A stretch of DNA of 59,312 bases. Source: Thermodesulfobacterium thermophilum DSM 1276 (GTDB taxonomy: Bacteria > Desulfobacterota > Thermodesulfobacteria > Thermodesulfobacteriales > Thermodesulfobacteriaceae). The translations under genes and the position numbers were made by a program. Where the stretch lies: assembly GCF_000421605.1 (NCBI RefSeq), contig NZ_ATXI01000012.1:1-59312 (forward strand). Direction: 5' to 3'. The notes under the pieces are model-generated. The model worked only from the letters and a program-made list of their open reading frames with translations. It was not told the DNA's origin and made no database searches. Below are positions 1 through 59,312 of this stretch, piece by piece (the stretch's first letter is position 1; each line of letters begins with the position of its first letter).

Positions 1-351
1 CTTAAAAAACTGCTAAAAAACGCTTCCAAATACCATATCCTCCATCAAGAAATCATTAAAATCTGCTGGAAAATCCTCCTTTGTCCCTGTGCTAAAAGAC
101 TTTACCCTGTTGTCCCTCTTACCATTGATACTTTACTCAAAGAAGGACACTTAAAACATTATTTCACCAATATTATCAACGAAACTAAAACTATTTCCCT
201 TGGAACCCTAAAAAGAGTTCCTGGTCATCTATCATCAAGTTCCGATTTCAGCTGATTTTGGGAAGTATGCTCAAGGGGGGTTAGGCTATATAGAAGTAGA
301 CTTTGCAGAACACGATGGAGGTTACTTTTTCAGTGAGAGAATAATGATCTA
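1..351 (+). pseudogene. Remnant of an integrase-type (DDE) insertion-sequence transposase
   Basis: Two adjacent reading frames carry pieces of one transposase. Frame 1 is open from the window edge to a stop near 255 and contains VVPLTIDTLLKEG, which resembles the 'ATIDRLL' segment preceding the catalytic core of ISNCY/integrase-core transposases. From about 247 another frame reads GYIEVDFAEHDGG, matching the family's first catalytic Asp block (PGxxExDxVxHxGG), and then stops at about 351. The rest of the catalytic core is missing and the frames are shifted, so the copy is dead and truncated. The 5' part lies outside the window. Family assignment rests on these two motifs only. Confidence 0.55.
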
Positions 352-420
352 ACTAATACCTGTTTCAGGGACATAGTATTTTGAGCTAATACAGATCAAC
401 TTCCTAAATTAATAACTATT

Positions 421-448
421 TTTACCTGAAAATCTAAAAATTTATAAT
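421..448 (+). promoter_or_regulatory. Candidate sigma70 promoter for the hydrogenase endopeptidase gene
   Basis: TTTACC at 421-426 and a perfect TATAAT at 443-448 are separated by 16 nt, about 70 nt before the start at 520. The stretch 352-519 is otherwise very AT-rich and holds no other feature I can support. The divergent hypB promoter has the same type of -35 (TTTACT) and the same spacing. Confidence 0.4.
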
Positions 449-519
449 TTAAGTTTAAAAATGTTATGGTATATTGAAATTTTTAAGACCTCAAAAAAAA
501 ATAATGATAGAGTTTATCG

Positions 520-1050
520 ATGATGGATAAAGTTGTGGTCTTAGGAATAGGAAACGTTTTGCTTGCAGATGAAGGAATAGGAGTTTTAGCAGTTAAGGTT
601 TTAGAAGAGTTTTTTGAGATCCCTCATGAAAAGGTGGAGCTTGTTGACGGAGGAGTAGGTAGTTTCCAACTTCTCCCTTACATAGAAAAAGCTAAAAAAC
701 TTTTGGTAATAGATGCCATCGCAAAAGGAAGTCCTCCTGGCACCCTTCACAAATTTACTAAAGACACCCTGCCTAAACAGGTTCTTGAAAAACTTTCAAT
801 TCATGAGGTAAGCTTTTTAGACATACTAACCTTGGCTGAGATGAGAGGTTTTTCTCCTGAAGACCTTGTGGTGTTAGGTTTAGAACCTGAAATTCTTGAG
901 ATGAGATATGAACTTTCTCCTTCAGTAAAGGCTAATTTTATCCCTCTGATTGAAGCGGTGGTTTCTCAACTTAAAGATTGGGGTATAGAGCTTGTCCCAA
1001 AGAAAGACCTCCGTCGTTGGGAGGAACTTTTGTCTGTAAATAGACCTTAA
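520..1050 (+). CDS. NiFe-hydrogenase maturation endopeptidase (HyaD/HycI family)
   Basis: This protein (176 aa, normal length for the family) would remove the C-terminal peptide from a NiFe-hydrogenase large subunit once nickel is inserted, in the cytoplasm. The N-terminus has the family signature GIGNVLLADEGIGVLAVKVL, whose acidic residue is a nickel-sensing ligand. VIDAI (around residue 64) and IHEVSF (around residue 92) supply the other Asp and His positions. Two ATG codons stand together at 520 and 523; neither has a clear ribosome binding site. The gene converges on hypF and their 3' ends overlap by 80 bp. The hydrogenase it processes is not in the window. HycI, HyaD and HybD types cannot be told apart from sequence alone. 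Confidence 0.88.
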   Translation: MMDKVVVLGIGNVLLADEGIGVLAVKVLEEFFEIPHEKVELVDGGVGSFQLLPYIEKAKKLLVIDAIAKGSPPGTLHKFTKDTLPKQVLEKLSIHEVSFLDILTLAEMRGFSPEDLVVLGLEPEILEMRYELSPSVKANFIPLIEAVVSQLKDWGIELVPKKDLRRWEELLSVNRP

Positions 1051-3223
1051 AACCTTTTTTGGTGAGCCTTTCTATAATTCTTTCTACCAGAGGCTTGTTC
1101 ATCATAACCCCTCCAGAAAGGCAAACCTTCTCTATCCCTATTTTTGTAGCCATTTCCTCACAAACCTTAGCCAGGGTATTGATAAATTTGGTAGCCTTTA
1201 CTGGCAAAGGCTCTTTCCCAAAGGTAATCTCTTCTATCATCTCTTTCCAGTCAAAAATCAGGATATCCCCTTTTTCCTCTATTTTTATTGCATAATCATC
1301 TTTTAAATCATACAAAAATAGGTCTTCTAACTGCATCGCAGATTCTCCCTCATAGTGGTTAACAAAGTTTAAACCTGTTAGCGCAGCCACTCCATCAAAA
1401 AGTCTTCCACAAGAAGAGGTTAGAGGTGAGTTTATACCCTTTTTCCAGGCTTGATAAAGAAGGGTCAACTCTTGTTGAGTAAATTCTTTTAAAAAAGGTA
1501 AGGAGAGGTCGAAAGTTTTTTCTCCAAAAAGTTCAAACATCAAACTTAGGGCTACCCTTTTAGGTTCTTTTACCGCTTTTTCTCCTCCTATCAATCTAAA
1601 ATGTTTAAAATGACCAACCCTCTGATACTTATTTCCTTTTACTACCAGAATTTCTCCTCCCCAAACGGTATGGTCTTCTCCGTATCCTGTACCATCCCAG
1701 GCAATTCCCAAAACCTCATCAAAGATTCCGTTTTCTGCCATACAAGAAAGGATGTGGGCAAAATGATGCTGTATCTTTATAAGTTCAATCTTGTGTTCTT
1801 TGGCAAAACGTTCTGCCCATTTGGTGGTCTCATAAAGAGGATGGAGGTCAGCTACCACGACCTCTGGTTCAAACTCATAAAGCTTGATAAAATCTAAAAG
1901 GGTTTTTTCGAAATCTTTTAGGTCTTCTAAAGTTTCTATGTCTCCGATGTGCTGACTTAGCACTATTTTGTTTTGGAAGGCAAGGGCAAAGGTGTTTTTT
2001 TCCCTTGGGCCTACCGCAAGCACCCGCTTTTTTACGTTAAAGGGAAGAAAAACCGGCAAGGGTGCATAACCTCTTGCCCGTCTTATAAACACAGGACCAC
2101 CGGCTATTACCTTTACCACCGAATCATCGGCTCTTCTTAAGATTTTTCGGTTATGAAGAAGCAAGTAATCTGCAAGGGAAGAAAGCTTGTTAAAGGCCTC
2201 TTCGTTGTCTATCACTATAGGCTCATCTGAAAGGTTGGCAGAGGTAACCACCAAAGGAAGGTCTATCTCTTTTAGAATTAAGTGATGCAAAGGGGTGTAG
2301 GGCAAAAAAGCTCCTATTTTTTTTAATCCTGGGGCTATTTCCTCAGGTAGAAGCTTGCCTTTTTTTTCTAAGAGGACTATCGGCTGAGAAGGAGACAAAA
2401 GAAGCTCTTTTTCCTGAGGGGTAACCAAACAATATTCTTCTAACTGGGCTAAATCCTTAAACATCACAGCTAAAGGCTTTTTAGACCTCCTCTTTCTTTG
2501 TCTTAAAAGTTTTATCACCTCACCGTCAGTAGCATCGCAGACAAGATGAAATCCTCCTAAACCTTTGACAGCTACTATTTTTTTCTGTTTTATTTTTTCT
2601 ATGGCTTGATATAAAGCCTCTTCCTTTTCTGCCAGCTTGTTTCGTTTAAAATCATAGAATTCAAGCTGAGGGCCACAGATCGGGCAAGCTATAGGTTGGG
2701 CATGAAACCTCCGGTCAACAGGATTGGTATATTCTTCAAAGCATGCAGGACACATCGTAAATTCTTTCATCACCGTCTTTTCTCGGTCATAAGGTAAACT
2801 CTCTATGATGGTAAACCTTGGTCCACAAAGGGTGCAGTTGATAAAGGGATATCGATACCTTCGGTCTGAAGGATTAAACAGCTCTTCTAAACAAAATTCA
2901 CAGGTAGCTACATCAGGCAAGATGTCTAAGGTTATCTCTTCATCTTTGAGACTTTTTTTAATCAAAAAGTCTTCATAGCCTACAGAGGGAAGTTTTTCAT
3001 GAACCACACGGTAAATTTGCGAAAGCCGGGGTTTTTCTTTAACTAACCTCTCTAAAAAATCCTGTAGAGTATCCTCGTTGCCTTCAACCTCGATAAAAAC
3101 TCCGTTGGTATCGTTGCTGACAAAACCTGTCAACCCTAAGGATTTAGCAAGGTTATACACAAAAGGGCGAAAACCAACCCCCTGGACTACCCCGTTTATC
3201 CTGATCCGGTATCTAATCCTCAT
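971..3223 (-). CDS. hypF: Carbamoyltransferase HypF
   Basis: HypF activates carbamoyl phosphate and transfers the carbamoyl group to HypE, the first step of CN ligand synthesis for the NiFe site. All domains of the 750-aa protein are present in order: acylphosphatase-like domain (residues 5-90, VQGVGFRPFVYNLAKSLG); two zinc-finger halves with cysteines at about 108/111/130/133 and 158/161/180/183; a YrdC-like domain (about 205-390); and a Kae1-like domain with the metal-binding HHFAH and LSGGVMMNKPLVE. It ends normally (PPNDGGLSLGQAL). The start overlaps the end of hypA by 11 bp, so the two are probably translationally coupled. It is the last gene of hypB-hypE-hypA-hypF. Confidence 0.96.
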   Translation of the reverse strand: MRIRYRIRINGVVQGVGFRPFVYNLAKSLGLTGFVSNDTNGVFIEVEGNEDTLQDFLERLVKEKPRLSQIYRVVHEKLPSVGYEDFLIKKSLKDEEITLDILPDVATCEFCLEELFNPSDRRYRYPFINCTLCGPRFTIIESLPYDREKTVMKEFTMCPACFEEYTNPVDRRFHAQPIACPICGPQLEFYDFKRNKLAEKEEALYQAIEKIKQKKIVAVKGLGGFHLVCDATDGEVIKLLRQRKRRSKKPLAVMFKDLAQLEEYCLVTPQEKELLLSPSQPIVLLEKKGKLLPEEIAPGLKKIGAFLPYTPLHHLILKEIDLPLVVTSANLSDEPIVIDNEEAFNKLSSLADYLLLHNRKILRRADDSVVKVIAGGPVFIRRARGYAPLPVFLPFNVKKRVLAVGPREKNTFALAFQNKIVLSQHIGDIETLEDLKDFEKTLLDFIKLYEFEPEVVVADLHPLYETTKWAERFAKEHKIELIKIQHHFAHILSCMAENGIFDEVLGIAWDGTGYGEDHTVWGGEILVVKGNKYQRVGHFKHFRLIGGEKAVKEPKRVALSLMFELFGEKTFDLSLPFLKEFTQQELTLLYQAWKKGINSPLTSSCGRLFDGVAALTGLNFVNHYEGESAMQLEDLFLYDLKDDYAIKIEEKGDILIFDWKEMIEEITFGKEPLPVKATKFINTLAKVCEEMATKIGIEKVCLSGGVMMNKPLVERIIERLTKKGFKVYLQTKVPPNDGGLSLGQALYPNL

Positions 3224-3563
3224 CGACCAGTTCTAAGCTTTTAAGTAACATCTCTTCTCCTGAAAGAACCTCAGTTTCAAAGGAGCCACAAAAAGGACAG
3301 GTAAGATCCCATTTCTCTTTTGAAAATTCTTGCTGACATTTCTGACATCTCATCCTAAGGTCTTCTATTTCTATCACGATTTCTGCGTCTTTTAAAACGC
3401 TTCCTTGCTTAAAAAAATCAAGGGCAGTTTGTAATAACTCAGGCTCAACCCCAGAAAATCTTCCTATCAACAAAACCGCCTTTACTACTTTTTTCTTAGG
3501 GTGATTAACCATCAAGTCTTCTACGGTTTTTATCACGTTTTGAACGATAAAAAACTCATGCAT
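3213..3563 (-). CDS. hypA: Hydrogenase nickel insertion protein HypA
   Basis: HypA delivers nickel to the hydrogenase large-subunit precursor together with HypB. At 116 aa it has the usual length. It begins MHE, where the N-terminal Met, His2 and Glu3 form the nickel site. A zinc site is built from CQKC (about residue 73) and CPFC (about residue 90). It lies between hypE (9-bp gap) and hypF (11-bp overlap) in one transcription unit. Confidence 0.95.
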   Translation of the reverse strand: MHEFFIVQNVIKTVEDLMVNHPKKKVVKAVLLIGRFSGVEPELLQTALDFFKQGSVLKDAEIVIEIEDLRMRCQKCQQEFSKEKWDLTCPFCGSFETEVLSGEEMLLKSLELVDED

Positions 3564-3572
3564 AGGCTTTAC

Positions 3573-4583
3573 CTAACAAATCCTCGGGAAGAGTTCTCCT
3601 GAGGTATTTTCTAAAACCCTATGAGTGCCATACAGTGTTTTGAGATATACTTGAGGAGAGGGACTATGGTCCAACACCTGTCCTATGATGTTAGCTTCAG
3701 CTGCAGATGGATGAGACCTTAAAATTTCTAAAGCCTTTTCGGCATCTTTTTCTGGTAAGGCTATTACTACTCTTCCTTCACAGGCTAAATGATAAGGCTC
3801 AAATCCAAGGGCCTCACAAAAGGCCTTTACCTGAGGCCTCACAGGAATTTTTTCTTCCTCTACCACCAGATTTACCTGAGAACTATAAGCCCATTCATGA
3901 AGAGTAGCGGCTAATCCTCCACGGGTTGGGTCTCTCATCGCATGGATTTCAATCCCACTTTCAAAAAGGGGTTTTAACACAAGCCAAAGGGTTTCGCAGT
4001 CACTTTCTAACTCTATGTCTACTTTTATACCTTCTCTTTCTGCCAAAATACAGGCCCCATGGTCTCCTATAGGGCCAGAAACCAAGATAACGTCTCCTGG
4101 TTTTAGGTTTTTACAAGAAATGCCTGAATAAATCACCTCTCCTATACCTGAGGTTGTGATAAAAATACCGTCTACCTCTGACTTAGGTACGATTTTTGTA
4201 TCTCCTGCCACGATGTAAATTTCGTTTTTTATGGCCTCTTCTTGCATAGACTGTAAAATCTTTTCTAAATCTTTGATTTTAAACCCCTCTTCGATGATAA
4301 AACCTACCGTAAGATATAAAGGTTTAGCCCCCATTACCACTAAATCATTTACCGTGCCAGTTACAGCAAGTTTTCCTATGTTGCCACCTTTAAAGAAGAT
4401 AGGTTTTACGGTAAAACCGTCTATGGTGAAAGCCAATCGAGAAATTTGATTGGTTAATAAAGCTGCGTCTTCAAGAGGCTCAAGAATAGGGTTGGTAAAA
4501 TATTTCAGAATAAAATCTTTTATCAAAGATAAGGTTTCCTCTCCGCCTCCTCCATGAGCTAACAAAAGTTTTTCAACTCCCAT
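3573..4583 (-). CDS. hypE: Hydrogenase expression/formation protein HypE
   Basis: HypE dehydrates the carbamoyl group on its C-terminal cysteine to thiocyanate, which becomes the CN ligand of the NiFe centre. The 336-aa protein ends in PRIC, keeping the essential terminal Cys. The N-terminal half is AIR-synthase-like and ATP-binding (LLAHGGGGEE, then AGDTKIVP around residue 125). The C-terminal AIRS domain includes MRDPTRGGLAATLHEWA. It sits 10 bp downstream of hypB and 9 bp upstream of hypA. HypE needs HypC and HypD for ligand transfer; neither is in the window. Confidence 0.96.
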   Translation of the reverse strand: MGVEKLLLAHGGGGEETLSLIKDFILKYFTNPILEPLEDAALLTNQISRLAFTIDGFTVKPIFFKGGNIGKLAVTGTVNDLVVMGAKPLYLTVGFIIEEGFKIKDLEKILQSMQEEAIKNEIYIVAGDTKIVPKSEVDGIFITTSGIGEVIYSGISCKNLKPGDVILVSGPIGDHGACILAEREGIKVDIELESDCETLWLVLKPLFESGIEIHAMRDPTRGGLAATLHEWAYSSQVNLVVEEEKIPVRPQVKAFCEALGFEPYHLACEGRVVIALPEKDAEKALEILRSHPSAAEANIIGQVLDHSPSPQVYLKTLYGTHRVLENTSGELFPRIC

Positions 4584-4593
4584 AACCTTTCCT

Positions 4594-5376
4594 CTATCTA
4601 AGAAATTTTTTATATTGAGTATAGGAATCCTCTAAAAATTTGACCCAAAGGTCAAACCCTTCTCCTGTTTTGGCAGAAAGGGCGATAATCTGAGCCTTAG
4701 GATTGATCTTCTGGATCTGAGATTTTACCTTTTCCAAGTCAAAGTCAAAATAGGGAAGCAAATCTATCTTGGTGATAACCACCAACTGAGAAACTTTAAA
4801 AATGAGAGGATATTTTTCTGGTTTGTCTTCTCCTTCAGGCACTGAAAGAAGGGTTACGTTAAGATGGGTGCCAAGGTCATAACTTGCAGGACAAACAAGA
4901 TTCCCTATGTTTTCTACAAAAAGAAGGTCGATCTGATCCATCGGAAGTTTATGCATAGCCTTATGAATTAAAGAGGCGTCTAAATGGCAGGCACTGCCTG
5001 TGGTTATTTGATACACAGGGACTCCTTTTTTCCTTATCCTTTCAGCGTCTCTCTCTGTCTCTAAGTCCCCTTCTATCACCCCAATCCTTAACTTTCCTGA
5101 AAGAAGTTCTACCGTTTTTTCTAACAAGGTAGTTTTCCCAGACCCTGGGGCACTCATAAGGTTTATGGCGTAAATTCCGTATTCCTCAAAGTGTTCTCTG
5201 TTATGTCTTGCCTGAAACTCGTTATATTTCATGATGTCTTCAAGGAGTTGCAAAGTTTCCTTAGAATGGGTATGTCCATGGTGGGGTTCATGGTGGTGTT
5301 CATGATGATGCTCATGATGTTTTTCCGATCCTTCTGAAGGATGATTAACCAAACCACACCCACATTCTTTACACAT
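4594..5376 (-). CDS. hypB: Hydrogenase nickel incorporation GTPase HypB
   Basis: HypB is the GTPase that drives nickel transfer to hydrogenase. The 260-aa protein has three parts. The extreme N-terminus is CKECGCG, the high-affinity nickel motif. Residues about 19-38 form a histidine-rich stretch of repeated EHHH units, able to store metal as in rhizobial HypB. The remainder is the G domain with the P-loop SAPGSGKTTLLEK, GDLETERDAERI, and the guanine-specificity motif TKID. It starts the hyp operon, with GAGGTG just upstream of the ATG, and diverges from trxB across only 72 bp. The His stretch suggests nickel buffering as well as insertion. Confidence 0.96.
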   Translation of the reverse strand: MCKECGCGLVNHPSEGSEKHHEHHHEHHHEPHHGHTHSKETLQLLEDIMKYNEFQARHNREHFEEYGIYAINLMSAPGSGKTTLLEKTVELLSGKLRIGVIEGDLETERDAERIRKKGVPVYQITTGSACHLDASLIHKAMHKLPMDQIDLLFVENIGNLVCPASYDLGTHLNVTLLSVPEGEDKPEKYPLIFKVSQLVVITKIDLLPYFDFDLEKVKSQIQKINPKAQIIALSAKTGEGFDLWVKFLEDSYTQYKKFLR

Positions 5377-5407
5377 CTTTTCACCTCTTAATAAAATTTA
5401 AAAAGAA

Positions 5408-5435
5408 ATTATAATATAAAACTAAAAAAAGTAAA
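5408..5435 (-). promoter_or_regulatory. Candidate sigma70 promoter for the hypBEAF operon
   Basis: Reading the minus strand, TTTACT (5435-5430) is followed after 16 nt by TATAAT (5413-5408). The first gene, hypB, starts at 5376 with a GAGGTG ribosome binding site. The same 72-bp AT-rich gap must also hold the trxB promoter. A TATAAT also occurs on the plus strand at 5410-5415, but I see no convincing -35 for it. Confidence 0.45.
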
Positions 5436-5448
5436 ATAAAAAACCAGA

Positions 5449-6387
5449 ATGATCCAACAAACTACTTATGACCTAACCATAATAGGTGGAGGGCCTGCAG
5501 GTCTTACTGCCTATCTTTATGCTCAAAGGGGGATGCTAAACACTCTACTTATAGAAAAAAACTTTTTAGGTGGTCAGGTAGTCCTTACAGAACAGATAGA
5601 AAACTATCCCGGATTTCCTGAAGGTATATCAGGGTTTGACTTGATAGAAAAGATGGTTAAGCAAGTAGAAAGATTAGGGTTGAACTTATTATCAAAAGAA
5701 GTCGTTAGTATAGAAAAAGAACAGGAACTTTTTAAAATCTGGTTTTCTGACAAGACCTACGTTTTAAGTTATGCGGTGATCTTAGCTTTAGGGGCATCCC
5801 CTAAAAAATTAGGTATTCCTGGGGAAAAGGAATTGATAGGCAAGGGAGTTTCTTTTTGTGCTACCTGTGACGGACCTTTTTTTAAGGATGAGGTGGTGGC
5901 TGTGGTAGGAGGTGGAGATTCGGCTCTTAAAGAAGCCTTAGAACTTACCAAGTTTGTAAAAAAGATTTTTTTAATTCACCGAAGAGATAAGTTTAGGGCT
6001 GAGGCCTATTTGCAAAATTTGGTTGTTAAAAACCCTAAGATTGAGATAATCTTGAACTCGACCGTAGAGGCTATCGAAGGAAAACACAAGGTAGAAAGGA
6101 TAAAGGTTTTAGATAAAAAAACAGGAGAACTAAAATATTTAGAAGTTTCTGGGGTCTTTATTTTTATAGGATATGAACCTAATACCTCTTGGTTAAAAGG
6201 TTTCGTAGAGTTAGACCCTAACGGTTTTATAATTACAGATAAAAAGATGGAAACCTCTCAGAAGGGAATTTTTGCCTGTGGAGACTGCGTTAGTAAACCC
6301 TTTAGGCAAATAGTGATTGCCTGTGGTGAGGGCGCTGTAGCCGCACTTAGCGTTAGAGAGTATTTAGAAGATGTTAAAAAGAAATAG
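5449..6387 (+). CDS. trxB: Thioredoxin reductase (NADPH, FAD)
   Basis: This 312-aa flavoprotein transfers electrons from NADPH through FAD and a redox-active disulfide to thioredoxin in the cytoplasm. The FAD motif is GGGPAGLTAYLYA (residues 13-25). The active-site disulfide is CATC, near residue 142. The NADPH domain has VVGGGDSALKEALEL and the HRR.KFRAE phosphate-binding motif. The C-terminal FAD contact is GIFACGDCVSK. It is the first gene of a plus-strand operon, and its end overlaps the next gene by 17 bp. No strong ribosome binding site precedes the ATG. The link to a sensory cassette suggests the regulated stimulus has a redox or thiol component (inference). Confidence 0.94.
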   Translation: MIQQTTYDLTIIGGGPAGLTAYLYAQRGMLNTLLIEKNFLGGQVVLTEQIENYPGFPEGISGFDLIEKMVKQVERLGLNLLSKEVVSIEKEQELFKIWFSDKTYVLSYAVILALGASPKKLGIPGEKELIGKGVSFCATCDGPFFKDEVVAVVGGGDSALKEALELTKFVKKIFLIHRRDKFRAEAYLQNLVVKNPKIEIILNSTVEAIEGKHKVERIKVLDKKTGELKYLEVSGVFIFIGYEPNTSWLKGFVELDPNGFIITDKKMETSQKGIFACGDCVSKPFRQIVIACGEGAVAALSVREYLEDVKKK

Positions 6388-8026
6388 GTTTTGGGCTCTA
6401 TTTTTAACCATCTTCTTAGGGTTTTTATTATCCGGGTGTTTTAAAGACAAAGGAAGACAAACTCAGGAAAATAAGCCCTCGGAGGTTTTAAACGGACCTC
6501 CTTTAGTTATAGGGGTCTTAAACGTAAGCTCTCCTCAACAAACCTTTTTACAGCTTTATCCTTTAAAAACCTATTTAGAAAATCAACTTAAAAAACCTGT
6601 TTCGATAGACATCTCAGCCAACTTTGAAGAGCTAACCCAAAAAGTGGCAGAGGATAAACTACATCTTCTAATGATAGACCCAGCTTTTTACTGCGAATTA
6701 AAGGCCCTTTATCCTCAAAAGATTTTTCCTCTAGTTAAGCCCAAGGGAGGACAGGGAGAGGCAAGCAGCATTTTTGTAACCAAAGAAAATTCAGGAATAG
6801 AAAGGATTTTTGATGCTGTTAACAAACGGCTTGCCTTAGGGGATAAAAATTCTTCTTTCAGTTATCTAATCCCTTTGTCCATGCTAAAAGACTTAGAACT
6901 TTCTCTAAAAGACTTTTCTAAGGTAGATTTTTTAGGTCAGGAAAAAAGGATTGCTCTCTCCGTGTTGATAGGAGATTATGAGGTAGGAGCCTTAAGTGAA
7001 TCGATAGCCAAACCTTATTTAACCTCAGGTCTTAAAGTAATAAAGTCCTCTGAAAAAGTGCCTGTATTTTTGATTGCTTCAACCTCTGCTTTAAAAGAGA
7101 AACAGTTATTAAAAGAAATCCTTGTGTCTCTTCCTAAAGAGGTTTTAACTAACCTGCAGATAGAAAAACTTGTGCCTGCTGAAGACAGAGACTTTGACTA
7201 CATAAGAGTACTGATAAAATTATTTAAAGGAAAGGATTTAATAAAATACGGGCCTGATACCATAAAGGTTGCCATTTTACCTCTTTACAGTCCGCTTACT
7301 ATCTATCAGAGGTTTGATCCTTTGATGAAGTATCTTTCAGAAAAGACAGGAAAGGAGTTTAAAATTGTCATCCCTAAAAATTTCGAAGAATTTATCACCT
7401 TAGTAAAGAAAAAAGAAGTACACTTTGCCTATCAAAATCCCTATGTTTATGCTCTTCTGTCGAAATCTGGGCATGCAAAGGCTATAGCCCTAACTGTAGG
7501 AGAAGATTGTATAGATGAACCAAGTGAGGTATGTGGAGGAGACAGGTTTAGAGGTGTTATTATCGTAAGAAAAGATAGCCCGATTAAAAAGATAGAGGAC
7601 TTAAAAAACAAAAAAATTTTTATAGTTTCTCCCTATTCTGCCGGTGGTTTTCTTTCACAAAAAATTTATTTAGAAAAAAGAGGATACAATTTAAGGCGAG
7701 ATTTTCGGTTAGTAGATGTAAAAAGGCAAGAAAGGGTAATCATCGGGGTGTATAAAAAAGAAGCAGACGCAGGGTTCATAAGAGAGGCAGCTCTTGGTGT
7801 TTTTGGAAAAGAAGTAGATCTTTCTCAGATAAAAGTTTTGACCCCAACAGAGTTTTTACCAAACTGGCCATGGGCGGTGGTTAAAGCAGACAAGGACCTT
7901 GCCAAAAAAGTCCAAGAATCACTCATTCATCTACCTGCTTCTATCCTGAAAAACCTGAAAGTAAAAAAATTTAAACCTGTGGAAGATAAAGAATTTGAAC
8001 CTATAAAAAGATATGTTAATCCGTAA
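6371..8026 (+). CDS. Two-domain PhnD-like substrate-binding lipoprotein
   Basis: The N-terminus is a lipoprotein signal ending in the lipobox LLSGC (Cys about residue 23), so the 551-aa protein should be anchored outside the cytoplasm. It contains two tandem PhnD/SsuA-type binding domains, roughly residues 45-255 and 285-535. The second has typical features: FAYQNPYVYALL, FRGVIIVRKDSPI (near residue 390) and the SPYSAGG anion-loop region. A normal PhnD protein has one such domain. It overlaps trxB by 17 bp and the kinase gene by 14 bp, with no permease or ATPase gene nearby. That fits a ligand-sensing partner of the kinase rather than a transporter, as AioX serves AioS in arsenite sensing. 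The ligand is unknown; an oxyanion is a guess from the family. Confidence 0.85.
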   Translation: MLKRNRFWALFLTIFLGFLLSGCFKDKGRQTQENKPSEVLNGPPLVIGVLNVSSPQQTFLQLYPLKTYLENQLKKPVSIDISANFEELTQKVAEDKLHLLMIDPAFYCELKALYPQKIFPLVKPKGGQGEASSIFVTKENSGIERIFDAVNKRLALGDKNSSFSYLIPLSMLKDLELSLKDFSKVDFLGQEKRIALSVLIGDYEVGALSESIAKPYLTSGLKVIKSSEKVPVFLIASTSALKEKQLLKEILVSLPKEVLTNLQIEKLVPAEDRDFDYIRVLIKLFKGKDLIKYGPDTIKVAILPLYSPLTIYQRFDPLMKYLSEKTGKEFKIVIPKNFEEFITLVKKKEVHFAYQNPYVYALLSKSGHAKAIALTVGEDCIDEPSEVCGGDRFRGVIIVRKDSPIKKIEDLKNKKIFIVSPYSAGGFLSQKIYLEKRGYNLRRDFRLVDVKRQERVIIGVYKKEADAGFIREAALGVFGKEVDLSQIKVLTPTEFLPNWPWAVVKADKDLAKKVQESLIHLPASILKNLKVKKFKPVEDKEFEPIKRYVNP

Positions 8027-9614
8027 AGATTTTTTATCAACTTTTTATAAACTCTTAAGAAGTTTTAGCATTAAAAGCAGAATCTTTCTTTCTTTTTTGT
8101 TTTTGATAACCTTACTACTTTTTAGCGTAAATTTTTTGATAATAAACTACCAAAAAAATTCTTTAAAAAATCAATATTATGAAGGGCTAACCCATAACTT
8201 AGAAAACTTTTCTTTGGAGGTGGTAGACTGGTTGGTCTTTTTTGACCCTCTTAAACTTGAAGAAAAGGTAAGTTCTTTAAAAAACCTTCCTGGAATAGTA
8301 TATGTGATGGTTGTTGATAAAAACGGAAGGATAGTAGCTCATACCAATCCTTCTAAATTAGGCCAATTTATTCCTGTAAATGATTCTACCTTCAAAACCT
8401 GGGAAAGTTTAGATAATAATGGGATAAAGCACTTTAACCGTCCGGTTTTCAAGGAAGACTTTTCGTTAGGTGCGGTTAGAATAGGAGTTTCAGAAACAGA
8501 CATTAATGATTTTATTGAAAACTCTATAAATACGCTGAAACGTTATATGCTTTTTATATCGGGAGTTTTTTTGCTGGTAGCGCTTGTGGTGGCGTACTTT
8601 ATCTCTATCACCCTAACCAAACCACTAAACAAACTTAAAAAAAGCATTCAAAAAGTGCAGGCTAACAAGTTTGAATTTTGTGAAAATGAAAAACTTATTT
8701 TATGTAAAGACTTCTACCAGTGCAAGGATTATCGATGCCCTTCTTACGGAAAAACCAGATGTTGGCTTAACGAAGATTCGAAAAAATGGTGTAAGAGTGT
8801 TTTAAAAATTGAGTGTGAAGACTGTTTTGTTTATAAGTATTCATGTGGTGATGAGTTAGGTTATGTAATAGAAAGTTTTAATAAGATGGTAGCAGACCTA
8901 AGGTCTTATATGGAACAACTTGATAAAGCCACCAAAGAAAAAATTAAGCTTGAAAAATATTCTGCGGTTTCAGAGATGGCCATGGTGGTTGCTCATGAAA
9001 TCAAAAATCCGTTAAACTCTATTAAGGCTGCTTGTTCTTACCTTAAAACCAACTTTAAAGGTAAAGTTTTGCAGGAATTTCTTTCTATCATAGACAAAGA
9101 AACCCAAAGATTAAATGAACTGATCACCGGTTTTTTAACTTATGCAAGGCCTGTTCCTTTAAAACTTGAAAAAACGCAAATTAATAATATCATAAAAGAA
9201 ATAATAAATTTGGTTAAACCTGAGTTTGAAGAAGAAGAAAAGCAAATAGAACTAGCCTTAGATCCTTCTATACCTGAGTTTTATTTTGACCCCTATCAAC
9301 TCAAACAGGTGATGTTAAACCTTTTGGTAAACGCCGGAGACGCTACGAAAAAAGGGGATAAAATCTCGGTTGCGACACAAAGAGAAGGGGGATTGGTAGT
9401 TATTTCTGTAAAAGATACGGGTGAAGGGATACCAGAAGAACTGTTAGATAAGGTGTTTGAACCGTTTTTTACTACTAAAGTTACAGGGTCAGGACTTGGA
9501 CTTGCTTGTGTAGAAAAAATCGTTAGAGAACATGGAGGCAAAGTATCTGTTTTTAGTAAAAAAGGAGAAGGGACAGAATTTAAGGTTTTCCTCCCGATAA
9601 GATATGAAATATAA
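8013..9614 (+). CDS. Membrane sensor histidine kinase with Cys-rich 'two-CW-like' insert in the HAMP region
   Basis: The 533-aa protein has transmembrane segments at about 24-46 and 178-199 flanking a periplasmic sensor (about 50-175). The first HAMP helix (TLTKPLNKLKKSI) is at about 200-215. Before the second HAMP helix (DELGYVIESFNKM, about 280-292) lies an insert with nine cysteines, at 223, 231, 237, 242, 250, 260, 268, 271 and 278. Its CPSYG, RCW and CEDCFVYK blocks resemble the two-CW domain. The kinase part has the H box AHEIKNPLNSIK (His328), N box LLVNAGDAT, DTGEGIP, and GSGLGLA. It overlaps the lipoprotein gene by 14 bp and the regulator gene by 11 bp, so the three should form one signalling unit. 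The Cys cluster could bind metal, an Fe-S cluster or react with thiol agents; sequence does not decide. Confidence 0.92.
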   Translation: MLIRKDFLSTFYKLLRSFSIKSRIFLSFLFLITLLLFSVNFLIINYQKNSLKNQYYEGLTHNLENFSLEVVDWLVFFDPLKLEEKVSSLKNLPGIVYVMVVDKNGRIVAHTNPSKLGQFIPVNDSTFKTWESLDNNGIKHFNRPVFKEDFSLGAVRIGVSETDINDFIENSINTLKRYMLFISGVFLLVALVVAYFISITLTKPLNKLKKSIQKVQANKFEFCENEKLILCKDFYQCKDYRCPSYGKTRCWLNEDSKKWCKSVLKIECEDCFVYKYSCGDELGYVIESFNKMVADLRSYMEQLDKATKEKIKLEKYSAVSEMAMVVAHEIKNPLNSIKAACSYLKTNFKGKVLQEFLSIIDKETQRLNELITGFLTYARPVPLKLEKTQINNIIKEIINLVKPEFEEEEKQIELALDPSIPEFYFDPYQLKQVMLNLLVNAGDATKKGDKISVATQREGGLVVISVKDTGEGIPEELLDKVFEPFFTTKVTGSGLGLACVEKIVREHGGKVSVFSKKGEGTEFKVFLPIRYEI

Positions 9615-10965
9615 GATACTTTTTATAGATGACGAGATAAACAGTCTAAAAACCATTTCTACCATCCTCAAAAAACACAATTACACTGTAATCACCGCCC
9701 AAACCGTAGAAGAGGGTATTTTACAGCTTAGAAAACATAAACCTCACTGTCTACTTCTTGATTACAGGCTTCCTGGGATGGACGGGATAGAAATGTTAAG
9801 ATGGCTAAAAAAAGAACACATCATGTTGCCGGTAATCATGCTTACTGCTTATGGAACGATCGAAAAAGCTGTAGAGGCTATGAAATTAGGGGCTTTTCAT
9901 TATCTGGTAAAACCGGTTGACCCTGAACTTCTGGTTGAAGTTATCAAAGATGCCATTTCTAAACATGAAAAATTAAACTATGACGAAGACATCTCTCATA
10001 AATTCCCAGAAATCATAGCTAAAAGTTCGGTAATGAAAGAAATTTTTTATATAATAGAAATGGTAGCTGATAGTAACTCTAACGTGCTTATCACCGGAGA
10101 ATCTGGTACAGGTAAAGAACTGATAGCAAGGTCAATTCATCGACTCTCCAGAAGAAAAGACCGTCCGTTTATAGTGGTTGACTGCACTACCCTCCCAGAA
10201 AATCTTTTAGAAAGCGAACTTTTTGGATACGAAAAAGGAGCATTTACCGGAGCTACAGAGAAAAAAATAGGACTTTTAGAATTAGCTAACGGTGGCACTG
10301 TATTTTTAGACGAAATAGGAGAATTACCTATCAGTCTCCAAAAAAAGTTTTTAAGATTCTTGCAAGAAAAGGAATTTCAAAGGTTGGGAGGACTTAACAA
10401 AATCAAGGTTGATGTAAGGGTGATTGCTGCTACCAACAGAGATCTCGAAAACGCGGTTAAAGAAGGCTCTTTCAGAGAAGACTTATACTGGAGGCTTAAC
10501 GTAGTAAGGGTGCATCTACCTCCTCTTAGGGAAAGAAAAGAAGATATTCCTCTTCTTATCCAGCATTTTGTCCAAAAATTTGCTCAGGAAAACAATCGTC
10601 CTATCCCGATGGTAGAACCTAAGGTGATGGAAATGCTGATAAACTATGAATGGCCTGGTAACGTAAGAGAGCTTATACATGTGATAGAAAGAGCGGTTAT
10701 TCTTTCCACCTCTGGAGTAATTTCCCTAAAGCATCTACCAAAAAGAATTTTAGGTTCTAAAGAAAAAGAAATTTCTCCCTCGAACACCTTAAACCTGTTA
10801 GAGATGGAAAAAACCCTTATCCTTAAAGCGTTAGAAGAAACCGGATGGAACCAAACTAAAGCGGCTCAGTTGTTAGGTATCTCAAGAAAACAACTGAGGA
10901 CTAAGATGAAACACCATGGACTTCTCCCTGGAATTTCTAACCAGGAAGAGGAGGAAAAAGATTAA
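9604..10965 (+). CDS. Sigma54-dependent response regulator (NtrC/ZraR family)
   Basis: This 453-aa regulator is the output partner of the adjacent kinase. The receiver domain (1-120) has the acidic pair at 9-11 and the phospho-acceptor Asp53 (LLLDYRLPGMDG). The AAA+ domain follows: Walker A GESGTGKELIARSIH, the sigma54-contact loop GAFTGA, and Walker B GGTVFLDEIGE. A Fis-type helix-turn-helix closes the protein (NQTKAAQLLGISRKQL). All residues needed for sigma54 activation are present. I found no convincing -24/-12 promoter near this operon, so its targets are probably elsewhere. A hairpin terminator follows the stop codon. Confidence 0.95.
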   Translation: MKYKILFIDDEINSLKTISTILKKHNYTVITAQTVEEGILQLRKHKPHCLLLDYRLPGMDGIEMLRWLKKEHIMLPVIMLTAYGTIEKAVEAMKLGAFHYLVKPVDPELLVEVIKDAISKHEKLNYDEDISHKFPEIIAKSSVMKEIFYIIEMVADSNSNVLITGESGTGKELIARSIHRLSRRKDRPFIVVDCTTLPENLLESELFGYEKGAFTGATEKKIGLLELANGGTVFLDEIGELPISLQKKFLRFLQEKEFQRLGGLNKIKVDVRVIAATNRDLENAVKEGSFREDLYWRLNVVRVHLPPLRERKEDIPLLIQHFVQKFAQENNRPIPMVEPKVMEMLINYEWPGNVRELIHVIERAVILSTSGVISLKHLPKRILGSKEKEISPSNTLNLLEMEKTLILKALEETGWNQTKAAQLLGISRKQLRTKMKHHGLLPGISNQEEEEKD

Positions 10966-10983
10966 AACATAAAATAAATCTAT

Positions 10984-11008
10984 AGGCTCCCTCCTTTAGA
11001 GGGAGCCT
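10984..11008. terminator. Hairpin between the convergent regulator gene and chemoreceptor remnant
   Basis: The 9-bp perfect stem GGCTCCCTC/GAGGGAGCC has a 5-nt loop and one extra flanking A-T pair. Genes converge on it from both sides. The minus-strand reading is followed by a T-rich stretch (ATAGATTTATTTTATG), the plus-strand reading is not, so it fits a terminator for the minus strand better but may serve both. Confidence 0.65.
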
Positions 11009-11021
11009 AATTGACCTAAGA

Positions 11022-12995
11022 TTATACCTTAAACTGAGAAACTATGTTTTTAATCTCCTCAGCAATTCTTCCTACTTCTTCACCTGATGCCTTAAGCTTT
11101 TGAGAAGAGCCAATCAATTTTTCTACACCAATCTTTATGGCTTGAGCATGGTCTTCGTTTAAAAGCACTTTGTCTCTGGCAAAAGTGATGTGCTCAAAGA
11201 CGTTTTGGACAACTATAGCCTGTTCTTCAACTGCTGCAGCGATAGCCACCGCTGCCTCTTCTACTTTTTTCATCATTTCTACAATACTTTCTACAGAATG
11301 AGCAACTGAATTGCTACTTTGCAACAAAAGGTCAATCTTTTTCTTGATGTTTTCTGTAGCAACTTGTGTTTGTCTGGCAAGCTCTTTAACTTCGTTGGCT
11401 ACTACGGTAAACCCTTTTCCGGCTTCCCCGGCTCGTGCTGCCTCAATCGATGCATTGAGGGCAAGAAGATTGGTCTGGTCTGCGATGTCTTTAATCAGGT
11501 CTACCACTTCTATGATCGTTGAAGAGGATGAAATCAATTCTCCTACTAAATTTTTTGATTTATCTACTTCTCTGGCAGTATCAGCTACGATTGACTTGCT
11601 TAACTGAGCTTTTTCACTTATCTCTTTTATGGCTTTAGTAAGCTCATCAAGTTGAGTGGTCACGTTATTTATAACCTCTACGGTCTCAGATGAACTTGCA
11701 CTTATAAGGTCTGCTTTTTCCGTAAACTCCTTAACAGAGTTAAAGGTGGTGTCTACATCGTCTTGAAGTTTTTTAGAAAGTTTAAACAAATCCTCAGCCT
11801 TTTCTATTAGGTTTTTAACTATCGAAGCTAAAGTTTCTAAGAAATGGTTAAATTTAGAGGCTAATACTCCTAACTCATCTTGGGATTTTACCTCAAACCT
11901 AAAGGTTAAATCACCTCCACCTTTACCAAGTTCCTCTACCATGTTGGTTGTGTCTGACAAAGATTGTGAGATTTTCTGTAAGGATTTATTTATCACCATA
12001 AAGCCAAAGGAAAACACCGCAAAGGCAACAACACCTAAGATAAGTCCGCTAAAACGAAAAAGGTTTATAATCTCTCCACGGCTAGCCCCTATAACGATAA
12101 CTCCTATTTGGTTGTTTGAATAATCATAAAGAGGGATGGCGTTAAAAACTAAAGAGCCAATCTCAACAGGATATTTTTTGGCATTAAGAAGCTTTTTAGT
12201 AAGTTCTCGTCGATGTTTTCGGTTTTAGCATAAAGAATTACTTTGTCTAAAACTTTGGCCTTACCCTTAGCAAGATAGGGGCTCATAATCTTTTCTAAGT
12301 CCTTGTTTACAAGGATCACATAATGGGAAATTTGACTATAAGTAGTTTGTAAATTTTTAACTAAATCTCTAAGATTCATTCCCAATTCAACAGAACCCAG
12401 GGTTTGTCCATCTCTTACTATAGGAGCAATACCCCTAAGGAAAAGACCATCTCTTCCTGCCTCAAGGCCGGAAAGAGGTTATTTTTCTTTCTGCACTTTA
12501 GCAACAGTAAAACGAAATGTGGATAAGTCGTCAAGGTTTACATCTTCCCCTTGAGGACGGTTCCAGCGTAAAAAAGACCTTGGGCCAGGGAGATGAAAAT
12601 GTATATGATATTTATTCAATCCAGCTGATTTAATCTGAGGAGTTACTGTTTCACGAAGGATTTGACCATACTTTTCAAAAATCTTTTTGTTAGCATCATT
12701 TACCTCAGAAAGTGTACCAGCTTCTTTAAGAAGAGATACATAAACCTCACTTACCGATTTAGTTTGAGCAAGCAAGGACGCATAGGAGACAAGAATTTCA
12801 CTTTCATCTTTAATGGTTATCTTATAAGCGTTTGCAAGAATCCCAACAAGTTTTTCTGTATCTTTAGCATAGATAAAATGCTTGGTAACCACATACAAAA
12901 AGAAGCCGGTTATCAAAAAGAAGACCAATGAAATGTAAAAAAGTCTCTTTTTTAACTGGTTAATTAATGAAAGATTGCCATACCAATCCCTTCTT
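11022..12995 (-). pseudogene. Methyl-accepting chemotaxis protein, inactivated
   Basis: Three pieces of one chemoreceptor follow each other on the minus strand. The N-terminal piece has a transmembrane helix and a Cache-type sensor (HFHLPGPRSFLRWNRP). It meets an in-frame TAA at 12481-12479 (K-stop-PLSGLEAGRDG). The same frame continues as the second half of the sensor until about 12190, where an A5 run (a sixth A is needed) shifts the frame. The remaining frame reads [18 protein letters not shown] and continues into the second membrane helix, HAMP and the signalling domain. The signalling tip ([24 protein letters not shown]) is intact. Upstream the sensor frame runs back to about 12995 without ATG or GTG, so the start may also be lost. 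The two lesions are independent. Confidence 0.88.
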
Positions 12996-13049
12996 TTTAA
13001 GCTTATATATTTAATATAGTTTTAAATTAAAAAGATATTACAGATATTT

Positions 13050-14414
13050 TTAAGGTAAAAAGGGAAAAACCCCGAGGATAATGGTAAAGCATAGGGCAAC
13101 AACAAGTACCAATCTTAAAGATATAGCCATAGAAGGCATAGAGATTTGCCCTTCATAAAAAAACATCTTTACACCTACCCTTAGATAGTAGTATGCTGAA
13201 AGGATGCTGAAAAGAATACAGATTACCGCAACCCAGGTATATCCAGACTCTATGATAGACTTAAATATAAAAAATTTGGCTACAAAACCACCAAAAGGGG
13301 GAAGGCCTGTCAGGGAAAAAAGGAAAACTAACATGGATACAGCTAAAAACAGATTAACATGAGAAAGTCCTAAAAAACCATTTATCCTTTCTCCTTGAGG
13401 AAAAGAAATAAGAGTAGCAAAGGCACCAAGGTTCATAAAGGTATACACAAGAGCGTAAAAAGAAATAGCTTTTAGTCCTGAGTTTGAGCAGGCTATAACC
13501 GCAAGTAAAAGATAGCCTGCATGGGCTATAGAAGAATAGGCAAGAAGACGTTTAAGATTGACCTGTCTTAAGGCTAAAACATTACCTATGGCCGCGGTTA
13601 AAAGGGCTACAAAAATCAAAGGGCCTACCCATAGTTCAGGTTTTTGAGACAAAGCTTCGGTGAGAAAACTTGCCATAGCCCCTATGGCAGCAACCTTAGG
13701 GCCTACAGACATAAAAGCTGTCACCGGAGTAGGAGCACCTTCGTAAACATCAGGAGACCACTGATGAAAAGGGGCAAGCCCAGCCTTAAAAGTAAAGGCA
13801 GAAAGGATCAGTATGGTTCCTGTAAAAAGATAGAAAGAATGTTGAGAAATCAAGGAAAGGTTCTCAGCGATAACCTTAAAGGTTGTTCCTCCAAATATAC
13901 TGTAAAAGATAGAAATCCCTAAAATCAGCAAGGCTGAAAACATACTACCTAAGAGATAATACTTAAGGGAGGCCTCGTTTGCCTTAGGGTCTGTTACCAC
14001 AAAACCAGCCAAAAGATAAAGACAAAGGGACATAAACTCTAAGGAAAGAAAAAGGCTTAAAAGTTCCTTGGAGGAAACCATAAACATCATCCCTAAGGTG
14101 CTAAGCATAAGAAGAAGGTTAAACTCATAAAAGAGGTCATCCTTTATCTGGGAGTAATTCATACCCAAAAGGCTACAAATCCCCAAGTTTATCAAAAACA
14201 CAAGTTTTAAGATTTGACTAAAGGAATCGGCTACAAACATCCCTTTAAAGGCTTCTCCCTGAACCTGAAACAACGTAAGCAAAGTTAAAACAGAAAAAGC
14301 GATTACCAGCAAGGAATGAACCACCCTTTTTTTTATCCAAAGGCCTAATACAAAATAAAACAAAGTAAATCCTATAAAAAGAAGTTCAGGAAAAAACGGA
14401 GTTAAGTTTATCAT
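13050..14414 (-). CDS. nuoN: Complex I antiporter-like subunit NuoN
   Basis: NuoN is one of the proton-translocating membrane subunits of complex I, next to the NuoAJK module. The 454-aa polytopic protein keeps the key charges: the TM5 glutamate in LSLEFMSLCLYLL, and the TM7 lysine in VTAFMSVGPKVAAIGAM after the conserved SPDVYEGAPTP loop. TM12 has LTGLPPFGGFVAKFFIF. It is the last gene of the nuo cluster, 30 bp after nuoM. Only a weak AT-rich hairpin lies beyond it, so termination is unclear and transcripts may run into the chemoreceptor remnant. Confidence 0.95.
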   Translation of the reverse strand: MINLTPFFPELLFIGFTLFYFVLGLWIKKRVVHSLLVIAFSVLTLLTLFQVQGEAFKGMFVADSFSQILKLVFLINLGICSLLGMNYSQIKDDLFYEFNLLLMLSTLGMMFMVSSKELLSLFLSLEFMSLCLYLLAGFVVTDPKANEASLKYYLLGSMFSALLILGISIFYSIFGGTTFKVIAENLSLISQHSFYLFTGTILILSAFTFKAGLAPFHQWSPDVYEGAPTPVTAFMSVGPKVAAIGAMASFLTEALSQKPELWVGPLIFVALLTAAIGNVLALRQVNLKRLLAYSSIAHAGYLLLAVIACSNSGLKAISFYALVYTFMNLGAFATLISFPQGERINGFLGLSHVNLFLAVSMLVFLFSLTGLPPFGGFVAKFFIFKSIIESGYTWVAVICILFSILSAYYYLRVGVKMFFYEGQISMPSMAISLRLVLVVALCFTIILGVFPFLP

Positions 14415-14444
14415 GGTTACCTCCTAAAACCCTTTCTAAAGGCC

Positions 14445-15911
14445 TTAAGTTAGAAAATTGATGATTTGTATCACCGAGTCTTTTAACACACCTAAAAGCA
14501 CCTGAGGATAAAATCCTATCATAAAAACCAAGACCACTAAAGGTATAAACATTAGCACTTCTCTTAGGTTGAGGTCATAAAGTTGGTCTTTAATCTCAGC
14601 AGGCACCTCTTTTAATACAACCCGATAATAAAGCCAAACCATATAAGCGGTTCCCAAGACAAATCCCAGAGGTAAAAAAGCTCCTAAAAGGATTCTGTCT
14701 TTAAAAACACCAAGGGCTATCAAAAATTCCCCTATAAAAGAGTTAGTGCCTGGAAAACCTATGGCTGCAGCAGAAAAAAGGGTGTAAAAAAACACAAAAA
14801 TCGGAACAACTTTGCCAAGTCCTCCATATTTACTCAGGTCTCTTGTGTGCGTTCTTTCGTAGATAGCACCTATACACATAAAAAGCGCACCAGTTACTAT
14901 ACCGTGATTGATCATTTGAAGGATCGCTCCTTCTATAGCTTCTTTATTCAGGGTAAAAATACCCAATGTAACAAAACCCATGTGGCTTATACTGGAATAG
15001 GCTATCAAACGTTTAAAGTCTGTTTGCATAAGGGTGACTAAGGCTCCATAAACGATCGCTGTGATAGAAAGGACTTGCATTATCTCTTTTAAGCCAAGGG
15101 TTGCTTCTGGACAGAAAGGAATGGTAAACCTTAAAAATCCATAGGCTCCAACTTTAAGAAGAATACCTGCTAAAATAACAGAACCTGCGGTAGGGGCTTC
15201 TGTGTGGGCATCAGGAAGCCAGGTATGGAAGGGAAACATGGGAACCTTCACGGCAAAAGCTACAAAAAAGGCTAAAAACAGCCAGTATTGAAGGTTTACA
15301 GGTAATTGAACTTTAGAAAGCTCTATAACATCAAAGGTCTTTCCTCCTGCATAGTAAAGCACGATAATCCCTATTAACATCAACACACTACCAGCAAAGG
15401 TAAAGATTACGAACTTAACCGAGGCATAGATTCGGTTATAACTTCCCCAGATACCTATAAGTAAAAACATCGGAATAAGCATCGCTTCCCAAAATACATA
15501 AAACAAAAACATGTCTAACGCACAGAAAACCCCTAACATGATGGTTTCCATCATCAAAAGCAAGGCATAAAACTCCTTTACCCTTTGTTTAATGGCTGTC
15601 CAGGAACACAACACACATAAAACACTGATTAAAAGGGTTAACATAACAAAAAGTAAACTTATTCCGTCTATCCCGACCTTATAGTAAGCGTTTAAGAAAG
15701 GAATCCACCGAAAGGTTTCTACAAATTGAAACTGTGGATTGGTTTTGTCAAAATTTGTCCACAAAGGAATACCAAAGACCAAGTTTAACAGGGTAGTCCC
15801 TAAGGCAATAAACTTAGCCAAACCATCTTTTTTAACCAGAAAGATCAAAGCAGCCCCTAACAAAGGAAAGAAAATAAGAAAAGAAAGGGTTGGAAAGCCT
15901 AATTCACCCAT
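14445..15911 (-). CDS. nuoM: Complex I antiporter-like subunit NuoM
   Basis: NuoM is a proton-pumping subunit of the membrane arm. The 488-aa protein has the NuoM-type pattern: the TM5 Glu in FYVFWEAMLIPMFLLIGIWG, WLPDAHTEAPTAGSV followed by the TM7 Lys in LAGILLKVGAYGFLR, and FPGTNSFIGEFLIALG in the TM12 region. It lies between the 592-aa NuoL/MrpD-like gene and nuoN, each about 12-30 bp away. Nothing in it looks degraded. Confidence 0.96.
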   Translation of the reverse strand: MGELGFPTLSFLIFFPLLGAALIFLVKKDGLAKFIALGTTLLNLVFGIPLWTNFDKTNPQFQFVETFRWIPFLNAYYKVGIDGISLLFVMLTLLISVLCVLCSWTAIKQRVKEFYALLLMMETIMLGVFCALDMFLFYVFWEAMLIPMFLLIGIWGSYNRIYASVKFVIFTFAGSVLMLIGIIVLYYAGGKTFDVIELSKVQLPVNLQYWLFLAFFVAFAVKVPMFPFHTWLPDAHTEAPTAGSVILAGILLKVGAYGFLRFTIPFCPEATLGLKEIMQVLSITAIVYGALVTLMQTDFKRLIAYSSISHMGFVTLGIFTLNKEAIEGAILQMINHGIVTGALFMCIGAIYERTHTRDLSKYGGLGKVVPIFVFFYTLFSAAAIGFPGTNSFIGEFLIALGVFKDRILLGAFLPLGFVLGTAYMVWLYYRVVLKEVPAEIKDQLYDLNLREVLMFIPLVVLVFMIGFYPQVLLGVLKDSVIQIINFLT

Positions 15912-15923
15912 CTATTCACCCCT

Positions 15924-17702
15924 TTAAGAAAGCATCGGTAAAACCAAAATTAACAAAAGGGTTATCAAACCTATAATCATGAGAAAGGCATAATCAGAAA
16001 CCTTTCCTGTTTGAATTACTTTTATAATCTCACTTAACTTTAAAGACCCTTTGGCTAAGGTATGGTAACTTTTGTCAACCCCAGAAGTATCAATCTTTTT
16101 AGAAAGCCTTGCTAAGGCTAACATACCTCTTACAAAGATTTTTTCGTAAGCCTCACCGATTATCTGATAGTCTATCTTAGCGATTACCTTTTCTGCCAAA
16201 ACCAGAAACCCACCTGTGGCCTTGCGATAAAACCAGTCAGTATCAAGGTTTACACATCTGATTTCAGGAGGATAAAGACCTGAAAGCATAAGTAGGGTAA
16301 AAGCTAAGGCCGAAAAAGCAAGAAGCTGTGTTTGATCGATTACATGGGCTGGGGTATAAGGTTGATAATCCACAGGGTAAGGTAAGATGGAATAAAGTAG
16401 TCCAGGAAAAACACCTATAGCCACACATAGAAAAGCCGCTATTCCCATGGCTACCAACATATGAGTAGGAGCTTCCTTGGGTTTTAAGCCGGAGTCATGG
16501 CTGAAAAAGGCAAAAAAGGGAATTTTAATCCCCGAGTGATGGAATACACCAGCAGAAGCAAATAAAAGCGTCAACCATATAAATAGCATTCCTCCTTCAC
16601 CAGCGGCAGAAACTATCATAGACTTACTAACAAAACCACTGGTTAAAGGAACACCAGAAATAGAAGCTGCACCAACGATACAGAATATCGTCGTAAGAGG
16701 CATATACTTATATAATCCCCCCAGGTCAGTAGCGTTTATTTTTCCGGTTCTGTAAAGTACTGCCCCCATGGACATAAAAAGTAAGGCTTTATACAGAATA
16801 TGGCAAAAAGCATGGGCTACTGTACCGTTTAAAGAAAGTTGGGTCCCAATTCCAATACCTGTGATCATAAATCCAACCTGGTTTATAAGGCTATAGGAAA
16901 GCACTCGCCTGAGATTATTTTCGATTACAGCATAAAATATAGGAAAAGCGGTCATCAAAGCCCCTATATAGATTAAAAGCTCTGTCCCGTAAAAACTTCT
17001 TGCCAAAACATAGACTGCTGTCTTGGTTGTAAAAGCAGAAAGGAAGACCGTTCCTGTTTCGGTAGACTCAGGATAAGCATCAGGAAGCCAGGCATGAAGG
17101 ATAGGAAAGGCAGCGTTAATCCCAAACCCCAGAAAGATAAGCCAAGAAGCTAAATCTTGATAATTTAAACCGATATAATCAAACTTAAGAGAACCTGTTT
17201 GTTTAAACCAAAGGACTATACCTCCTAAAAGCAACAAACCTCCGGCTAAATGAACCAACAGATATCTCATACCTGCCGAGATAGCTTTTTTAGTCCTGGC
17301 TGTAAGGATGACCAAGGTTGAAGCTAAAGCCATAATCTCCCAGAAAACATAAAGAGTAGCCAAGTCTCCTGCAAAAACCACCCCTAAAGCTGCACCTGCA
17401 TAGATAAAAGCAGATACTAAATGAAGGTTGTCTTTAACATGAAGGCTGTAGATGGCAGCTATCACCGAAATTAAAGAAAAAATATACCCAAAAGGCAAAG
17501 ACAACCTGTCTACCCTTTTTAAAACAAGCTCTAAATCAAGCACCTTAAAAACCCATGAGATACCCTCTGACAAACTAATTACATAGAAAAAAGTCAAAAG
17601 CGGTAATCCTATTATATAAACGCTCCTAAGCCTACCTCTTAAAAAAGGAATTAACAAACTTCCAAAGATGAGGATGAGTGCAGGGGGTATGTTAATCATC
17701 AT
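15924..17702 (-). CDS. NuoL-position, MrpD-like proton-translocating subunit
   Basis: This 592-aa antiporter-like protein stands where nuoL is expected (before nuoM). Its core is closer to MrpD/HyfB-type subunits: LPDAYPESTETGTVF followed by the TM7 Lys in SAFTTKTAVYVLAR, where NuoL would have HAATMVTAGV. The TM5 Glu is present (YVFWEIMALAST). The last 90 residues form a NuoL-like tail: a polar stretch, then LKLSEIIKVIQTGKVSDY and a final hydrophobic helix, as at the end of the NuoL lateral helix. It overlaps the preceding 83-aa gene by 11 bp. I infer it is the distal pump of the complex. A stand-alone Mrp antiporter is less likely because other Mrp genes are absent. Confidence 0.85.
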   Translation of the reverse strand: MMINIPPALILIFGSLLIPFLRGRLRSVYIIGLPLLTFFYVISLSEGISWVFKVLDLELVLKRVDRLSLPFGYIFSLISVIAAIYSLHVKDNLHLVSAFIYAGAALGVVFAGDLATLYVFWEIMALASTLVILTARTKKAISAGMRYLLVHLAGGLLLLGGIVLWFKQTGSLKFDYIGLNYQDLASWLIFLGFGINAAFPILHAWLPDAYPESTETGTVFLSAFTTKTAVYVLARSFYGTELLIYIGALMTAFPIFYAVIENNLRRVLSYSLINQVGFMITGIGIGTQLSLNGTVAHAFCHILYKALLFMSMGAVLYRTGKINATDLGGLYKYMPLTTIFCIVGAASISGVPLTSGFVSKSMIVSAAGEGGMLFIWLTLLFASAGVFHHSGIKIPFFAFFSHDSGLKPKEAPTHMLVAMGIAAFLCVAIGVFPGLLYSILPYPVDYQPYTPAHVIDQTQLLAFSALAFTLLMLSGLYPPEIRCVNLDTDWFYRKATGGFLVLAEKVIAKIDYQIIGEAYEKIFVRGMLALARLSKKIDTSGVDKSYHTLAKGSLKLSEIIKVIQTGKVSDYAFLMIIGLITLLLILVLPMLS

Positions 17703-17943
17703 AGTAGTCTTCCCTCCTCATTACCAGAGGCCTTAAAATATGCTTTGCTGCTAACACCAACAACACACAGGCTACAAAACCAAAAGTTCCATAAAAAGAA
17801 GGATAACCATCAAAACCAAAATAAGCATGTTTGTGGATAAAGGGGTCTATTAAAACTACCAGCACCAAAAATAGATAAAACCCTCTTAAAAACCTCTTAA
17901 CGTTATCCTGATAATCAAAAAAACCCTTTTTTTCTTGTTGCAT
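17692..17943 (-). CDS. Small two-helix membrane protein in the complex I operon
   Basis: This 83-aa protein has two probable membrane helices (about residues 21-37 and 46-66), a charged N-terminus and an acidic end (REDYYDD). An AGAGGGGG ribosome binding site lies before its ATG. It overlaps the following antiporter subunit by 11 bp, which suggests coupled translation and a role in the membrane arm. I recognise no named family. An accessory subunit that helps attach the extra antiporter-type subunits is possible but unproven. Confidence 0.7.
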   Translation of the reverse strand: MQQEKKGFFDYQDNVKRFLRGFYLFLVLVVLIDPFIHKHAYFGFDGYPSFYGTFGFVACVLLVLAAKHILRPLVMRREDYYDD

Positions 17944-17959
17944 AAGGGTAACCCCCTCT

Positions 17960-18109
17960 TTAGTGAGGCTTGTATCCTAAATAAAAGATTAAAATTAAAT
18001 ATAAAACGGCGACGCTAAAAACTATGTAAAAGGCCTTTCTATATCCTGGCCAGGGATTATGTTTTAGTATTTGTCTTTCTTGGGCTCCATTTTCCTGAGG
18101 CAAGCTCAC
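17960..18109 (-). CDS. Very small single-helix membrane protein (49 aa)
   Basis: A GTG start at 18109 overlaps the TGA of the upstream MrpD-like gene (GTGA). The frame stays open for 49 codons: a polar N-terminus (MSLPQENGAQERQIL), the NPWPGYRKAF element, then one hydrophobic helix of about 19 residues ending LGYKPH. It fills the 160-bp gap between two complex I genes. The start-stop overlap is typical of coupled genes. Function unknown; an accessory subunit of the membrane arm is the natural guess. Confidence 0.65.
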   Translation of the reverse strand: MSLPQENGAQERQILKHNPWPGYRKAFYIVFSVAVLYLILIFYLGYKPH

Positions 18110-19587
18110 CTAATAACCTCCTTAGCAAGGTTTATTAAAAAGTCCGGATAAAGGCCTAAAATAACGCTGATGATAGCTGTAATCAAAAGGGTGGTAGCCA
18201 TAAAAGGATTTTCTCTTACTACGTGATGGGTTTCATGCCCTTCTCCCTTATATTCCTTAAAATAAGCCCTATAAACTATGGGAAAAAAATAGCCTGCATT
18301 AAGCAAAGAACTAAAGAGGAGTACACCTAAGGTCCAAAGATTTTGGGCTTCTATGGTACCAAGAAGGAGATACCATTTGGTAATAAACCCTCCTACCAGA
18401 GGGATACCTACCATACCAAGAGCCCCTATCGTAAAAGCAGCCATAGTGATAGGAAGTTTTTTGGCTATACCGTCAAGTTGACTAACCTCGGTTTTGTGAG
18501 CACAAACATAGATAGAGCCAGCACAAAAAAAGAGGGTTATTTTGGCAAAGGCATGGTTAGAGATATGAATGATACTTCCGATGGTACTATGGTAGGTAAG
18601 CAAAAGAGCACCGAGTAAGATGTATGAAAGTTGGCTAACGGTTGAATAGGCAAGCCTTGCTTTTAAGTTATCTCTGGTAAGGGCGATGATCGAAGCAGTG
18701 GTAATGGTAAAGGCTGCTATAAAAAGTGCCAAGTCCGTGGTATAAAGAAGTTTCATCGTTTCTTGACCAAACACAAAAAATATAGTTCTTAACACGGTAA
18801 AAACCCCTGTCTTTACTACCGCTACCGCATGAAGAAGAGCAGAAACTGGGGTAGGTGCCACCATCGCCGCAGGAAGCCAACCATGTAAAGGCATCGCAGC
18901 AGCCTTGGCAAATCCATAAAAATACATAAGAAAAAGTACACTTAAAAGTCCTCGATGAGCCTCTACTATATGGTTAGGGAAGATTCCTCCTTTTTGAAAC
19001 TCAAGGGTACCTGCTAAAAGATAAGTGATGGTTATGGCTGCTACCAAAAACAGCTTAGCAGAACCTATCAAATAAATGGCATACTTTCTCGCCCCGGCTC
19101 GAGCCTCTTGTGTCTCATGATGAGCCACTAAAGGATAGGTTACAAAGGTAAGGGCTTCGTAAAATAAAAACATCGTAAAAAGGTTGGCAGAAAAGGCAAC
19201 CCCTATGGTAGAAGAAAGTGCACCAGCAAAACAAGCATAAAATCGAGTTTGTTTTTGTTCGTGATGCCCCCTCATGTATCCTATAGAATAAAACGTAGTA
19301 ATGATCCATAAAAATGAGGCTCCAAGGGCAAAAAGCAGTCCCATCGCATCTACTCTAAACTTCAAGGAAATACCAGGAAGTATAGAGAAAACTTCAAACT
19401 CTAAAATCTTTCCTGAAACTACCTCAGGGACCATCGATAAAACCAAGATAAATTTGATTATACCTGCCAAAACAGACCAGAATTCTCTTAAGTTAGGATT
19501 CCTTTCTCCGGTAGCGATGATAAAGGGTATAGCTAAAAGAGAAACCAGCACACAGAGCAAAGGTGTGATAGAGGTTTCTACTACCAT
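18106..19587 (-). CDS. MrpD-like proton-translocating subunit, additional to NuoL/M/N
   Basis: This 493-aa polytopic protein is a fourth antiporter-like subunit in the cluster. It has the TM5 Glu (MFLFYEALTFVTYPLVAHH), LHGWLPAAMVAPTPVSALL, and the Mrp-type TM7 Lys (HAVAVVKTGVFTVLR). It also has VGIPLVGGFITKWYLLLG near TM12. Both charges needed for ion movement are therefore present. It follows nuoK by one base and precedes the 49-aa gene with a GTGA overlap. By sequence it resembles 'monovalent cation/H+ antiporter subunit D' proteins more than NuoL. No MrpA, E, F or G gene accompanies it, so I assign it to the complex I-like machine. Confidence 0.85.
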   Translation of the reverse strand: MVVETSITPLLCVLVSLLAIPFIIATGERNPNLREFWSVLAGIIKFILVLSMVPEVVSGKILEFEVFSILPGISLKFRVDAMGLLFALGASFLWIITTFYSIGYMRGHHEQKQTRFYACFAGALSSTIGVAFSANLFTMFLFYEALTFVTYPLVAHHETQEARAGARKYAIYLIGSAKLFLVAAITITYLLAGTLEFQKGGIFPNHIVEAHRGLLSVLFLMYFYGFAKAAAMPLHGWLPAAMVAPTPVSALLHAVAVVKTGVFTVLRTIFFVFGQETMKLLYTTDLALFIAAFTITTASIIALTRDNLKARLAYSTVSQLSYILLGALLLTYHSTIGSIIHISNHAFAKITLFFCAGSIYVCAHKTEVSQLDGIAKKLPITMAAFTIGALGMVGIPLVGGFITKWYLLLGTIEAQNLWTLGVLLFSSLLNAGYFFPIVYRAYFKEYKGEGHETHHVVRENPFMATTLLITAIISVILGLYPDFLINLAKEVIR

Positions 19588-19588
19588 C

Positions 19589-19894
19589 TTAGTCTTCCCT
19601 CAATAAATTGAATTCGTCTACTTTTAAGGTTGCTTTATTACGATAGGTTATAACCAAGAGAATAAGACCCACAGCTACAGCTCCAGCAGCACACCCTATG
19701 ATAAAAAGCGCGATAACCTGAGGTCTTATGTCTTGTAAATAATGGCCTAAAGCCACTAAAGAAAGATTGACTGCATTAAGCATAATCTCTATAGAAAGAA
19801 GTAACATTATCAGGTTTCTTCTGATAAGAAAACCTACCAGACCTATCCCAAAAAGACAAAAGCTTACAATAAGATACCAGCTAAGAGGAACCAT
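19589..19894 (-). CDS. nuoK: Complex I subunit NuoK
   Basis: NuoK is the small three-helix subunit whose two buried glutamates link the quinone site to the pumps. I chose the ATG at 19894 because GGGAGGA stands 7 nt before it; the protein is then 101 aa (MVPLSWYLIVSF...), the family norm. An upstream frame-start at 19909 adds five residues. Both glutamates can be seen: LLLSIEIMLNAVNL and, in the last helix, the YRNKATLKVDEFN tail after it. The gene overlaps the end of nuoJ by 14 bp. Confidence 0.93.
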   Translation of the reverse strand: MVPLSWYLIVSFCLFGIGLVGFLIRRNLIMLLLSIEIMLNAVNLSLVALGHYLQDIRPQVIALFIIGCAAGAVAVGLILLVITYRNKATLKVDEFNLLRED

Positions 19895-20402
19895 TAGTCT
19901 TCCTCCCAAAAAGCATAATTCCTATCCCAATAAGGGGTACTAAAAGGATAAACCCTAACAAAATAAGAGGATAAACATAGTCGCTAAAAAGAACCAAGCC
20001 TAAGGCTTTACTGTGTCCTTCCTTTTCTATAAACTCTATGGTATAAGGACCTTGATAAAAAATTTTATAATTCAAACCACCTATTACTAAAAAAAACACC
20101 AGCAAAAGAATAGCCCAAACTCTTAACTGCCAAGACTTTAAAAACACCTCACCTTTTTCTTCCTCTTTCAGGTCTAACAGAAAGATGACAAACAAAAACA
20201 TCACCAAGATCGCCCCTGCATAAACTATAATCTGTACCACCGCTAAAAATTCTGCATTAAGTAAAAGATATAACCCTCCTAAATGCACAAAGGTTAATAA
20301 AATCCAGAGCAAACTTTTTACAGGATTTTTCTGAGTAATACCTAAAATCCCTGTCCCTAAAATCATCAAGGCAAAATAAAGAAAAAGACCTTGTAGAACC
20401 AT
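19881..20402 (-). CDS. nuoJ: Complex I subunit NuoJ
   Basis: NuoJ is a five-helix membrane subunit with the pi-bulge in TM3 that takes part in coupling. The 173-aa protein has the conserved NAEFLAVVQIIVYAGAILVM region (about residues 49-68) and a later FLLDLK. It lies 10 bp after nuoH, and its last codons overlap nuoK and contain the nuoK ribosome binding site. Confidence 0.94.
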   Translation of the reverse strand: MVLQGLFLYFALMILGTGILGITQKNPVKSLLWILLTFVHLGGLYLLLNAEFLAVVQIIVYAGAILVMFLFVIFLLDLKEEEKGEVFLKSWQLRVWAILLLVFFLVIGGLNYKIFYQGPYTIEFIEKEGHSKALGLVLFSDYVYPLILLGFILLVPLIGIGIMLFGRKTNGSS

Positions 20403-20411
20403 CCTTTTCTC

Positions 20412-21425
20412 CTATGCAAACAACTTTTTAAACAAGATGGTAATAAAAAGGTTCACAAATCCCAAAGGTATTAGAACTTTCCATCCAAGACTTAACAACT
20501 GGTCAAACCTGTATCTTGGGAAAGTAGCCCTAACCCAGATATAAAGAAAGATAAAAAGATACACCTTTAACAAAAACCACACCCATCCTGGTATCCACTT
20601 CAAAAAAGGAAGAATAGCAATCACATATTTAGGAACGGTCCATCCACCTAAATAACACAGCGCTGCCAGGCTTGCCATGATGTACATAGCTGTATATTCT
20701 CCGAGGAAAAACAAGGCATACCTAAAAGCACTATATTCGGTTAGATATCCAGCAACCAGCTCGGTTTCTGCCTCAGGAAGGTCAAAAGGGGTTCTGTTGG
20801 TTTCAGCAAAGGCAGCGATCACAAAAACCACGAAACCTATTATCTGAGGTATGGCATAAAAACCAAAAAAGGAGTTATGCTGAGCAACGACGATGTCGCT
20901 CAGCTTAAGAGATCCTGCCATAAGAACTACCGAGGCTAAGCTTAAGGTTAGAGCGATTTCGTAGCTTAGCACCTGAGCAGCTGACCTTAGTCCACCTAAA
21001 AAGGAATATCTACTGTTAGAGGACCAACCTGCAAGGATAATACCATAAACTGCCAAACTGGCTGAAGCCAGAATAAAAAGAACTCCTACGTTGAGGTCTG
21101 CTAAAATAAAACCTTGCTCAAAAGGGATGACCGTAAGATTAACCGCGGTAAAAGCAAAAACTATAATCGGAGCTATCTTAAATACCGGTTGATAGGCAGA
21201 TTGAGGGATTATGTCTTCTTTTCCGAAAATTTTTAAAAAATCAGCTAAAGGCTGAAGAATACCATGAGGTCCTACTTCTTTTGGACCAAAACGTGCCTGA
21301 GCTCTTCCGATTATCTTTCTTTCAGCATAGGTGGTAAAGGCCACATGCACCAAGGTTATAGCAAAGATAAATACAGTTTTTAAAACTAAAAACCCAAACT
21401 GATAAAAATCTAAAGTTCTATCCAT
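20412..21425 (-). CDS. nuoH: Complex I subunit NuoH
   Basis: NuoH anchors the membrane arm and forms part of the quinone chamber. The 337-aa protein has the family signatures YAERKIIGRAQARFGPKEVG (about residues 32-51), LADFLKIFGKEDIIP, and NRTPFDLPEAETELVAGY (about residues 209-226). The C-terminus has RATFPRYRFDQLLSLGWK. All eight helices are represented. It sits 22 bp after nuoC. Confidence 0.96.
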   Translation of the reverse strand: MDRTLDFYQFGFLVLKTVFIFAITLVHVAFTTYAERKIIGRAQARFGPKEVGPHGILQPLADFLKIFGKEDIIPQSAYQPVFKIAPIIVFAFTAVNLTVIPFEQGFILADLNVGVLFILASASLAVYGIILAGWSSNSRYSFLGGLRSAAQVLSYEIALTLSLASVVLMAGSLKLSDIVVAQHNSFFGFYAIPQIIGFVVFVIAAFAETNRTPFDLPEAETELVAGYLTEYSAFRYALFFLGEYTAMYIMASLAALCYLGGWTVPKYVIAILPFLKWIPGWVWFLLKVYLFIFLYIWVRATFPRYRFDQLLSLGWKVLIPLGFVNLFITILFKKLFA

Positions 21426-21446
21426 GGTTTGTCCTTCTCCCTAAGT

Positions 21447-21929
21447 CTAACGGATTAGGTCCTTTACTCCATCCCAGAGGCCTTCCCCTTTAACAGGAAA
21501 ATCTTTTCTCAAAGGATAACCTTTCCAGTCTTCTGGCATGTAAATCCTTTTTAAATCTGGATGCCCTTTAAAAATGATCCCAAACATGTCATAGCATTCC
21601 CTTTCTAACCAGTTGGCAACAGGCCAAAGGTCTACTACACTGTCTATGGTAAGGTCTTCTTCATCGATAAGGGCTTTGATCCTAAGCTGAACCTTATTAG
21701 GAAGGCTGTAAAGCTGATAAACTACCGCAAAACGAGGGATCTTCCCTAAAAAATCTACCCCAAAAAGGTCTTGCAGATGGTTAAAACTCCAATTCTCTTT
21801 AAGCCATCTTAAAATGTCTTTAATCCTATCTTTTTTTACCACCAAGAATTTTTGTGTTCTAAACTCTCCTATCTCTAAAATTTCTTCTTTAAATTGCTGT
21901 TGAAGGTCCTTTAAGATCTCTTCAACCAT
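21447..21929 (-). CDS. nuoC: Complex I subunit NuoC
   Basis: This 160-aa peripheral subunit (30-kDa subunit family) packs against NuoD. Signature: ERECYDMFGIIFKGHPDLKR (about residues 109-128), then MPEDWKGYPLRKDFPVKGEG at the C-terminus. It is a separate gene, not fused to nuoD. GGAGG before the ATG supports the start, which gives a 19-bp overlap with nuoA. The order nuoD-nuoI-nuoA-nuoC differs from the usual nuoA-B-C-D. Confidence 0.94.
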   Translation of the reverse strand: MVEEILKDLQQQFKEEILEIGEFRTQKFLVVKKDRIKDILRWLKENWSFNHLQDLFGVDFLGKIPRFAVVYQLYSLPNKVQLRIKALIDEEDLTIDSVVDLWPVANWLERECYDMFGIIFKGHPDLKRIYMPEDWKGYPLRKDFPVKGEGLWDGVKDLIR

Positions 21930-22294
21930 TCCAAAGCCTCCTTTTTGATCTCATAAAAATAGCCTAACAAAATAAGAAAGATAAAAAACAGCATCCCCCA
22001 GAAACCAAGAAAACCAAGGCTATTAAAGGTTAAGGCCCAAGGAAAAAGAAAGACCAACTCCACGTCAAACACCACAAAAAGGATAGCTAACACATAATAA
22101 CCGATGAAGAACCTTTCTCTTACCTCTCCTGAAGGCAAATTACCTGATTCATAGGCCATAAGTTTCACAGCGGTCTTTTTCTTTGGACTAAGCAATTGAT
22201 TTATAAAAATCGCAGCCACACTAAAAATGGTAGCCAAAATTAACATCAAAAAAACAGGCAAGTATTTTATCGGTAAGTAAGTGCCTGGGGTCAC
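21911..22294 (-). CDS. nuoA: Complex I subunit NuoA
   Basis: NuoA is a three-helix membrane subunit at the interface with the peripheral arm. The 127-aa protein has KLMAYESGNLPSGEVRERFF (about residues 44-63) and the FVVFDVELVFLFPWAL signature with its acidic residues (about residues 73-88). It is displaced from the usual first position and lies between nuoI and nuoC, overlapping nuoC by 19 bp. Confidence 0.95.
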   Translation of the reverse strand: MTPGTYLPIKYLPVFLMLILATIFSVAAIFINQLLSPKKKTAVKLMAYESGNLPSGEVRERFFIGYYVLAILFVVFDVELVFLFPWALTFNSLGFLGFWGMLFFIFLILLGYFYEIKKEALEWLKRS

Positions 22295-22297
22295 AGG

Positions 22298-22858
22298 TTA
22301 ACCCTCCTGTTTAATCCTGATAGGGTTAGGAAACCTTTTTTCATAAGGAAGTCTTATCCTTTCTATCCCTCTTAGATACCAGAACTTGTTTAAATATTCT
22401 TGATGCTTATAAAGGCTTAAAAACTCATCCCAGTTTTGAAGTAACTTTTCTTTGGTAAAGTAATTTTCCTCTTTATCGTATGCTGCATACTCATAAAACT
22501 CAGTAAGGACGATAGCATTTACAGGGCATACCTCTACACAATATCCACAATAAACACATCTAAAGGCCTCAATTTCATATTTAGTAAGCACTCTTCTTCC
22601 TGAGGTTTCATCTTCCTTGTATCCAATGTAGATGCACTGAGAAGGACAAACTCTTGCACATCTTAAACAGGCCACACATCTCTCTTTACCTGTTTCAGGG
22701 TCTCTAACTAAGGCATGTCTTCCTCTAAAACCTGGGGTTATTTCCCTTTTTTGTTTGGGGTATCTTATGGTAACCGGCTGGGTAAAAATGGTTCTTAAGG
22801 TGATTAAAAGCCCTTTTATAAGGTCTATCAATAAAATCTTTTTTAACAGTTGTTTCAT
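22298..22858 (-). CDS. nuoI: Complex I subunit NuoI (two [4Fe-4S])
   Basis: NuoI carries clusters N6a and N6b, relaying electrons to NuoB. The 186-aa protein has two full motifs, CVACLRCARVCPSQCI and CVYCGYCVEVCP. The N-terminus includes a helix (LIDLIKGLLITLRTIF) and the RYPKQKREITPGFRGRHALV region typical of the subunit. It overlaps nuoD by 4 bp. Confidence 0.95.
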   Translation of the reverse strand: MKQLLKKILLIDLIKGLLITLRTIFTQPVTIRYPKQKREITPGFRGRHALVRDPETGKERCVACLRCARVCPSQCIYIGYKEDETSGRRVLTKYEIEAFRCVYCGYCVEVCPVNAIVLTEFYEYAAYDKEENYFTKEKLLQNWDEFLSLYKHQEYLNKFWYLRGIERIRLPYEKRFPNPIRIKQEG

Positions 22859-24060
22859 TTATCAGCCTCTCCCATAACGATATCAAGGGTTCCAATGATG
22901 GCTACCACGTCTGCCAAAAACTGACCCTCTGCAAGCTTAGGAATGGCTGAAATATGTATAAAAGAGGGCACCCTAATCCTTACCCGGTAAGGTCTCCCTG
23001 ACCCATCACTTATGATAAAAAACCCAAGTTCTCCTTTTGCCCCTTCTACTGCTGAATAGATTTCCCCTTCAGGTAAAAGAGGTTCCTTCTCTTTTAAAAA
23101 AGAAATAAAAGCACCGGTAGACCAACCTTCTGGATGAAGCTTTTTTTTACCAGAAGGGGGAAGGTCTAACTCTATAGCGTTTTCTGCCAGGATACTTCCT
23201 TCTGGCATTTTCTGAATACATTGTTTAACTATTTTAGCAGATTGCCTCATCTCTTGGACACGACATAAATATCTATCATAGGTATCTCCGTGTTTTCCTA
23301 CCGGGACCTCAAAATCTACCTCACTGTATGCGTCATAAGGGAAATGTTTTCTTACATCATAGTTTATTCCCGAACCCCTAAGACTGGGACCTGTAAGACC
23401 ATAAGCTATAGCATCTTCAGGATTTATAACTCCAACCCCTCTGGTACGGGCTATCCAAATCCTGTTTTCTGTAAGCAAACCCTCGTATTCATCTATTTTT
23501 TGAAAAAATCCATCGATAAACCTGTCTATTTTTTCTAAGGTTTTTTCTTCTACATCAATCCTTACTCCTCCTATTCTTGGATAACTAAAGGTAAGCCTTG
23601 CTCCGCAAATTTCTTCTAAAAACCAGAGGATCTGTTCTCTTTCTCTAAAACAATATAGAAAAACTGTCATCGCACCTATATCAAGGGCATGAGTAGCTAA
23701 CCAAAGTAAATGATTGCTAATCCTTGACAATTCGCAGACCATAGTACGAAGAAACTTAGCTCTTGGAGGAGGTTCTATTCCTAAAAGTCTCTCAACAGCC
23801 ACACAATAACCTACGTTGTTTATCATGCTTGCGATGTAATCTAACCTATCGGTTAAAGGTACAACTTGAGGATAGGTTTTAGTCTCAGCAAGCTTTTCTA
23901 TACCTCGATGAAGATACCCTACCTCAGGCCTACAGCGGGCAACCCTTTCCCCCTCAAGTTCTAGAAAAAGCTTTAACACTCCATGGGTAGCTGGATGGTG
24001 AGGACCCATTTGTAAAACAAACTTTGAGGGTTCTATCTGTTCTAAAACATACCCTTTCAT
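22855..24060 (-). CDS. nuoD: Complex I subunit NuoD
   Basis: NuoD is the 49-kDa subunit, related to hydrogenase large subunits, that helps form the quinone pocket. The 401-aa protein has the quinone-loop motif [13 protein letters not shown] (about residues 19-31), [15 protein letters not shown] (about 45-59), and DPVs equivalent region at the C-terminus ending DIVMGEADK. It has no nickel-binding CxxC pairs, so it is a NuoD rather than a hydrogenase large subunit. It overlaps nuoB by 4 bp and nuoI by 4 bp. Confidence 0.95.
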
Positions 24061-24572
24061 TTGTTATAACCTTCTAAAATTTTTTGTTGTAATTTTATAA
24101 CCCCCTGGAAAAAAGCCTCTGGCCTTGGTGGACAACCAGGTATGTAAACATCTACCGGAAGGATCTGGTCTACCCCTTGCAAAACACTATAGGTTTGAAA
24201 AATTCCTCCGGTTGAGGCACAGCTACCTACCGCAATAACGAACTTAGGCTCTGGCATCTGATCATAAAGCCTTCTCACAATCGGAGCCATTTTATAGGTA
24301 ACCGTTCCGGCTACTATCATCAAATCTGCTTGACGAGGAGAGGCTCTAAAAAGAACCCCTAACCTATCAAAATCATAGTGACTGGCACCGGCTGCCATCA
24401 TCTCTATAGCACAACAGGCAAGCCCAAAGGTAAGGGGCCAAAGCGAATTTGCCCGGCCCCAGTTTATGAGTTTATCAAGGGTGGTGAGAAGGACACTATC
24501 AGTCCCTTTTACCAACTTTACCCCGTCTGCTATTTCAACCGTAGGGTTTTCCATCTTAATAGAGGTTAGCAT
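24057..24572 (-). CDS. nuoB: Complex I subunit NuoB ([4Fe-4S] N2)
   Basis: NuoB holds the terminal cluster N2, which reduces quinone. The 171-aa protein has the tandem cysteines [12 protein letters not shown] (Cys53, Cys54), then VGSCASTGG and [11 protein letters not shown], giving the four ligands. AAGGAAG supports the ATG at 24572. Its start overlaps the preceding ferredoxin-subunit gene by 17 bp, so the MopB/ferredoxin pair and complex I appear to be translated from one mRNA. Confidence 0.95.
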
Positions 24573-25062
24573 AGGCTTCCTTTACAAACTTTTCTCTTTT
24601 AATAGTAGAAGCTTCTTGAGCTGAAACCCATTTTAAAGCATGGGTAGTACATTTAGACACACAAGCAGGTAAAAGTCCCTGGTCAATCCTGTCTTTACAA
24701 TAATCACATTTAACTACTTTCCCGGTCTCTGGGTTAAACTGAGGAATACCCCAGGGACAGGCAGTGATACAGTTTTTACAACCTACACAAAGATTTGGTT
24801 CTACAAAAACTATTCCATCTTTAGCCCTTTTCTGCATGGCTCCTGTGGGGCAGGCTTTTACACACCAGGGGTCTTCACAATGAAAACAGGGCATAAAGAT
24901 AAACCGTTGAACCACCTGTTCGTTTATAGCTTTGATATCAGTTGGGATGATCCTGCAAAGCCTTGGCCCAGGGCCTAACCCTTTGTTGGTTTTACAGTGA
25001 ACTTCACAGGCAAAACAACCGATACATCTGTTGTGGTTCTGATATATATAATAAAGGCTCAT
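24556..25062 (-). CDS. Four-cluster ferredoxin subunit (DmsB/PsrB-like)
   Basis: This 168-aa iron-sulfur protein belongs to the electron-transfer subunits of molybdopterin oxidoreductases. The four cysteine groups are [37 protein letters not shown] and CDYCKDRI...CVSKC. It has neither a signal peptide nor a membrane helix, so it should be cytoplasmic. It follows the MopB gene by 14 bp and overlaps nuoB by 17 bp. It is the obvious wire between the MopB active site and the NuoI/NuoB clusters (inference). Confidence 0.88.
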
Positions 25063-25076
25063 AACTCCCCTCCTTC

Positions 25077-27164
25077 TTAAGCTTTTTTTACTTTTACAAA
25101 GTTTTCAAAAAGAACACCTGTATGGCTTCCTAATGCAAATTTATCAAAAGCTCCTTTAAGCAATCTTCCCTCGTTAAGCCCTTTACCATAAACCCTGCTA
25201 AGCCAGGGAATGTCGTTTTGATATCCTCTTACCATAAACACTGCCTCAGGATGGATAAAAGGAGTTACTTTGGCCTTGATCTTTCCTGTATAGTCTCCTG
25301 AGGAGACCTCTACCCAATCCCCATTCTTAATCCCTAATCTTTCTGCTACCTCGTCGTTTATCCAAAGTTCGTTTTCTGGTTTGATTTCATTTAGTAACGG
25401 ATTATTCTGGGTTCTAACATGGGTATGCATGGCTGCTCTTCCAAAAATAAGTCTAAACTCTCCCTCTTCTACCTTAGGTTTCTCTGGAGTTTTATAAGGA
25501 TAAAAGATTGGTACCTCTCTTTCTTGCATCTTGGAAGAAACAATTTCGATCTTTCCGGAAGGAGTTTTAAACTTTAGCTGATCCCGAGAATAAAGAACCT
25601 GCTCCTTACAAAGCGAAACAAAACCCTTAGCCTCAAAGTCCTCGATTTTTATCCCTGTACCCTCTAATTGATAATTCCAGATGTCCTCAATACTTTCATA
25701 GGGGACGTATTTTTCCAAACCAAGCTTTTTACATAACTGGGTAAAAATCCACCACCTGGGTTTGGTATCATAAACCGGGTCGATGGCCTTCCTTCTTAAA
25801 ATAAAAGCAGGTTTAGCCCCTCTCTGTAAACCAATGATGTCATCCCTTTCAAGATAGGTTGATTCTGGAAGGATAACATCGGCAAACCAACTGGTAGTCC
25901 CGTAATCTACAGGAATATGGACTAAAAGTTCAAGTTTCCTGGTGATTTCCTTAATATCTTCTAACGGCATCCCCGCAAAAGGGTCATATCTATACACAAA
26001 AAGCGCTTTTATAGGATAGGGTTCTTCAGTTTTGATCGCTTTGTAGAGATGTAAGATATGGCCAGCTCCATCATACAAAAATCCTTTACCTAATTCAGCC
26101 TCAATTCGTTTATCTTGAGGGGCTGGAATGGGGTCTAAGAGACTTTTTAACGGTTGAGCCCCTACCTCTTTAGGAGATTTAGCTAAAATCAAACCTCCTT
26201 TTTGTTCCAAATTCCCAAGTAAAAAGTTTAATATCCAGACTGCCCTGGCATAATAGAAAGAATCTGTATACCTTGCACCAAACCAGTAAGGATAGATTAT
26301 CACCCTTGGCTTAGCCTCAGAAAGTTCTCTTGCCAATTTTATGATTTGGTACTCAGGAACTCCAGACTCTGCCTCAGCCCACTTAGGAGTATAAGGTTTT
26401 ATAAATTCTTCTAAATCTGTAATACCTAACATATACTTATTTACAAAATCCCTGTCGTATAAATCTTCTTTTAAAATTTGATGGATCAAAGCCAGTACTA
26501 CAGCATAGTCTGTCCCAGGTCTGATTCTTAAGTATCGTGTTGCCTTGGTGGCAGTTACGTTTACCCTTGGGTCAAAATAGGTAAGTTTAGCTCCCTTTTC
26601 TAAAGCTTTTAACACATTGTTAGCCTCTTTAACCACCACTGCATCAAAAAAGGCCCTACCAAAAGACACTATATGTCTGGCGTTGGCAAAATCATAACTT
26701 ATTTGATTTCTCTGAATACCGATTAAACTTTGAAAAGCTAAATCTGCGTCTTTTCTACACAGGTCATCATGGTTAAAATAGTTAGGAGAACCTATCGCCT
26801 TGATAAAAACCCTTTGCATTTCTCCAAAAAGACCACCTCCTCGGTCTAAAAGAGCCACTGACTTAGGTCCATACTTACCAATTATCTCAGAAAGTCTGTT
26901 GGCAATATAGTTCAAAGCTTCATCCCAGGAAACCCTTTTCCACTCTCCTGACCCTCTCTCTCCTACTCTTACCATAGGACCTTGAGGACGCTCAAAATCA
27001 TATACGTGAACCAACCCAGCAGAACCCCTGGCACAGATTGAACCCTCGATACCAGCTGCATAGGGATTACCCTCTATCCAGGTAATCCTTCCATCTGTTA
27101 CCTCAACCCTTATAGGACACCTTGCAGAACACATCCCACATACAGAAAACACCTGTTTTTTCAT
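25077..27164 (-). CDS. Cytoplasmic molybdopterin oxidoreductase catalytic subunit (PsrA/PhsA-like)
   Basis: This 695-aa protein has an N-terminal [4Fe-4S] site (Cys9, 12, 16 and 44), the molybdopterin domains, and a C-terminal dinucleotide-binding domain. Cys136, in HDDLCRKDADLAF, is at the Mo-ligand position, as in polysulfide/thiosulfate reductases. There is no twin-arginine signal, so unlike PsrA or PhsA it should stay in the cytoplasm. With the downstream four-cluster ferredoxin it forms an A/B pair directly ahead of nuoB. The membrane C subunit that usually completes PsrABC is absent downstream, although the NrfD-type HmcC gene lies just upstream. Substrate unknown: a sulfur compound, formate and NAD(P)H-linked roles are all conceivable. 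The family is clear, the role is inference. Confidence 0.85.
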   Translation of the reverse strand: MKKQVFSVCGMCSARCPIRVEVTDGRITWIEGNPYAAGIEGSICARGSAGLVHVYDFERPQGPMVRVGERGSGEWKRVSWDEALNYIANRLSEIIGKYGPKSVALLDRGGGLFGEMQRVFIKAIGSPNYFNHDDLCRKDADLAFQSLIGIQRNQISYDFANARHIVSFGRAFFDAVVVKEANNVLKALEKGAKLTYFDPRVNVTATKATRYLRIRPGTDYAVVLALIHQILKEDLYDRDFVNKYMLGITDLEEFIKPYTPKWAEAESGVPEYQIIKLARELSEAKPRVIIYPYWFGARYTDSFYYARAVWILNFLLGNLEQKGGLILAKSPKEVGAQPLKSLLDPIPAPQDKRIEAELGKGFLYDGAGHILHLYKAIKTEEPYPIKALFVYRYDPFAGMPLEDIKEITRKLELLVHIPVDYGTTSWFADVILPESTYLERDDIIGLQRGAKPAFILRRKAIDPVYDTKPRWWIFTQLCKKLGLEKYVPYESIEDIWNYQLEGTGIKIEDFEAKGFVSLCKEQVLYSRDQLKFKTPSGKIEIVSSKMQEREVPIFYPYKTPEKPKVEEGEFRLIFGRAAMHTHVRTQNNPLLNEIKPENELWINDEVAERLGIKNGDWVEVSSGDYTGKIKAKVTPFIHPEAVFMVRGYQNDIPWLSRVYGKGLNEGRLLKGAFDKFALGSHTGVLFENFVKVKKA

Positions 27165-27320
27165 ATGCCCTCCCCTGCCTGCTTTTTACCTCAAGTTTTT
27201 ATGGAGTTTAATAACAAAATTTATGCCTAAAAGCAGAAACAAACTTACTTGTCTAATAAAGACTTTTTCTACTAACCGATTACCTATTTGGACTGCAGGT
27301 TGTCCCAAAAAGGACAGCAA

Positions 27321-28511
27321 TTAGTCTGAAAGGATAGGAAGTCTTCTTATCATAAACCTGGTAGACAAGATGACTAACACAACCATCGAAAGAGAAAGTG
27401 CAACCTCCATCCAAGAGGGATAGTATTTTTGAGACCAAGGAATATACCAGTTATAGGCGATCAAACAGACGATCAGACGATTAACTATTATCCCTAAGGC
27501 TATCCAAAAAGACAATATCCTAACCCAAAAAGGTTTTTCTTCCTTTACGGCCCATAAAAGTAAAATCAATGGAATTACACCAAAAAGCAAATGTTCTAAC
27601 ACAAAAAGTACCCCATAGGTAGAACTTATGTAGTTTAGTTTTTCTTGATGGAAAAGGTCTAATCCTTTAAGAAGAAGATATAACGTCAAAACCACAGCCA
27701 AAGCTTTTCCAAGACCAAGGGTCTTTTTATCAAATTCCTTTGGGTCAAACCTCTTAAGCTGATGTTTAAAATATCTATGAGTAATCGAACTTTCTATCAC
27801 CACCACAGCCATTCCACCTAATACTGCTGTAATAAGGAAAAATAGAGGCAACAAAGGAGAATACCAGAGGGGATGTAGCTTGGTTGGAGCTATCAAAAAA
27901 AGTGCTCCTAAGGCTGACTGATGGCCACCGGCTATGATCACCCCAAAAGCCGTAGCCCAAATCCCCAAGGAAGAAAAGAAGTTTCTCAACCTTTCTTGCC
28001 CTAACCATTCAAAAAAGGCAGGAAACCACTCAACCACACAGATGATGACATACAGAAAGAAATGCCATCCAACTAAAAACAGCACTGATTCCAAACCCCA
28101 GGACCAAACGATAGGATAAAACACCCGATAATACCTTCCAAGGTCAAAAAGAAGGGCTATAACCGCAAAAACATATCCTAACAGGCTTGAAAGGATGGCA
28201 GGTCTGGCAAAACTCTTGTAATCCTTCAGTCCAAAAAGATAAACCGCCGTCCCTAAGGTTAACCCAGGAGCTGCAAGGGCAATACCTGCTAAAATGTCAA
28301 AGGCTATCCACAGCCCCCAGGGATAGTCGTTGTTTAAGTTGGTAGCAGGACCAAGGCCAAAAATAAGCCTATAAACCATCGCATAAAAACCAAAAAGCAA
28401 AATTATACCTGCTATCACATTCCACGGGGTAAAAAGTCCAAAAACATAAGACTTAAAATCTGGGGCTAAAAGCAACTTTTGTTTAAATCCCTTTAAAACA
28501 AACTTTTCCAT
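27321..28511 (-). CDS. hmcC: NrfD/HmcC-type membrane quinone-interacting subunit
   Basis: The 396-aa protein has about ten membrane helices and belongs to the NrfD/PsrC family, which binds menaquinone. Early in the sequence is NNDYPWGLWIAFDILAGIAL (about residues 60-79), a family hallmark. Its gene lies 2 bp after the HmcB-like subunit. Downstream, 27165-27320, is a 156-bp gap with only a weak 44-codon TTG-started frame (see rejected items). In the Hmc complex this subunit joins the HmcB ferredoxin to the membrane. It might also serve the MopB pair downstream. Confidence 0.88.
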   Translation of the reverse strand: MEKFVLKGFKQKLLLAPDFKSYVFGLFTPWNVIAGIILLFGFYAMVYRLIFGLGPATNLNNDYPWGLWIAFDILAGIALAAPGLTLGTAVYLFGLKDYKSFARPAILSSLLGYVFAVIALLFDLGRYYRVFYPIVWSWGLESVLFLVGWHFFLYVIICVVEWFPAFFEWLGQERLRNFFSSLGIWATAFGVIIAGGHQSALGALFLIAPTKLHPLWYSPLLPLFFLITAVLGGMAVVVIESSITHRYFKHQLKRFDPKEFDKKTLGLGKALAVVLTLYLLLKGLDLFHQEKLNYISSTYGVLFVLEHLLFGVIPLILLLWAVKEEKPFWVRILSFWIALGIIVNRLIVCLIAYNWYIPWSQKYYPSWMEVALSLSMVVLVILSTRFMIRRLPILSD

Positions 28512-28513
28512 CT

Positions 28514-29479
28514 TTATTCCTCGTCTTTACCCTTCTTAGACATAGCCTTATAAGCTAAGTAGACCAGCACCGGGGAGGCTAAAATTTCTAACACCTTTAC
28601 CGCAAAAAGATAGTTTCTGGTATAAACCGCCGGACTTTTTTTAAGTCCAGTAGGCAATTCTATCCTTTCAAAAGGTACCGGAGAGAGATATAACCAGCTT
28701 GTCCCACCAAAATCGTCCTGCCCATAGACCTTAGGAAAATATCTATCTGGATTGTCGGCTATCAGCTTATGGGCAAGTTTCAATAAATCTTCTCTTTTCC
28801 CAAATTTAAGGGCATCAGCCGAACAAACAGCCACACAGGCAGGTACTTTGCCTTCAACCATCCTGTCAAAGCACATCGTGCATTTAGTAACCTGTGGGGT
28901 TAAAGGGTCATAGTATTCATAGGCAGGAATGTCAAAGGGACAGGCAACCATACAATACCTACATCCTACACATACCGTAGGATTATAAATCACCGCCCCT
29001 TCTTCTGTCCTTGTAAAAGCCCCAACAAAGCACGAAGAAGCACAGGCTGGGTCTAAACAGTGCATACATTGTCTTTTTACATAGATAACCTTTCCATCAA
29101 CCTCAAACCGATTTACTACCGTAAAAGCACCGGCAGAAGGTCTTCTAATTTTTTCAAAAACTGAATTGGTTTCAAATCTTGACCTTTCAAAATTTTCTAT
29201 CGGCTGATTAGGGTTTTTATTCCATTCATTACAGGCCCATTCACATCTACGACACCCTATACATTTAGTAGCATCAAAAAGTACGCCATAACTTCCTTCT
29301 TTAGGTTCGTACTTGCTCTCTTTTCTTTTTAGGTAGATCTCCCAGTTCTTAGCGTTGGCCTGGGTACGGGTGGTTTTAAAAGCTCTTTCTTCTTCGATAA
29401 ATTTAGAGGCTGAACCTATTCCCAAAATCCCAGGTAAACCCAAAAAACCTTTCAAAAAATCCCTTCTCTTCATACCCAT
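28514..29479 (-). CDS. hmcB: Periplasmic four-cluster ferredoxin subunit HmcB
   Basis: The 321-aa protein begins with a twin-arginine motif (MKRRDFLKGFLG) and ends with a membrane helix (about residues 288-312), so the Fe-S part should be periplasmic and anchored. Four cysteine groups: CIGCRRCEWAC, CMHCLDPACASSC, CVGCRYCMVACP and CTMCFDR...CVAVC. It should accept or deliver electrons between the 16-haem cytochrome and the NrfD-type subunit. It begins 4 bp after the 38-aa HmcD-like gene. A second possible ATG two codons further in would still keep the RR motif. Confidence 0.9.
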   Translation of the reverse strand: MGMKRRDFLKGFLGLPGILGIGSASKFIEEERAFKTTRTQANAKNWEIYLKRKESKYEPKEGSYGVLFDATKCIGCRRCEWACNEWNKNPNQPIENFERSRFETNSVFEKIRRPSAGAFTVVNRFEVDGKVIYVKRQCMHCLDPACASSCFVGAFTRTEEGAVIYNPTVCVGCRYCMVACPFDIPAYEYYDPLTPQVTKCTMCFDRMVEGKVPACVAVCSADALKFGKREDLLKLAHKLIADNPDRYFPKVYGQDDFGGTSWLYLSPVPFERIELPTGLKKSPAVYTRNYLFAVKVLEILASPVLVYLAYKAMSKKGKDEE

Positions 29480-29482
29480 TTC

Positions 29483-29599
29483 CTAAAACTTTTTCTTAGG
29501 CTTAAACCATAAAAAAAGCAGGATGAACATAAAAAACGCGGCTCCAGAAATCACATATTCCGCACCATGATAACTAAAAAGCTTTTCCCATATGTACAT
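29483..29599 (-). CDS. hmcD: HmcD-like small membrane protein (38 aa)
   Basis: A 38-codon frame fills the gap between the cytochrome and hmcB genes. It starts MYIWEKLFSYHGAEYVISGA, has one hydrophobic helix, and ends LWFKPKKKF with a cytoplasmic basic tail. GGGAGAAAAA stands before the ATG. Desulfovibrio Hmc operons also have a very small HmcD membrane protein, between hmcC and hmcE. The assignment is by position and size; the sequence is too short for more. Confidence 0.65.
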   Translation of the reverse strand: MYIWEKLFSYHGAEYVISGAAFFMFILLFLWFKPKKKF

Positions 29600-29608
29600 T
29601 TTTTCTCC

Positions 29609-31219
29609 CTAAAAACTGAATAAACCTCTTTCTTTTTTAGGTTTATGGCAACTATCACAACTCATAGCCTTTTCTATCTTTAAATACTCATGGCATTTAA
29701 TACACTGTCCATGATAAGCTGCCTGCAATCTTGGCCTTTCAGGGTGTAAAGCATCAAAACCTATTCCATGGCAAGAACTGCATTTAACCTCTTGTCCTTT
29801 TATTTTCCCTTCAGGGTTCGTTTTATGATGACATCCTTTACAGAGGGTTTCTTCCTTATCGTGGAAGTATACCGCAAGTCTATTGCCTGAGGTCTTAGCA
29901 ACCAAACTTTTCACTATCTTTTGATGAGGCATGGTTGCCTTTTCAAACTCCTTGGATAAAACCTCTATTTCTACTTGAGTTTTTATCTCTCCTGAATAGG
30001 GTTTTAAATTTTTAATATCAGACCTCGCTCTACCTGTATGGCATTTAACACAAGTAGTTTCAGAAGCAACTTCTGTGCGAGAGGTTTCTTTTTTGTCAAG
30101 ATGATGACAAGCTAAACATTCTTTTTTTGCATTTATTTCCTTCTGATGACATCCTTGACAGCTTCTGTCTGAAAACACTGAATGAAAAGCTGTGACAGCA
30201 TTTACAAAATTTCCTTTAGGACTACCTTCTAGAGTATGACAATTCCGACACCCTTTAAGCCTTTCATGATGACAATCTCTACATTTCTGGGCTGTAAACT
30301 GGTGAATTCGGTGATTAAACACTACTGCTTTCATCTTAGAAGCTTTAGGGAATTCCATCCAATAAAGCTCTTTTTGGCCTCTATCTGGCCTTGGAGCTTT
30401 AGACAGATCTTCTAAAGACCTTTTTTCTCCTTTATGACAATCACTGCAGATTATCGGACCACCCTTTTTCCCATCCTTTTTTAATTCTACATGACAGTTC
30501 AAACATAACCCATGAAAGGCTTGAGAAAGATTTAAACTTTTTTCTTGAGCTATCTTCAATATCTTGATTAACTCAGGACCTCTCTTCTTAGTAAAATCAT
30601 GGCAATAGTAGCAAGATTCTTCTTTACCTTTGATATATTTTAGAGCCTTCCCTTTATCAAGTTCTTCTAAATCATAGGTATGATGACATTTCTCACATTT
30701 TTGGTCTAATTCTTTGACATGGGTTTCATGGTAAACAAAATCAAAATCAAACTTAGGATAGTTTATATCCTTGTACGCATAAATATTTACATGGCAATCC
30801 CCACAAGAAAATCTTACCGGACCATAAGGTTTTTGCTCAAGCTTTTTCTGTTGATGGCATTTAATGCAAGCTTGATGGTAAAGGTCTTTTAACTTTTCTG
30901 GATCTTTCACAGATAAAAACTCCTTAGGAAAAACAAAACGTAGATTCTTGTTATTATCTACCGGGTGACAAACCCCACAACCTTCTTTTTCTAACGCCTT
31001 AACATGTTTTAGGTGGTTAAACAAAACAGGGGCATACTCTAACCTCCCAAAAACCTCAGGATGTTTAATAAGAAGAAGATTTTTCTGTACCTCTGTAGGA
31101 GTTAAAGTTTTTTCCACTTTTCTAAAGGGTTCAGTTAAAGCCAAGGGATTACTCAAACAGCACCAGAATAAAACCGTCAAACCTAACCCTAAAATCAACA
31201 AGACTGTTTCTTTCTTCAT
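29609..31219 (-). CDS. hmcA: 16-haem periplasmic cytochrome c (HmcA-type)
   Basis: I count sixteen CxxCH haem-binding motifs in the 536-aa protein, from CGVCH near residue 81 to CDSCH near the end. That number and length match the high-molecular-weight cytochrome HmcA of sulfate reducers (16 haems, about 545 aa). The N-terminus is a hydrophobic signal or anchor (VLLILGLGLTVLFW), placing it in the periplasm. Several motifs are followed by a second His (KCHHTYD, DCHHERL, ACHHLD, GCHHKT), supporting bis-His ligation. It should collect electrons from periplasmic hydrogenase or formate dehydrogenase and pass them to HmcB/C or HmcE/F. It lies one base after the HdrD-like gene. Confidence 0.92.
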   Translation of the reverse strand: MKKETVLLILGLGLTVLFWCCLSNPLALTEPFRKVEKTLTPTEVQKNLLLIKHPEVFGRLEYAPVLFNHLKHVKALEKEGCGVCHPVDNNKNLRFVFPKEFLSVKDPEKLKDLYHQACIKCHQQKKLEQKPYGPVRFSCGDCHVNIYAYKDINYPKFDFDFVYHETHVKELDQKCEKCHHTYDLEELDKGKALKYIKGKEESCYYCHDFTKKRGPELIKILKIAQEKSLNLSQAFHGLCLNCHVELKKDGKKGGPIICSDCHKGEKRSLEDLSKAPRPDRGQKELYWMEFPKASKMKAVVFNHRIHQFTAQKCRDCHHERLKGCRNCHTLEGSPKGNFVNAVTAFHSVFSDRSCQGCHQKEINAKKECLACHHLDKKETSRTEVASETTCVKCHTGRARSDIKNLKPYSGEIKTQVEIEVLSKEFEKATMPHQKIVKSLVAKTSGNRLAVYFHDKEETLCKGCHHKTNPEGKIKGQEVKCSSCHGIGFDALHPERPRLQAAYHGQCIKCHEYLKIEKAMSCDSCHKPKKERGLFSF

Positions 31220-31220
31220 C

Positions 31221-32561
31221 CTAAGGTCTTAACCTCTCAGGGATTTCCATATGTTCTGCTATTAGGTCTGCCAAAAATTTAACATGAGCGTCTACTTTAT
31301 AGTGCTCAATCAAATCTTCTATCCCCTTATGACAGGTATGACAAGGTGCTATCACTAAAGATGCCCCTGTTTCTTTTATCTGTTCTATCTTGACTTTTCC
31401 TCCTTCTATCCTTGCCCCCTTCCAGGGAGGCCCTGCATCAACCATCCCCCCGCCTGAGCTACAACAATAATTGTATTCTTGATTAGGGGTCATTTCCACA
31501 AAATCTTCACAAAGTTGCCTAACTATAAACCTAAGTTTTGGTCCTAACCCTCTGTATCTCACTATGTTGCAAGGATCTTGTAAGGTAGCCTTTTCTTTAA
31601 CCTTATGAGCGATCTTTATCTTTCCCTGGACTAAGATTTCATAGAAAAACTCTACCGCATGGATAAAAGGTATAGGGGCCTCTTTCCAGCCTAAAAGTCT
31701 TGCTGATTCATAAAGCGCTGCTCTATAGGCATGTCCGCACTCTGTAATCAAAATCCTTTTAACCCTTAGTTTAGAGGCTATCTCGTAATGCCTTTTGGTT
31801 ACCAACGTCATCGTCTCAAAATCATGCATATAGAGAGACTTATTGGTATAATCCCAACCGTCTGTGTCAGGTAAAGTAAAATCAACCCCTGAGGCAAGCA
31901 TAATCTTAAGCATGTTAGAAAGTAAAGGGGTCATATATTTGGCTTCAAGACCGTGGATAAGCAACAGAATGTCTGCATCTTTTTTCCCAAGAGGGATCCT
32001 TGCATTTTTTATCTCATACCTTAGCTCATCCTCTATCCATTGTATCGTGTCTATCCATTCATCCTGTTTAAACCAGAGCATGTTGTAAGAGGACATATGA
32101 CTGTAGACTTGGTCCTGAATAAACTGAGGAGCTACTCCTAAAACTCCACAAAGTCTTCTCACCAAAGAGATCAAGTAGGCAATGTCAATCCCAAAGGGAC
32201 AAAACTGAGTACACCGGCGACAAAGATTACATTCGGTAAAAGCAATCCTTGCATATCGCTTTAAATCGGCTTTTTCTATTTTACCTTTTTTAGCAATTAA
32301 ATCTCCTAAGGTGAGCTTTACTTTAGAGGCCGGCGCATAACTTGGGTCTCTGTCATGGGAAAGATAGTGATGACAAGACTCAGAACACATTCCACACCGC
32401 ATACAAGTTTCTAAAAAGATCTTAAATCTTACTGTAGCCTCTTCGTTTAAAACCCTCTCGATAGCCCTTTTAATCTTTTGTTTGTCTAATCGTTCTATCG
32501 TTTTGTCTATCCCTATATCAAAAACCGGTTTTCTTACAAAGCCTTCCATTTTTTTCCTCAA
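31221..32561 (-). CDS. HdrD-like Fe-S subunit (HmcF/TmcB)
   Basis: The 446-aa cytoplasmic protein has two [4Fe-4S] motifs, CMRCGMCSESC (about residues 53-63) and CNLCRRCTQFCP (about 111-122), then CCG-type cysteine domains: LQDPCNIVRYRG, YNYCCSSGGG and APCHTCHKG. The segment IDTIQWIEDELR resembles TmcB. Such subunits bind a special [4Fe-4S] centre as in heterodisulfide reductase HdrD and form the cytoplasmic face of Hmc and Tmc complexes. It overlaps the membrane subunit gene by 4 bp. HmcF and TmcB are homologous and I cannot choose between the names. Confidence 0.9.
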   Translation of the reverse strand: MRKKMEGFVRKPVFDIGIDKTIERLDKQKIKRAIERVLNEEATVRFKIFLETCMRCGMCSESCHHYLSHDRDPSYAPASKVKLTLGDLIAKKGKIEKADLKRYARIAFTECNLCRRCTQFCPFGIDIAYLISLVRRLCGVLGVAPQFIQDQVYSHMSSYNMLWFKQDEWIDTIQWIEDELRYEIKNARIPLGKKDADILLLIHGLEAKYMTPLLSNMLKIMLASGVDFTLPDTDGWDYTNKSLYMHDFETMTLVTKRHYEIASKLRVKRILITECGHAYRAALYESARLLGWKEAPIPFIHAVEFFYEILVQGKIKIAHKVKEKATLQDPCNIVRYRGLGPKLRFIVRQLCEDFVEMTPNQEYNYCCSSGGGMVDAGPPWKGARIEGGKVKIEQIKETGASLVIAPCHTCHKGIEDLIEHYKVDAHVKFLADLIAEHMEIPERLRP

Positions 32562-33214
32562 TAGTCTTTTGAGCGCCTAACTGCACCAAACTCTGAGGCA
32601 GTATGGGCTCTAATCAACCAAAAATAAAAGATATGCGAAAGCTTGGTAAAGGGAATAAAAATTAACATTACCTCTCCCAACAAAATATGTAAACCTGCTA
32701 TAACCTGATAGGTAAAAACCAGCTGATATCTTGCTAAAAACCCGGTTAAAAAAACTAAGATCACCAGAACTAAAAGAGCATAATCTACGGGGGTGCTTAG
32801 ATACTTAACATCCTTAACCAAAAAACGTCTCAAAAGTAAAATAACTCCACAGATAATGGTTAAGACTGTTAAAAAATCAGAAACAATATTAGGTAAAGCC
32901 CACCAGCTTATCCCCCAGGATTCCTTCCACAGCTCGATATGACCTAAAAAGAATATAGGAGTTAACAAAAGTCCTACATGAAAGACATAACTTATCGCGG
33001 TAAAAAGAGGTCTTTGTCTCATGCTATAGCTACCAAAAGGTAAAAGCCAAAAAAGATAAGACCTAATCGTATGTTTAAAACTAAAATATCCATAAAGTAT
33101 CTTATCTTTTTTAGCTTTTTTAAAAAAGTTATAAAGATTATAAACTAAACCTAAAAAGAAGATCAAAAAAGACACCCAAGCCAAGGGCCCCCTTACTATC
33201 TCAAAAAAGGTCAT
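32558..33214 (-). CDS. Membrane cytochrome b-like subunit (HmcE/TmcC, NarI family)
   Basis: The 218-aa protein has five predicted helices and belongs to the NarI-like group. SYVFHVGLLLTPIFFLGHIE and QVIAGLHILLGEVMLIFIPF carry histidines suited to haem b. It would transfer electrons across the membrane between the multihaem cytochrome side and the HdrD-like subunit. The gene overlaps the HdrD-like gene by 4 bp and follows the Trp-rich protein by 5 bp. Confidence 0.87.
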   Translation of the reverse strand: MTFFEIVRGPLAWVSFLIFFLGLVYNLYNFFKKAKKDKILYGYFSFKHTIRSYLFWLLPFGSYSMRQRPLFTAISYVFHVGLLLTPIFFLGHIELWKESWGISWWALPNIVSDFLTVLTIICGVILLLRRFLVKDVKYLSTPVDYALLVLVILVFLTGFLARYQLVFTYQVIAGLHILLGEVMLIFIPFTKLSHIFYFWLIRAHTASEFGAVRRSKDY

Positions 33215-33219
33215 AAGAT

Positions 33220-34422
33220 TTACACCTTAATTTCTTTTGTAAAATAGCTTTTTTCCTTTATCCCTCTTATCAAAAGGGTGTCTTCTTCTAAAAACACCGG
33301 GTCCCATAAATAGGTATAAGGGCCTTCTAAAACCTTATTTTCTACCAGGAGATAATATCCTCCATCTTTTTCGGCTTTAGCTGCTATTTTGCCACCCTTA
33401 GGACTAAATACAGGGTCTCCTATCCTTTCCCAAACAAGGTCCCAACAAACCTCGTTTACCACCAGCCCCCATCGGTTTTGATGTCTTACTACCGCGGCGA
33501 TCCTTTCTCCATCAGGGCTAAAATGGGGCTCTAACACCATCTGTCCAAAGGTTGGCTTCCAAGTCTTCCCATCTACAGCTAAGGTCCACTTTCCAAGCTC
33601 TAAGGCCACAATCGCTGCCACCCTCTTTTTTTCAGGGAAAACCTTAAGGTTCCATAACTGGGTAAAAGACCTTTCCCAAAAAGGACTACCATTACAGTAT
33701 AACTCCCATCCTCGAGAAGTTTTTACAGGAGCAACCACCTGATTCTCATCTAAAAACCTTGGTTCCCAAACCTGGTAAAAACTTTTTTCCCAACACACAT
33801 TATCCACCACTATGGTAAAGCTTCTGTCAGTAAGTCTTACAGCTGTAGCTACCCTTGTCTCCTTAGGGCTAAAGCAACAACCAAAAAGGGCTAAAAACTT
33901 TTTATCCCAAAAAACGTCGTTTACCGCAAGCGACCACATTCCTTTGGCAAAGTTAAAAATCTCTAACACCGGATAGTTTTCTAACCTCACATAAGTAGCT
34001 ACTTTAGCCCCTGTAGGAGACACAAAAAGATCTCTGGTATCATAAAAACTATGACTCCAAGGAACTCCGTCTACACAGACTGTATAATTTCCGTCGATTT
34101 TAACGTTAGCTAAGACCTTCTGCCCTGAGTTATCTGTTTTTAGGTTCCATAGATATTCAAAAAACTCTTCCCATAAAACACCTTCTTTCCAAACTGTCCA
34201 CAATCCGTCTTTTTGAACAGAAGCTATCAAATCTCCGTTAGGTGTAAACTGAAGGAAATTTACCCTTTCAAAAGGCCCATCTATGGTCTTACCATTAACC
34301 CAAATAAACCTTTGTCCTTCTTCATCCTCAACAACCGTGGCTATTTTATCTCCTAAAGAGTTAACCACCAATTCTGAAAAATTTGCATATTTTTCTAATA
34401 CTCGAAGGTCTACCCAGGACAT
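33220..34422 (-). CDS. Tryptophan-rich repeat protein (TmcD-like)
   Basis: This 400-aa protein has about eight repeats of about 45-50 residues, each with a W-rich strand and a phrase like FSPxGxxIAA (for instance HFSPDGERIAAVVRH, VFSPKGGKIAAKAE), suggesting a beta-propeller. It has no signal peptide. Desulfovibrio tmcABCD operons end with the tryptophan-rich TmcD of unknown function, and here the gene directly precedes the TmcC- and TmcB-like genes. It opens the 21-kb operon. No ribosome binding site precedes the ATG. The TmcD identity is inferred from Trp content and context. Confidence 0.75.
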   Translation of the reverse strand: MSWVDLRVLEKYANFSELVVNSLGDKIATVVEDEEGQRFIWVNGKTIDGPFERVNFLQFTPNGDLIASVQKDGLWTVWKEGVLWEEFFEYLWNLKTDNSGQKVLANVKIDGNYTVCVDGVPWSHSFYDTRDLFVSPTGAKVATYVRLENYPVLEIFNFAKGMWSLAVNDVFWDKKFLALFGCCFSPKETRVATAVRLTDRSFTIVVDNVCWEKSFYQVWEPRFLDENQVVAPVKTSRGWELYCNGSPFWERSFTQLWNLKVFPEKKRVAAIVALELGKWTLAVDGKTWKPTFGQMVLEPHFSPDGERIAAVVRHQNRWGLVVNEVCWDLVWERIGDPVFSPKGGKIAAKAEKDGGYYLLVENKVLEGPYTYLWDPVFLEEDTLLIRGIKEKSYFTKEIKV

Positions 34423-34433
34423 CTTAGCTAAAG

Positions 34434-34462
34434 TATTTAGCGATAATGAGAATAAAAGTCAA
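34434..34462 (-). promoter_or_regulatory. Candidate promoter of the tmc/hmc/nuo operon
   Basis: On the minus strand TTGACT (34462-34457) and TAAATA (34439-34434) are 17 nt apart. The ATG at 34422 follows the -10 after only 11 nt, so the transcript would be nearly leaderless; this agrees with the missing ribosome binding site. The -35 is good and the -10 weak. Confidence 0.4.
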
Positions 34463-34519
34463 GAGTGTTTTTCGACGATTTTAGCTAAAAATTGTATTTT
34501 TTATCTTATTTTTTATTTA

Positions 34520-34987
34520 TTATGCCCTATGATAGGGAATTTTCTTTAATATGGTAAAACTTCGGTAAAGGGCTTCCATCAACACCAAAATAGCTATTTC
34601 GTGGTTAAGGGTTAGAGGAGAAAGACTAAGAAGAAAATGGGCTTTATGTTTTAACTCGGGAGATATTCCCTCAGGACCTCCTACTAAAAAACATAAATCT
34701 TTTGAGGCTTCAAGCCATTTTTCGATTTTAGAGGCAAGCTCTATGGTATTAAGGAATTGTCCTCTCTCATCTAAAATCACCAAAAATTCGTCTTCAGTAA
34801 AATACTTTTCTAATACCTTTTTTTCTATCCTCAGTCTTTCTTCCTTTTTCTCTACCCCACCTTTAACCCTGGGTAGACATACCTCTACAGGACATAGCGG
34901 TGAAATTTTTTTGGCATAATAAGAAATTCCTTCTTCTATAAAACTGAACTTTAAAGGCCCTGGAGCTAAAACCTTTATTTTTCTAAT
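34520..34987 (-). CDS. rlmH: 23S rRNA pseudouridine(1915) N3-methyltransferase RlmH
   Basis: RlmH is the SPOUT methyltransferase modifying pseudouridine 1915 in helix 69 of 23S rRNA. The C-terminal half is unmistakable: VILDERGQ, FLVGGPEGI, LSLSPLTLNHEIA and a PYHRA end. The first ATG-like codon within it would leave only 87 aa and cut the fold. The frame remains open upstream to an ATT at 34987, with AGGAGG six bases before it, giving 155 aa, the length of E. coli RlmH, and a normal N-terminus (IKVLAPGPLKF). I therefore propose ATT as the start. The next candidate is ATA at 34978, too far from the AGGAGG. It overlaps the end of lptD by 13 bp. Confidence 0.9.
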   Translation of the reverse strand: MRKIKVLAPGPLKFSFIEEGISYYAKKISPLCPVEVCLPRVKGGVEKKEERLRIEKKVLEKYFTEDEFLVILDERGQFLNTIELASKIEKWLEASKDLCFLVGGPEGISPELKHKAHFLLSLSPLTLNHEIAILVLMEALYRSFTILKKIPYHRA

Positions 34988-37149
34988 CCGTAACCTCCTA
35001 AACCTTTTAATTCTACCCTAAAGAAAAATTTTGTGTCCTTAGGGGTGACTGAAACACCTCCCCCTAACAGATAGCAATCATGCACATAAGAAAGACCAAA
35101 CCTCATCTCGGTATTTTCTTTAAGCCTTAAATTTCTACTCAGATAAAAATCTGTTTGCAACCTTTGAAAAAATCGGTGAGAAAGGGAAAGGGTAAGTTGT
35201 CTTGTATTCCAGGCTTTATCATCTTGAAAAGTAAGCCCCAAACGGTCAACCATCCAGTCAGTTAACCCAAGGTAAAAGGAGTGTTTTTTAAAACCTAATC
35301 CATAAAAGTTATAACTTCCATCATATCTTAAAGAAAGATGTGGGGTGTAATTTAACAACACCTGAAGGCCTAAGTCTGAAAATTTTCTCTTTTCACTTGA
35401 GGTAGCGGTAGGAGTTTCCTCTGCGTTAAACTGATACTGCTGGTAAACCTTTACTCTTAAAAAGTCTGGCTGGTTTTTAAGTCTAAAAAGTTGCCATAAC
35501 CCATACTCTAAGGTATTTATCTCTTCATGAGAAAGGTCTTCATAGTTAAAAACCGGTAGGTTGGTTTCAGAAGGTTTTTTCTTAAAATAATAGCTTACAT
35601 ATGGCTTTAAGACATGTAAGAAGGTTAAATTGCGGTTTAAAGGTAGAGGTATTTCGTAAAACTTAAAAATCTGAGTGTAGGTGGTAAAAGAAACATCGTA
35701 GTAATGATTGTTTAAACTGTTTTTTGAAAAACCTGTAGAATCGTCAAGGATAAAATGGTTTAGGAAATAACTTGCCTTAAACTCGTTAAACAAAAAAGAG
35801 GTTCTAAAAGGATAAGCCAACTCTAAGTTTGAGCTTAGTTTATGCCCATAATATCCTTCTTTTCTAAAGCTATAGTTATGTACCAAACTAAAGTTTGTCA
35901 TAAGGTTTCCTATGGTCTTAAAAGGCAACAAATTTAGACGAAAACCCCAAAGAGGTTGTAAAACCGTGTCTTTGTCAGAAAGGCCATGATAGTCAAGATA
36001 AGAACTTTCTATCCTTGAATAAAGACTACCACGATAATATTGAGCCCAAAAACGAGATGTTCTATATTCTTGATTTTTTTCTTCTAAAGTGCGATGAAAC
36101 CTTTCTAAAAAAAAACTTTTTGAAGAGGAAAACCCGTTTTCTCCTACATCAAACTCTTCCAAAAAGTCTTTATTGGAGACCACATCTATGTCCAGATGAA
36201 AATCAAGGTTTGGTTTAGGTGTGTAATCGATTTTCCCAGCAACCCACCATTTATGTTTTTTCTCTTCCTCTTTTTCTGTATCGCCAAGTAAAGTTTCTTT
36301 ATTATCCTTTAAATATCTTAACTTTAAAACCCCTTCTAAAGGTTCCATCAGCCTGAACTGGCTTTCTAAATCTAACAACAAACCTCTTTTGGTCAGAAAC
36401 ATAGGCGATAAGGTAAAGTCAACCTGGTCGGTATATGGCCAGAAAAAAGGTAGTTGAAGGCCTAACCCTAATCTATTTCCTTGAATTATTTTAGGAAATA
36501 AAAAACCTGTACTTCTTTGAGGAACCATCGGGAGGGTTACCTTGGGAACATAGGCTGTTTTAGGCACAGAAACCACAGTTTGTTTTTTTATCTTAAACTT
36601 GGTAGCCTCTCCTGTACTTATCCCTTCTGGGGTCAAAACAAACTCTCGAACTTCTAAGCTCCAGGGAGGAAAATCTTTTTCGTTTTCACAGTCAAACTCA
36701 CAAGAGGTAACCAAGGCACTTTTAGCCAAGTATTCGTTTAAGGCGTTTTTATGTAAATCTTTAGCTTTAATCCTGATCCCTTCTTTTTTCAAAAACATAA
36801 AAATGTTTTGTCCCCAAAACTCTTCGTTTCTCAAGTCTAAGAAGGCTTGATCTCCTTCAAGGATAGCATTTTTGGTAAAATCGAAAATTTTATACTGATA
36901 AAGGATTAAATAGCGGGTAGAAACTTCATATTTAACCCTTTGAGCCCAGATGAGCATACTGTTAGTCTGAATTACCACATCCCCTTCAGCTACCAAAATT
37001 TTAAAATTATTAAAGGCTTCTACCTTTTGAGCAGTAACCTCCAAAGGTTTAGAAACAGAACCAAAAGCTTGAACAGGGACAAAAAAGAAGCAGACCGAAA
37101 TTAACCATAAAAATACCTTTGAAAAAATCAACTTAACCCGAAAGCCCAT
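34975..37149 (-). CDS. lptD: LPS-assembly protein LptD
   Basis: LptD is the outer-membrane barrel that inserts lipopolysaccharide. The 724-aa protein has a signal peptide ending at about residue 31 (VPVQAFGS), an OstA/LptA-like beta-jellyroll (about 35-160, LVAEGDVVIQTNSMLIWAQR), and a long aromatic-rich barrel. Characteristic cysteines and the plug region appear at TSCEFDCE...PPWSLEV; PQRSTGFLFPK follows at about 212-222. Only one cysteine cluster exists, so the disulfide pattern differs from the four-Cys E. coli protein. It shows that the cell has an outer membrane with LPS. Its 3' end contains the rlmH ribosome binding site. Confidence 0.93.
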   Translation of the reverse strand: MGFRVKLIFSKVFLWLISVCFFFVPVQAFGSVSKPLEVTAQKVEAFNNFKILVAEGDVVIQTNSMLIWAQRVKYEVSTRYLILYQYKIFDFTKNAILEGDQAFLDLRNEEFWGQNIFMFLKKEGIRIKAKDLHKNALNEYLAKSALVTSCEFDCENEKDFPPWSLEVREFVLTPEGISTGEATKFKIKKQTVVSVPKTAYVPKVTLPMVPQRSTGFLFPKIIQGNRLGLGLQLPFFWPYTDQVDFTLSPMFLTKRGLLLDLESQFRLMEPLEGVLKLRYLKDNKETLLGDTEKEEEKKHKWWVAGKIDYTPKPNLDFHLDIDVVSNKDFLEEFDVGENGFSSSKSFFLERFHRTLEEKNQEYRTSRFWAQYYRGSLYSRIESSYLDYHGLSDKDTVLQPLWGFRLNLLPFKTIGNLMTNFSLVHNYSFRKEGYYGHKLSSNLELAYPFRTSFLFNEFKASYFLNHFILDDSTGFSKNSLNNHYYDVSFTTYTQIFKFYEIPLPLNRNLTFLHVLKPYVSYYFKKKPSETNLPVFNYEDLSHEEINTLEYGLWQLFRLKNQPDFLRVKVYQQYQFNAEETPTATSSEKRKFSDLGLQVLLNYTPHLSLRYDGSYNFYGLGFKKHSFYLGLTDWMVDRLGLTFQDDKAWNTRQLTLSLSHRFFQRLQTDFYLSRNLRLKENTEMRFGLSYVHDCYLLGGGVSVTPKDTKFFFRVELKGLGGYGLEK

Positions 37150-37189
37150 GATAAAAGATAGCTTTAGAGTAAAAAATCCTAAACGATCG

Positions 37190-37486
37190 TTAGTTTTCTT
37201 CTTCGTCTTCTAAGAGTTCACTTATTTCTTCTTCCCCAGCCTCAAGCTCTTCTTCCTGTTCTTCATCTTTGATTAAAAGCATCGATAAAAACTCTCCTAC
37301 ATGGGTCTTTTCTTCTCTGGCTATGTCAAGAAGTACGGCTTGTAAGTTTTCATCTTCAGTTAAAGAAGCAAGCTGTTCATAAAGGTTGATGGCATCAAGC
37401 TCAGCCATGATCGCTATCCTGAGAATCTGTCTATCTAAGTCCTCTGGATCGATCTTTGAAAGGTCAAAAGGTATCTTTGAAAGCAT
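37190..37486 (-). CDS. Encapsulated-ferritin-like / ferritin-like domain protein
   Basis: This 98-aa protein is a short two-helix ferritin-like domain with iron ligands in ELDAINLYEQLA (about residues 30-41) and AREEKTHVGEF (about 56-66). The pattern matches the N-terminal ferritin-like part of the Pyrococcus encapsulin and stand-alone encapsulin cargo ferritins. The last 25 residues are highly acidic (EEQEEELEAGEEEISELLED), which would favour iron entry. AGGAGG precedes the ATG. It lies 40 bp upstream of lptD and diverges from fdhA. No encapsulin shell gene is in the window. Iron storage or peroxide defence is likely. Confidence 0.78.
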   Translation of the reverse strand: MLSKIPFDLSKIDPEDLDRQILRIAIMAELDAINLYEQLASLTEDENLQAVLLDIAREEKTHVGEFLSMLLIKDEEQEEELEAGEEEISELLEDEEEN

Positions 37487-37680
37487 AGGAATCCTCCTAT
37501 TTTAAGATTTAATAACTATTTTAGCTTGTTTTCTTCTAAAAAGCAAGTTAAAAAGATCGTTGTTGAACCGCATTAACTTATAACTAAAGCAAATATATAA
37601 AAAATTGCTTTTTAACACAAAAACTAAAAAAAATCAAACAATTATTTTCAAAAATTAACTATAATTGCTCATTATAACCC

Positions 37681-37709
37681 TTGATTTTAAAAATAAAAAA
37701 TCATACTAA
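37681..37709 (+). promoter_or_regulatory. Candidate promoter for fdhA
   Basis: TTGATT (37681-37686) and TACTAA (37704-37709) are spaced by 17 nt, 37 nt before the fdhA ATG. AGGAGGG stands 7 nt before that ATG. The 259-bp divergent gap 37487-37745 is strongly AT-rich and shows no other clear element. The -10 is a poor match. Confidence 0.35.
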
Positions 37710-37745
37710 AATAATTAAAGAAGGAAATAAAAAGGAGGGTATGTT

Positions 37746-40700
37746 ATGGGTGGAATAAGTAGGCGAAACTTTTTAAAGTTGTCGTTAGGTTCTCTGGTTT
37801 TAAGTTCCATCTCAATAGACCTTACACCTGTTAAGTCTTATGCAGCTACAGAACTTAAGATCAGAAACGCTAAGGAGAGTACTTCTGTTTGTCCCTATTG
37901 TTCTGTAGGATGCAGTCTGATTGTTTATGCAAAGGGAGGCAAGGTAGTACAGGTAGAAGGTGATCCAGATAGCCCTATCAACCAAGGGGCCTTATGTCCT
38001 AAAGGTGCTTCTTTATTGCAAATGGCCAACAATCCTTACAGGGTTATGGAACCTCTTTATCGTGCCCCAGGGGCTACCGAATGGAAAAAGGTTTCTTGGG
38101 AATGGGCTCTTTCTGAGATAGCAAAAAGGGTGAAGGCTACAAGAGACAAATATTTTATCCTTAAAGATGAGAAAGGACGGGTGGTAAACAGGGTTGAGGC
38201 TATCGCTCATGTAGGGTCGGCTGCCCTGGATAATGAGGAGTGTTATCTCTTACAAAAACTGATGAGGGCTTTAGGATTAGTTTACATCGAGCATCAGGCG
38301 CGAATATGACACAGCGCCACCGTGGCGGCTCTGGCAGAGTCGTTCGGCCGTGGCGCAATGACCAACCACTGGGTTGACCTTAAAAACTCTAATGTAATCA
38401 TCGTTATGGGAGGTAACCCTGCTGAAAACCATCCTATATCGATGAAATGGATATTAGAGGCTAAAAAGGAAAGAGGAGCTAAACTTTTAGTCATAGACCC
38501 CAAGTTTAGCAGAACAGCCTCTAAAGCAGACCTATATGTTCCTATCCGTCCAGGAACTGACATAGCTTTCTTAGGTGGTCTTATCAAATATATCATAGAT
38601 AATGAACTCTACTTCAAAGATTATGTGATCAACTATACCGACCTTTCTTATTTAGTAGACCCCAACTTTAAAGGTCCCGAAGACTTAGATGGATATTTTT
38701 CAGGGTATGACCCAAAAACCAGAAAATATAATAAAGCTACTTGGAAATACCAGTTAGACGAAAAGGGGGTTCCTAAAAAGGATCCAACCCTTAAAGACCC
38801 TAACTGTGTGTTTCAGCTCCTTAAAAAACATTACAGTAGATATACCATAGACATGGTGGTGGAGATTACCGGAGCACCTAAAGAAAAGGTGCTTGAGGCT
38901 TATAAGATTATAGCTTCAACCGGAAAACCCAATAAAACGGCTACCATTTGTTATGCGATGGGATGGACCCAGCATACCGTAGGAGTTCAGAACATAAGAT
39001 CGATGTCTATCATTCAACTACTTCTTGGTAACATAGGAATGGCTGGAGGTGGTGTTAATGCCTTAAGAGGTGAAAGTAACGTCCAAGGCTCAACAGATAT
39101 TGCACTTCTTTTCCATATTTTGCCTGGATATTTGCCCACTCCCAAAGCTTCATGGGTGGATCTAAAAACCTACATAGAGGTAAATACCCCAAAAACTGCA
39201 GAACCTAAGAGTCTTAACTGGTGGAAAAACAGACCTAAATACATCGTGAGCTTGCTTAAGGCTTTTTATGGGGATTATGCCACCAAAGAAAACGATTTTT
39301 GCTATAGCTATCTACCTAAACTTGACGATAACCGCACTTATAGCTGGTACGATATTTTTGATGCTATGTATAAAGGGAAGATTAAAGGATTTTTTGCCTG
39401 GGGACAAAACCCAGCCTGCTCCAGTGCTAACGCTAATAAGGTCAGAAAGGCTTTGGCTAACCTTGATTGGCTGGTTTGTGTAAACCTTTGGGACAATGAA
39501 ACTTCTTCTTTCTGGAAAGGCCCTGGGATGGATCCTAAGAAGATCAAAACTGAAGTGTTTTTCTTACCTTGTGCTTCCTCAGTAGAAAAACAAGGTAGCA
39601 TAACCAACTCTGGAAGGTTAGCTCAATGGAGGTATAAAGCCGTTGAACCTCCTGGAAAGTGTATGCCTGATGCCGAGATCATGAATGAGCTTTATCATAA
39701 GATTAAGGAATTTTACCAAAAACAAGGTGGAGTTTTCCCTGACCCAATACTCAAACTTAACTGGAATTATGGAGATAAACATGTAGACATAGAAAAAGTA
39801 GCCAAAGAAATAAACGGTTACTACACCAAGGATGTAGCTTCTCATCCTATAGACAAAAAAGCTTACAAAAAAGGGCAACAGGTTGCCTCCTTTGTATTTT
39901 TAATGGATGATGGTTCAACTGCCTGTGGGAACTGGCTTTATTCTGGTGCTTTTACTGAAGCAGGCAACATGATGAAAAGAAGAGGGAAAGAAGACCCCAC
40001 AGGTCTTGGTCTGTATTCTAACTGGGCTTGGTGCTGGCCTGTTAACAGAAGAATTCTTTACAACAGGGCAAGTGTTGATCCAATGGGTAATCCTTGGGAT
40101 CCGAAAAGACCTGTTATTAAATGGGATGCCCAAAATAAAAAATGGGTTGGAGATGTTCCTGACGGCCCACAACCACCTTTAGCGATGAAAGGAGGAGTAT
40201 TACCTTTTATTATGAAACCTTTAGGTGTAGGAACTATCTTTGGAGCTGGTTTGGCAGACGGACCTTTCCCCACTTACTATGAACCGGTAGAGTCACCTTT
40301 TAAGAACCTACTTTATCCGAAAGTCTATTTTAATCCTGTAGCCAGAACTTACGATAGTCCAGATGACAAATTTGTAGTAGGTACTGATCCTAAATATCCT
40401 TATGTAGGTACCACTTACAGGGTTACCGAACACTGGCAGACCGGTGTTATGACCAGACATACTCCATGGTTGTTAGAGCTTGAACCTCAGATTTTTGCAG
40501 AGATAGACCCAGAGCTTGCCAAAGAAAAAGGAATAAAAAATGGAGATAAAGTGATAATAACCAGTCCAAGAGGGGAAATATGGGCGATAGCTATAGTTAC
40601 AGAAAGAATAAGCCCACTTATCGTTCAGGGTAAAAAGTGTCATGTGATAGGTATCCCCTGGCATTATGGATGGAAGTTCCCTAAGAATGGAGGGGATAGT

Positions 40701-40787
40701 GCTAACCTTCTTACACCTAATGTGGTTGACCCGAATACCTTTATACAAGAAACAAAGTGTTTTGTGGTAAACATAAGAAAGGCATAA
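37746..40787 (+). CDS. fdhA: Periplasmic formate dehydrogenase catalytic subunit, selenocysteine-containing
   Basis: The enzyme oxidises formate to CO2 at a Mo or W bis-pterin centre. The twin-arginine signal SRRNFLKLSLG directs it to the periplasm. The [4Fe-4S] site is CPYCSVGC...GALCPKG. An in-frame TGA at 38307-38309 (codon 188) sits exactly at the catalytic position in ARI-U-HSATVAALAESFGRG, so the gene is one 1013-codon reading frame with selenocysteine, not two ORFs. The C-terminal domain has VTEHWQTGVMTRH and the usual molydopterin-binding end. AGGAGGG supports the start. With fdhB it forms a soluble FdhAB enzyme as in Desulfovibrio; no membrane gamma subunit is nearby. Electrons would go to the periplasmic cytochromes. 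Confidence 0.95.
38310..38345 (+). promoter_or_regulatory. Likely SECIS element for Sec188 of fdhA
   Basis: Directly after the TGA the sequence is GC-rich in an AT-rich gene and can fold. The clearest hairpin is CGGCTCT (38326-38332) with AGAGTCG (38336-38342), 7 bp with one G-U pair, beginning 17 nt after the TGA. A competing small stem is GCC/GGC just before it. The distance suits a bacterial SelB-binding hairpin. Folding was done by eye. Confidence 0.6.
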
Positions 40788-40798
40788 ACAAATAAAAC

Positions 40799-40820
40799 GG
40801 AGGTAGGTTCCCCTACCTCC
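40799..40820 (+). promoter_or_regulatory. Intergenic stem-loop between fdhA and fdhB
   Basis: GGAGGTAGG and CCTACCTCC form a perfect 9-bp stem with a TTCC loop in the 59-bp gap. No T-run follows, so it is not a standard terminator. It could stabilise the fdhA 3' end or attenuate fdhB. The fdhB ribosome binding site (AGGAGG) lies 14 nt beyond the stem. Confidence 0.6.
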
Positions 40821-40846
40821 TTGAAAAAATTAAAAGGAGGAAAAGT

Positions 40847-41575
40847 ATGGCACGTAAAGCTTTATTAATAACTCCAGACCTTTGTATAGGATGTAGAGGA
40901 TGTCAGGTGGCTTGTAAGTCCTGGAATGACCTGCCAGCAGAGAAAACTAAAAACAACGGAACCCATGAAAACCCACCAGACCTCACCGGATACACCTATA
41001 ACCGTATCAGGTTTATCGAAAAAGTGAACGAAAAAGGTGAAGTTCAATGGTTGTTTGTAAGTCACAGGTGTTTACACTGTGGAGAACCTGCCTGTGTAGA
41101 AATCTGTCCTGTGAAGGCTCTGAAAAAGGACGCTGAAACCGGGATAGTTTATTATGATAAAAACCAGTGTATCGGATGTCAGGCCTGTCAAGCCGCATGT
41201 CCTTTTAACATACCAAGGTATGATAAAAACGGAAAGATTTCTAAGTGCCATTTCTGCATCGACAGGGTTAAAGCTGGGCTTAGTCCAGCTTGTGTTAAAA
41301 CCTGTCCTACCGGAGCCATCAAGTATGGAAACCGCGAAGAAATAATCAAAGAGGCTAAAGCAGAAGGATATTCTGTACTTTACGGAGAAACAGAGTTAGG
41401 AGGTTTAGGGGTAGTGTATGCTCTAAAAGCCTCTCCTAAAGAGTATAACTTAGCAGAAAACCCGAAAAAACCTGAAAACCTGATCGCTATGGGACAGATG
41501 CTAAGAACCCTCATCGAGAAAGGAGTTGCCCTTTCACCTTCTGTGCTTAAAGACATAGGGTTGATAAAAGGATAG
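40847..41575 (+). CDS. fdhB: Formate dehydrogenase iron-sulfur subunit
   Basis: The 242-aa electron-transfer subunit of FdhAB has four cysteine groups: CIGCRGCQVACKSW, CLHCGEPACVEICP, CIGCQACQAACP and CHFCIDR...CVKTCP. It lacks its own signal peptide and membrane helix, consistent with export together with FdhA by the Tat system. AGGAGG supports the ATG. A strong terminator follows, ending the fdhAB unit. Confidence 0.93.
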   Translation: MARKALLITPDLCIGCRGCQVACKSWNDLPAEKTKNNGTHENPPDLTGYTYNRIRFIEKVNEKGEVQWLFVSHRCLHCGEPACVEICPVKALKKDAETGIVYYDKNQCIGCQACQAACPFNIPRYDKNGKISKCHFCIDRVKAGLSPACVKTCPTGAIKYGNREEIIKEAKAEGYSVLYGETELGGLGVVYALKASPKEYNLAENPKKPENLIAMGQMLRTLIEKGVALSPSVLKDIGLIKG

Positions 41576-41606
41576 AGTAAGAAAAGAAAAAGCTAAAATC
41601 GTACAG

Positions 41607-41636
41607 AAAGGGGGAGGTGTTTTCTCCCCCTTTTTT
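41607..41636 (+). terminator. Rho-independent terminator after fdhB
   Basis: GGGGGAG (41610-41616) pairs with CTCCCCC (41624-41630) around a 7-nt loop, followed by T6, C, T-rich sequence. Three more A-T pairs extend the stem. This also shows that a reading frame beginning inside it at 41617 is not the true start of fdhE. Confidence 0.9.
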
Positions 41637-41706
41637 CTTTTTTATCTTAAGTTATTATAGAAGTAATGTAGTCAAAAATTTAATCCCAAACAAGAAGGAG
41701 AAAAAG

Positions 41707-42456
41707 ATGGATTTAAAAATTTGGATAGAAGAACTTATCACAGAAAAACCACATTTAAAAGAGGTTTTAAGTTTGTATGAGAAGGTAGCAGGGTTTAACA
41801 AAGAATGTGAAAAAATTCTTAAAACCGAGGATCCTGTAAAAAGCCTGGATAAACTTTTAGAGATTTTTGGAAAAACCTTTGAGGTACCCTATGAATTTAT
41901 TTCTTTTTTAAAAGAAGGGTTAGAAGGTAAAGAAGAAGAGGTCTTGTATTATCCTAAAAAATTATGGGAAATAACCTTCTTTGGGGAAGAAAGTTCTGAG
42001 GAAGAGATAAAGAGAATGCTCTTTTTGTTAAGTATGCCTCTTTTTAGAAAACTTGCTTTAGAAGATAGAAAGAATAAGCCCAATTCAGAAGATCGGAAAA
42101 GATGCCTTGTATGTGGAGAGTTTTATTCTTTATCGGTTATAGATGAAAACAACAAACGTTATTTTCTTTGTCCTGTTTGTGGTTATAAAGAAGAAGGACC
42201 AAGGATTGGATGCGGTTATTGTGGTCATACTATCTGTGAAAAGATAGACCTTTTGGTAGATGAAGATGAAATAAGGGTTGAACTTTGTAAGGACTGCAAA
42301 AGTTATGTAAAAAGTTTTAAAGAAACCATTCCCCTGTATTTAAAATATCCTGACCCTTATCTTATAGACCTGATAAGCCTTCCTTTAGAGGTAGTTGCCC
42401 AGGAACGTGGCTTTATTAGAAGGTCTCCTAACGTTTTAGGGATAAGGGAGATTTAA
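41707..42456 (+). CDS. fdhE: Formate dehydrogenase accessory protein FdhE
   Basis: FdhE helps mature Tat-exported formate dehydrogenases, with a rubredoxin-like metal site. I place the start at 41707 (MDLKIWIEE), after AAGGAGA, because the longer frame would begin inside the terminator. The resulting 249-aa protein has a helical N-terminal half and four CxxC pairs: CLVC, CPVC, CGYC and CKDC (about residues 136-198). It follows fdhAB and precedes moeA by 3 bp, grouping enzyme, chaperone and cofactor genes. Confidence 0.9.
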   Translation: MDLKIWIEELITEKPHLKEVLSLYEKVAGFNKECEKILKTEDPVKSLDKLLEIFGKTFEVPYEFISFLKEGLEGKEEEVLYYPKKLWEITFFGEESSEEEIKRMLFLLSMPLFRKLALEDRKNKPNSEDRKRCLVCGEFYSLSVIDENNKRYFLCPVCGYKEEGPRIGCGYCGHTICEKIDLLVDEDEIRVELCKDCKSYVKSFKETIPLYLKYPDPYLIDLISLPLEVVAQERGFIRRSPNVLGIREI

Positions 42457-42459
42457 GTA

Positions 42460-44391
42460 ATGGGTAAAAAGGTTTTTCATGAAATCTTAAGTCTTGAGGA
42501 AGCTTTACACAGCTTGATCCAAAATTTTAAACAAAGGGTATTTCATCCTCTTCCTGCAGAAAAGATAAAGGTTAAAGAAGCCTTAGGAAGGGTCACAGCA
42601 GAGCCTGTATTTGCTAAACGTTCGTCTCCTTATTTCCATTCAGCTGCGATGGATGGTTATGCTGTTCATTCTAAAGATACCTTTAACGCTACAGAAAAAG
42701 ACCCTGTGCTTTTAAAAATAGGAGAGCAAGCCCTCTGGATAGAGACAGGTGACCCTTTACCTGAGGGGTTTGATGCAGTTATTCCGGTAGAAGAGGTTAA
42801 TGTTAAAGAAGGTTTTATCGAGATATACAAATCTTATCCCCCTTACCATGACGTCCGCCCTGTGGGAGAAGACATCGTTGCTACTGAAATGATCATTCCG
42901 GAAAATCATTTTATAAGACCTTTTGAAATCGGGGCTATGCTGGCAAGTGGTATATTAGAAGTTGCAGTAAGAAAAAAACCTAAGGTAGGTATCATTCCTA
43001 CAGGTTCTGAATTGCTAAATCCTGAAGAGGCTGAAAAAGAAGGTCTTACCCCTCCCTGCTTGATAGAGTATAACTCTTCTGTTTTGAAGGGTCTTTTAGA
43101 AAAAGACGGAGCTGAGGTTAAAGTTTATCCTATAGCTAAAGATAATGAGTTTTCTATAAAATCTTCTATAGAAAAAGCTTTGATAGAGAATGATATGGTA
43201 CTTCTAAATGCTGGTTCAGGCTATGGTAAGGAAGACTTTACCTATAAGGTGTTAAGTGAGTTAGGAGAGGTTATAATTAACGGGGTAGCTATCAAACCAG
43301 GGAAGCCTTTTATCGCAAGTTTTTGTAAAAACAAACCTGTTTTAGGAATCCCTGGTTATCCGGTTTCAGCCATCTTTTGTTATCAACTTTTTGTAAGGCC
43401 TCTTGTTGAACTTTACTTAGGAGCTAAATTACCTAAGGAAGAAAAGATAAAAGGCCTTCTTTCGCGCCAACTTTCGTCTCCTGTAGGGGTAGATGAATTT
43501 GTAAGGGTAAAGGTAGGAAAGGTAGGAGAAAAATATATAGTTTCTCCTTTAGGCAGAGGAGCTGGACTTCTAATGTCAGTGGTTAGGGCAGACGGTTATC
43601 TTTGGATACCATCAGGTACTGAAGGAATTTCTCCTGGGAAAGAGGTGGAGGTGTTTCTTTGGAGAAATAAAGAAGAGATAGATTATACCTTAGTATGTAT
43701 AGGAAGTCATGATAATACCCTTGATGTGGTCTACAACTTCTTACGTAGGAAATATCCTCATATTTCTCTTTCTTCAGCTCATGTAGGATCTATGGGAGGT
43801 CTTATAGCCATCAAGAAAGGAGAAGCCCATCTTGCAGGAACACACCTTTTAGATGAAACAACCGGAGAATATAACATACCTTTTATTAAAAAAATTTTAC
43901 CTGAACGTTCGGTGGTATTGATAAACTTAGTTTACAGGATACAAGGGTTTATCGTAAAAAAAGGTAATCCTAAAAACATCTTTAGTTTTTCTGACCTTAC
44001 TCGAGAAGATGTGGTGTTTATCAACAGACAAGCTGGTTCAGGAACAAGGCTTCTTCTTGACAAACATTTGAAGGATTTAGGAATAAATCCTTCTCAGATA
44101 AGAGGTTATGACCAAGAAGAATATACTCATATGGGAGTAGCTCAGGCGGTTGCAAGTGGAAGGGCTGATGTAGGACTGGGGATTTATGCAGCGGCTAAGG
44201 CTTTAGATTTAGATTTTATACCTGTCGCAGAGGAACGTTATGACATCCTTATCCCCAAGGAATTTTTAAACTTAGAGATGGTTCAGGCCTTTTTAGATAT
44301 CATCAGAAATGAAGAAGAGTTTAAAAAAATGGTGGTAAACTTAGGTGGATATGACGTAAGGCATATGGGAGAAATCATTTATGAAAACTAA
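42460..44391 (+). CDS. moeA: MoeA fused to a periplasmic-binding-like (PBP-like) domain
   Basis: Residues 1-410 are MoeA, which inserts molybdate (or tungstate) into adenylated molybdopterin: PYFHSAAMDGYAVHSKDTF, GDPLPEGFDAVIPVEEV, IPTGSELLNPE, NAGSGYGKEDFTYKVL and LGIPGYPVSAIFCYQ. Residues about 420-640 are a PBP-like domain related to ModA/LysR ligand-binding folds (CIGSHDNTLDVV, INRQAGSGTRLLLD, SGRADVGLG). The fusion is known in bacteria and archaea. The extra domain may bind molybdate or tungstate as substrate or sensor. Three bases separate it from fdhE; it serves FdhA and the MopB enzyme. Confidence 0.93.
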   Translation: MGKKVFHEILSLEEALHSLIQNFKQRVFHPLPAEKIKVKEALGRVTAEPVFAKRSSPYFHSAAMDGYAVHSKDTFNATEKDPVLLKIGEQALWIETGDPLPEGFDAVIPVEEVNVKEGFIEIYKSYPPYHDVRPVGEDIVATEMIIPENHFIRPFEIGAMLASGILEVAVRKKPKVGIIPTGSELLNPEEAEKEGLTPPCLIEYNSSVLKGLLEKDGAEVKVYPIAKDNEFSIKSSIEKALIENDMVLLNAGSGYGKEDFTYKVLSELGEVIINGVAIKPGKPFIASFCKNKPVLGIPGYPVSAIFCYQLFVRPLVELYLGAKLPKEEKIKGLLSRQLSSPVGVDEFVRVKVGKVGEKYIVSPLGRGAGLLMSVVRADGYLWIPSGTEGISPGKEVEVFLWRNKEEIDYTLVCIGSHDNTLDVVYNFLRRKYPHISLSSAHVGSMGGLIAIKKGEAHLAGTHLLDETTGEYNIPFIKKILPERSVVLINLVYRIQGFIVKKGNPKNIFSFSDLTREDVVFINRQAGSGTRLLLDKHLKDLGINPSQIRGYDQEEYTHMGVAQAVASGRADVGLGIYAAAKALDLDFIPVAEERYDILIPKEFLNLEMVQAFLDIIRNEEEFKKMVVNLGGYDVRHMGEIIYEN

Positions 44392-44421
44392 AAAATCGAT
44401 AACCCTTAGGAGGTAAGAAAG

Positions 44422-45723
44422 GTGGAAGTAAACTTTTGGGATCCAAAGATAGAAACTCTGCCTCAACAAGATCTAAAAGCTCTGCAGTTAGAAAAACTTA
44501 AAAAGGTGGTAACGTTAGTTTATGAAAGGGTTCCTCATTATCGCAAAAAATTTGAAAAGGCAAAGGTAAAACCTGAAGACATAAAGTCGTTAGAAGATGT
44601 GGTGAGATTACCTTTTACCACTAAGGAAGACTTGTTTGTAGACTATCCTTATGGGCTTTTAGCCGTACCTTTAGAAGAGGTGGTAAGATTACATACCTCA
44701 AGTGGTACCACCGGAAAACCAAAGGCGTTATTTTTTACCAAAAAGGATATAGATGATCAAGCAGAGTTGATCGCAAGGAATTTAGTTATGACAGGTACTA
44801 CTCGAGGAGATGTGCTTCAAAACTCTATGACCTATGGACTTTTTACCGGAGCTTTGGTAATGCATTACGGAGCTGAAAAATTAGGGGTTTTGGTAATTCC
44901 TGCTGGTCCTGGGAATACGGAAAGACAGATAGAACTTATGAAGACCTTTGGTACTACTTGTTTTCACATGACCCCAAGCTATGCCCTTTATGTAGCCTCT
45001 GTAATCTTAAACAAAGGCCTTGACCCAAGAAGGGACCTGAGGATTAAAAGAGCCTATTTAGGAGCAGAACCCTATACTGAAGAAACCAGAAAAAAGATAG
45101 AAGACCTTTTAGGGATAGATGTTTACAATTGTTATGGTTTGTCTGAGATGGGAGGCCCTGGAGTAGGGTTTGAGTGTGTGTATAAAGAGGGACTACATAT
45201 ATGGGAAGACGCTTTTTTGGTAGAGATCATAAATCCTGAAACCGGAGAGCCTGTTAAGGAAGGTGAAATAGGAGAATTGGTGTTAACTTCGCTTAACCGT
45301 GAGGGGATGCCTCTTATTCGCTACCGGACAAGGGACCTCACGTTTTTCTTTACAGAACCTTGTGCCTGTGGAAGGACCCATAGAAGAATTAGCAGGATTT
45401 TAGGACGTGCAGACGATATGTTCATCGTCAGAGGGGTAAACATCTTCCCTCAGCAGATAGAAGCAGTGTTGATGGGTATCAAAGGAGTAGCTGAAAACTA
45501 TCAAATAGTACTTGAAAACTACGATGAAATGATAGTAAGGGTAGAAATAGACAGAGAATTTTTTGACGGAAGGATAGAAAGGTTGCTCAAACTAAAAGAA
45601 GAGATTGTAGAAAAACTGAGAGAAGCCATTTTGGTTAAACCTAAGGTAGAATTATTAGAACCTGGAACCTTGCCTGTAAGCGAAGGTAAAGCTAAAAGGG
45701 TTATAGATAAAAGGACTTTATAA
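44422..45723 (+). CDS. paaK: Phenylacetate-CoA ligase family protein (first copy)
   Basis: The 433-aa AMP-forming ligase makes aryl-CoA from arylacetates. Motifs: [20 protein letters not shown] (ATP-binding, about residues 92-111), NCYGLSEMGGPG (about 236-247), RYRTRDLT and the C-terminal catalytic Lys region LPVSEGKAKRVIDKR. The start is GTG at 44422 with AGGAGG 9 nt upstream. It is paired with an ACT-domain gene 25 bp downstream, and the pair is repeated. PaaK2-type enzymes of anaerobes often salvage phenylacetate from amino-acid oxidation by indolepyruvate oxidoreductases; the actual substrate is unknown. Confidence 0.9.
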   Translation: MEVNFWDPKIETLPQQDLKALQLEKLKKVVTLVYERVPHYRKKFEKAKVKPEDIKSLEDVVRLPFTTKEDLFVDYPYGLLAVPLEEVVRLHTSSGTTGKPKALFFTKKDIDDQAELIARNLVMTGTTRGDVLQNSMTYGLFTGALVMHYGAEKLGVLVIPAGPGNTERQIELMKTFGTTCFHMTPSYALYVASVILNKGLDPRRDLRIKRAYLGAEPYTEETRKKIEDLLGIDVYNCYGLSEMGGPGVGFECVYKEGLHIWEDAFLVEIINPETGEPVKEGEIGELVLTSLNREGMPLIRYRTRDLTFFFTEPCACGRTHRRISRILGRADDMFIVRGVNIFPQQIEAVLMGIKGVAENYQIVLENYDEMIVRVEIDREFFDGRIERLLKLKEEIVEKLREAILVKPKVELLEPGTLPVSEGKAKRVIDKRTL

Positions 45724-45748
45724 ATTTTGAAACATTTAGGAGGCTTTT

Positions 45749-46168
45749 ATGTACAAGGTAGAAATTATTTCTATATTTGTGGAAAACAAACCTGGTAAGC
45801 TTGAAAAAATTACCAAACTTCTGGCAGAGGCATATATAAACATACTTGGATTTTCTATCACAGATGCCAGGGATTTTGGTATCATAAAATTTTTAGTAGA
45901 CAAACCTAAAGAAGCCTATGAGCTCTTCAAAAAAAATGGGTTTGTGGTAGCCTTAAACCCTGCCTTAGGGATAGAGATGAAAGATAAACCAGGTGGTCTC
46001 TATGAAGTAGTAAAGTTTATTTCTTCTAAAGGAATAAACATAGAAAATGCTTTGGTTTATGTAGCAGAAAGCAGGGAAAAAGCCTATTTTATCTTTGAGG
46101 TAGAAAATTTTGAGGAATCTCTTGAAAAACTAAAAGACAACGGATTTGAACTTTTAAAGCTGGTTTAA
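45749..46168 (+). CDS. Tandem ACT-domain protein (first copy)
   Basis: The 139-aa protein is two ACT domains (about residues 1-68 and 69-139), each starting with a strand and the ENKPGKLEKI/DKPGGLYEVV turn that binds amino acids or analogues. Such proteins usually accompany phenylacetate-CoA ligases and may regulate them allosterically. AGGAGG precedes the ATG. Confidence 0.86.
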   Translation: MYKVEIISIFVENKPGKLEKITKLLAEAYINILGFSITDARDFGIIKFLVDKPKEAYELFKKNGFVVALNPALGIEMKDKPGGLYEVVKFISSKGINIENALVYVAESREKAYFIFEVENFEESLEKLKDNGFELLKLV

Positions 46169-46202
46169 TATTAAAAACATGTGTTGAAGGAGGGAAAGTC
46201 TG

Positions 46203-47507
46203 ATGTTTTGGGACCAGCAGTTAGAATGTATAGAACCAGAGAGATTAAGAGAGGTTCAGCTTCAAAGGTTAAAAGAGGTAGTTAAACGAGTTTACGAAAA
46301 AGTTCCTTTTTATCGTAAAAAATTTGATGAAGCAGGGATTAAGCCGGAAGATATCAGGTCTTTAGAAGATATTAAACACCTTCCTTTTACCAGTAAGACT
46401 GATATGAGAGAGGCTTATCCCTTTGGATTGTTTGCCGTACCTCTCTCAGAGATAGTCGAAATTCATACCTCAAGTGGTACCACCGGAAAACCTGTGGTTG
46501 CCGGATATACGGTTAAAGACATCGCCCTTTGGGCTGAAGTAATGGCCCGTTGTTTGGTTATGGTAGGGGCTACCAAGGACGATATCGTTCAGATAGCCTA
46601 TGGTTACGGTATGTTTACCGGAGGGTTAGGTTTTCATTATGGAGCTCAGAAAATAGGAGCAACGGTAGTTCCTGCTTCAGCCGGGAATACAAAAAGACAG
46701 ATAGAACTGATGAAAGACTTTGGAACCACCTTTTTAGCCTGTACACCTTCTTACGCTCTTTATCTGACTGAGTATGCAAAAGAAGAGATGGGTATAGACC
46801 TTTCAACCTTAAAGCTTAGAATAGGAAGTTTTGGCGCAGAGATGTGGACTGAAGAGATGAGAAAGGAGATAGAAAGACGAATGGGGATTAAAGCTTACAA
46901 TGTTTATGGATTAACGGAGATTATCGGGCCTGGAGTAGCCCATGAATGTCCTGCTCAGCAAGGCCTTCATGTGTGGGAGGACCATTTTTACCCAGAAATC
47001 ATAGACCCTGAAACAGGAGAACCTCTTCCTGAAGGACAAGAAGGAGAGTTAGTTTTAACTAGTTTAACCAGAGAAGGTATGCCGATGATAAGGTTTAGGA
47101 CAAGGGATATCACCACCCTCCATAGAGAAAAATGTGCTTGTGGAAGGACCCTGGCAAAGATAGAACGGATTAAAGGAAGGTCTGACGACATGATCAAGGT
47201 AAGAGGGGTGATGATCTTTCCATATCAAATAGAACAGGCTATCCTTGAGGTACAGGGGGTAGAACCTCATTATCAAATCATCCTTACCCGTCCTCATTAT
47301 CTGGATGAAGTGGAGGTACAAGTAGAGATGTCTAAGGAAATCTTTTCAGACGACGTAAAAACGATAGAAACCCTAAGAAAACGTTTAGAAAAAAAGATAG
47401 AACAAACGGTTGGGGTAAGGGTTAAGGTAACGTTGGTTGAACCTAAATCTATCCCCAGAAGTGAGGGGAAAGCCAAAAGGATTATCGATAAACGGAATCT
47501 TAAATAA
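46203..47507 (+). CDS. paaK: Phenylacetate-CoA ligase family protein (second copy)
   Basis: The 434-aa protein is homologous to the first ligase along its whole length: [39 protein letters not shown] and [15 protein letters not shown]. The two copies differ at many positions in the substrate half (for example [13 protein letters not shown] versus MTPSYALYVASVI), so the duplication is old and specificities may differ. An AGGAGGG lies upstream of the ATG. Confidence 0.9.
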
Positions 47508-47522
47508 ACAAGGGAGGCTAGT

Positions 47523-47954
47523 ATGAAGATTAAACAGATATCAGTGTTTTTAGAAAATAAAAAAGGTAGGCTTTATGAAGCTTTAAAGACTATAGCAGAC
47601 CGCGGGATAAACATAAGAGCTTTGTCTATAGCTGACACCTCTGAGTTTGGAATCCTCCGGATGATAGTGCCACAACCTGAGGAGGCTAAAAAGGTTTTAG
47701 AGGAAGCGGGGTTTACCACTAAGATAACCAACGTGGTTGCCGTAGGGATCAAAGATGAACCTGGAGGTTTGGCAGGAGTACTTAAACATCTTTACGATGC
47801 AGACATAAATGTAGAGTATATCTATGCTTTTGTAGAAAAATCTGGAGAAAAAGCGGTGGTAGTTTTAAGAACTAACAACTTAGACAAAACCATAGATTTA
47901 TTACAGGAAAAAGGGGTCTCTCTTTTATCCTGGGAAGAAATCAAAGAACTTTAA
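47523..47954 (+). CDS. Tandem ACT-domain protein (second copy)
   Basis: The 143-aa protein has two ACT domains, with LENKKGRLYEAL and KDEPGGLAGVL as the ligand-binding turns. It completes the second ligase/ACT pair, 15 bp after the ligase. It ends 6 bp from the converging pilus gene, leaving no room for an intergenic terminator. Confidence 0.86.
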   Translation: MKIKQISVFLENKKGRLYEALKTIADRGINIRALSIADTSEFGILRMIVPQPEEAKKVLEEAGFTTKITNVVAVGIKDEPGGLAGVLKHLYDADINVEYIYAFVEKSGEKAVVVLRTNNLDKTIDLLQEKGVSLLSWEEIKEL

Positions 47955-47960
47955 ATGGGA

Positions 47961-48798
47961 TTAATTTTGACAAAATTCTTTAAGAGGGGCTATTTGCTGA
48001 TGTAAATCAGGATGGTTTTCTAATTTTTTCAATTCTATGCAAGCTTTGGTAGTGTCTCCTTTTTTAAAATAGGCTATTATTAAGTTGTAATGTATTATAG
48101 GCTCATTTTTTAAAGAAAGGGATTTACGAAAAAGGTTTATTGCCTCCTCAAAATCTCCTAATTCGATCAAACAAGCTCCTACGTTGTTCATCACCCAAGG
48201 GTCCTTCTTTTCTTTTAGATAATTTTTGTAATAAAAAATTGCTTTTCGATAATTTCCTTTTTTTCTCTCTTCTTCAGCCATAATTAAAAGGTTATTCAAC
48301 AAATCCTCTTTGGTCAAAAGAAAACCTTCTACAGGTTGTTCTTTATTCGGTTTTTGAGAAAAAGACGAATAGGAAAGGCTTGGAAGACTTGAAGAATAAG
48401 AATTATAGACTTTTTTTTTGAGGTTTGTTCATCATAGAAGATGGTCTATTAGGTTTTCCTGAGGGGTTAGAGGGTATGGGTTTGATCATAGAAGAAGGAT
48501 TTGTGTCTGTCGATAAGGAGTCTGTGTTATTATAGATGTTATTTCTTGGTATTGAAGAAAATTGATTGACAAAAGTATAGTTCTTAGTTTTGTTTAAAGA
48601 AAGAGAAGATTTAATATAATGACTTAAAAAAAGTAGTCCTATTCCTGAAATAACGGTTAATCCTAAGAATCCCAAGACCAAAAACATAGGTCTTATTTTC
48701 AAAAACTGCCTTATTCTTATTAAAGGCTGCCTGTTTAAATCCTCCTTTGGAGTTTCTCTGTCTTTTATTTTTTGTAAAATGTCGTAAAGTTTACTCAT
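47961..48798 (-). CDS. MshN-like TPR pilus-assembly protein, interrupted at an A9 run
   Basis: Two frames make one protein. The first (48798 down) has a cytoplasmic start (MSKLYDILQKIKDRE), a membrane helix (about residues 40-60) and a Ser/Asn/Pro-rich linker. It ends just after PQKKSL because of a run of nine A's (48411-48419 region on the coding strand). With eight A's the frame continues PQKKVYNSYSSSLPS...KPNKEQPVEGFLLTKEDLL and joins the TPR part with no stop. The TPR region has at least three repeats. In MSHA clusters MshN has this architecture and lies beside mshL, as here. The break may be real mutation, phase variation, rescue by transcriptional slippage, or a sequence error. Confidence 0.78.
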
Positions 48799-48801
48799 TT
48801 T

Positions 48802-50388
48802 TTATATTAAGTTTACTTTTATGATTATTACCAGCTCAGTTTTTTGTTTAGAACTCTGTTTGGTTTTAAAAAGGTTTCCTAAAACAGGTACATCCCCTAT
48901 TCCTATAATTTTTTTCTCGTTGGTTATATCTTTTTCAAGAATAAGTCCTCCTAAAACTATTATATCTCCTGGGATTACTTTTATTATAGAGGTAGCTTCT
49001 TGAAGGTTTACTTCCGGTAAAGTTATAGAGGTATCTTGTCCAAAATCTTCTTTTTTTAAAGAAATGATGTCACTTTTTATAGGTACTACGTGAAGAAAAA
49101 TCTCATCATTTTCTGTAAGATAAGGAGTTACAGCTAACAAAACCCCTTCAAAAATAGACGATGTTTCTATGTTAGTTTGGACCTGGGCGGTTTGTTGAGC
49201 TGAAACCAAATTTCTGGTAATTTCTTTTACAAACTCTACAGATTTACCTACACTTATCAAAGCAGGTTGTCCATGGATGACTCTTAAACGAGGGTTTGAA
49301 AGGAGATTTATATTCCCATACTGTTTTAACGCGTTTAAAATCAGGTTGAGATTAGGTGTCCCTCTAAAAGAAAGAGATATGGTGGGTTCGTTATTTCTTG
49401 TGGTTAAACGAGAGGTTAGCTCGTCCAAATGTATCGAATTTTGACCTAAAGGTAAATTAGCGATTTCTAACCAATCAATACCTAGATTATGTTCTTTATT
49501 CAATACTACCTCTATGATTTTTGCCTCAATAACTACTTGTTTTTTATATTTTATTTTTAAGTTTTCTATAAAATTGGCAATCATTTTAAGATGGCTCGAT
49601 CTATCTTTGACGTATAAAGTACCTGTAAGTCTATTAAGGGTATAAAGTCCGTCTTCACTAATTAGATCTTGGAGTGAATTCTCTATCTGGGTATATACAT
49701 CTATATGTTTTTTTTCTACTTGTCCTTTTATTTCGTATTTTCCTTTCAACGCAGAATTACCAGATGAAGAAGTTCCTCCGGTAGAACTGCCTGAAGAAGT
49801 TCCCATCCCTGTTGTTCCACCCAGTACATCTCCTCCTAAATTAAACTCACTTTCCTGAACTAAATGTAAAAAATCTAAATGAAAAGTCCTTTCTTCGAAA
49901 GGAGTAATATAAAGAACTCCTTTTTTGATTTGATAGTGTAAGTCTAAGGATTCAACAACAGCTTCTAAGATGTTTTTTAATGGTTGGTTTTTGAACTGAA
50001 AGGTTATTTTTCTATTTTCCTGAGGAACATATTTATATACTTCAGGAGAAATCACTATGTTAAGACCAGCTTCTTTAGCCAAAAAATAAAGAACGTTGTC
50101 AAAGTTCTCATCTTTAAAGGAAACCGTAAGCATCTTGGTTTCAAGCGGAGAAACTTCTTTATATAACGGGGTTAATACTTTCTGTTTTGAAGATGTTTGC
50201 GAAGAATTAGAAAAATTAAAGGCAGGTTTTTGAGTTTCATTAAAAGAATGAAGTTTTAAAAAATCAGAAGAGTTTTTTTCCACTTCATAGTCTTTAGCCG
50301 CACAACTTACTAAAAAAACAAAGCTAAAAACTAACAGTTTCTCCCAAAAAAACCCTTTTATTTTGTCCTTTAACCTGTAAGTCCACAT
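48802..50388 (-). CDS. mshL: Secretin of the MSHA-like pilus (MshL)
   Basis: This 528-aa secretin would form the outer-membrane pore through which the pilus passes. It has a lipoprotein signal (FVFLVSC, Cys about residue 29), a STN-like N domain (about 95-165), a Gly/Ser-rich loop (about 190-215), an N1-type domain and the secretin core (about 290-528) with NLLSNPRLRVIHGQPALISVG and VPVLGNLFKT. GGAGA before the ATG supports a start 65 bp inside the mshK gene. MshN follows after 3 bp. Confidence 0.92.
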   Translation of the reverse strand: MWTYRLKDKIKGFFWEKLLVFSFVFLVSCAAKDYEVEKNSSDFLKLHSFNETQKPAFNFSNSSQTSSKQKVLTPLYKEVSPLETKMLTVSFKDENFDNVLYFLAKEAGLNIVISPEVYKYVPQENRKITFQFKNQPLKNILEAVVESLDLHYQIKKGVLYITPFEERTFHLDFLHLVQESEFNLGGDVLGGTTGMGTSSGSSTGGTSSSGNSALKGKYEIKGQVEKKHIDVYTQIENSLQDLISEDGLYTLNRLTGTLYVKDRSSHLKMIANFIENLKIKYKKQVVIEAKIIEVVLNKEHNLGIDWLEIANLPLGQNSIHLDELTSRLTTRNNEPTISLSFRGTPNLNLILNALKQYGNINLLSNPRLRVIHGQPALISVGKSVEFVKEITRNLVSAQQTAQVQTNIETSSIFEGVLLAVTPYLTENDEIFLHVVPIKSDIISLKKEDFGQDTSITLPEVNLQEATSIIKVIPGDIIVLGGLILEKDITNEKKIIGIGDVPVLGNLFKTKQSSKQKTELVIIIKVNLI

Positions 50389-50812
50389 AATAGTCTCCTA
50401 TTTTCAAAACCTTTATATCCTTGTTAATCTCACTTTTTTCTGCAAACACTCCTCCGTTTATTACACATTTTTTATTCTTCCCCTCTATATAAATCATATT
50501 TAAAGTCATTTTTGATTTTTCAACAAAAGTATACGAAGACGTATATAAAGACGAAGATTTGGGAAGATCTTGGAATGGAAGTAAAAAAGGATCTTTATTT
50601 ATGGTGTATTTTTCTGTTAATTTAACCGGGGTCAAATAGCGTAGATTATTAAACTCATGGATGACCTCTATATAGGTTGAAGACAAAGTAATTGTACGAT
50701 ATAGGTCTGACTCAAGTTGTTTCTTTGTAGAAAGTAAATAGATTAAAAAGCTCAAAAACAATACTACACAGGGTCCCCAAAAAATTAGATATATCTTGTA
50801 CTTCTCTTTCAT
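50324..50812 (-). CDS. MshK-like inner-membrane pilus protein
   Basis: The 162-aa protein has one N-terminal helix (about residues 8-27) and a periplasmic part. The C-terminal 60 residues (MIYIEGKNKKCVINGGVFAE, then VLKIGDYYVDLQVKGQ) resemble the GspC/PilP-type homology region that links platform and secretin. Position between mshJ- and mshL-like genes supports MshK. It overlaps mshL by 65 bp. Confidence 0.7.
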   Translation of the reverse strand: MKEKYKIYLIFWGPCVVLFLSFLIYLLSTKKQLESDLYRTITLSSTYIEVIHEFNNLRYLTPVKLTEKYTINKDPFLLPFQDLPKSSSLYTSSYTFVEKSKMTLNMIYIEGKNKKCVINGGVFAEKSEINKDIKVLKIGDYYVDLQVKGQNKRVFLGETVSF

Positions 50813-50815
50813 AAC

Positions 50816-51250
50816 TTAATCTGAAATGTATTTTATTTTTTCTCCAGTAATGTTCATTATATAAAAACAATCCTTCAAGGTGGCATTATCTTTTTTTTCA
50901 CAAGAGGAAATAGTAGCTTCATTTATCCTAAACAAGCTTCCCTTCTCAGAGGATAAAGAAGAAAGAATAGAAAGTAAAGAATTAAGATTTTTTATCTCAA
51001 TAGAGACAGATATAGGCATAGTCTGGAGAGCAATAAACTTTTCTGGATTAATCTCAGTCATAAGAAAGTAAACTTGTTGAACTTGAGAGGTTAAAATTTG
51101 TTTGTTTTGTATAAGGGTGTTATATTTTTTTTGATTATTTAATAACCTTCCCAATTGATAACTTAAAAACAGCAAAGAAAATAAGAAAAGCAGTAAGCTC
51201 ACATACCACAAAATAATTTGTTTTTTATAGTTTTTTAACAGCTCTCTCAT
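50816..51250 (-). CDS. MshJ-like (PilO/GspM-type) inner-membrane pilus protein
   Basis: The 144-aa protein has a short cytoplasmic basic start, one helix (about residues 11-31), a coiled-coil stretch (about 35-65), and a small ferredoxin-like periplasmic domain. This is the PilO/GspM arrangement. Its ATG overlaps the stop of the mshI-like gene (ATGA), and it precedes mshK by 3 bp. Confidence 0.68.
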   Translation of the reverse strand: MRELLKNYKKQIILWYVSLLLFLFSLLFLSYQLGRLLNNQKKYNTLIQNKQILTSQVQQVYFLMTEINPEKFIALQTMPISVSIEIKNLNSLLSILSSLSSEKGSLFRINEATISSCEKKDNATLKDCFYIMNITGEKIKYISD

Positions 51251-52561
51251 CTCTTTATAACCGCTTCTAATTTTAAAATGCCCTTATTTTCTTTTCCTGA
51301 AAAGTTAAAGCTACTTTTTTCTGTTTTAAAATGTTTTTCAAAATGAGAAATTAAGTCTTCTACCCTTTTTTGGGCAATCATCAACTCTCCTTTTATTTCA
51401 ACTTCTATTATAATTTTGTTATTTCTTATTGTTACATTTTTTAAAATAAAGTCACTATCCCAGATTTGGGAAAGCCATAGTAAAAATTCATCCAGTCTTA
51501 AAGTAGTTCTTTTTTCTTTTTCTAACTCAAGATAGGTTTTGATTTTTGGAAGCGAAGTTTCTGGTATTCTATAACTAAGTTCGTTGATTATCTTTTTTAC
51601 AGACAAAACTTCAGAATCGATATGTTTTTGTAACTCTAAATTATGTTTATAAAGGAATAGTCCTAATAAAAGGTTAATCCCTGTTAATCCCCAAAAAACA
51701 GGCATTAACCTTTCAACCCAGTTTATTTGAGTTAAAAATAGTTTTTCTGAAAAAGGCAAAAAATTAAAAACAGGGTCTAATACTGTTGCTCCAAAAAATT
51801 CTGGATATTCCATGACTTCAACCGGAAGTTTGGAGTCAAAGTTAATCAAAGGTAAGTTACTTCCTCTTAAAATTTCCTCTAAGTTTACCTGTTCTATCCC
51901 TTTGCCTAAAAAGGCTAATCCTTTTAAGTCTTCCTGAAAAAATCTATACACATAATCTTTCACCATCAAGACATTTTCTAAAATAGTTTGGGAAGAAATT
52001 CCAAAAAATTCATCTATTACTGTAAACCTTACATAAAGAAGAGCTTGTTTAGAAGCTACTATATACCAAATTCTGGTTTTATCAAAAATAACCAGTAATA
52101 CAGGGGAACCCATCTTATCTGAAAAAAGAATCCTTTGAAAACAACAGAAAATACAAAGAACTTTATGGGTAATTAATTCTACTTTTGCATGAATATTTTT
52201 TAACTTTTCCAAATAATTATTAATATCTTTTTCTTCTATACCAAAAACAAAGACTTTTGAAGTAGTTTCTAAGGTTTCGACAACCTTATAGACCACCTTG
52301 GGAGTAGTTAAAAAAACCCCACTCTCTTTAACTCGATTCTCTGCTTGTACTTTAATAAACTCAGATACTTTACCTGGAATGTCTAAAAGGTCTGCAAAAA
52401 AAAACCTGAGAATCCAACACCAAATAAACTTTTTGTTTTTTCAGTTGAATAAGCTCTATTTCAGGAAAAAACTCAAAATGTTTAGTTTTTTTGCTAAAAT
52501 AAAATCCTGCAAACAAATCTTCTTTTACAGGTGTTACAACCCACACATTTTTTCTACTCAT
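51247..52561 (-). CDS. MshI-like (PilM/PilN-type) pilus protein, interrupted at a T9 run
   Basis: The start at 52561 overlaps the end of mshM (ATGA). The frame reads MSRKNVWVVTPVKEDLFAGF and runs to LVLDSQVFF, where nine T's (52404-52396) shift it into an early stop. With eight T's it continues ADLLDIPGKVSEFIKVQ...VVYKVVETLE into the 350-aa remainder. The remainder has an actin-like cytoplasmic region, a membrane helix (around the LMPVFWGLTGINLLLGLFLY segment) and a PilN-like periplasmic end. MshI proteins have this PilM-plus-PilN architecture. As written, only an internal GTG start could yield the long part, without its N-terminus. Confidence 0.75.
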
Positions 52562-53448
52562 TTAATCCTTATCCCTAAAAAAGTTCTTGTTTTTATAGGG
52601 AAAACTTCATCTGGGAAAGAGGCTCTGGCTATCTTAAGATGTTTTTTCTTGATTTTTTGAGACCTTTCTGCATAGGCTACCAGTAAGGTTCTATCCATAA
52701 GCTTATTTATAAGCCGTGGTATACCTTGAGTCATTTTATATAAAAGTTTTTCAAAACCCCTTTCAAAAATTATCACAGGATGTCCTGCCTTAGCTAAGCG
52801 AAATCTGATGTACTCTCCGGTTTCTTCTAAGTTAAAGGGTGTTAAATTTTCCCATATGGTAATCCTCTGAGATAGTTGATATAGCTTATCATTCCTTAGT
52901 TTATCAGTTAATAAGGGTTGTCCAACCAAAAAAAACTGTATTAACTTGTTCTTTTCTGTCTCAAAATTACTTAAAAGTCTAAGTTCTTCAAGGGTTTCTA
53001 TGGGAAGATTTTGGGCTTCGTCTATGATGATAATCAAAGTTTTACCCTGTTGTTGTAATTCTTTCAGGGCTTTATATAATAAGTTCAACGTTGTTTCTTT
53101 AGAAAGAGAAAAATCCTCCTCAAGACAAAGGTTTAATGCTCGACAAAGGGCTGATATGATTTCTTGAGGCGAAAGAGTAGGGGTAAGGAGAAAAACTTTT
53201 TGGTAGTCTTCAGGTAAAAAATTTAAAAGAAGTTTAATGATTAAAGTTTTACCAAGACCTGGGGCTCCAGTAAGTACTATAAAACCCTCTTTTTTAAAAA
53301 TCCCATATTTTAAGATTTCTATAATTTTCATATGGTTAGACGAAGGGAAAAAATAAGCTGGGTCAGGGGTAAGAGAAAAAGGAGGCTCTTTAAGCCCAAA
53401 AAAGGTTAAATAGTTAAAGATTTCTTCTTCCTTAGTACCAAAGTTCAT
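52558..53448 (-). CDS. mshM: AAA ATPase MshM (ExeA family)
   Basis: The 296-aa cytoplasmic ATPase is related to ExeA, which helps secretin assembly. It begins with FFGLKEPPFSLTPDPAYFFPS, the family's usual opening, followed by Walker A GAPGLGKTLIIK (about residues 60-71), Walker B TLIIIIDEAQNLP, and arginine-finger region LSQRITIW. It lies in the order (57-aa)-mshM-mshI. Confidence 0.9.
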   Translation of the reverse strand: MNFGTKEEEIFNYLTFFGLKEPPFSLTPDPAYFFPSSNHMKIIEILKYGIFKKEGFIVLTGAPGLGKTLIIKLLLNFLPEDYQKVFLLTPTLSPQEIISALCRALNLCLEEDFSLSKETTLNLLYKALKELQQQGKTLIIIIDEAQNLPIETLEELRLLSNFETEKNKLIQFFLVGQPLLTDKLRNDKLYQLSQRITIWENLTPFNLEETGEYIRFRLAKAGHPVIIFERGFEKLLYKMTQGIPRLINKLMDRTLLVAYAERSQKIKKKHLKIARASFPDEVFPIKTRTFLGIRIK

Positions 53449-53450
53449 AC

Positions 53451-53624
53451 TTACAATCTTCTATAAATATAGAATATTAACAAAAAACTCCCCAAAATTA
53501 CACAAATTTGTCCTGTCTTAACTTGAAACAACACCTTTTCATAGCTTAAATTAGGGTCGATACTCAAAATAAAAAAATACCCTAAAGCTATCAAGATAAT
53601 TGCTAATAATAAAAACAGTATCAT
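53451..53624 (-). CDS. Small two-helix membrane protein in the pilus operon (57 aa)
   Basis: A 57-codon frame fills the gap between mshG and mshM. It has one helix at residues 2-20 (MILFLLLAIILIALGYFFIL) and another at about 40-53, ending FYIYRRL. It begins 6 bp after the mshG stop and ends just before the mshM ATG, fitting coupled expression. MSHA clusters contain a small mshF gene, but I see no sequence basis to call it that. Confidence 0.65.
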   Translation of the reverse strand: MILFLLLAIILIALGYFFILSIDPNLSYEKVLFQVKTGQICVILGSFLLIFYIYRRL

Positions 53625-53629
53625 ATAAC

Positions 53630-54829
53630 CTAAAGCTTCCCAAGTTGAGAAATAAGTTCATATATAGGGCCTATAAGTGCGATGATTATGATCAAAAAAA
53701 CTATACCAGCTATACCGATAATAAGAGGCTCAAGAACCTTACTTATAGTTTGAATTAAGTTTTGTATCTGGGTAAAATAATAGTCTGCAAGTATTTTCAT
53801 TTGTTCAGGAAGTCTTCCTGTTTTTTCACCCACATCAACTACTCTAATATCAAAGGGATTAAAAATCTTTTCCTGTTTTAAAGCTTCACTTAAAGATATT
53901 CCAGCAGTTATTTTTTCCTTTACTCTTAAAACTGTTTGTTTCGTAAGCTGGGTCCTTAAAGAATTATACATTAAATCAAAACTTCTTAAAATATCTATCC
54001 CTGTTTCTAAAAGTAAAGAAAAATATTCAAAAAAGAAAGCCAGAAAATTGGATCTTTTTACAAACCCTATTATAGGAATCTTAAGCAAACATTTTTCGAT
54101 AAATATTTGGGTTTTATGGTATTTATACAGTACTATTGCCATCATAGTTAACAACACAGATATAGATAAAATCAAAAGATAGTGCCTTTGAAAAATTTCT
54201 ACAACTTTCATTAGGATAATGGTAGTATAAGGCAGTTTAATCTGCATTTGTTTAAAAATATCTAAAATTTTAGGTAATACATAGAGTAACCAGAAAAGAA
54301 AAGCTGAAGAAATAGAAAATAAGACAAATACAGGATAAATCATAGCTCTTTTGGTCTGAGAAATGATTTCGTCTACCCTATAGAGATGTTTAGCTGCATC
54401 CTCTAAGGTTTTTCCAAGTCTTCCTGTCTCTTCTCCTATTTTAACCAAAAAAATTACTACAGGAGGAAAGATACGTGTTTTACTTATTGCTTCTGAAAGA
54501 GGAGTTCCTGTTAACATATCAGCTATGATTTGAGCTATTTTTCTTTTTAAAAGAGGATTAACCACCGTTTCTTGCAAATCTTTAAGAGCAGAAAGAACAG
54601 GGACACCAGCAGAGATTAAAAAAGCTAAATTATGACAAAACTCAGCCAAATCTTTCCTTTTTATCCTTTTAAAGGCAAACTTTCCACTTAAAAAGGTTGT
54701 TCTATATTTTAAAAGGATTAGCCCTTCTTTAGAAATATAATTGAAAAAATCTTCTAAATTTAAAGCCTCGACCTCTCCTTTTACCTTTAACCCTTCCTGG
54801 TTCAAAGCCTGATATTTATATACTGGCAT
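53630..54829 (-). CDS. mshG: Inner-membrane platform protein MshG (GspF/PilC family)
   Basis: The 399-aa protein has the two repeated T2SSF domains (about residues 65-190 and 265-390), each with a cytoplasmic helical bundle and membrane helices. Signatures: FCHNLAFLISAGVPVLSAL, VKIGEETGRLGKTLEDAA, and FFEYFSLLLETGIDILRSF with VVDVGEKTGRLPEQMK. It organises pilin insertion above the MshE ATPase. Its ATG shares one base with the mshE stop (TAATG). Confidence 0.92.
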   Translation of the reverse strand: MPVYKYQALNQEGLKVKGEVEALNLEDFFNYISKEGLILLKYRTTFLSGKFAFKRIKRKDLAEFCHNLAFLISAGVPVLSALKDLQETVVNPLLKRKIAQIIADMLTGTPLSEAISKTRIFPPVVIFLVKIGEETGRLGKTLEDAAKHLYRVDEIISQTKRAMIYPVFVLFSISSAFLFWLLYVLPKILDIFKQMQIKLPYTTIILMKVVEIFQRHYLLILSISVLLTMMAIVLYKYHKTQIFIEKCLLKIPIIGFVKRSNFLAFFFEYFSLLLETGIDILRSFDLMYNSLRTQLTKQTVLRVKEKITAGISLSEALKQEKIFNPFDIRVVDVGEKTGRLPEQMKILADYYFTQIQNLIQTISKVLEPLIIGIAGIVFLIIIIALIGPIYELISQLGKL

Positions 54830-56469
54830 TAACCAACCACCCTTCTTATTTCTTCAACCGTGGTTATCCCTTGTAAAACCTTGTTTTTGGCATCTTCTCG
54901 TAACGTCTTAATATTTTTTGCCTTCATAAGTTCTAAAAATTCTGGAAAAGTAGCATCTTTAGAAAGAAGTTTAATAAAATCTTCATCTATATACACAATT
55001 TCTGTTATCACCGTTCTTCCAAGATATCCTTTAAACCTACAGGCTTCACACCCTTTACCCTTATAATAAATACCTTCTTTAGGTAGCTCATAATAATCGA
55101 GTAGTTTAGGGTGTGGGAGATATTCTTCTTTACAGTAAGGACAGACTTTTCTAACTAATCTTTGCCCTAAAAGACCTACTAAGGTTGAGGCCAATAAGTC
55201 TGAGGAGATGTTTAGGTCCCTCAAACGAAAAATCGTAGAAAGGGCATTGTTGGTATGTAAGGTAGAAAGGAAAAGATGACCTGTGAGAGCAGCCCTTACT
55301 GCCATCTGAGCAGTTTCTTCATCTCTTATCTCCCCTACCAAGATTACATCAGGGTCTTGTCTTAAAAAGTGTCTTATAGCTTTAGCAAAATTATAACCAA
55401 TGTCCTCGTGTACCTGGGTCTGCCTTATTAAAGGTAACCCGTATTCTATGGGATCTTCTGCCGTAAGTACGTTTTTCTCAAGAAGATTAAGTGTCCTAAG
55501 GCAAGCAAACAAGGTAGTTGTCTTACCAGAACCTGTAGGACCTGTAACCAAAAACATCCCATAAGGAGAGGACATTATCGTTTTAATAAGTTCAACCTGA
55601 TCCTCAGAAAATCCTAAATATGCAAGATGCTGGACATAAGCTCCTGAAGGTAAAAACCTTAAAACGAAATTTTCTCCAAAAGGAGTTCTTACACTCGAAA
55701 TCCTTATATCAAAAGTTTCCCCTAAAAAAGAAAACTGCATTTTTCCATCTTGAGGAAGCCTTGATTCTGCAATGTCCATCAAACCCTTTATTTTAATTAC
55801 GTTTATCAACTTACCGTATACAGCTTTAGGGAAAACTATCAAGGGTTCAAGCACCCCATCTATCCTAACATAAATACGAACACTTCTTTCTGTAGGGCTG
55901 ATATGTAGGTCTGTAGCCCTTTTCATTATACTTAAGATCAAAATTTTCTCTAAAAGTTCTTCCGCATTAAAATCTGCTTGAGGATTAACTTTTAATTTTT
56001 CAACTATAGTAGAAATCTGAGCTTCAACCGGATTTTCTAAAAAATAATAAAATTTTTCTATAGCTTTATTAATCTGTGCAGAAGAAGCAACAACCGGAGA
56101 GACTTTTAATCCTGAAACTCTTGATGCTGCTTCGATTAATTGATAGTTAAAAGGGTCATATATAGCCAATTCAAGGGCTCTGTCTGCGGTTATCCTTATC
56201 GGAAGAACCCCATATTTTCTTGCAAAAGAAGGTGAAATACTATTTAAAGCCTCTTTAGAAGGATTAGTCTGAGATAGATCTACAAAGGGTAGTCGAGATT
56301 GCTTAGCTAAAACTATAGCAATTTCAAGGTCTGTTACCAGACCGGTTCTTACTAAAACCTCTCCTAATTTCTCTCCTGTAGCTTTTTGTTCAAGTAAAGC
56401 AAACTGTATGTACTCTTCAGTGATGAACCCTTCCTCTTTAAGAAGCTGCCCTATAGGCTTTCTTTCCAT
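54829..56469 (-). CDS. mshE: Pilus extension ATPase MshE (GspE/PilB family)
   Basis: The 546-aa hexameric ATPase powers pilus assembly. The N-terminal MshEN-type region has two tandem motif copies (IGQLLKEEGFITEEYIQFAL and KLGEVLVRTGLVTDLEIAIV), the kind that binds cyclic di-GMP in Vibrio MshE, although the first copy lacks the leading Arg. The core has Walker A GPTGSGKTTTLFA, Asp box AEDPIEYGL, Walker B and His box (LFLSTLHTNNA), plus the zinc motif CPYC...CEACRFKGYLG. AGGAAGG supports the start. Confidence 0.93.
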   Translation of the reverse strand: MERKPIGQLLKEEGFITEEYIQFALLEQKATGEKLGEVLVRTGLVTDLEIAIVLAKQSRLPFVDLSQTNPSKEALNSISPSFARKYGVLPIRITADRALELAIYDPFNYQLIEAASRVSGLKVSPVVASSAQINKAIEKFYYFLENPVEAQISTIVEKLKVNPQADFNAEELLEKILILSIMKRATDLHISPTERSVRIYVRIDGVLEPLIVFPKAVYGKLINVIKIKGLMDIAESRLPQDGKMQFSFLGETFDIRISSVRTPFGENFVLRFLPSGAYVQHLAYLGFSEDQVELIKTIMSSPYGMFLVTGPTGSGKTTTLFACLRTLNLLEKNVLTAEDPIEYGLPLIRQTQVHEDIGYNFAKAIRHFLRQDPDVILVGEIRDEETAQMAVRAALTGHLFLSTLHTNNALSTIFRLRDLNISSDLLASTLVGLLGQRLVRKVCPYCKEEYLPHPKLLDYYELPKEGIYYKGKGCEACRFKGYLGRTVITEIVYIDEDFIKLLSKDATFPEFLELMKAKNIKTLREDAKNKVLQGITTVEEIRRVVG

Positions 56470-56483
56470 ACCTTCCTGAACCT

Positions 56484-58262
56484 TTAATAAAATCCTATCC
56501 CAAAATTGCTAATTTCAACAGTTTGAGTGCTACCTCCGGTTGCCTGCGTAAAACCAAACTTAACCGAACTCATAGAAGTAGGTAATTCAAAACAATGAGA
56601 AATTGTGGGGGTTGACGAGTAATCACGGGTTAAATCATTACAGTTAATGCAGTCAACCCATGCTTTGATAAGGGCATAGTTTTGAGGATTGGAACCACAA
56701 TTATTACAGTTTGGATTACACTTTGTTTGGATTTCTATCCTTACCGAGTGTTTCACACCATCCTCTAACCAGGTAGGATTGCTGGTATAACGACACCCTG
56801 AATCTTGATTATTACATACAGGGTTTGTACCCATCGGAGTAGAACCACCGTGCGTCACACTACCTCTTTTAACGATGGCAATATGATTATAAGTCCCTGG
56901 ATCGTTCCTTCCTCCATTCGGATAGACATCAAATTCAACCGCCACAGAATCATAGGACAAACCATCAAAACCTAACCTCTCTCCAGTACCCCCACAGGCA
57001 GTTGTAGGCATACTATCAGCAACCACAGCAAAAGTAAAACCATCTGCGTAATTTCTTGAATCAGAGGAGGTATCAGGGTTTAGGAACCTAAACTCAAAGT
57101 AAGTCCTCATCGTTTTGCCATCAAGCTGATAGGAAGAAGGAAACCAAAAACAACCATAAGATGAGTATGTATTACCTCCCAATTGTAAAACATTACCAAC
57201 TACATTAACTGCATTTTGGTTGTTTTCCGTTTGTAAAAATTGATTGATGTTATTATCGAAAGACACCATAGCTCCTTGAGGTCCTCCTGTAGAAGAAGTT
57301 GACGGATTTATCGTAAGCACCAAGGCCTTTTGAGCGATGTTATCGTTACCTCCGTTAGGGTCTTGGTTATCTCTTACAAAGATGGTTAAAAAGAAACTTC
57401 CCTGTTGAGAAGGGGATCCTGTTAAAGTTAAAACATCAGCTTGTCCCCAGGATGTTTCATCCAGACTCAAACAGTCGTTTGAAATAACATTAGGATCTAT
57501 TGTAATCCCTGAAGGTATCGTCCCCTGCACACACCATCTATACTTCCCGTTTCCTACTAAAAAAGGAACACCTCCTTGGGCATAAACTGTAGCATTGTAT
57601 TGAGAACCAACATACCCATAAGGAAGTTCGTTGTTCAAAATCTTAAGTTGAGATCCTTGACAACCTATCTTTATTCTCAACTCTTCTAAAGTAATCCATT
57701 TGACTACATCGTCATATTCTTCTGGTCTTGCCAAATCGTATGGATAACCATCTATGTTAGGGGTCCCCTGAGGATAAACTCTATAACATGTTTTACCTGA
57801 AGGACAAGACGTAGCATTAGAACCAGTTTGGACATTATAATTTGGACCACCACTTACCACTATAAAAGCTACATTTTCAATTCGATTAGTACAGTTAGGG
57901 TCTGTACATACGATTAAATCAGTAGTTTTTTTCCCACATATTCCTTCTGCTGGGTTGTTAGGATTACTGGTTAAGTTTAGGTCAACAAAATAAACTAGTG
58001 GTTTATTCCACGGGTCATAAGGATTTCTTACTATCTGGTTGAACTCTGTAGAAAGAGGAAGTCTGTTTTCACGAGCAGCAAAACCTATCACAGATTCCAC
58101 AGCTGCATTAACAATCTCTTTGGCTTCTGTAAGTTTAGCTCTTTTAGTAAGAACACCAACTAAACTTGCACCTAACCCAATAAGAAATCCCAAGATTATC
58201 AACACGATAGCAATTTCTATAAGAGTAAAACCTTTTGTATTCTTTATCTCAAAGCTTTTCAT
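56484..58262 (-). CDS. Large minor pilin: prepilin stalk fused to Ig-like and legume-lectin-like domains
   Basis: The 592-aa protein starts as a type IV prepilin: cleavage after Gly11 (KG/FTLIEIAIVLIIL) with Glu at +5. Residues about 40-205 form an unusual cysteine-rich pilin head. Residues about 210-325 look like a putative Ig-type domain (LPYGYVGSQYNATVYAQGG, SGITIDP, GSFFLTIFVRD). Residues about 335-590 look like an L-type lectin: FRFLNPDTS, YADGFTFAVV, LGFDGLSYDSVAVEFDVYPN, YNHIAIVKRG. The Asp and Asn at these places match Ca/Mn and sugar-binding positions. About 20 cysteines suggest disulfides. No ribosome binding site precedes its ATG, so expression may be low, as suits a tip adhesin. 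Confidence 0.8.
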   Translation of the reverse strand: MKSFEIKNTKGFTLIEIAIVLIILGFLIGLGASLVGVLTKRAKLTEAKEIVNAAVESVIGFAARENRLPLSTEFNQIVRNPYDPWNKPLVYFVDLNLTSNPNNPAEGICGKKTTDLIVCTDPNCTNRIENVAFIVVSGGPNYNVQTGSNATSCPSGKTCYRVYPQGTPNIDGYPYDLARPEEYDDVVKWITLEELRIKIGCQGSQLKILNNELPYGYVGSQYNATVYAQGGVPFLVGNGKYRWCVQGTIPSGITIDPNVISNDCLSLDETSWGQADVLTLTGSPSQQGSFFLTIFVRDNQDPNGGNDNIAQKALVLTINPSTSSTGGPQGAMVSFDNNINQFLQTENNQNAVNVVGNVLQLGGNTYSSYGCFWFPSSYQLDGKTMRTYFEFRFLNPDTSSDSRNYADGFTFAVVADSMPTTACGGTGERLGFDGLSYDSVAVEFDVYPNGGRNDPGTYNHIAIVKRGSVTHGGSTPMGTNPVCNNQDSGCRYTSNPTWLEDGVKHSVRIEIQTKCNPNCNNCGSNPQNYALIKAWVDCINCNDLTRDYSSTPTISHCFELPTSMSSVKFGFTQATGGSTQTVEISNFGIGFY

Positions 58263-58272
58263 GTTTTAAGTA

Positions 58273-58301
58273 GAGGATACCTAAAGTTTTCAGGTATCCT
58301 C
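58273..58301 (-). promoter_or_regulatory. Stem-loop between the major pilin and the lectin-pilin genes
   Basis: GAGGATACCT (58273-58282) pairs with AGGTATCCTC (58292-58301), a perfect 10-bp stem with a 9-nt loop. On the transcript it is not followed by a T-run. It could protect the abundant pilin message and limit read-through into the adhesin. An AGGAGG overlaps the stem, so it is probably not usable for the next gene. Confidence 0.6.
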
Positions 58302-58310
58302 CTAGATTAT

Positions 58311-58925
58311 TTAAAAATTCATCCAAATATCTAAATATCCAGAAGAAGGATATTCATTATCATTGCATGTAGCCCCAGCATATCTTGCTATTGATCCAGT
58401 GGTACATTTACCGTCATCCATAGCTCTATCAATGGCTGCTGCTGCTTGAGCTTCTAAATTTCTAAGGGTAATCCATAAACCTGACCTTGTTTGTTCACCA
58501 ACCGTATAGGTTCCGGTAAACATATCGATAGGGCCACCAAAAACATGCTTTGGCACCATAGAGGTTGGATTACTATCCGTAGGGTCACCAGAAATGATGT
58601 TAGCATACTTTAAATGTCTCCATAGATAGCATGACTCTTCATTATTATTATCACAATAACCTCCCTCTACCCAACCATTACCATTCCCATCCGGTGCACC
58701 TGTAAATTTGTTTGAAGCTGTAGGATCATCGCCTGGATAATATCCATACTTGTCATAATAGGTATAAAAAGCTGCGGTAAGCTCCTTAAGTTGGCTTTGA
58801 ATCCTTTTAACCTTAGCATTGTATATCAACTCCTGTCCTTTAAATATGGCACCTAAGATGATACCAATTATCACAAGCACAATCGCCAATTCAACCAAAG
58901 TAAACCCTCGCACCTTAAGCCTCAT
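58311..58925 (-). CDS. Type IV pilin (MshA-like), probable major pilin
   Basis: The 204-aa prepilin has a 7-residue leader (MRLKVRG) cleaved before FTLVELAIVLVIIGIILGAI, with Glu at +5. The long alpha-1 helix leads into a globular head with four or more cysteines and glycine-rich loops (GAPDGNGNGWVEGGYC). A very strong ribosome binding site (AGGAGGTGA) and its first place in the operon suggest high expression, hence major pilin. Similarity to MshA is by context. Confidence 0.88.
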   Translation of the reverse strand: MRLKVRGFTLVELAIVLVIIGIILGAIFKGQELIYNAKVKRIQSQLKELTAAFYTYYDKYGYYPGDDPTASNKFTGAPDGNGNGWVEGGYCDNNNEESCYLWRHLKYANIISGDPTDSNPTSMVPKHVFGGPIDMFTGTYTVGEQTRSGLWITLRNLEAQAAAAIDRAMDDGKCTTGSIARYAGATCNDNEYPSSGYLDIWMNF

Positions 58926-58961
58926 AGTATCACCTCCTGCAATTTTTAAAAATTTTTATTT

Positions 58962-58990
58962 CATTTATTTATTGCTAAATACTTTGTCAA
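58962..58990 (-). promoter_or_regulatory. Candidate promoter of the pilus operon
   Basis: On the minus strand a perfect TTGACA (58990-58985) is followed after 17 nt by TAAATG (58967-58962), 37 nt before the pilin ATG. The -10 is weak. Confidence 0.45.
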
Positions 58991-59163
58991 TACCCTGTAT
59001 TAAATCAAAATTGTAATTTTCATACTTAAAAATCGTAATTCTTAATTACTTTCTATAGTTCTTTCCCAACTTTCATATAAAATCTATTCCATTTTCTATC
59101 TGTAACTACTCCTCTCAATCTTTTTCCCCTGATTCTAAACATATTTCTCCCATATCCTTGGAG

Positions 59164-59225
59164 TACCCCCTTTTTGAGACGGTTATAATGTAGAATGGTG
59201 TGAAAAATTTTAAAAAAGGGGGGTA
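59164..59225. repeat. Inverted repeat near the window edge, possible insertion-sequence end
   Basis: TACCCCCTTTTT (59164-59175) and AAAAAAGGGGGGTA (59212-59225) are near-perfect inverted repeats enclosing TTGAGACGGTTATAATG. The stretch 58991-59312 has no gene I can support: a frame after 59240 (SSPIEQIIKILAKADLPN) runs off the edge and may be the start of a transposase, but I do not recognise it. Confidence 0.4.
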
Positions 59226-59312
59226 AAAAGTATGTGGTCAACTAAGTTCTCCAATTGAACAAATCATTAAAATCCTCGCCAAGGCAGACCTTCCAAACAA
59301 GATGGTTCCTTC

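Follow-up and report, generated by a model that had tools for sequence, protein, structure and literature searches.

A modular type IV pilin that ends in a legume-type lectin domain is encoded in a pilus gene cluster of the thermophilic sulfate reducer Thermodesulfobacterium thermophilum DSM 1276. This protein is likely to be part of an MSHA-like pilus, on which it would display a calcium-dependent sugar-binding lectin, most likely at the tip. With such a lectin, judging from the sequence data, the thin, retractable fiber could probably hold on to particular sugars displayed by surfaces or other cells. The gene (58262 to 56484, minus strand) is located in the 59,312-nucleotide stretch of DNA that was analyzed, referred to below as the window, which represents one entire contig (C12) of the 1.79-Mb genome. 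An earlier reading of this DNA (the original prediction) had proposed a pilin fused to an Ig-like domain and a lectin-like domain. That observation has been confirmed as real and well beyond chance, and its interpretation, a sugar-binding head on a pilus, is supported by the data described below. The features of the protein and its gene cluster are listed in Table 1.

Table 1. Positions of the lectin-bearing pilin, its parts, and the surrounding pilus genes in the window
Feature	Coordinates	Strand	Evidence
Lectin-bearing modular type IV pilin, 592 aa	56484..58262	-	ORF, orthologs, dN/dS
Leader peptide, residues 1-11 (MKSFEIKNTKG)	58230..58262	-	Pfam N_methyl and TIGR02532 above cut-offs
Pilin domain, residues 12-200, long N-terminal helix	57663..58229	-	AlphaFold model; homology to free-standing pilins
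Ig-like domain, residues ~202-320	57303..57659	-	He_PIG in aligned region of homologs; model
Ser/Gly-rich linker, residues ~321-328	57279..57302	-	Sequence
L-type (legume-type) lectin domain, residues ~329-592	56487..57278	-	Profile versus PDB, Pfam in homologs, structure comparison
D407 (A-D-G-F motif), counterpart of the sugar-binding Asp in legume lectins	57042..57044	-	Alignment
Predicted metal-site segment E443-D445-Y447-N449-D454-H460	56883..56936	-	Alignment to legume lectins; conservation
GFT(x)2TGG...Q segment, residues 570-580	56523..56555	-	Conserved in 16 domains
Companion pilin, 204 aa, upstream neighbor	58311..58925	-	N_methyl 5.5e-7
Extension ATPase, MshE/PilB type, c-di-GMP-binding MshEN motif	54829..56469	-	T2SSE, MshEN, NF053729
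Platform protein, PilC/GspF/MshG type	53630..54829	-	T2SSF 2.3e-43
AAA ATPase, MshM/ExeA-like	52558..53448	-	AAA_22 5.1e-26; named by context
MshI/PilM-like protein, frame shorter than in T. hveragerdense	51247..52296	-	ORF, L021 comparison; role from gene order
MshJ/PilN-like small membrane protein	50816..51250	-	Gene order and length only
MshK/PilO-like small membrane protein	50324..50812	-	Gene order and length only
Secretin, closest to MshL	48802..50388	-	Pfam Secretin 2.8e-30; TIGR02519 best model
TPR protein gene, two reading frames here	47961..48798	-	Intact 278 aa in L021

The gene and its pilin stem

The ORF starts with ATG and does not overlap the neighboring genes. The interval had been given correctly in the original prediction; the coding strand is the minus one, the plus strand across it being rich in stops. 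Orthologs are encoded in three other Thermodesulfobacterium genomes (93, 71, and 52% identity), and the nearest named relative is found in Thermodesulfobacterium hveragerdense DSM 12571 (92% identity over the whole protein). The dN/dS ratio is ~0.1 to 0.25 in every domain, i.e., pilin, Ig-like, and lectin, which points to purifying selection acting on all of them. Diversifying selection is ruled out by these values. Two homologs of the pilin stem, L009 (genome G017) and L015 (genome G032), each contain one stop within the matched stretch (TAG and TGA, respectively); these could be pseudogenes, assembly errors, or cases of alignment overrun.

The N terminus of the protein, KG followed by FTLIEIAIVLIILG, conforms to the canonical class III prepilin signal. 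The leader ends at G11, cleavage is predicted before F12 (KG/FTLIE), and E16 corresponds to Glu5 of the mature pilin. This region scores above the cut-offs of both Pfam N_methyl (E value of 2.9e-5; 23.9 bits with a cut-off of 21.2) and TIGR02532 (19.8 with a cut-off of 16.3) and is the sole Pfam match of the lectin-pilin itself. Thus, the predicted normal prepilin start is indeed present. A prepilin peptidase gene is found elsewhere in the genome (PF01478, E value of 2.5e-18), and, as far as the sequence can tell, nothing speaks against pilin-peptidase processing at this canonical site.

In the AlphaFold model, a helix formed by residues 9 to 65 is part of a pilin-like domain that extends to residue ~200 (pLDDT mostly 55 to 83 for residues 10 to 200). 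The position of this border is independently marked by homologous bare pilins of the same order, L037 (200 aa) and L038 (220 aa), which stop near residue 200. With a prepilin signal and a predicted long-helix pilin domain to which a further module, of a kind not restricted to pili, has been added, the protein can be classified as a modular pilin.

Residues ~202 to 320 are modeled as a β domain, with pLDDT values mostly between 54 and 85 in the strands. A search of PDB sequences with this part alone as the query produced no match. Its assignment as an Ig-like domain, in agreement with the original prediction, comes from homologs with the same scaffold, in which the Pfam domain He_PIG (putative Ig domain) is recognized (residues 215 to 303 of L030, E value of 3.4e-7; also L033 and L042), and from the Foldseek search with the full-length model, which had many Ig-like folds among its matches.

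The C-terminal lectin domain and its predicted binding site

Legume-type lectins are best known from peas and peanuts. The one in the window was matched neither in a direct Pfam scan of the domain nor in a PF18483 scan across the phylum, and the single lectin-pilin sequence gave only a hint in phmmer (E value of 0.014 to a Spatholobus lectin). A profile built from six homologous domains, when searched against PDB sequences, matched 83 of them at E values of up to 1, and the best 60 of the 83 are all legume-type lectins, with 7elv_E at the top (E value of 9.8e-9) and legume isolectins at ~4e-5. In the six homologous domains themselves, Pfam recognized PF18483 in two (8.9e-11) and PF00139 in one (7.8e-5). 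Since the lectin is recognized by a homolog-derived profile and missed by single-sequence Pfam searches, lectin pilins are probably undercounted; domains of this kind that are invisible to Pfam in single sequences can be recovered with a small family profile.

Two AlphaFold models of the lectin were obtained from different alignments, one for the full-length protein and one for the lectin alone (an alignment of four rows); rows from the whole-genome loci were excluded from both alignments. The confidence for the lectin is ~45 pLDDT in both models, so the side-chain geometry of the metal and sugar site is not reliably modeled. For each model, the best 50 VIA-align rows consist entirely of L-type lectins and L-type-like domains of bacterial origin, at Z scores of 10.2 to 11.8 and rmsd values of 3.3 to 4.3 over 180 to 196 residues. 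The top Foldseek match of the lectin-only model is peanut lectin (E value of 1e-7), accompanied by legume and bacterial L-type lectins, including SraP and YwfG. The structure prediction and comparison with legume lectins that had been suggested along with the original prediction thus returned a predicted fold of the legume-lectin type rather than an unrelated one. Based on its sequence relationship and its modeled β-sandwich (jelly-roll) fold, the C-terminal domain can be assigned to the L-type (legume-type) lectins. When viral contigs were scanned using the lectin alignment, no relatives were detected, which leaves a phage origin of this domain unsupported.

The segment SVAVEFDVYPNGGRNDPGTYNHIAI carries E443, D445, Y447, N449, D454, and H460, arranged as in the metal site of legume lectins apart from an extra residue ahead of the His. 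Among 16 domains from many families, E443 is conserved in all 16, D445 and D454 are conserved in 15 each, and N449, H460, and D407 are conserved in 14 each, so the conserved acidic and Asn positions noticed originally are real. Conservation of these site residues suggests that the domain binds metal and sugar. The GFT(x)2TGG...Q segment aligns weakly to GFTGGTGG of 7elv_E and presumably occupies the position of the GFSA.TG loop in legume lectins. A cluster of Cys residues, CNPNCNNC (residues 515 to 522; 56697 to 56720, minus strand), is inserted in the lectin; it is kept in several relatives but is missing from L026.

The ConA-like superfamily contains enzymes as well, and an ulvan lyase appears among the weaker structural matches. 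However, it is hardly credible that the domain is an enzyme module of this superfamily, whether a glycoside hydrolase or a lyase, instead of a lectin: the sequence profile and the best structural matches all lead to L-type lectins, and the conserved residues fall on the metal and sugar site of that family. Certain L-type lectin domains of staphylococci have been proposed to act as protein-binding or self-associating heads (a cell-cell zipper, as in biofilms), with sugar binding not their main function, and the A domains of SasG and Aap, which are bacterial L-type lectin-like adhesins, are indeed among the structural matches. Furthermore, L063, which has the same stem as the window's protein and is one of the 16 domains, retains little of the metal site. 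Such a role is nevertheless unlikely here, as the retention of metal and sugar residues in 14 to 16 of the 16 domains from distant genomes would be unexpected if the scaffold alone mattered.

The pilus gene cluster and its likely mode of action

The 204-aa companion is the probable major pilin, and its gene adjoins the scaffold gene in most relatives that retain the cluster. The ATPase exceeds the cut-offs for both MshEN (PF05157; 70.8 bits versus 23.1) and NF053729 (55.5 bits versus 38). Of all secretin models, the best for the secretin is TIGR02519 (MshL), with 241.6 bits, just below the cut-off of 250.2. The cluster (48.0 to 58.9 kb) has only two pilin genes and contains no genes for MshB, MshC, MshD, MshO, MshP, or MshQ; because these other minor pilins and MshQ are missing, the machine is referred to as MSHA-like rather than MSHA. 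The gene upstream of the cluster in the T. hveragerdense locus (L021) is unrelated. This genome also has a second set of type IV pilus genes, for small as well as minor pilins, a PilB-like ATPase, and two PilT-family ATPases (G000:C1, ~27 kb; C8, 74 to 76 kb; C3, 90 kb; C4, 38 to 41 kb).

Compared to T. hveragerdense, the frames of the MshI-like gene (52296 to 52560) and the TPR gene (48317 to 48403), both on the minus strand, are broken, in each case by a one-base difference in the length of a homopolymer run. These breaks may be sequencing errors or real. If they are real, the locus could be decaying and the pilus not made in DSM 1276, but there is only a small chance of that: homopolymer runs are frequent sites of sequencing error, the genes for the lectin-pilin, ATPase, platform protein, and secretin are intact, and dN/dS between the window and L021 is low.

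The pilin signals also resemble those of GspG and GspH, the GspE and GspF models fit about as well as those of PilB and PilC, and the presence of just two pilin genes would suit a secretion-type pseudopilus that forms no long filament, in which the lectin would help to hold or export a glycosylated substrate. This arrangement appears quite improbable given that the secretin is nearest to MshL and not to GspD, that the ATPase has the MshE c-di-GMP motif, that two PilT-family ATPases scoring above the cut-off are encoded elsewhere in the genome, and that lectins are found on several different pilin types in the phylum.

On an MSHA-like pilus, the pilin domain would be cleaved and then polymerized by the type IV pilus machine, with the Ig-like domain as a spacer and the C-terminal L-type lectin as the sugar binder, acting through its calcium site; the second metal of this site would probably be manganese or another transition metal. 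The lectin-pilin would be a minor, not the major, pilin, a low-copy subunit that most probably sits at the filament tip, as a cap or a decoration, although it could be more than a tip subunit, because the cluster encodes no other minor pilins. At high c-di-GMP levels, the MshE-type ATPase would be expected to extend the pilus, the lectin would encounter a surface or partner cell bearing polysaccharide or glycoprotein, and PilT-driven retraction would draw the cell in.

Related proteins and known systems

The lectin domain was detected in 14 of the 395 genomes of the phylum. Four of them carry it on the same pilin stem as the window, and six have it fused to another pilin-like N terminus (PilX-like, assigned by eye and by pattern, as Pfam gave no name). 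In two genomes (L075 and L076), a secreted L-type lectin is encoded directly downstream of a four-prepilin minor pilin operon, and in the other two, the lectin is found in large secreted proteins with no pilins nearby. Thus, 12 of the 14 genomes have the lectin either in a pilin fusion or next to minor-pilin genes; this repeated association and the operon context both favor the originally predicted placement on a pilus. The fourth (PilX/GspK-like) minor-pilin slot is thought to be at the filament tip. Where the gene order is readable (L075, L076, L078, and L079), the lectin is found in or directly after this slot, which supports its display at the tip in these four cases; the same position can be suggested for the window's lectin only by analogy with them. 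The secreted lectins of L075 and L076 may be noncovalent tip adhesins. At L022 (1399 to 7666), from a deltaproteobacterial/Myxococcota MAG, three modular pilins are encoded in tandem, one of 363 aa without the lectin and two, of 644 and 921 aa, with it.

In the same family and order, the pilin stem, often with the same partner pilin and cluster, is also found with other C termini: Ig arrays with a Gly-rich stretch and a small module (L030, L033, and L035), a short module (L028 and L039), or nothing added (L037 and L038). On the pilin-stem tree, the lectin label requires three changes, versus 7.1 for shuffled labels. The lectin-pilin of a different family (L054/L074, genome G143) is nearer to that of the window than is the one from a congener (L026, genome G007), whereas the neighboring ATPase shows the reverse order (55% versus 60%), which hints at lateral transfer of the lectin-pilin. 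An ~80-aa module with the pattern YRVWN..G...L..G.C....pGq..vY....C.g....i.Y..Av..D... recurs as the terminal part of modular pilins and, in one case, of a secreted lectin. Its members, grouped by eye, include the C termini of L030, L033, L035, L042, L022 (the 921-aa ORF), L057, and L023, with shorter versions in L028 and L039; no Pfam name was found for it.

A broader proposal, put forward here tentatively and more doubtful than not, is that Thermodesulfobacteriota have a swappable-tip pilus, in which a conserved stem, followed in many members by an Ig-like spacer, and a c-di-GMP-controlled MSHA-like cluster would be combined with interchangeable heads (a legume-type lectin, Ig arrays, or a small Cys-containing module that has no name) or with no head at all. 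The lectin head would pick a specific partner by its glycans, in Thermodesulfobacterium, for example, the glycosylated archaeal surfaces in syntrophic consortia. One stem with different heads in close relatives would constitute a natural series for studying pilus specificity through genome comparison. Some members of the genus inhabit bacterial-archaeal consortia (PMC10322722); what holds such partners together could be a glycan-binding pilus head, a candidate that lends itself to testing.

The window's lectin shares with legume and other L-type lectins (PF00139 and PF18483; bacterial SraP, SasG, and YwfG) the predicted fold and the E-x-D-x-Y-x-N-x4-D and A-D-G motifs. It differs from them in the spacing of the second Asp and the His, which is one residue longer, in the Cys-rich insertion (C515, C519, and C522), and in being attached to a pilin, whereas those lectins are secreted or anchored to the cell wall. 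With the MSHA pilus of Vibrio cholerae, for which MshQ is the putative adhesin (PMC7096442), the cluster shares the MshE-type c-di-GMP ATPase, and its secretin comes closest to MshL, at a score just short of the model cut-off; MshQ, MshB, MshC, MshD, MshO, and MshP are absent from the cluster, and its adhesin would be pilin fused.

A survey of modular type IV pilins described 264 architectures, including some with the carbohydrate-binding modules PF13385 and PA14 (PMC8179133). The protein in the window similarly has an effector module grafted onto a pilin, but it would escape that survey, which was based on domain signatures, because it has no Pfam lectin signature. The closest parallel in domain order is PilC of Streptococcus sanguinis, a modular minor pilin with pilin, Ig, and ConA-like lectin domains, demonstrated glycan binding, and a tip model (PMC9934059): both proteins combine a class III signal and a pilin domain with an Ig-like domain and a C-terminal ConA-like lectin. 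However, the lectin of PilC superposes on galectin-7 (PMC9934059), whereas that of the window is legume type with a conserved metal site, and PilC is absent from the best 60 of the 83 PDB sequences matched by the lectin profile. The pilin moiety of PilC is also unusually short, compared to ~190 aa in the window's protein, and PilC belongs to a Gram-positive type IV pilus rather than to an MSHA-like pilus of a diderm, the host here being a thermophilic sulfate reducer. Among the openly licensed papers searched, none was found to describe a type IV pilin carrying a legume-type lectin. Modular lectin pilins as such have been published (PMC9934059, PMC8179133), so the idea is less new than it looked; what appears to be new is a legume-type lectin on an MSHA-like pilus, which, if correct, would add legume-type lectins to the known pilus adhesins.
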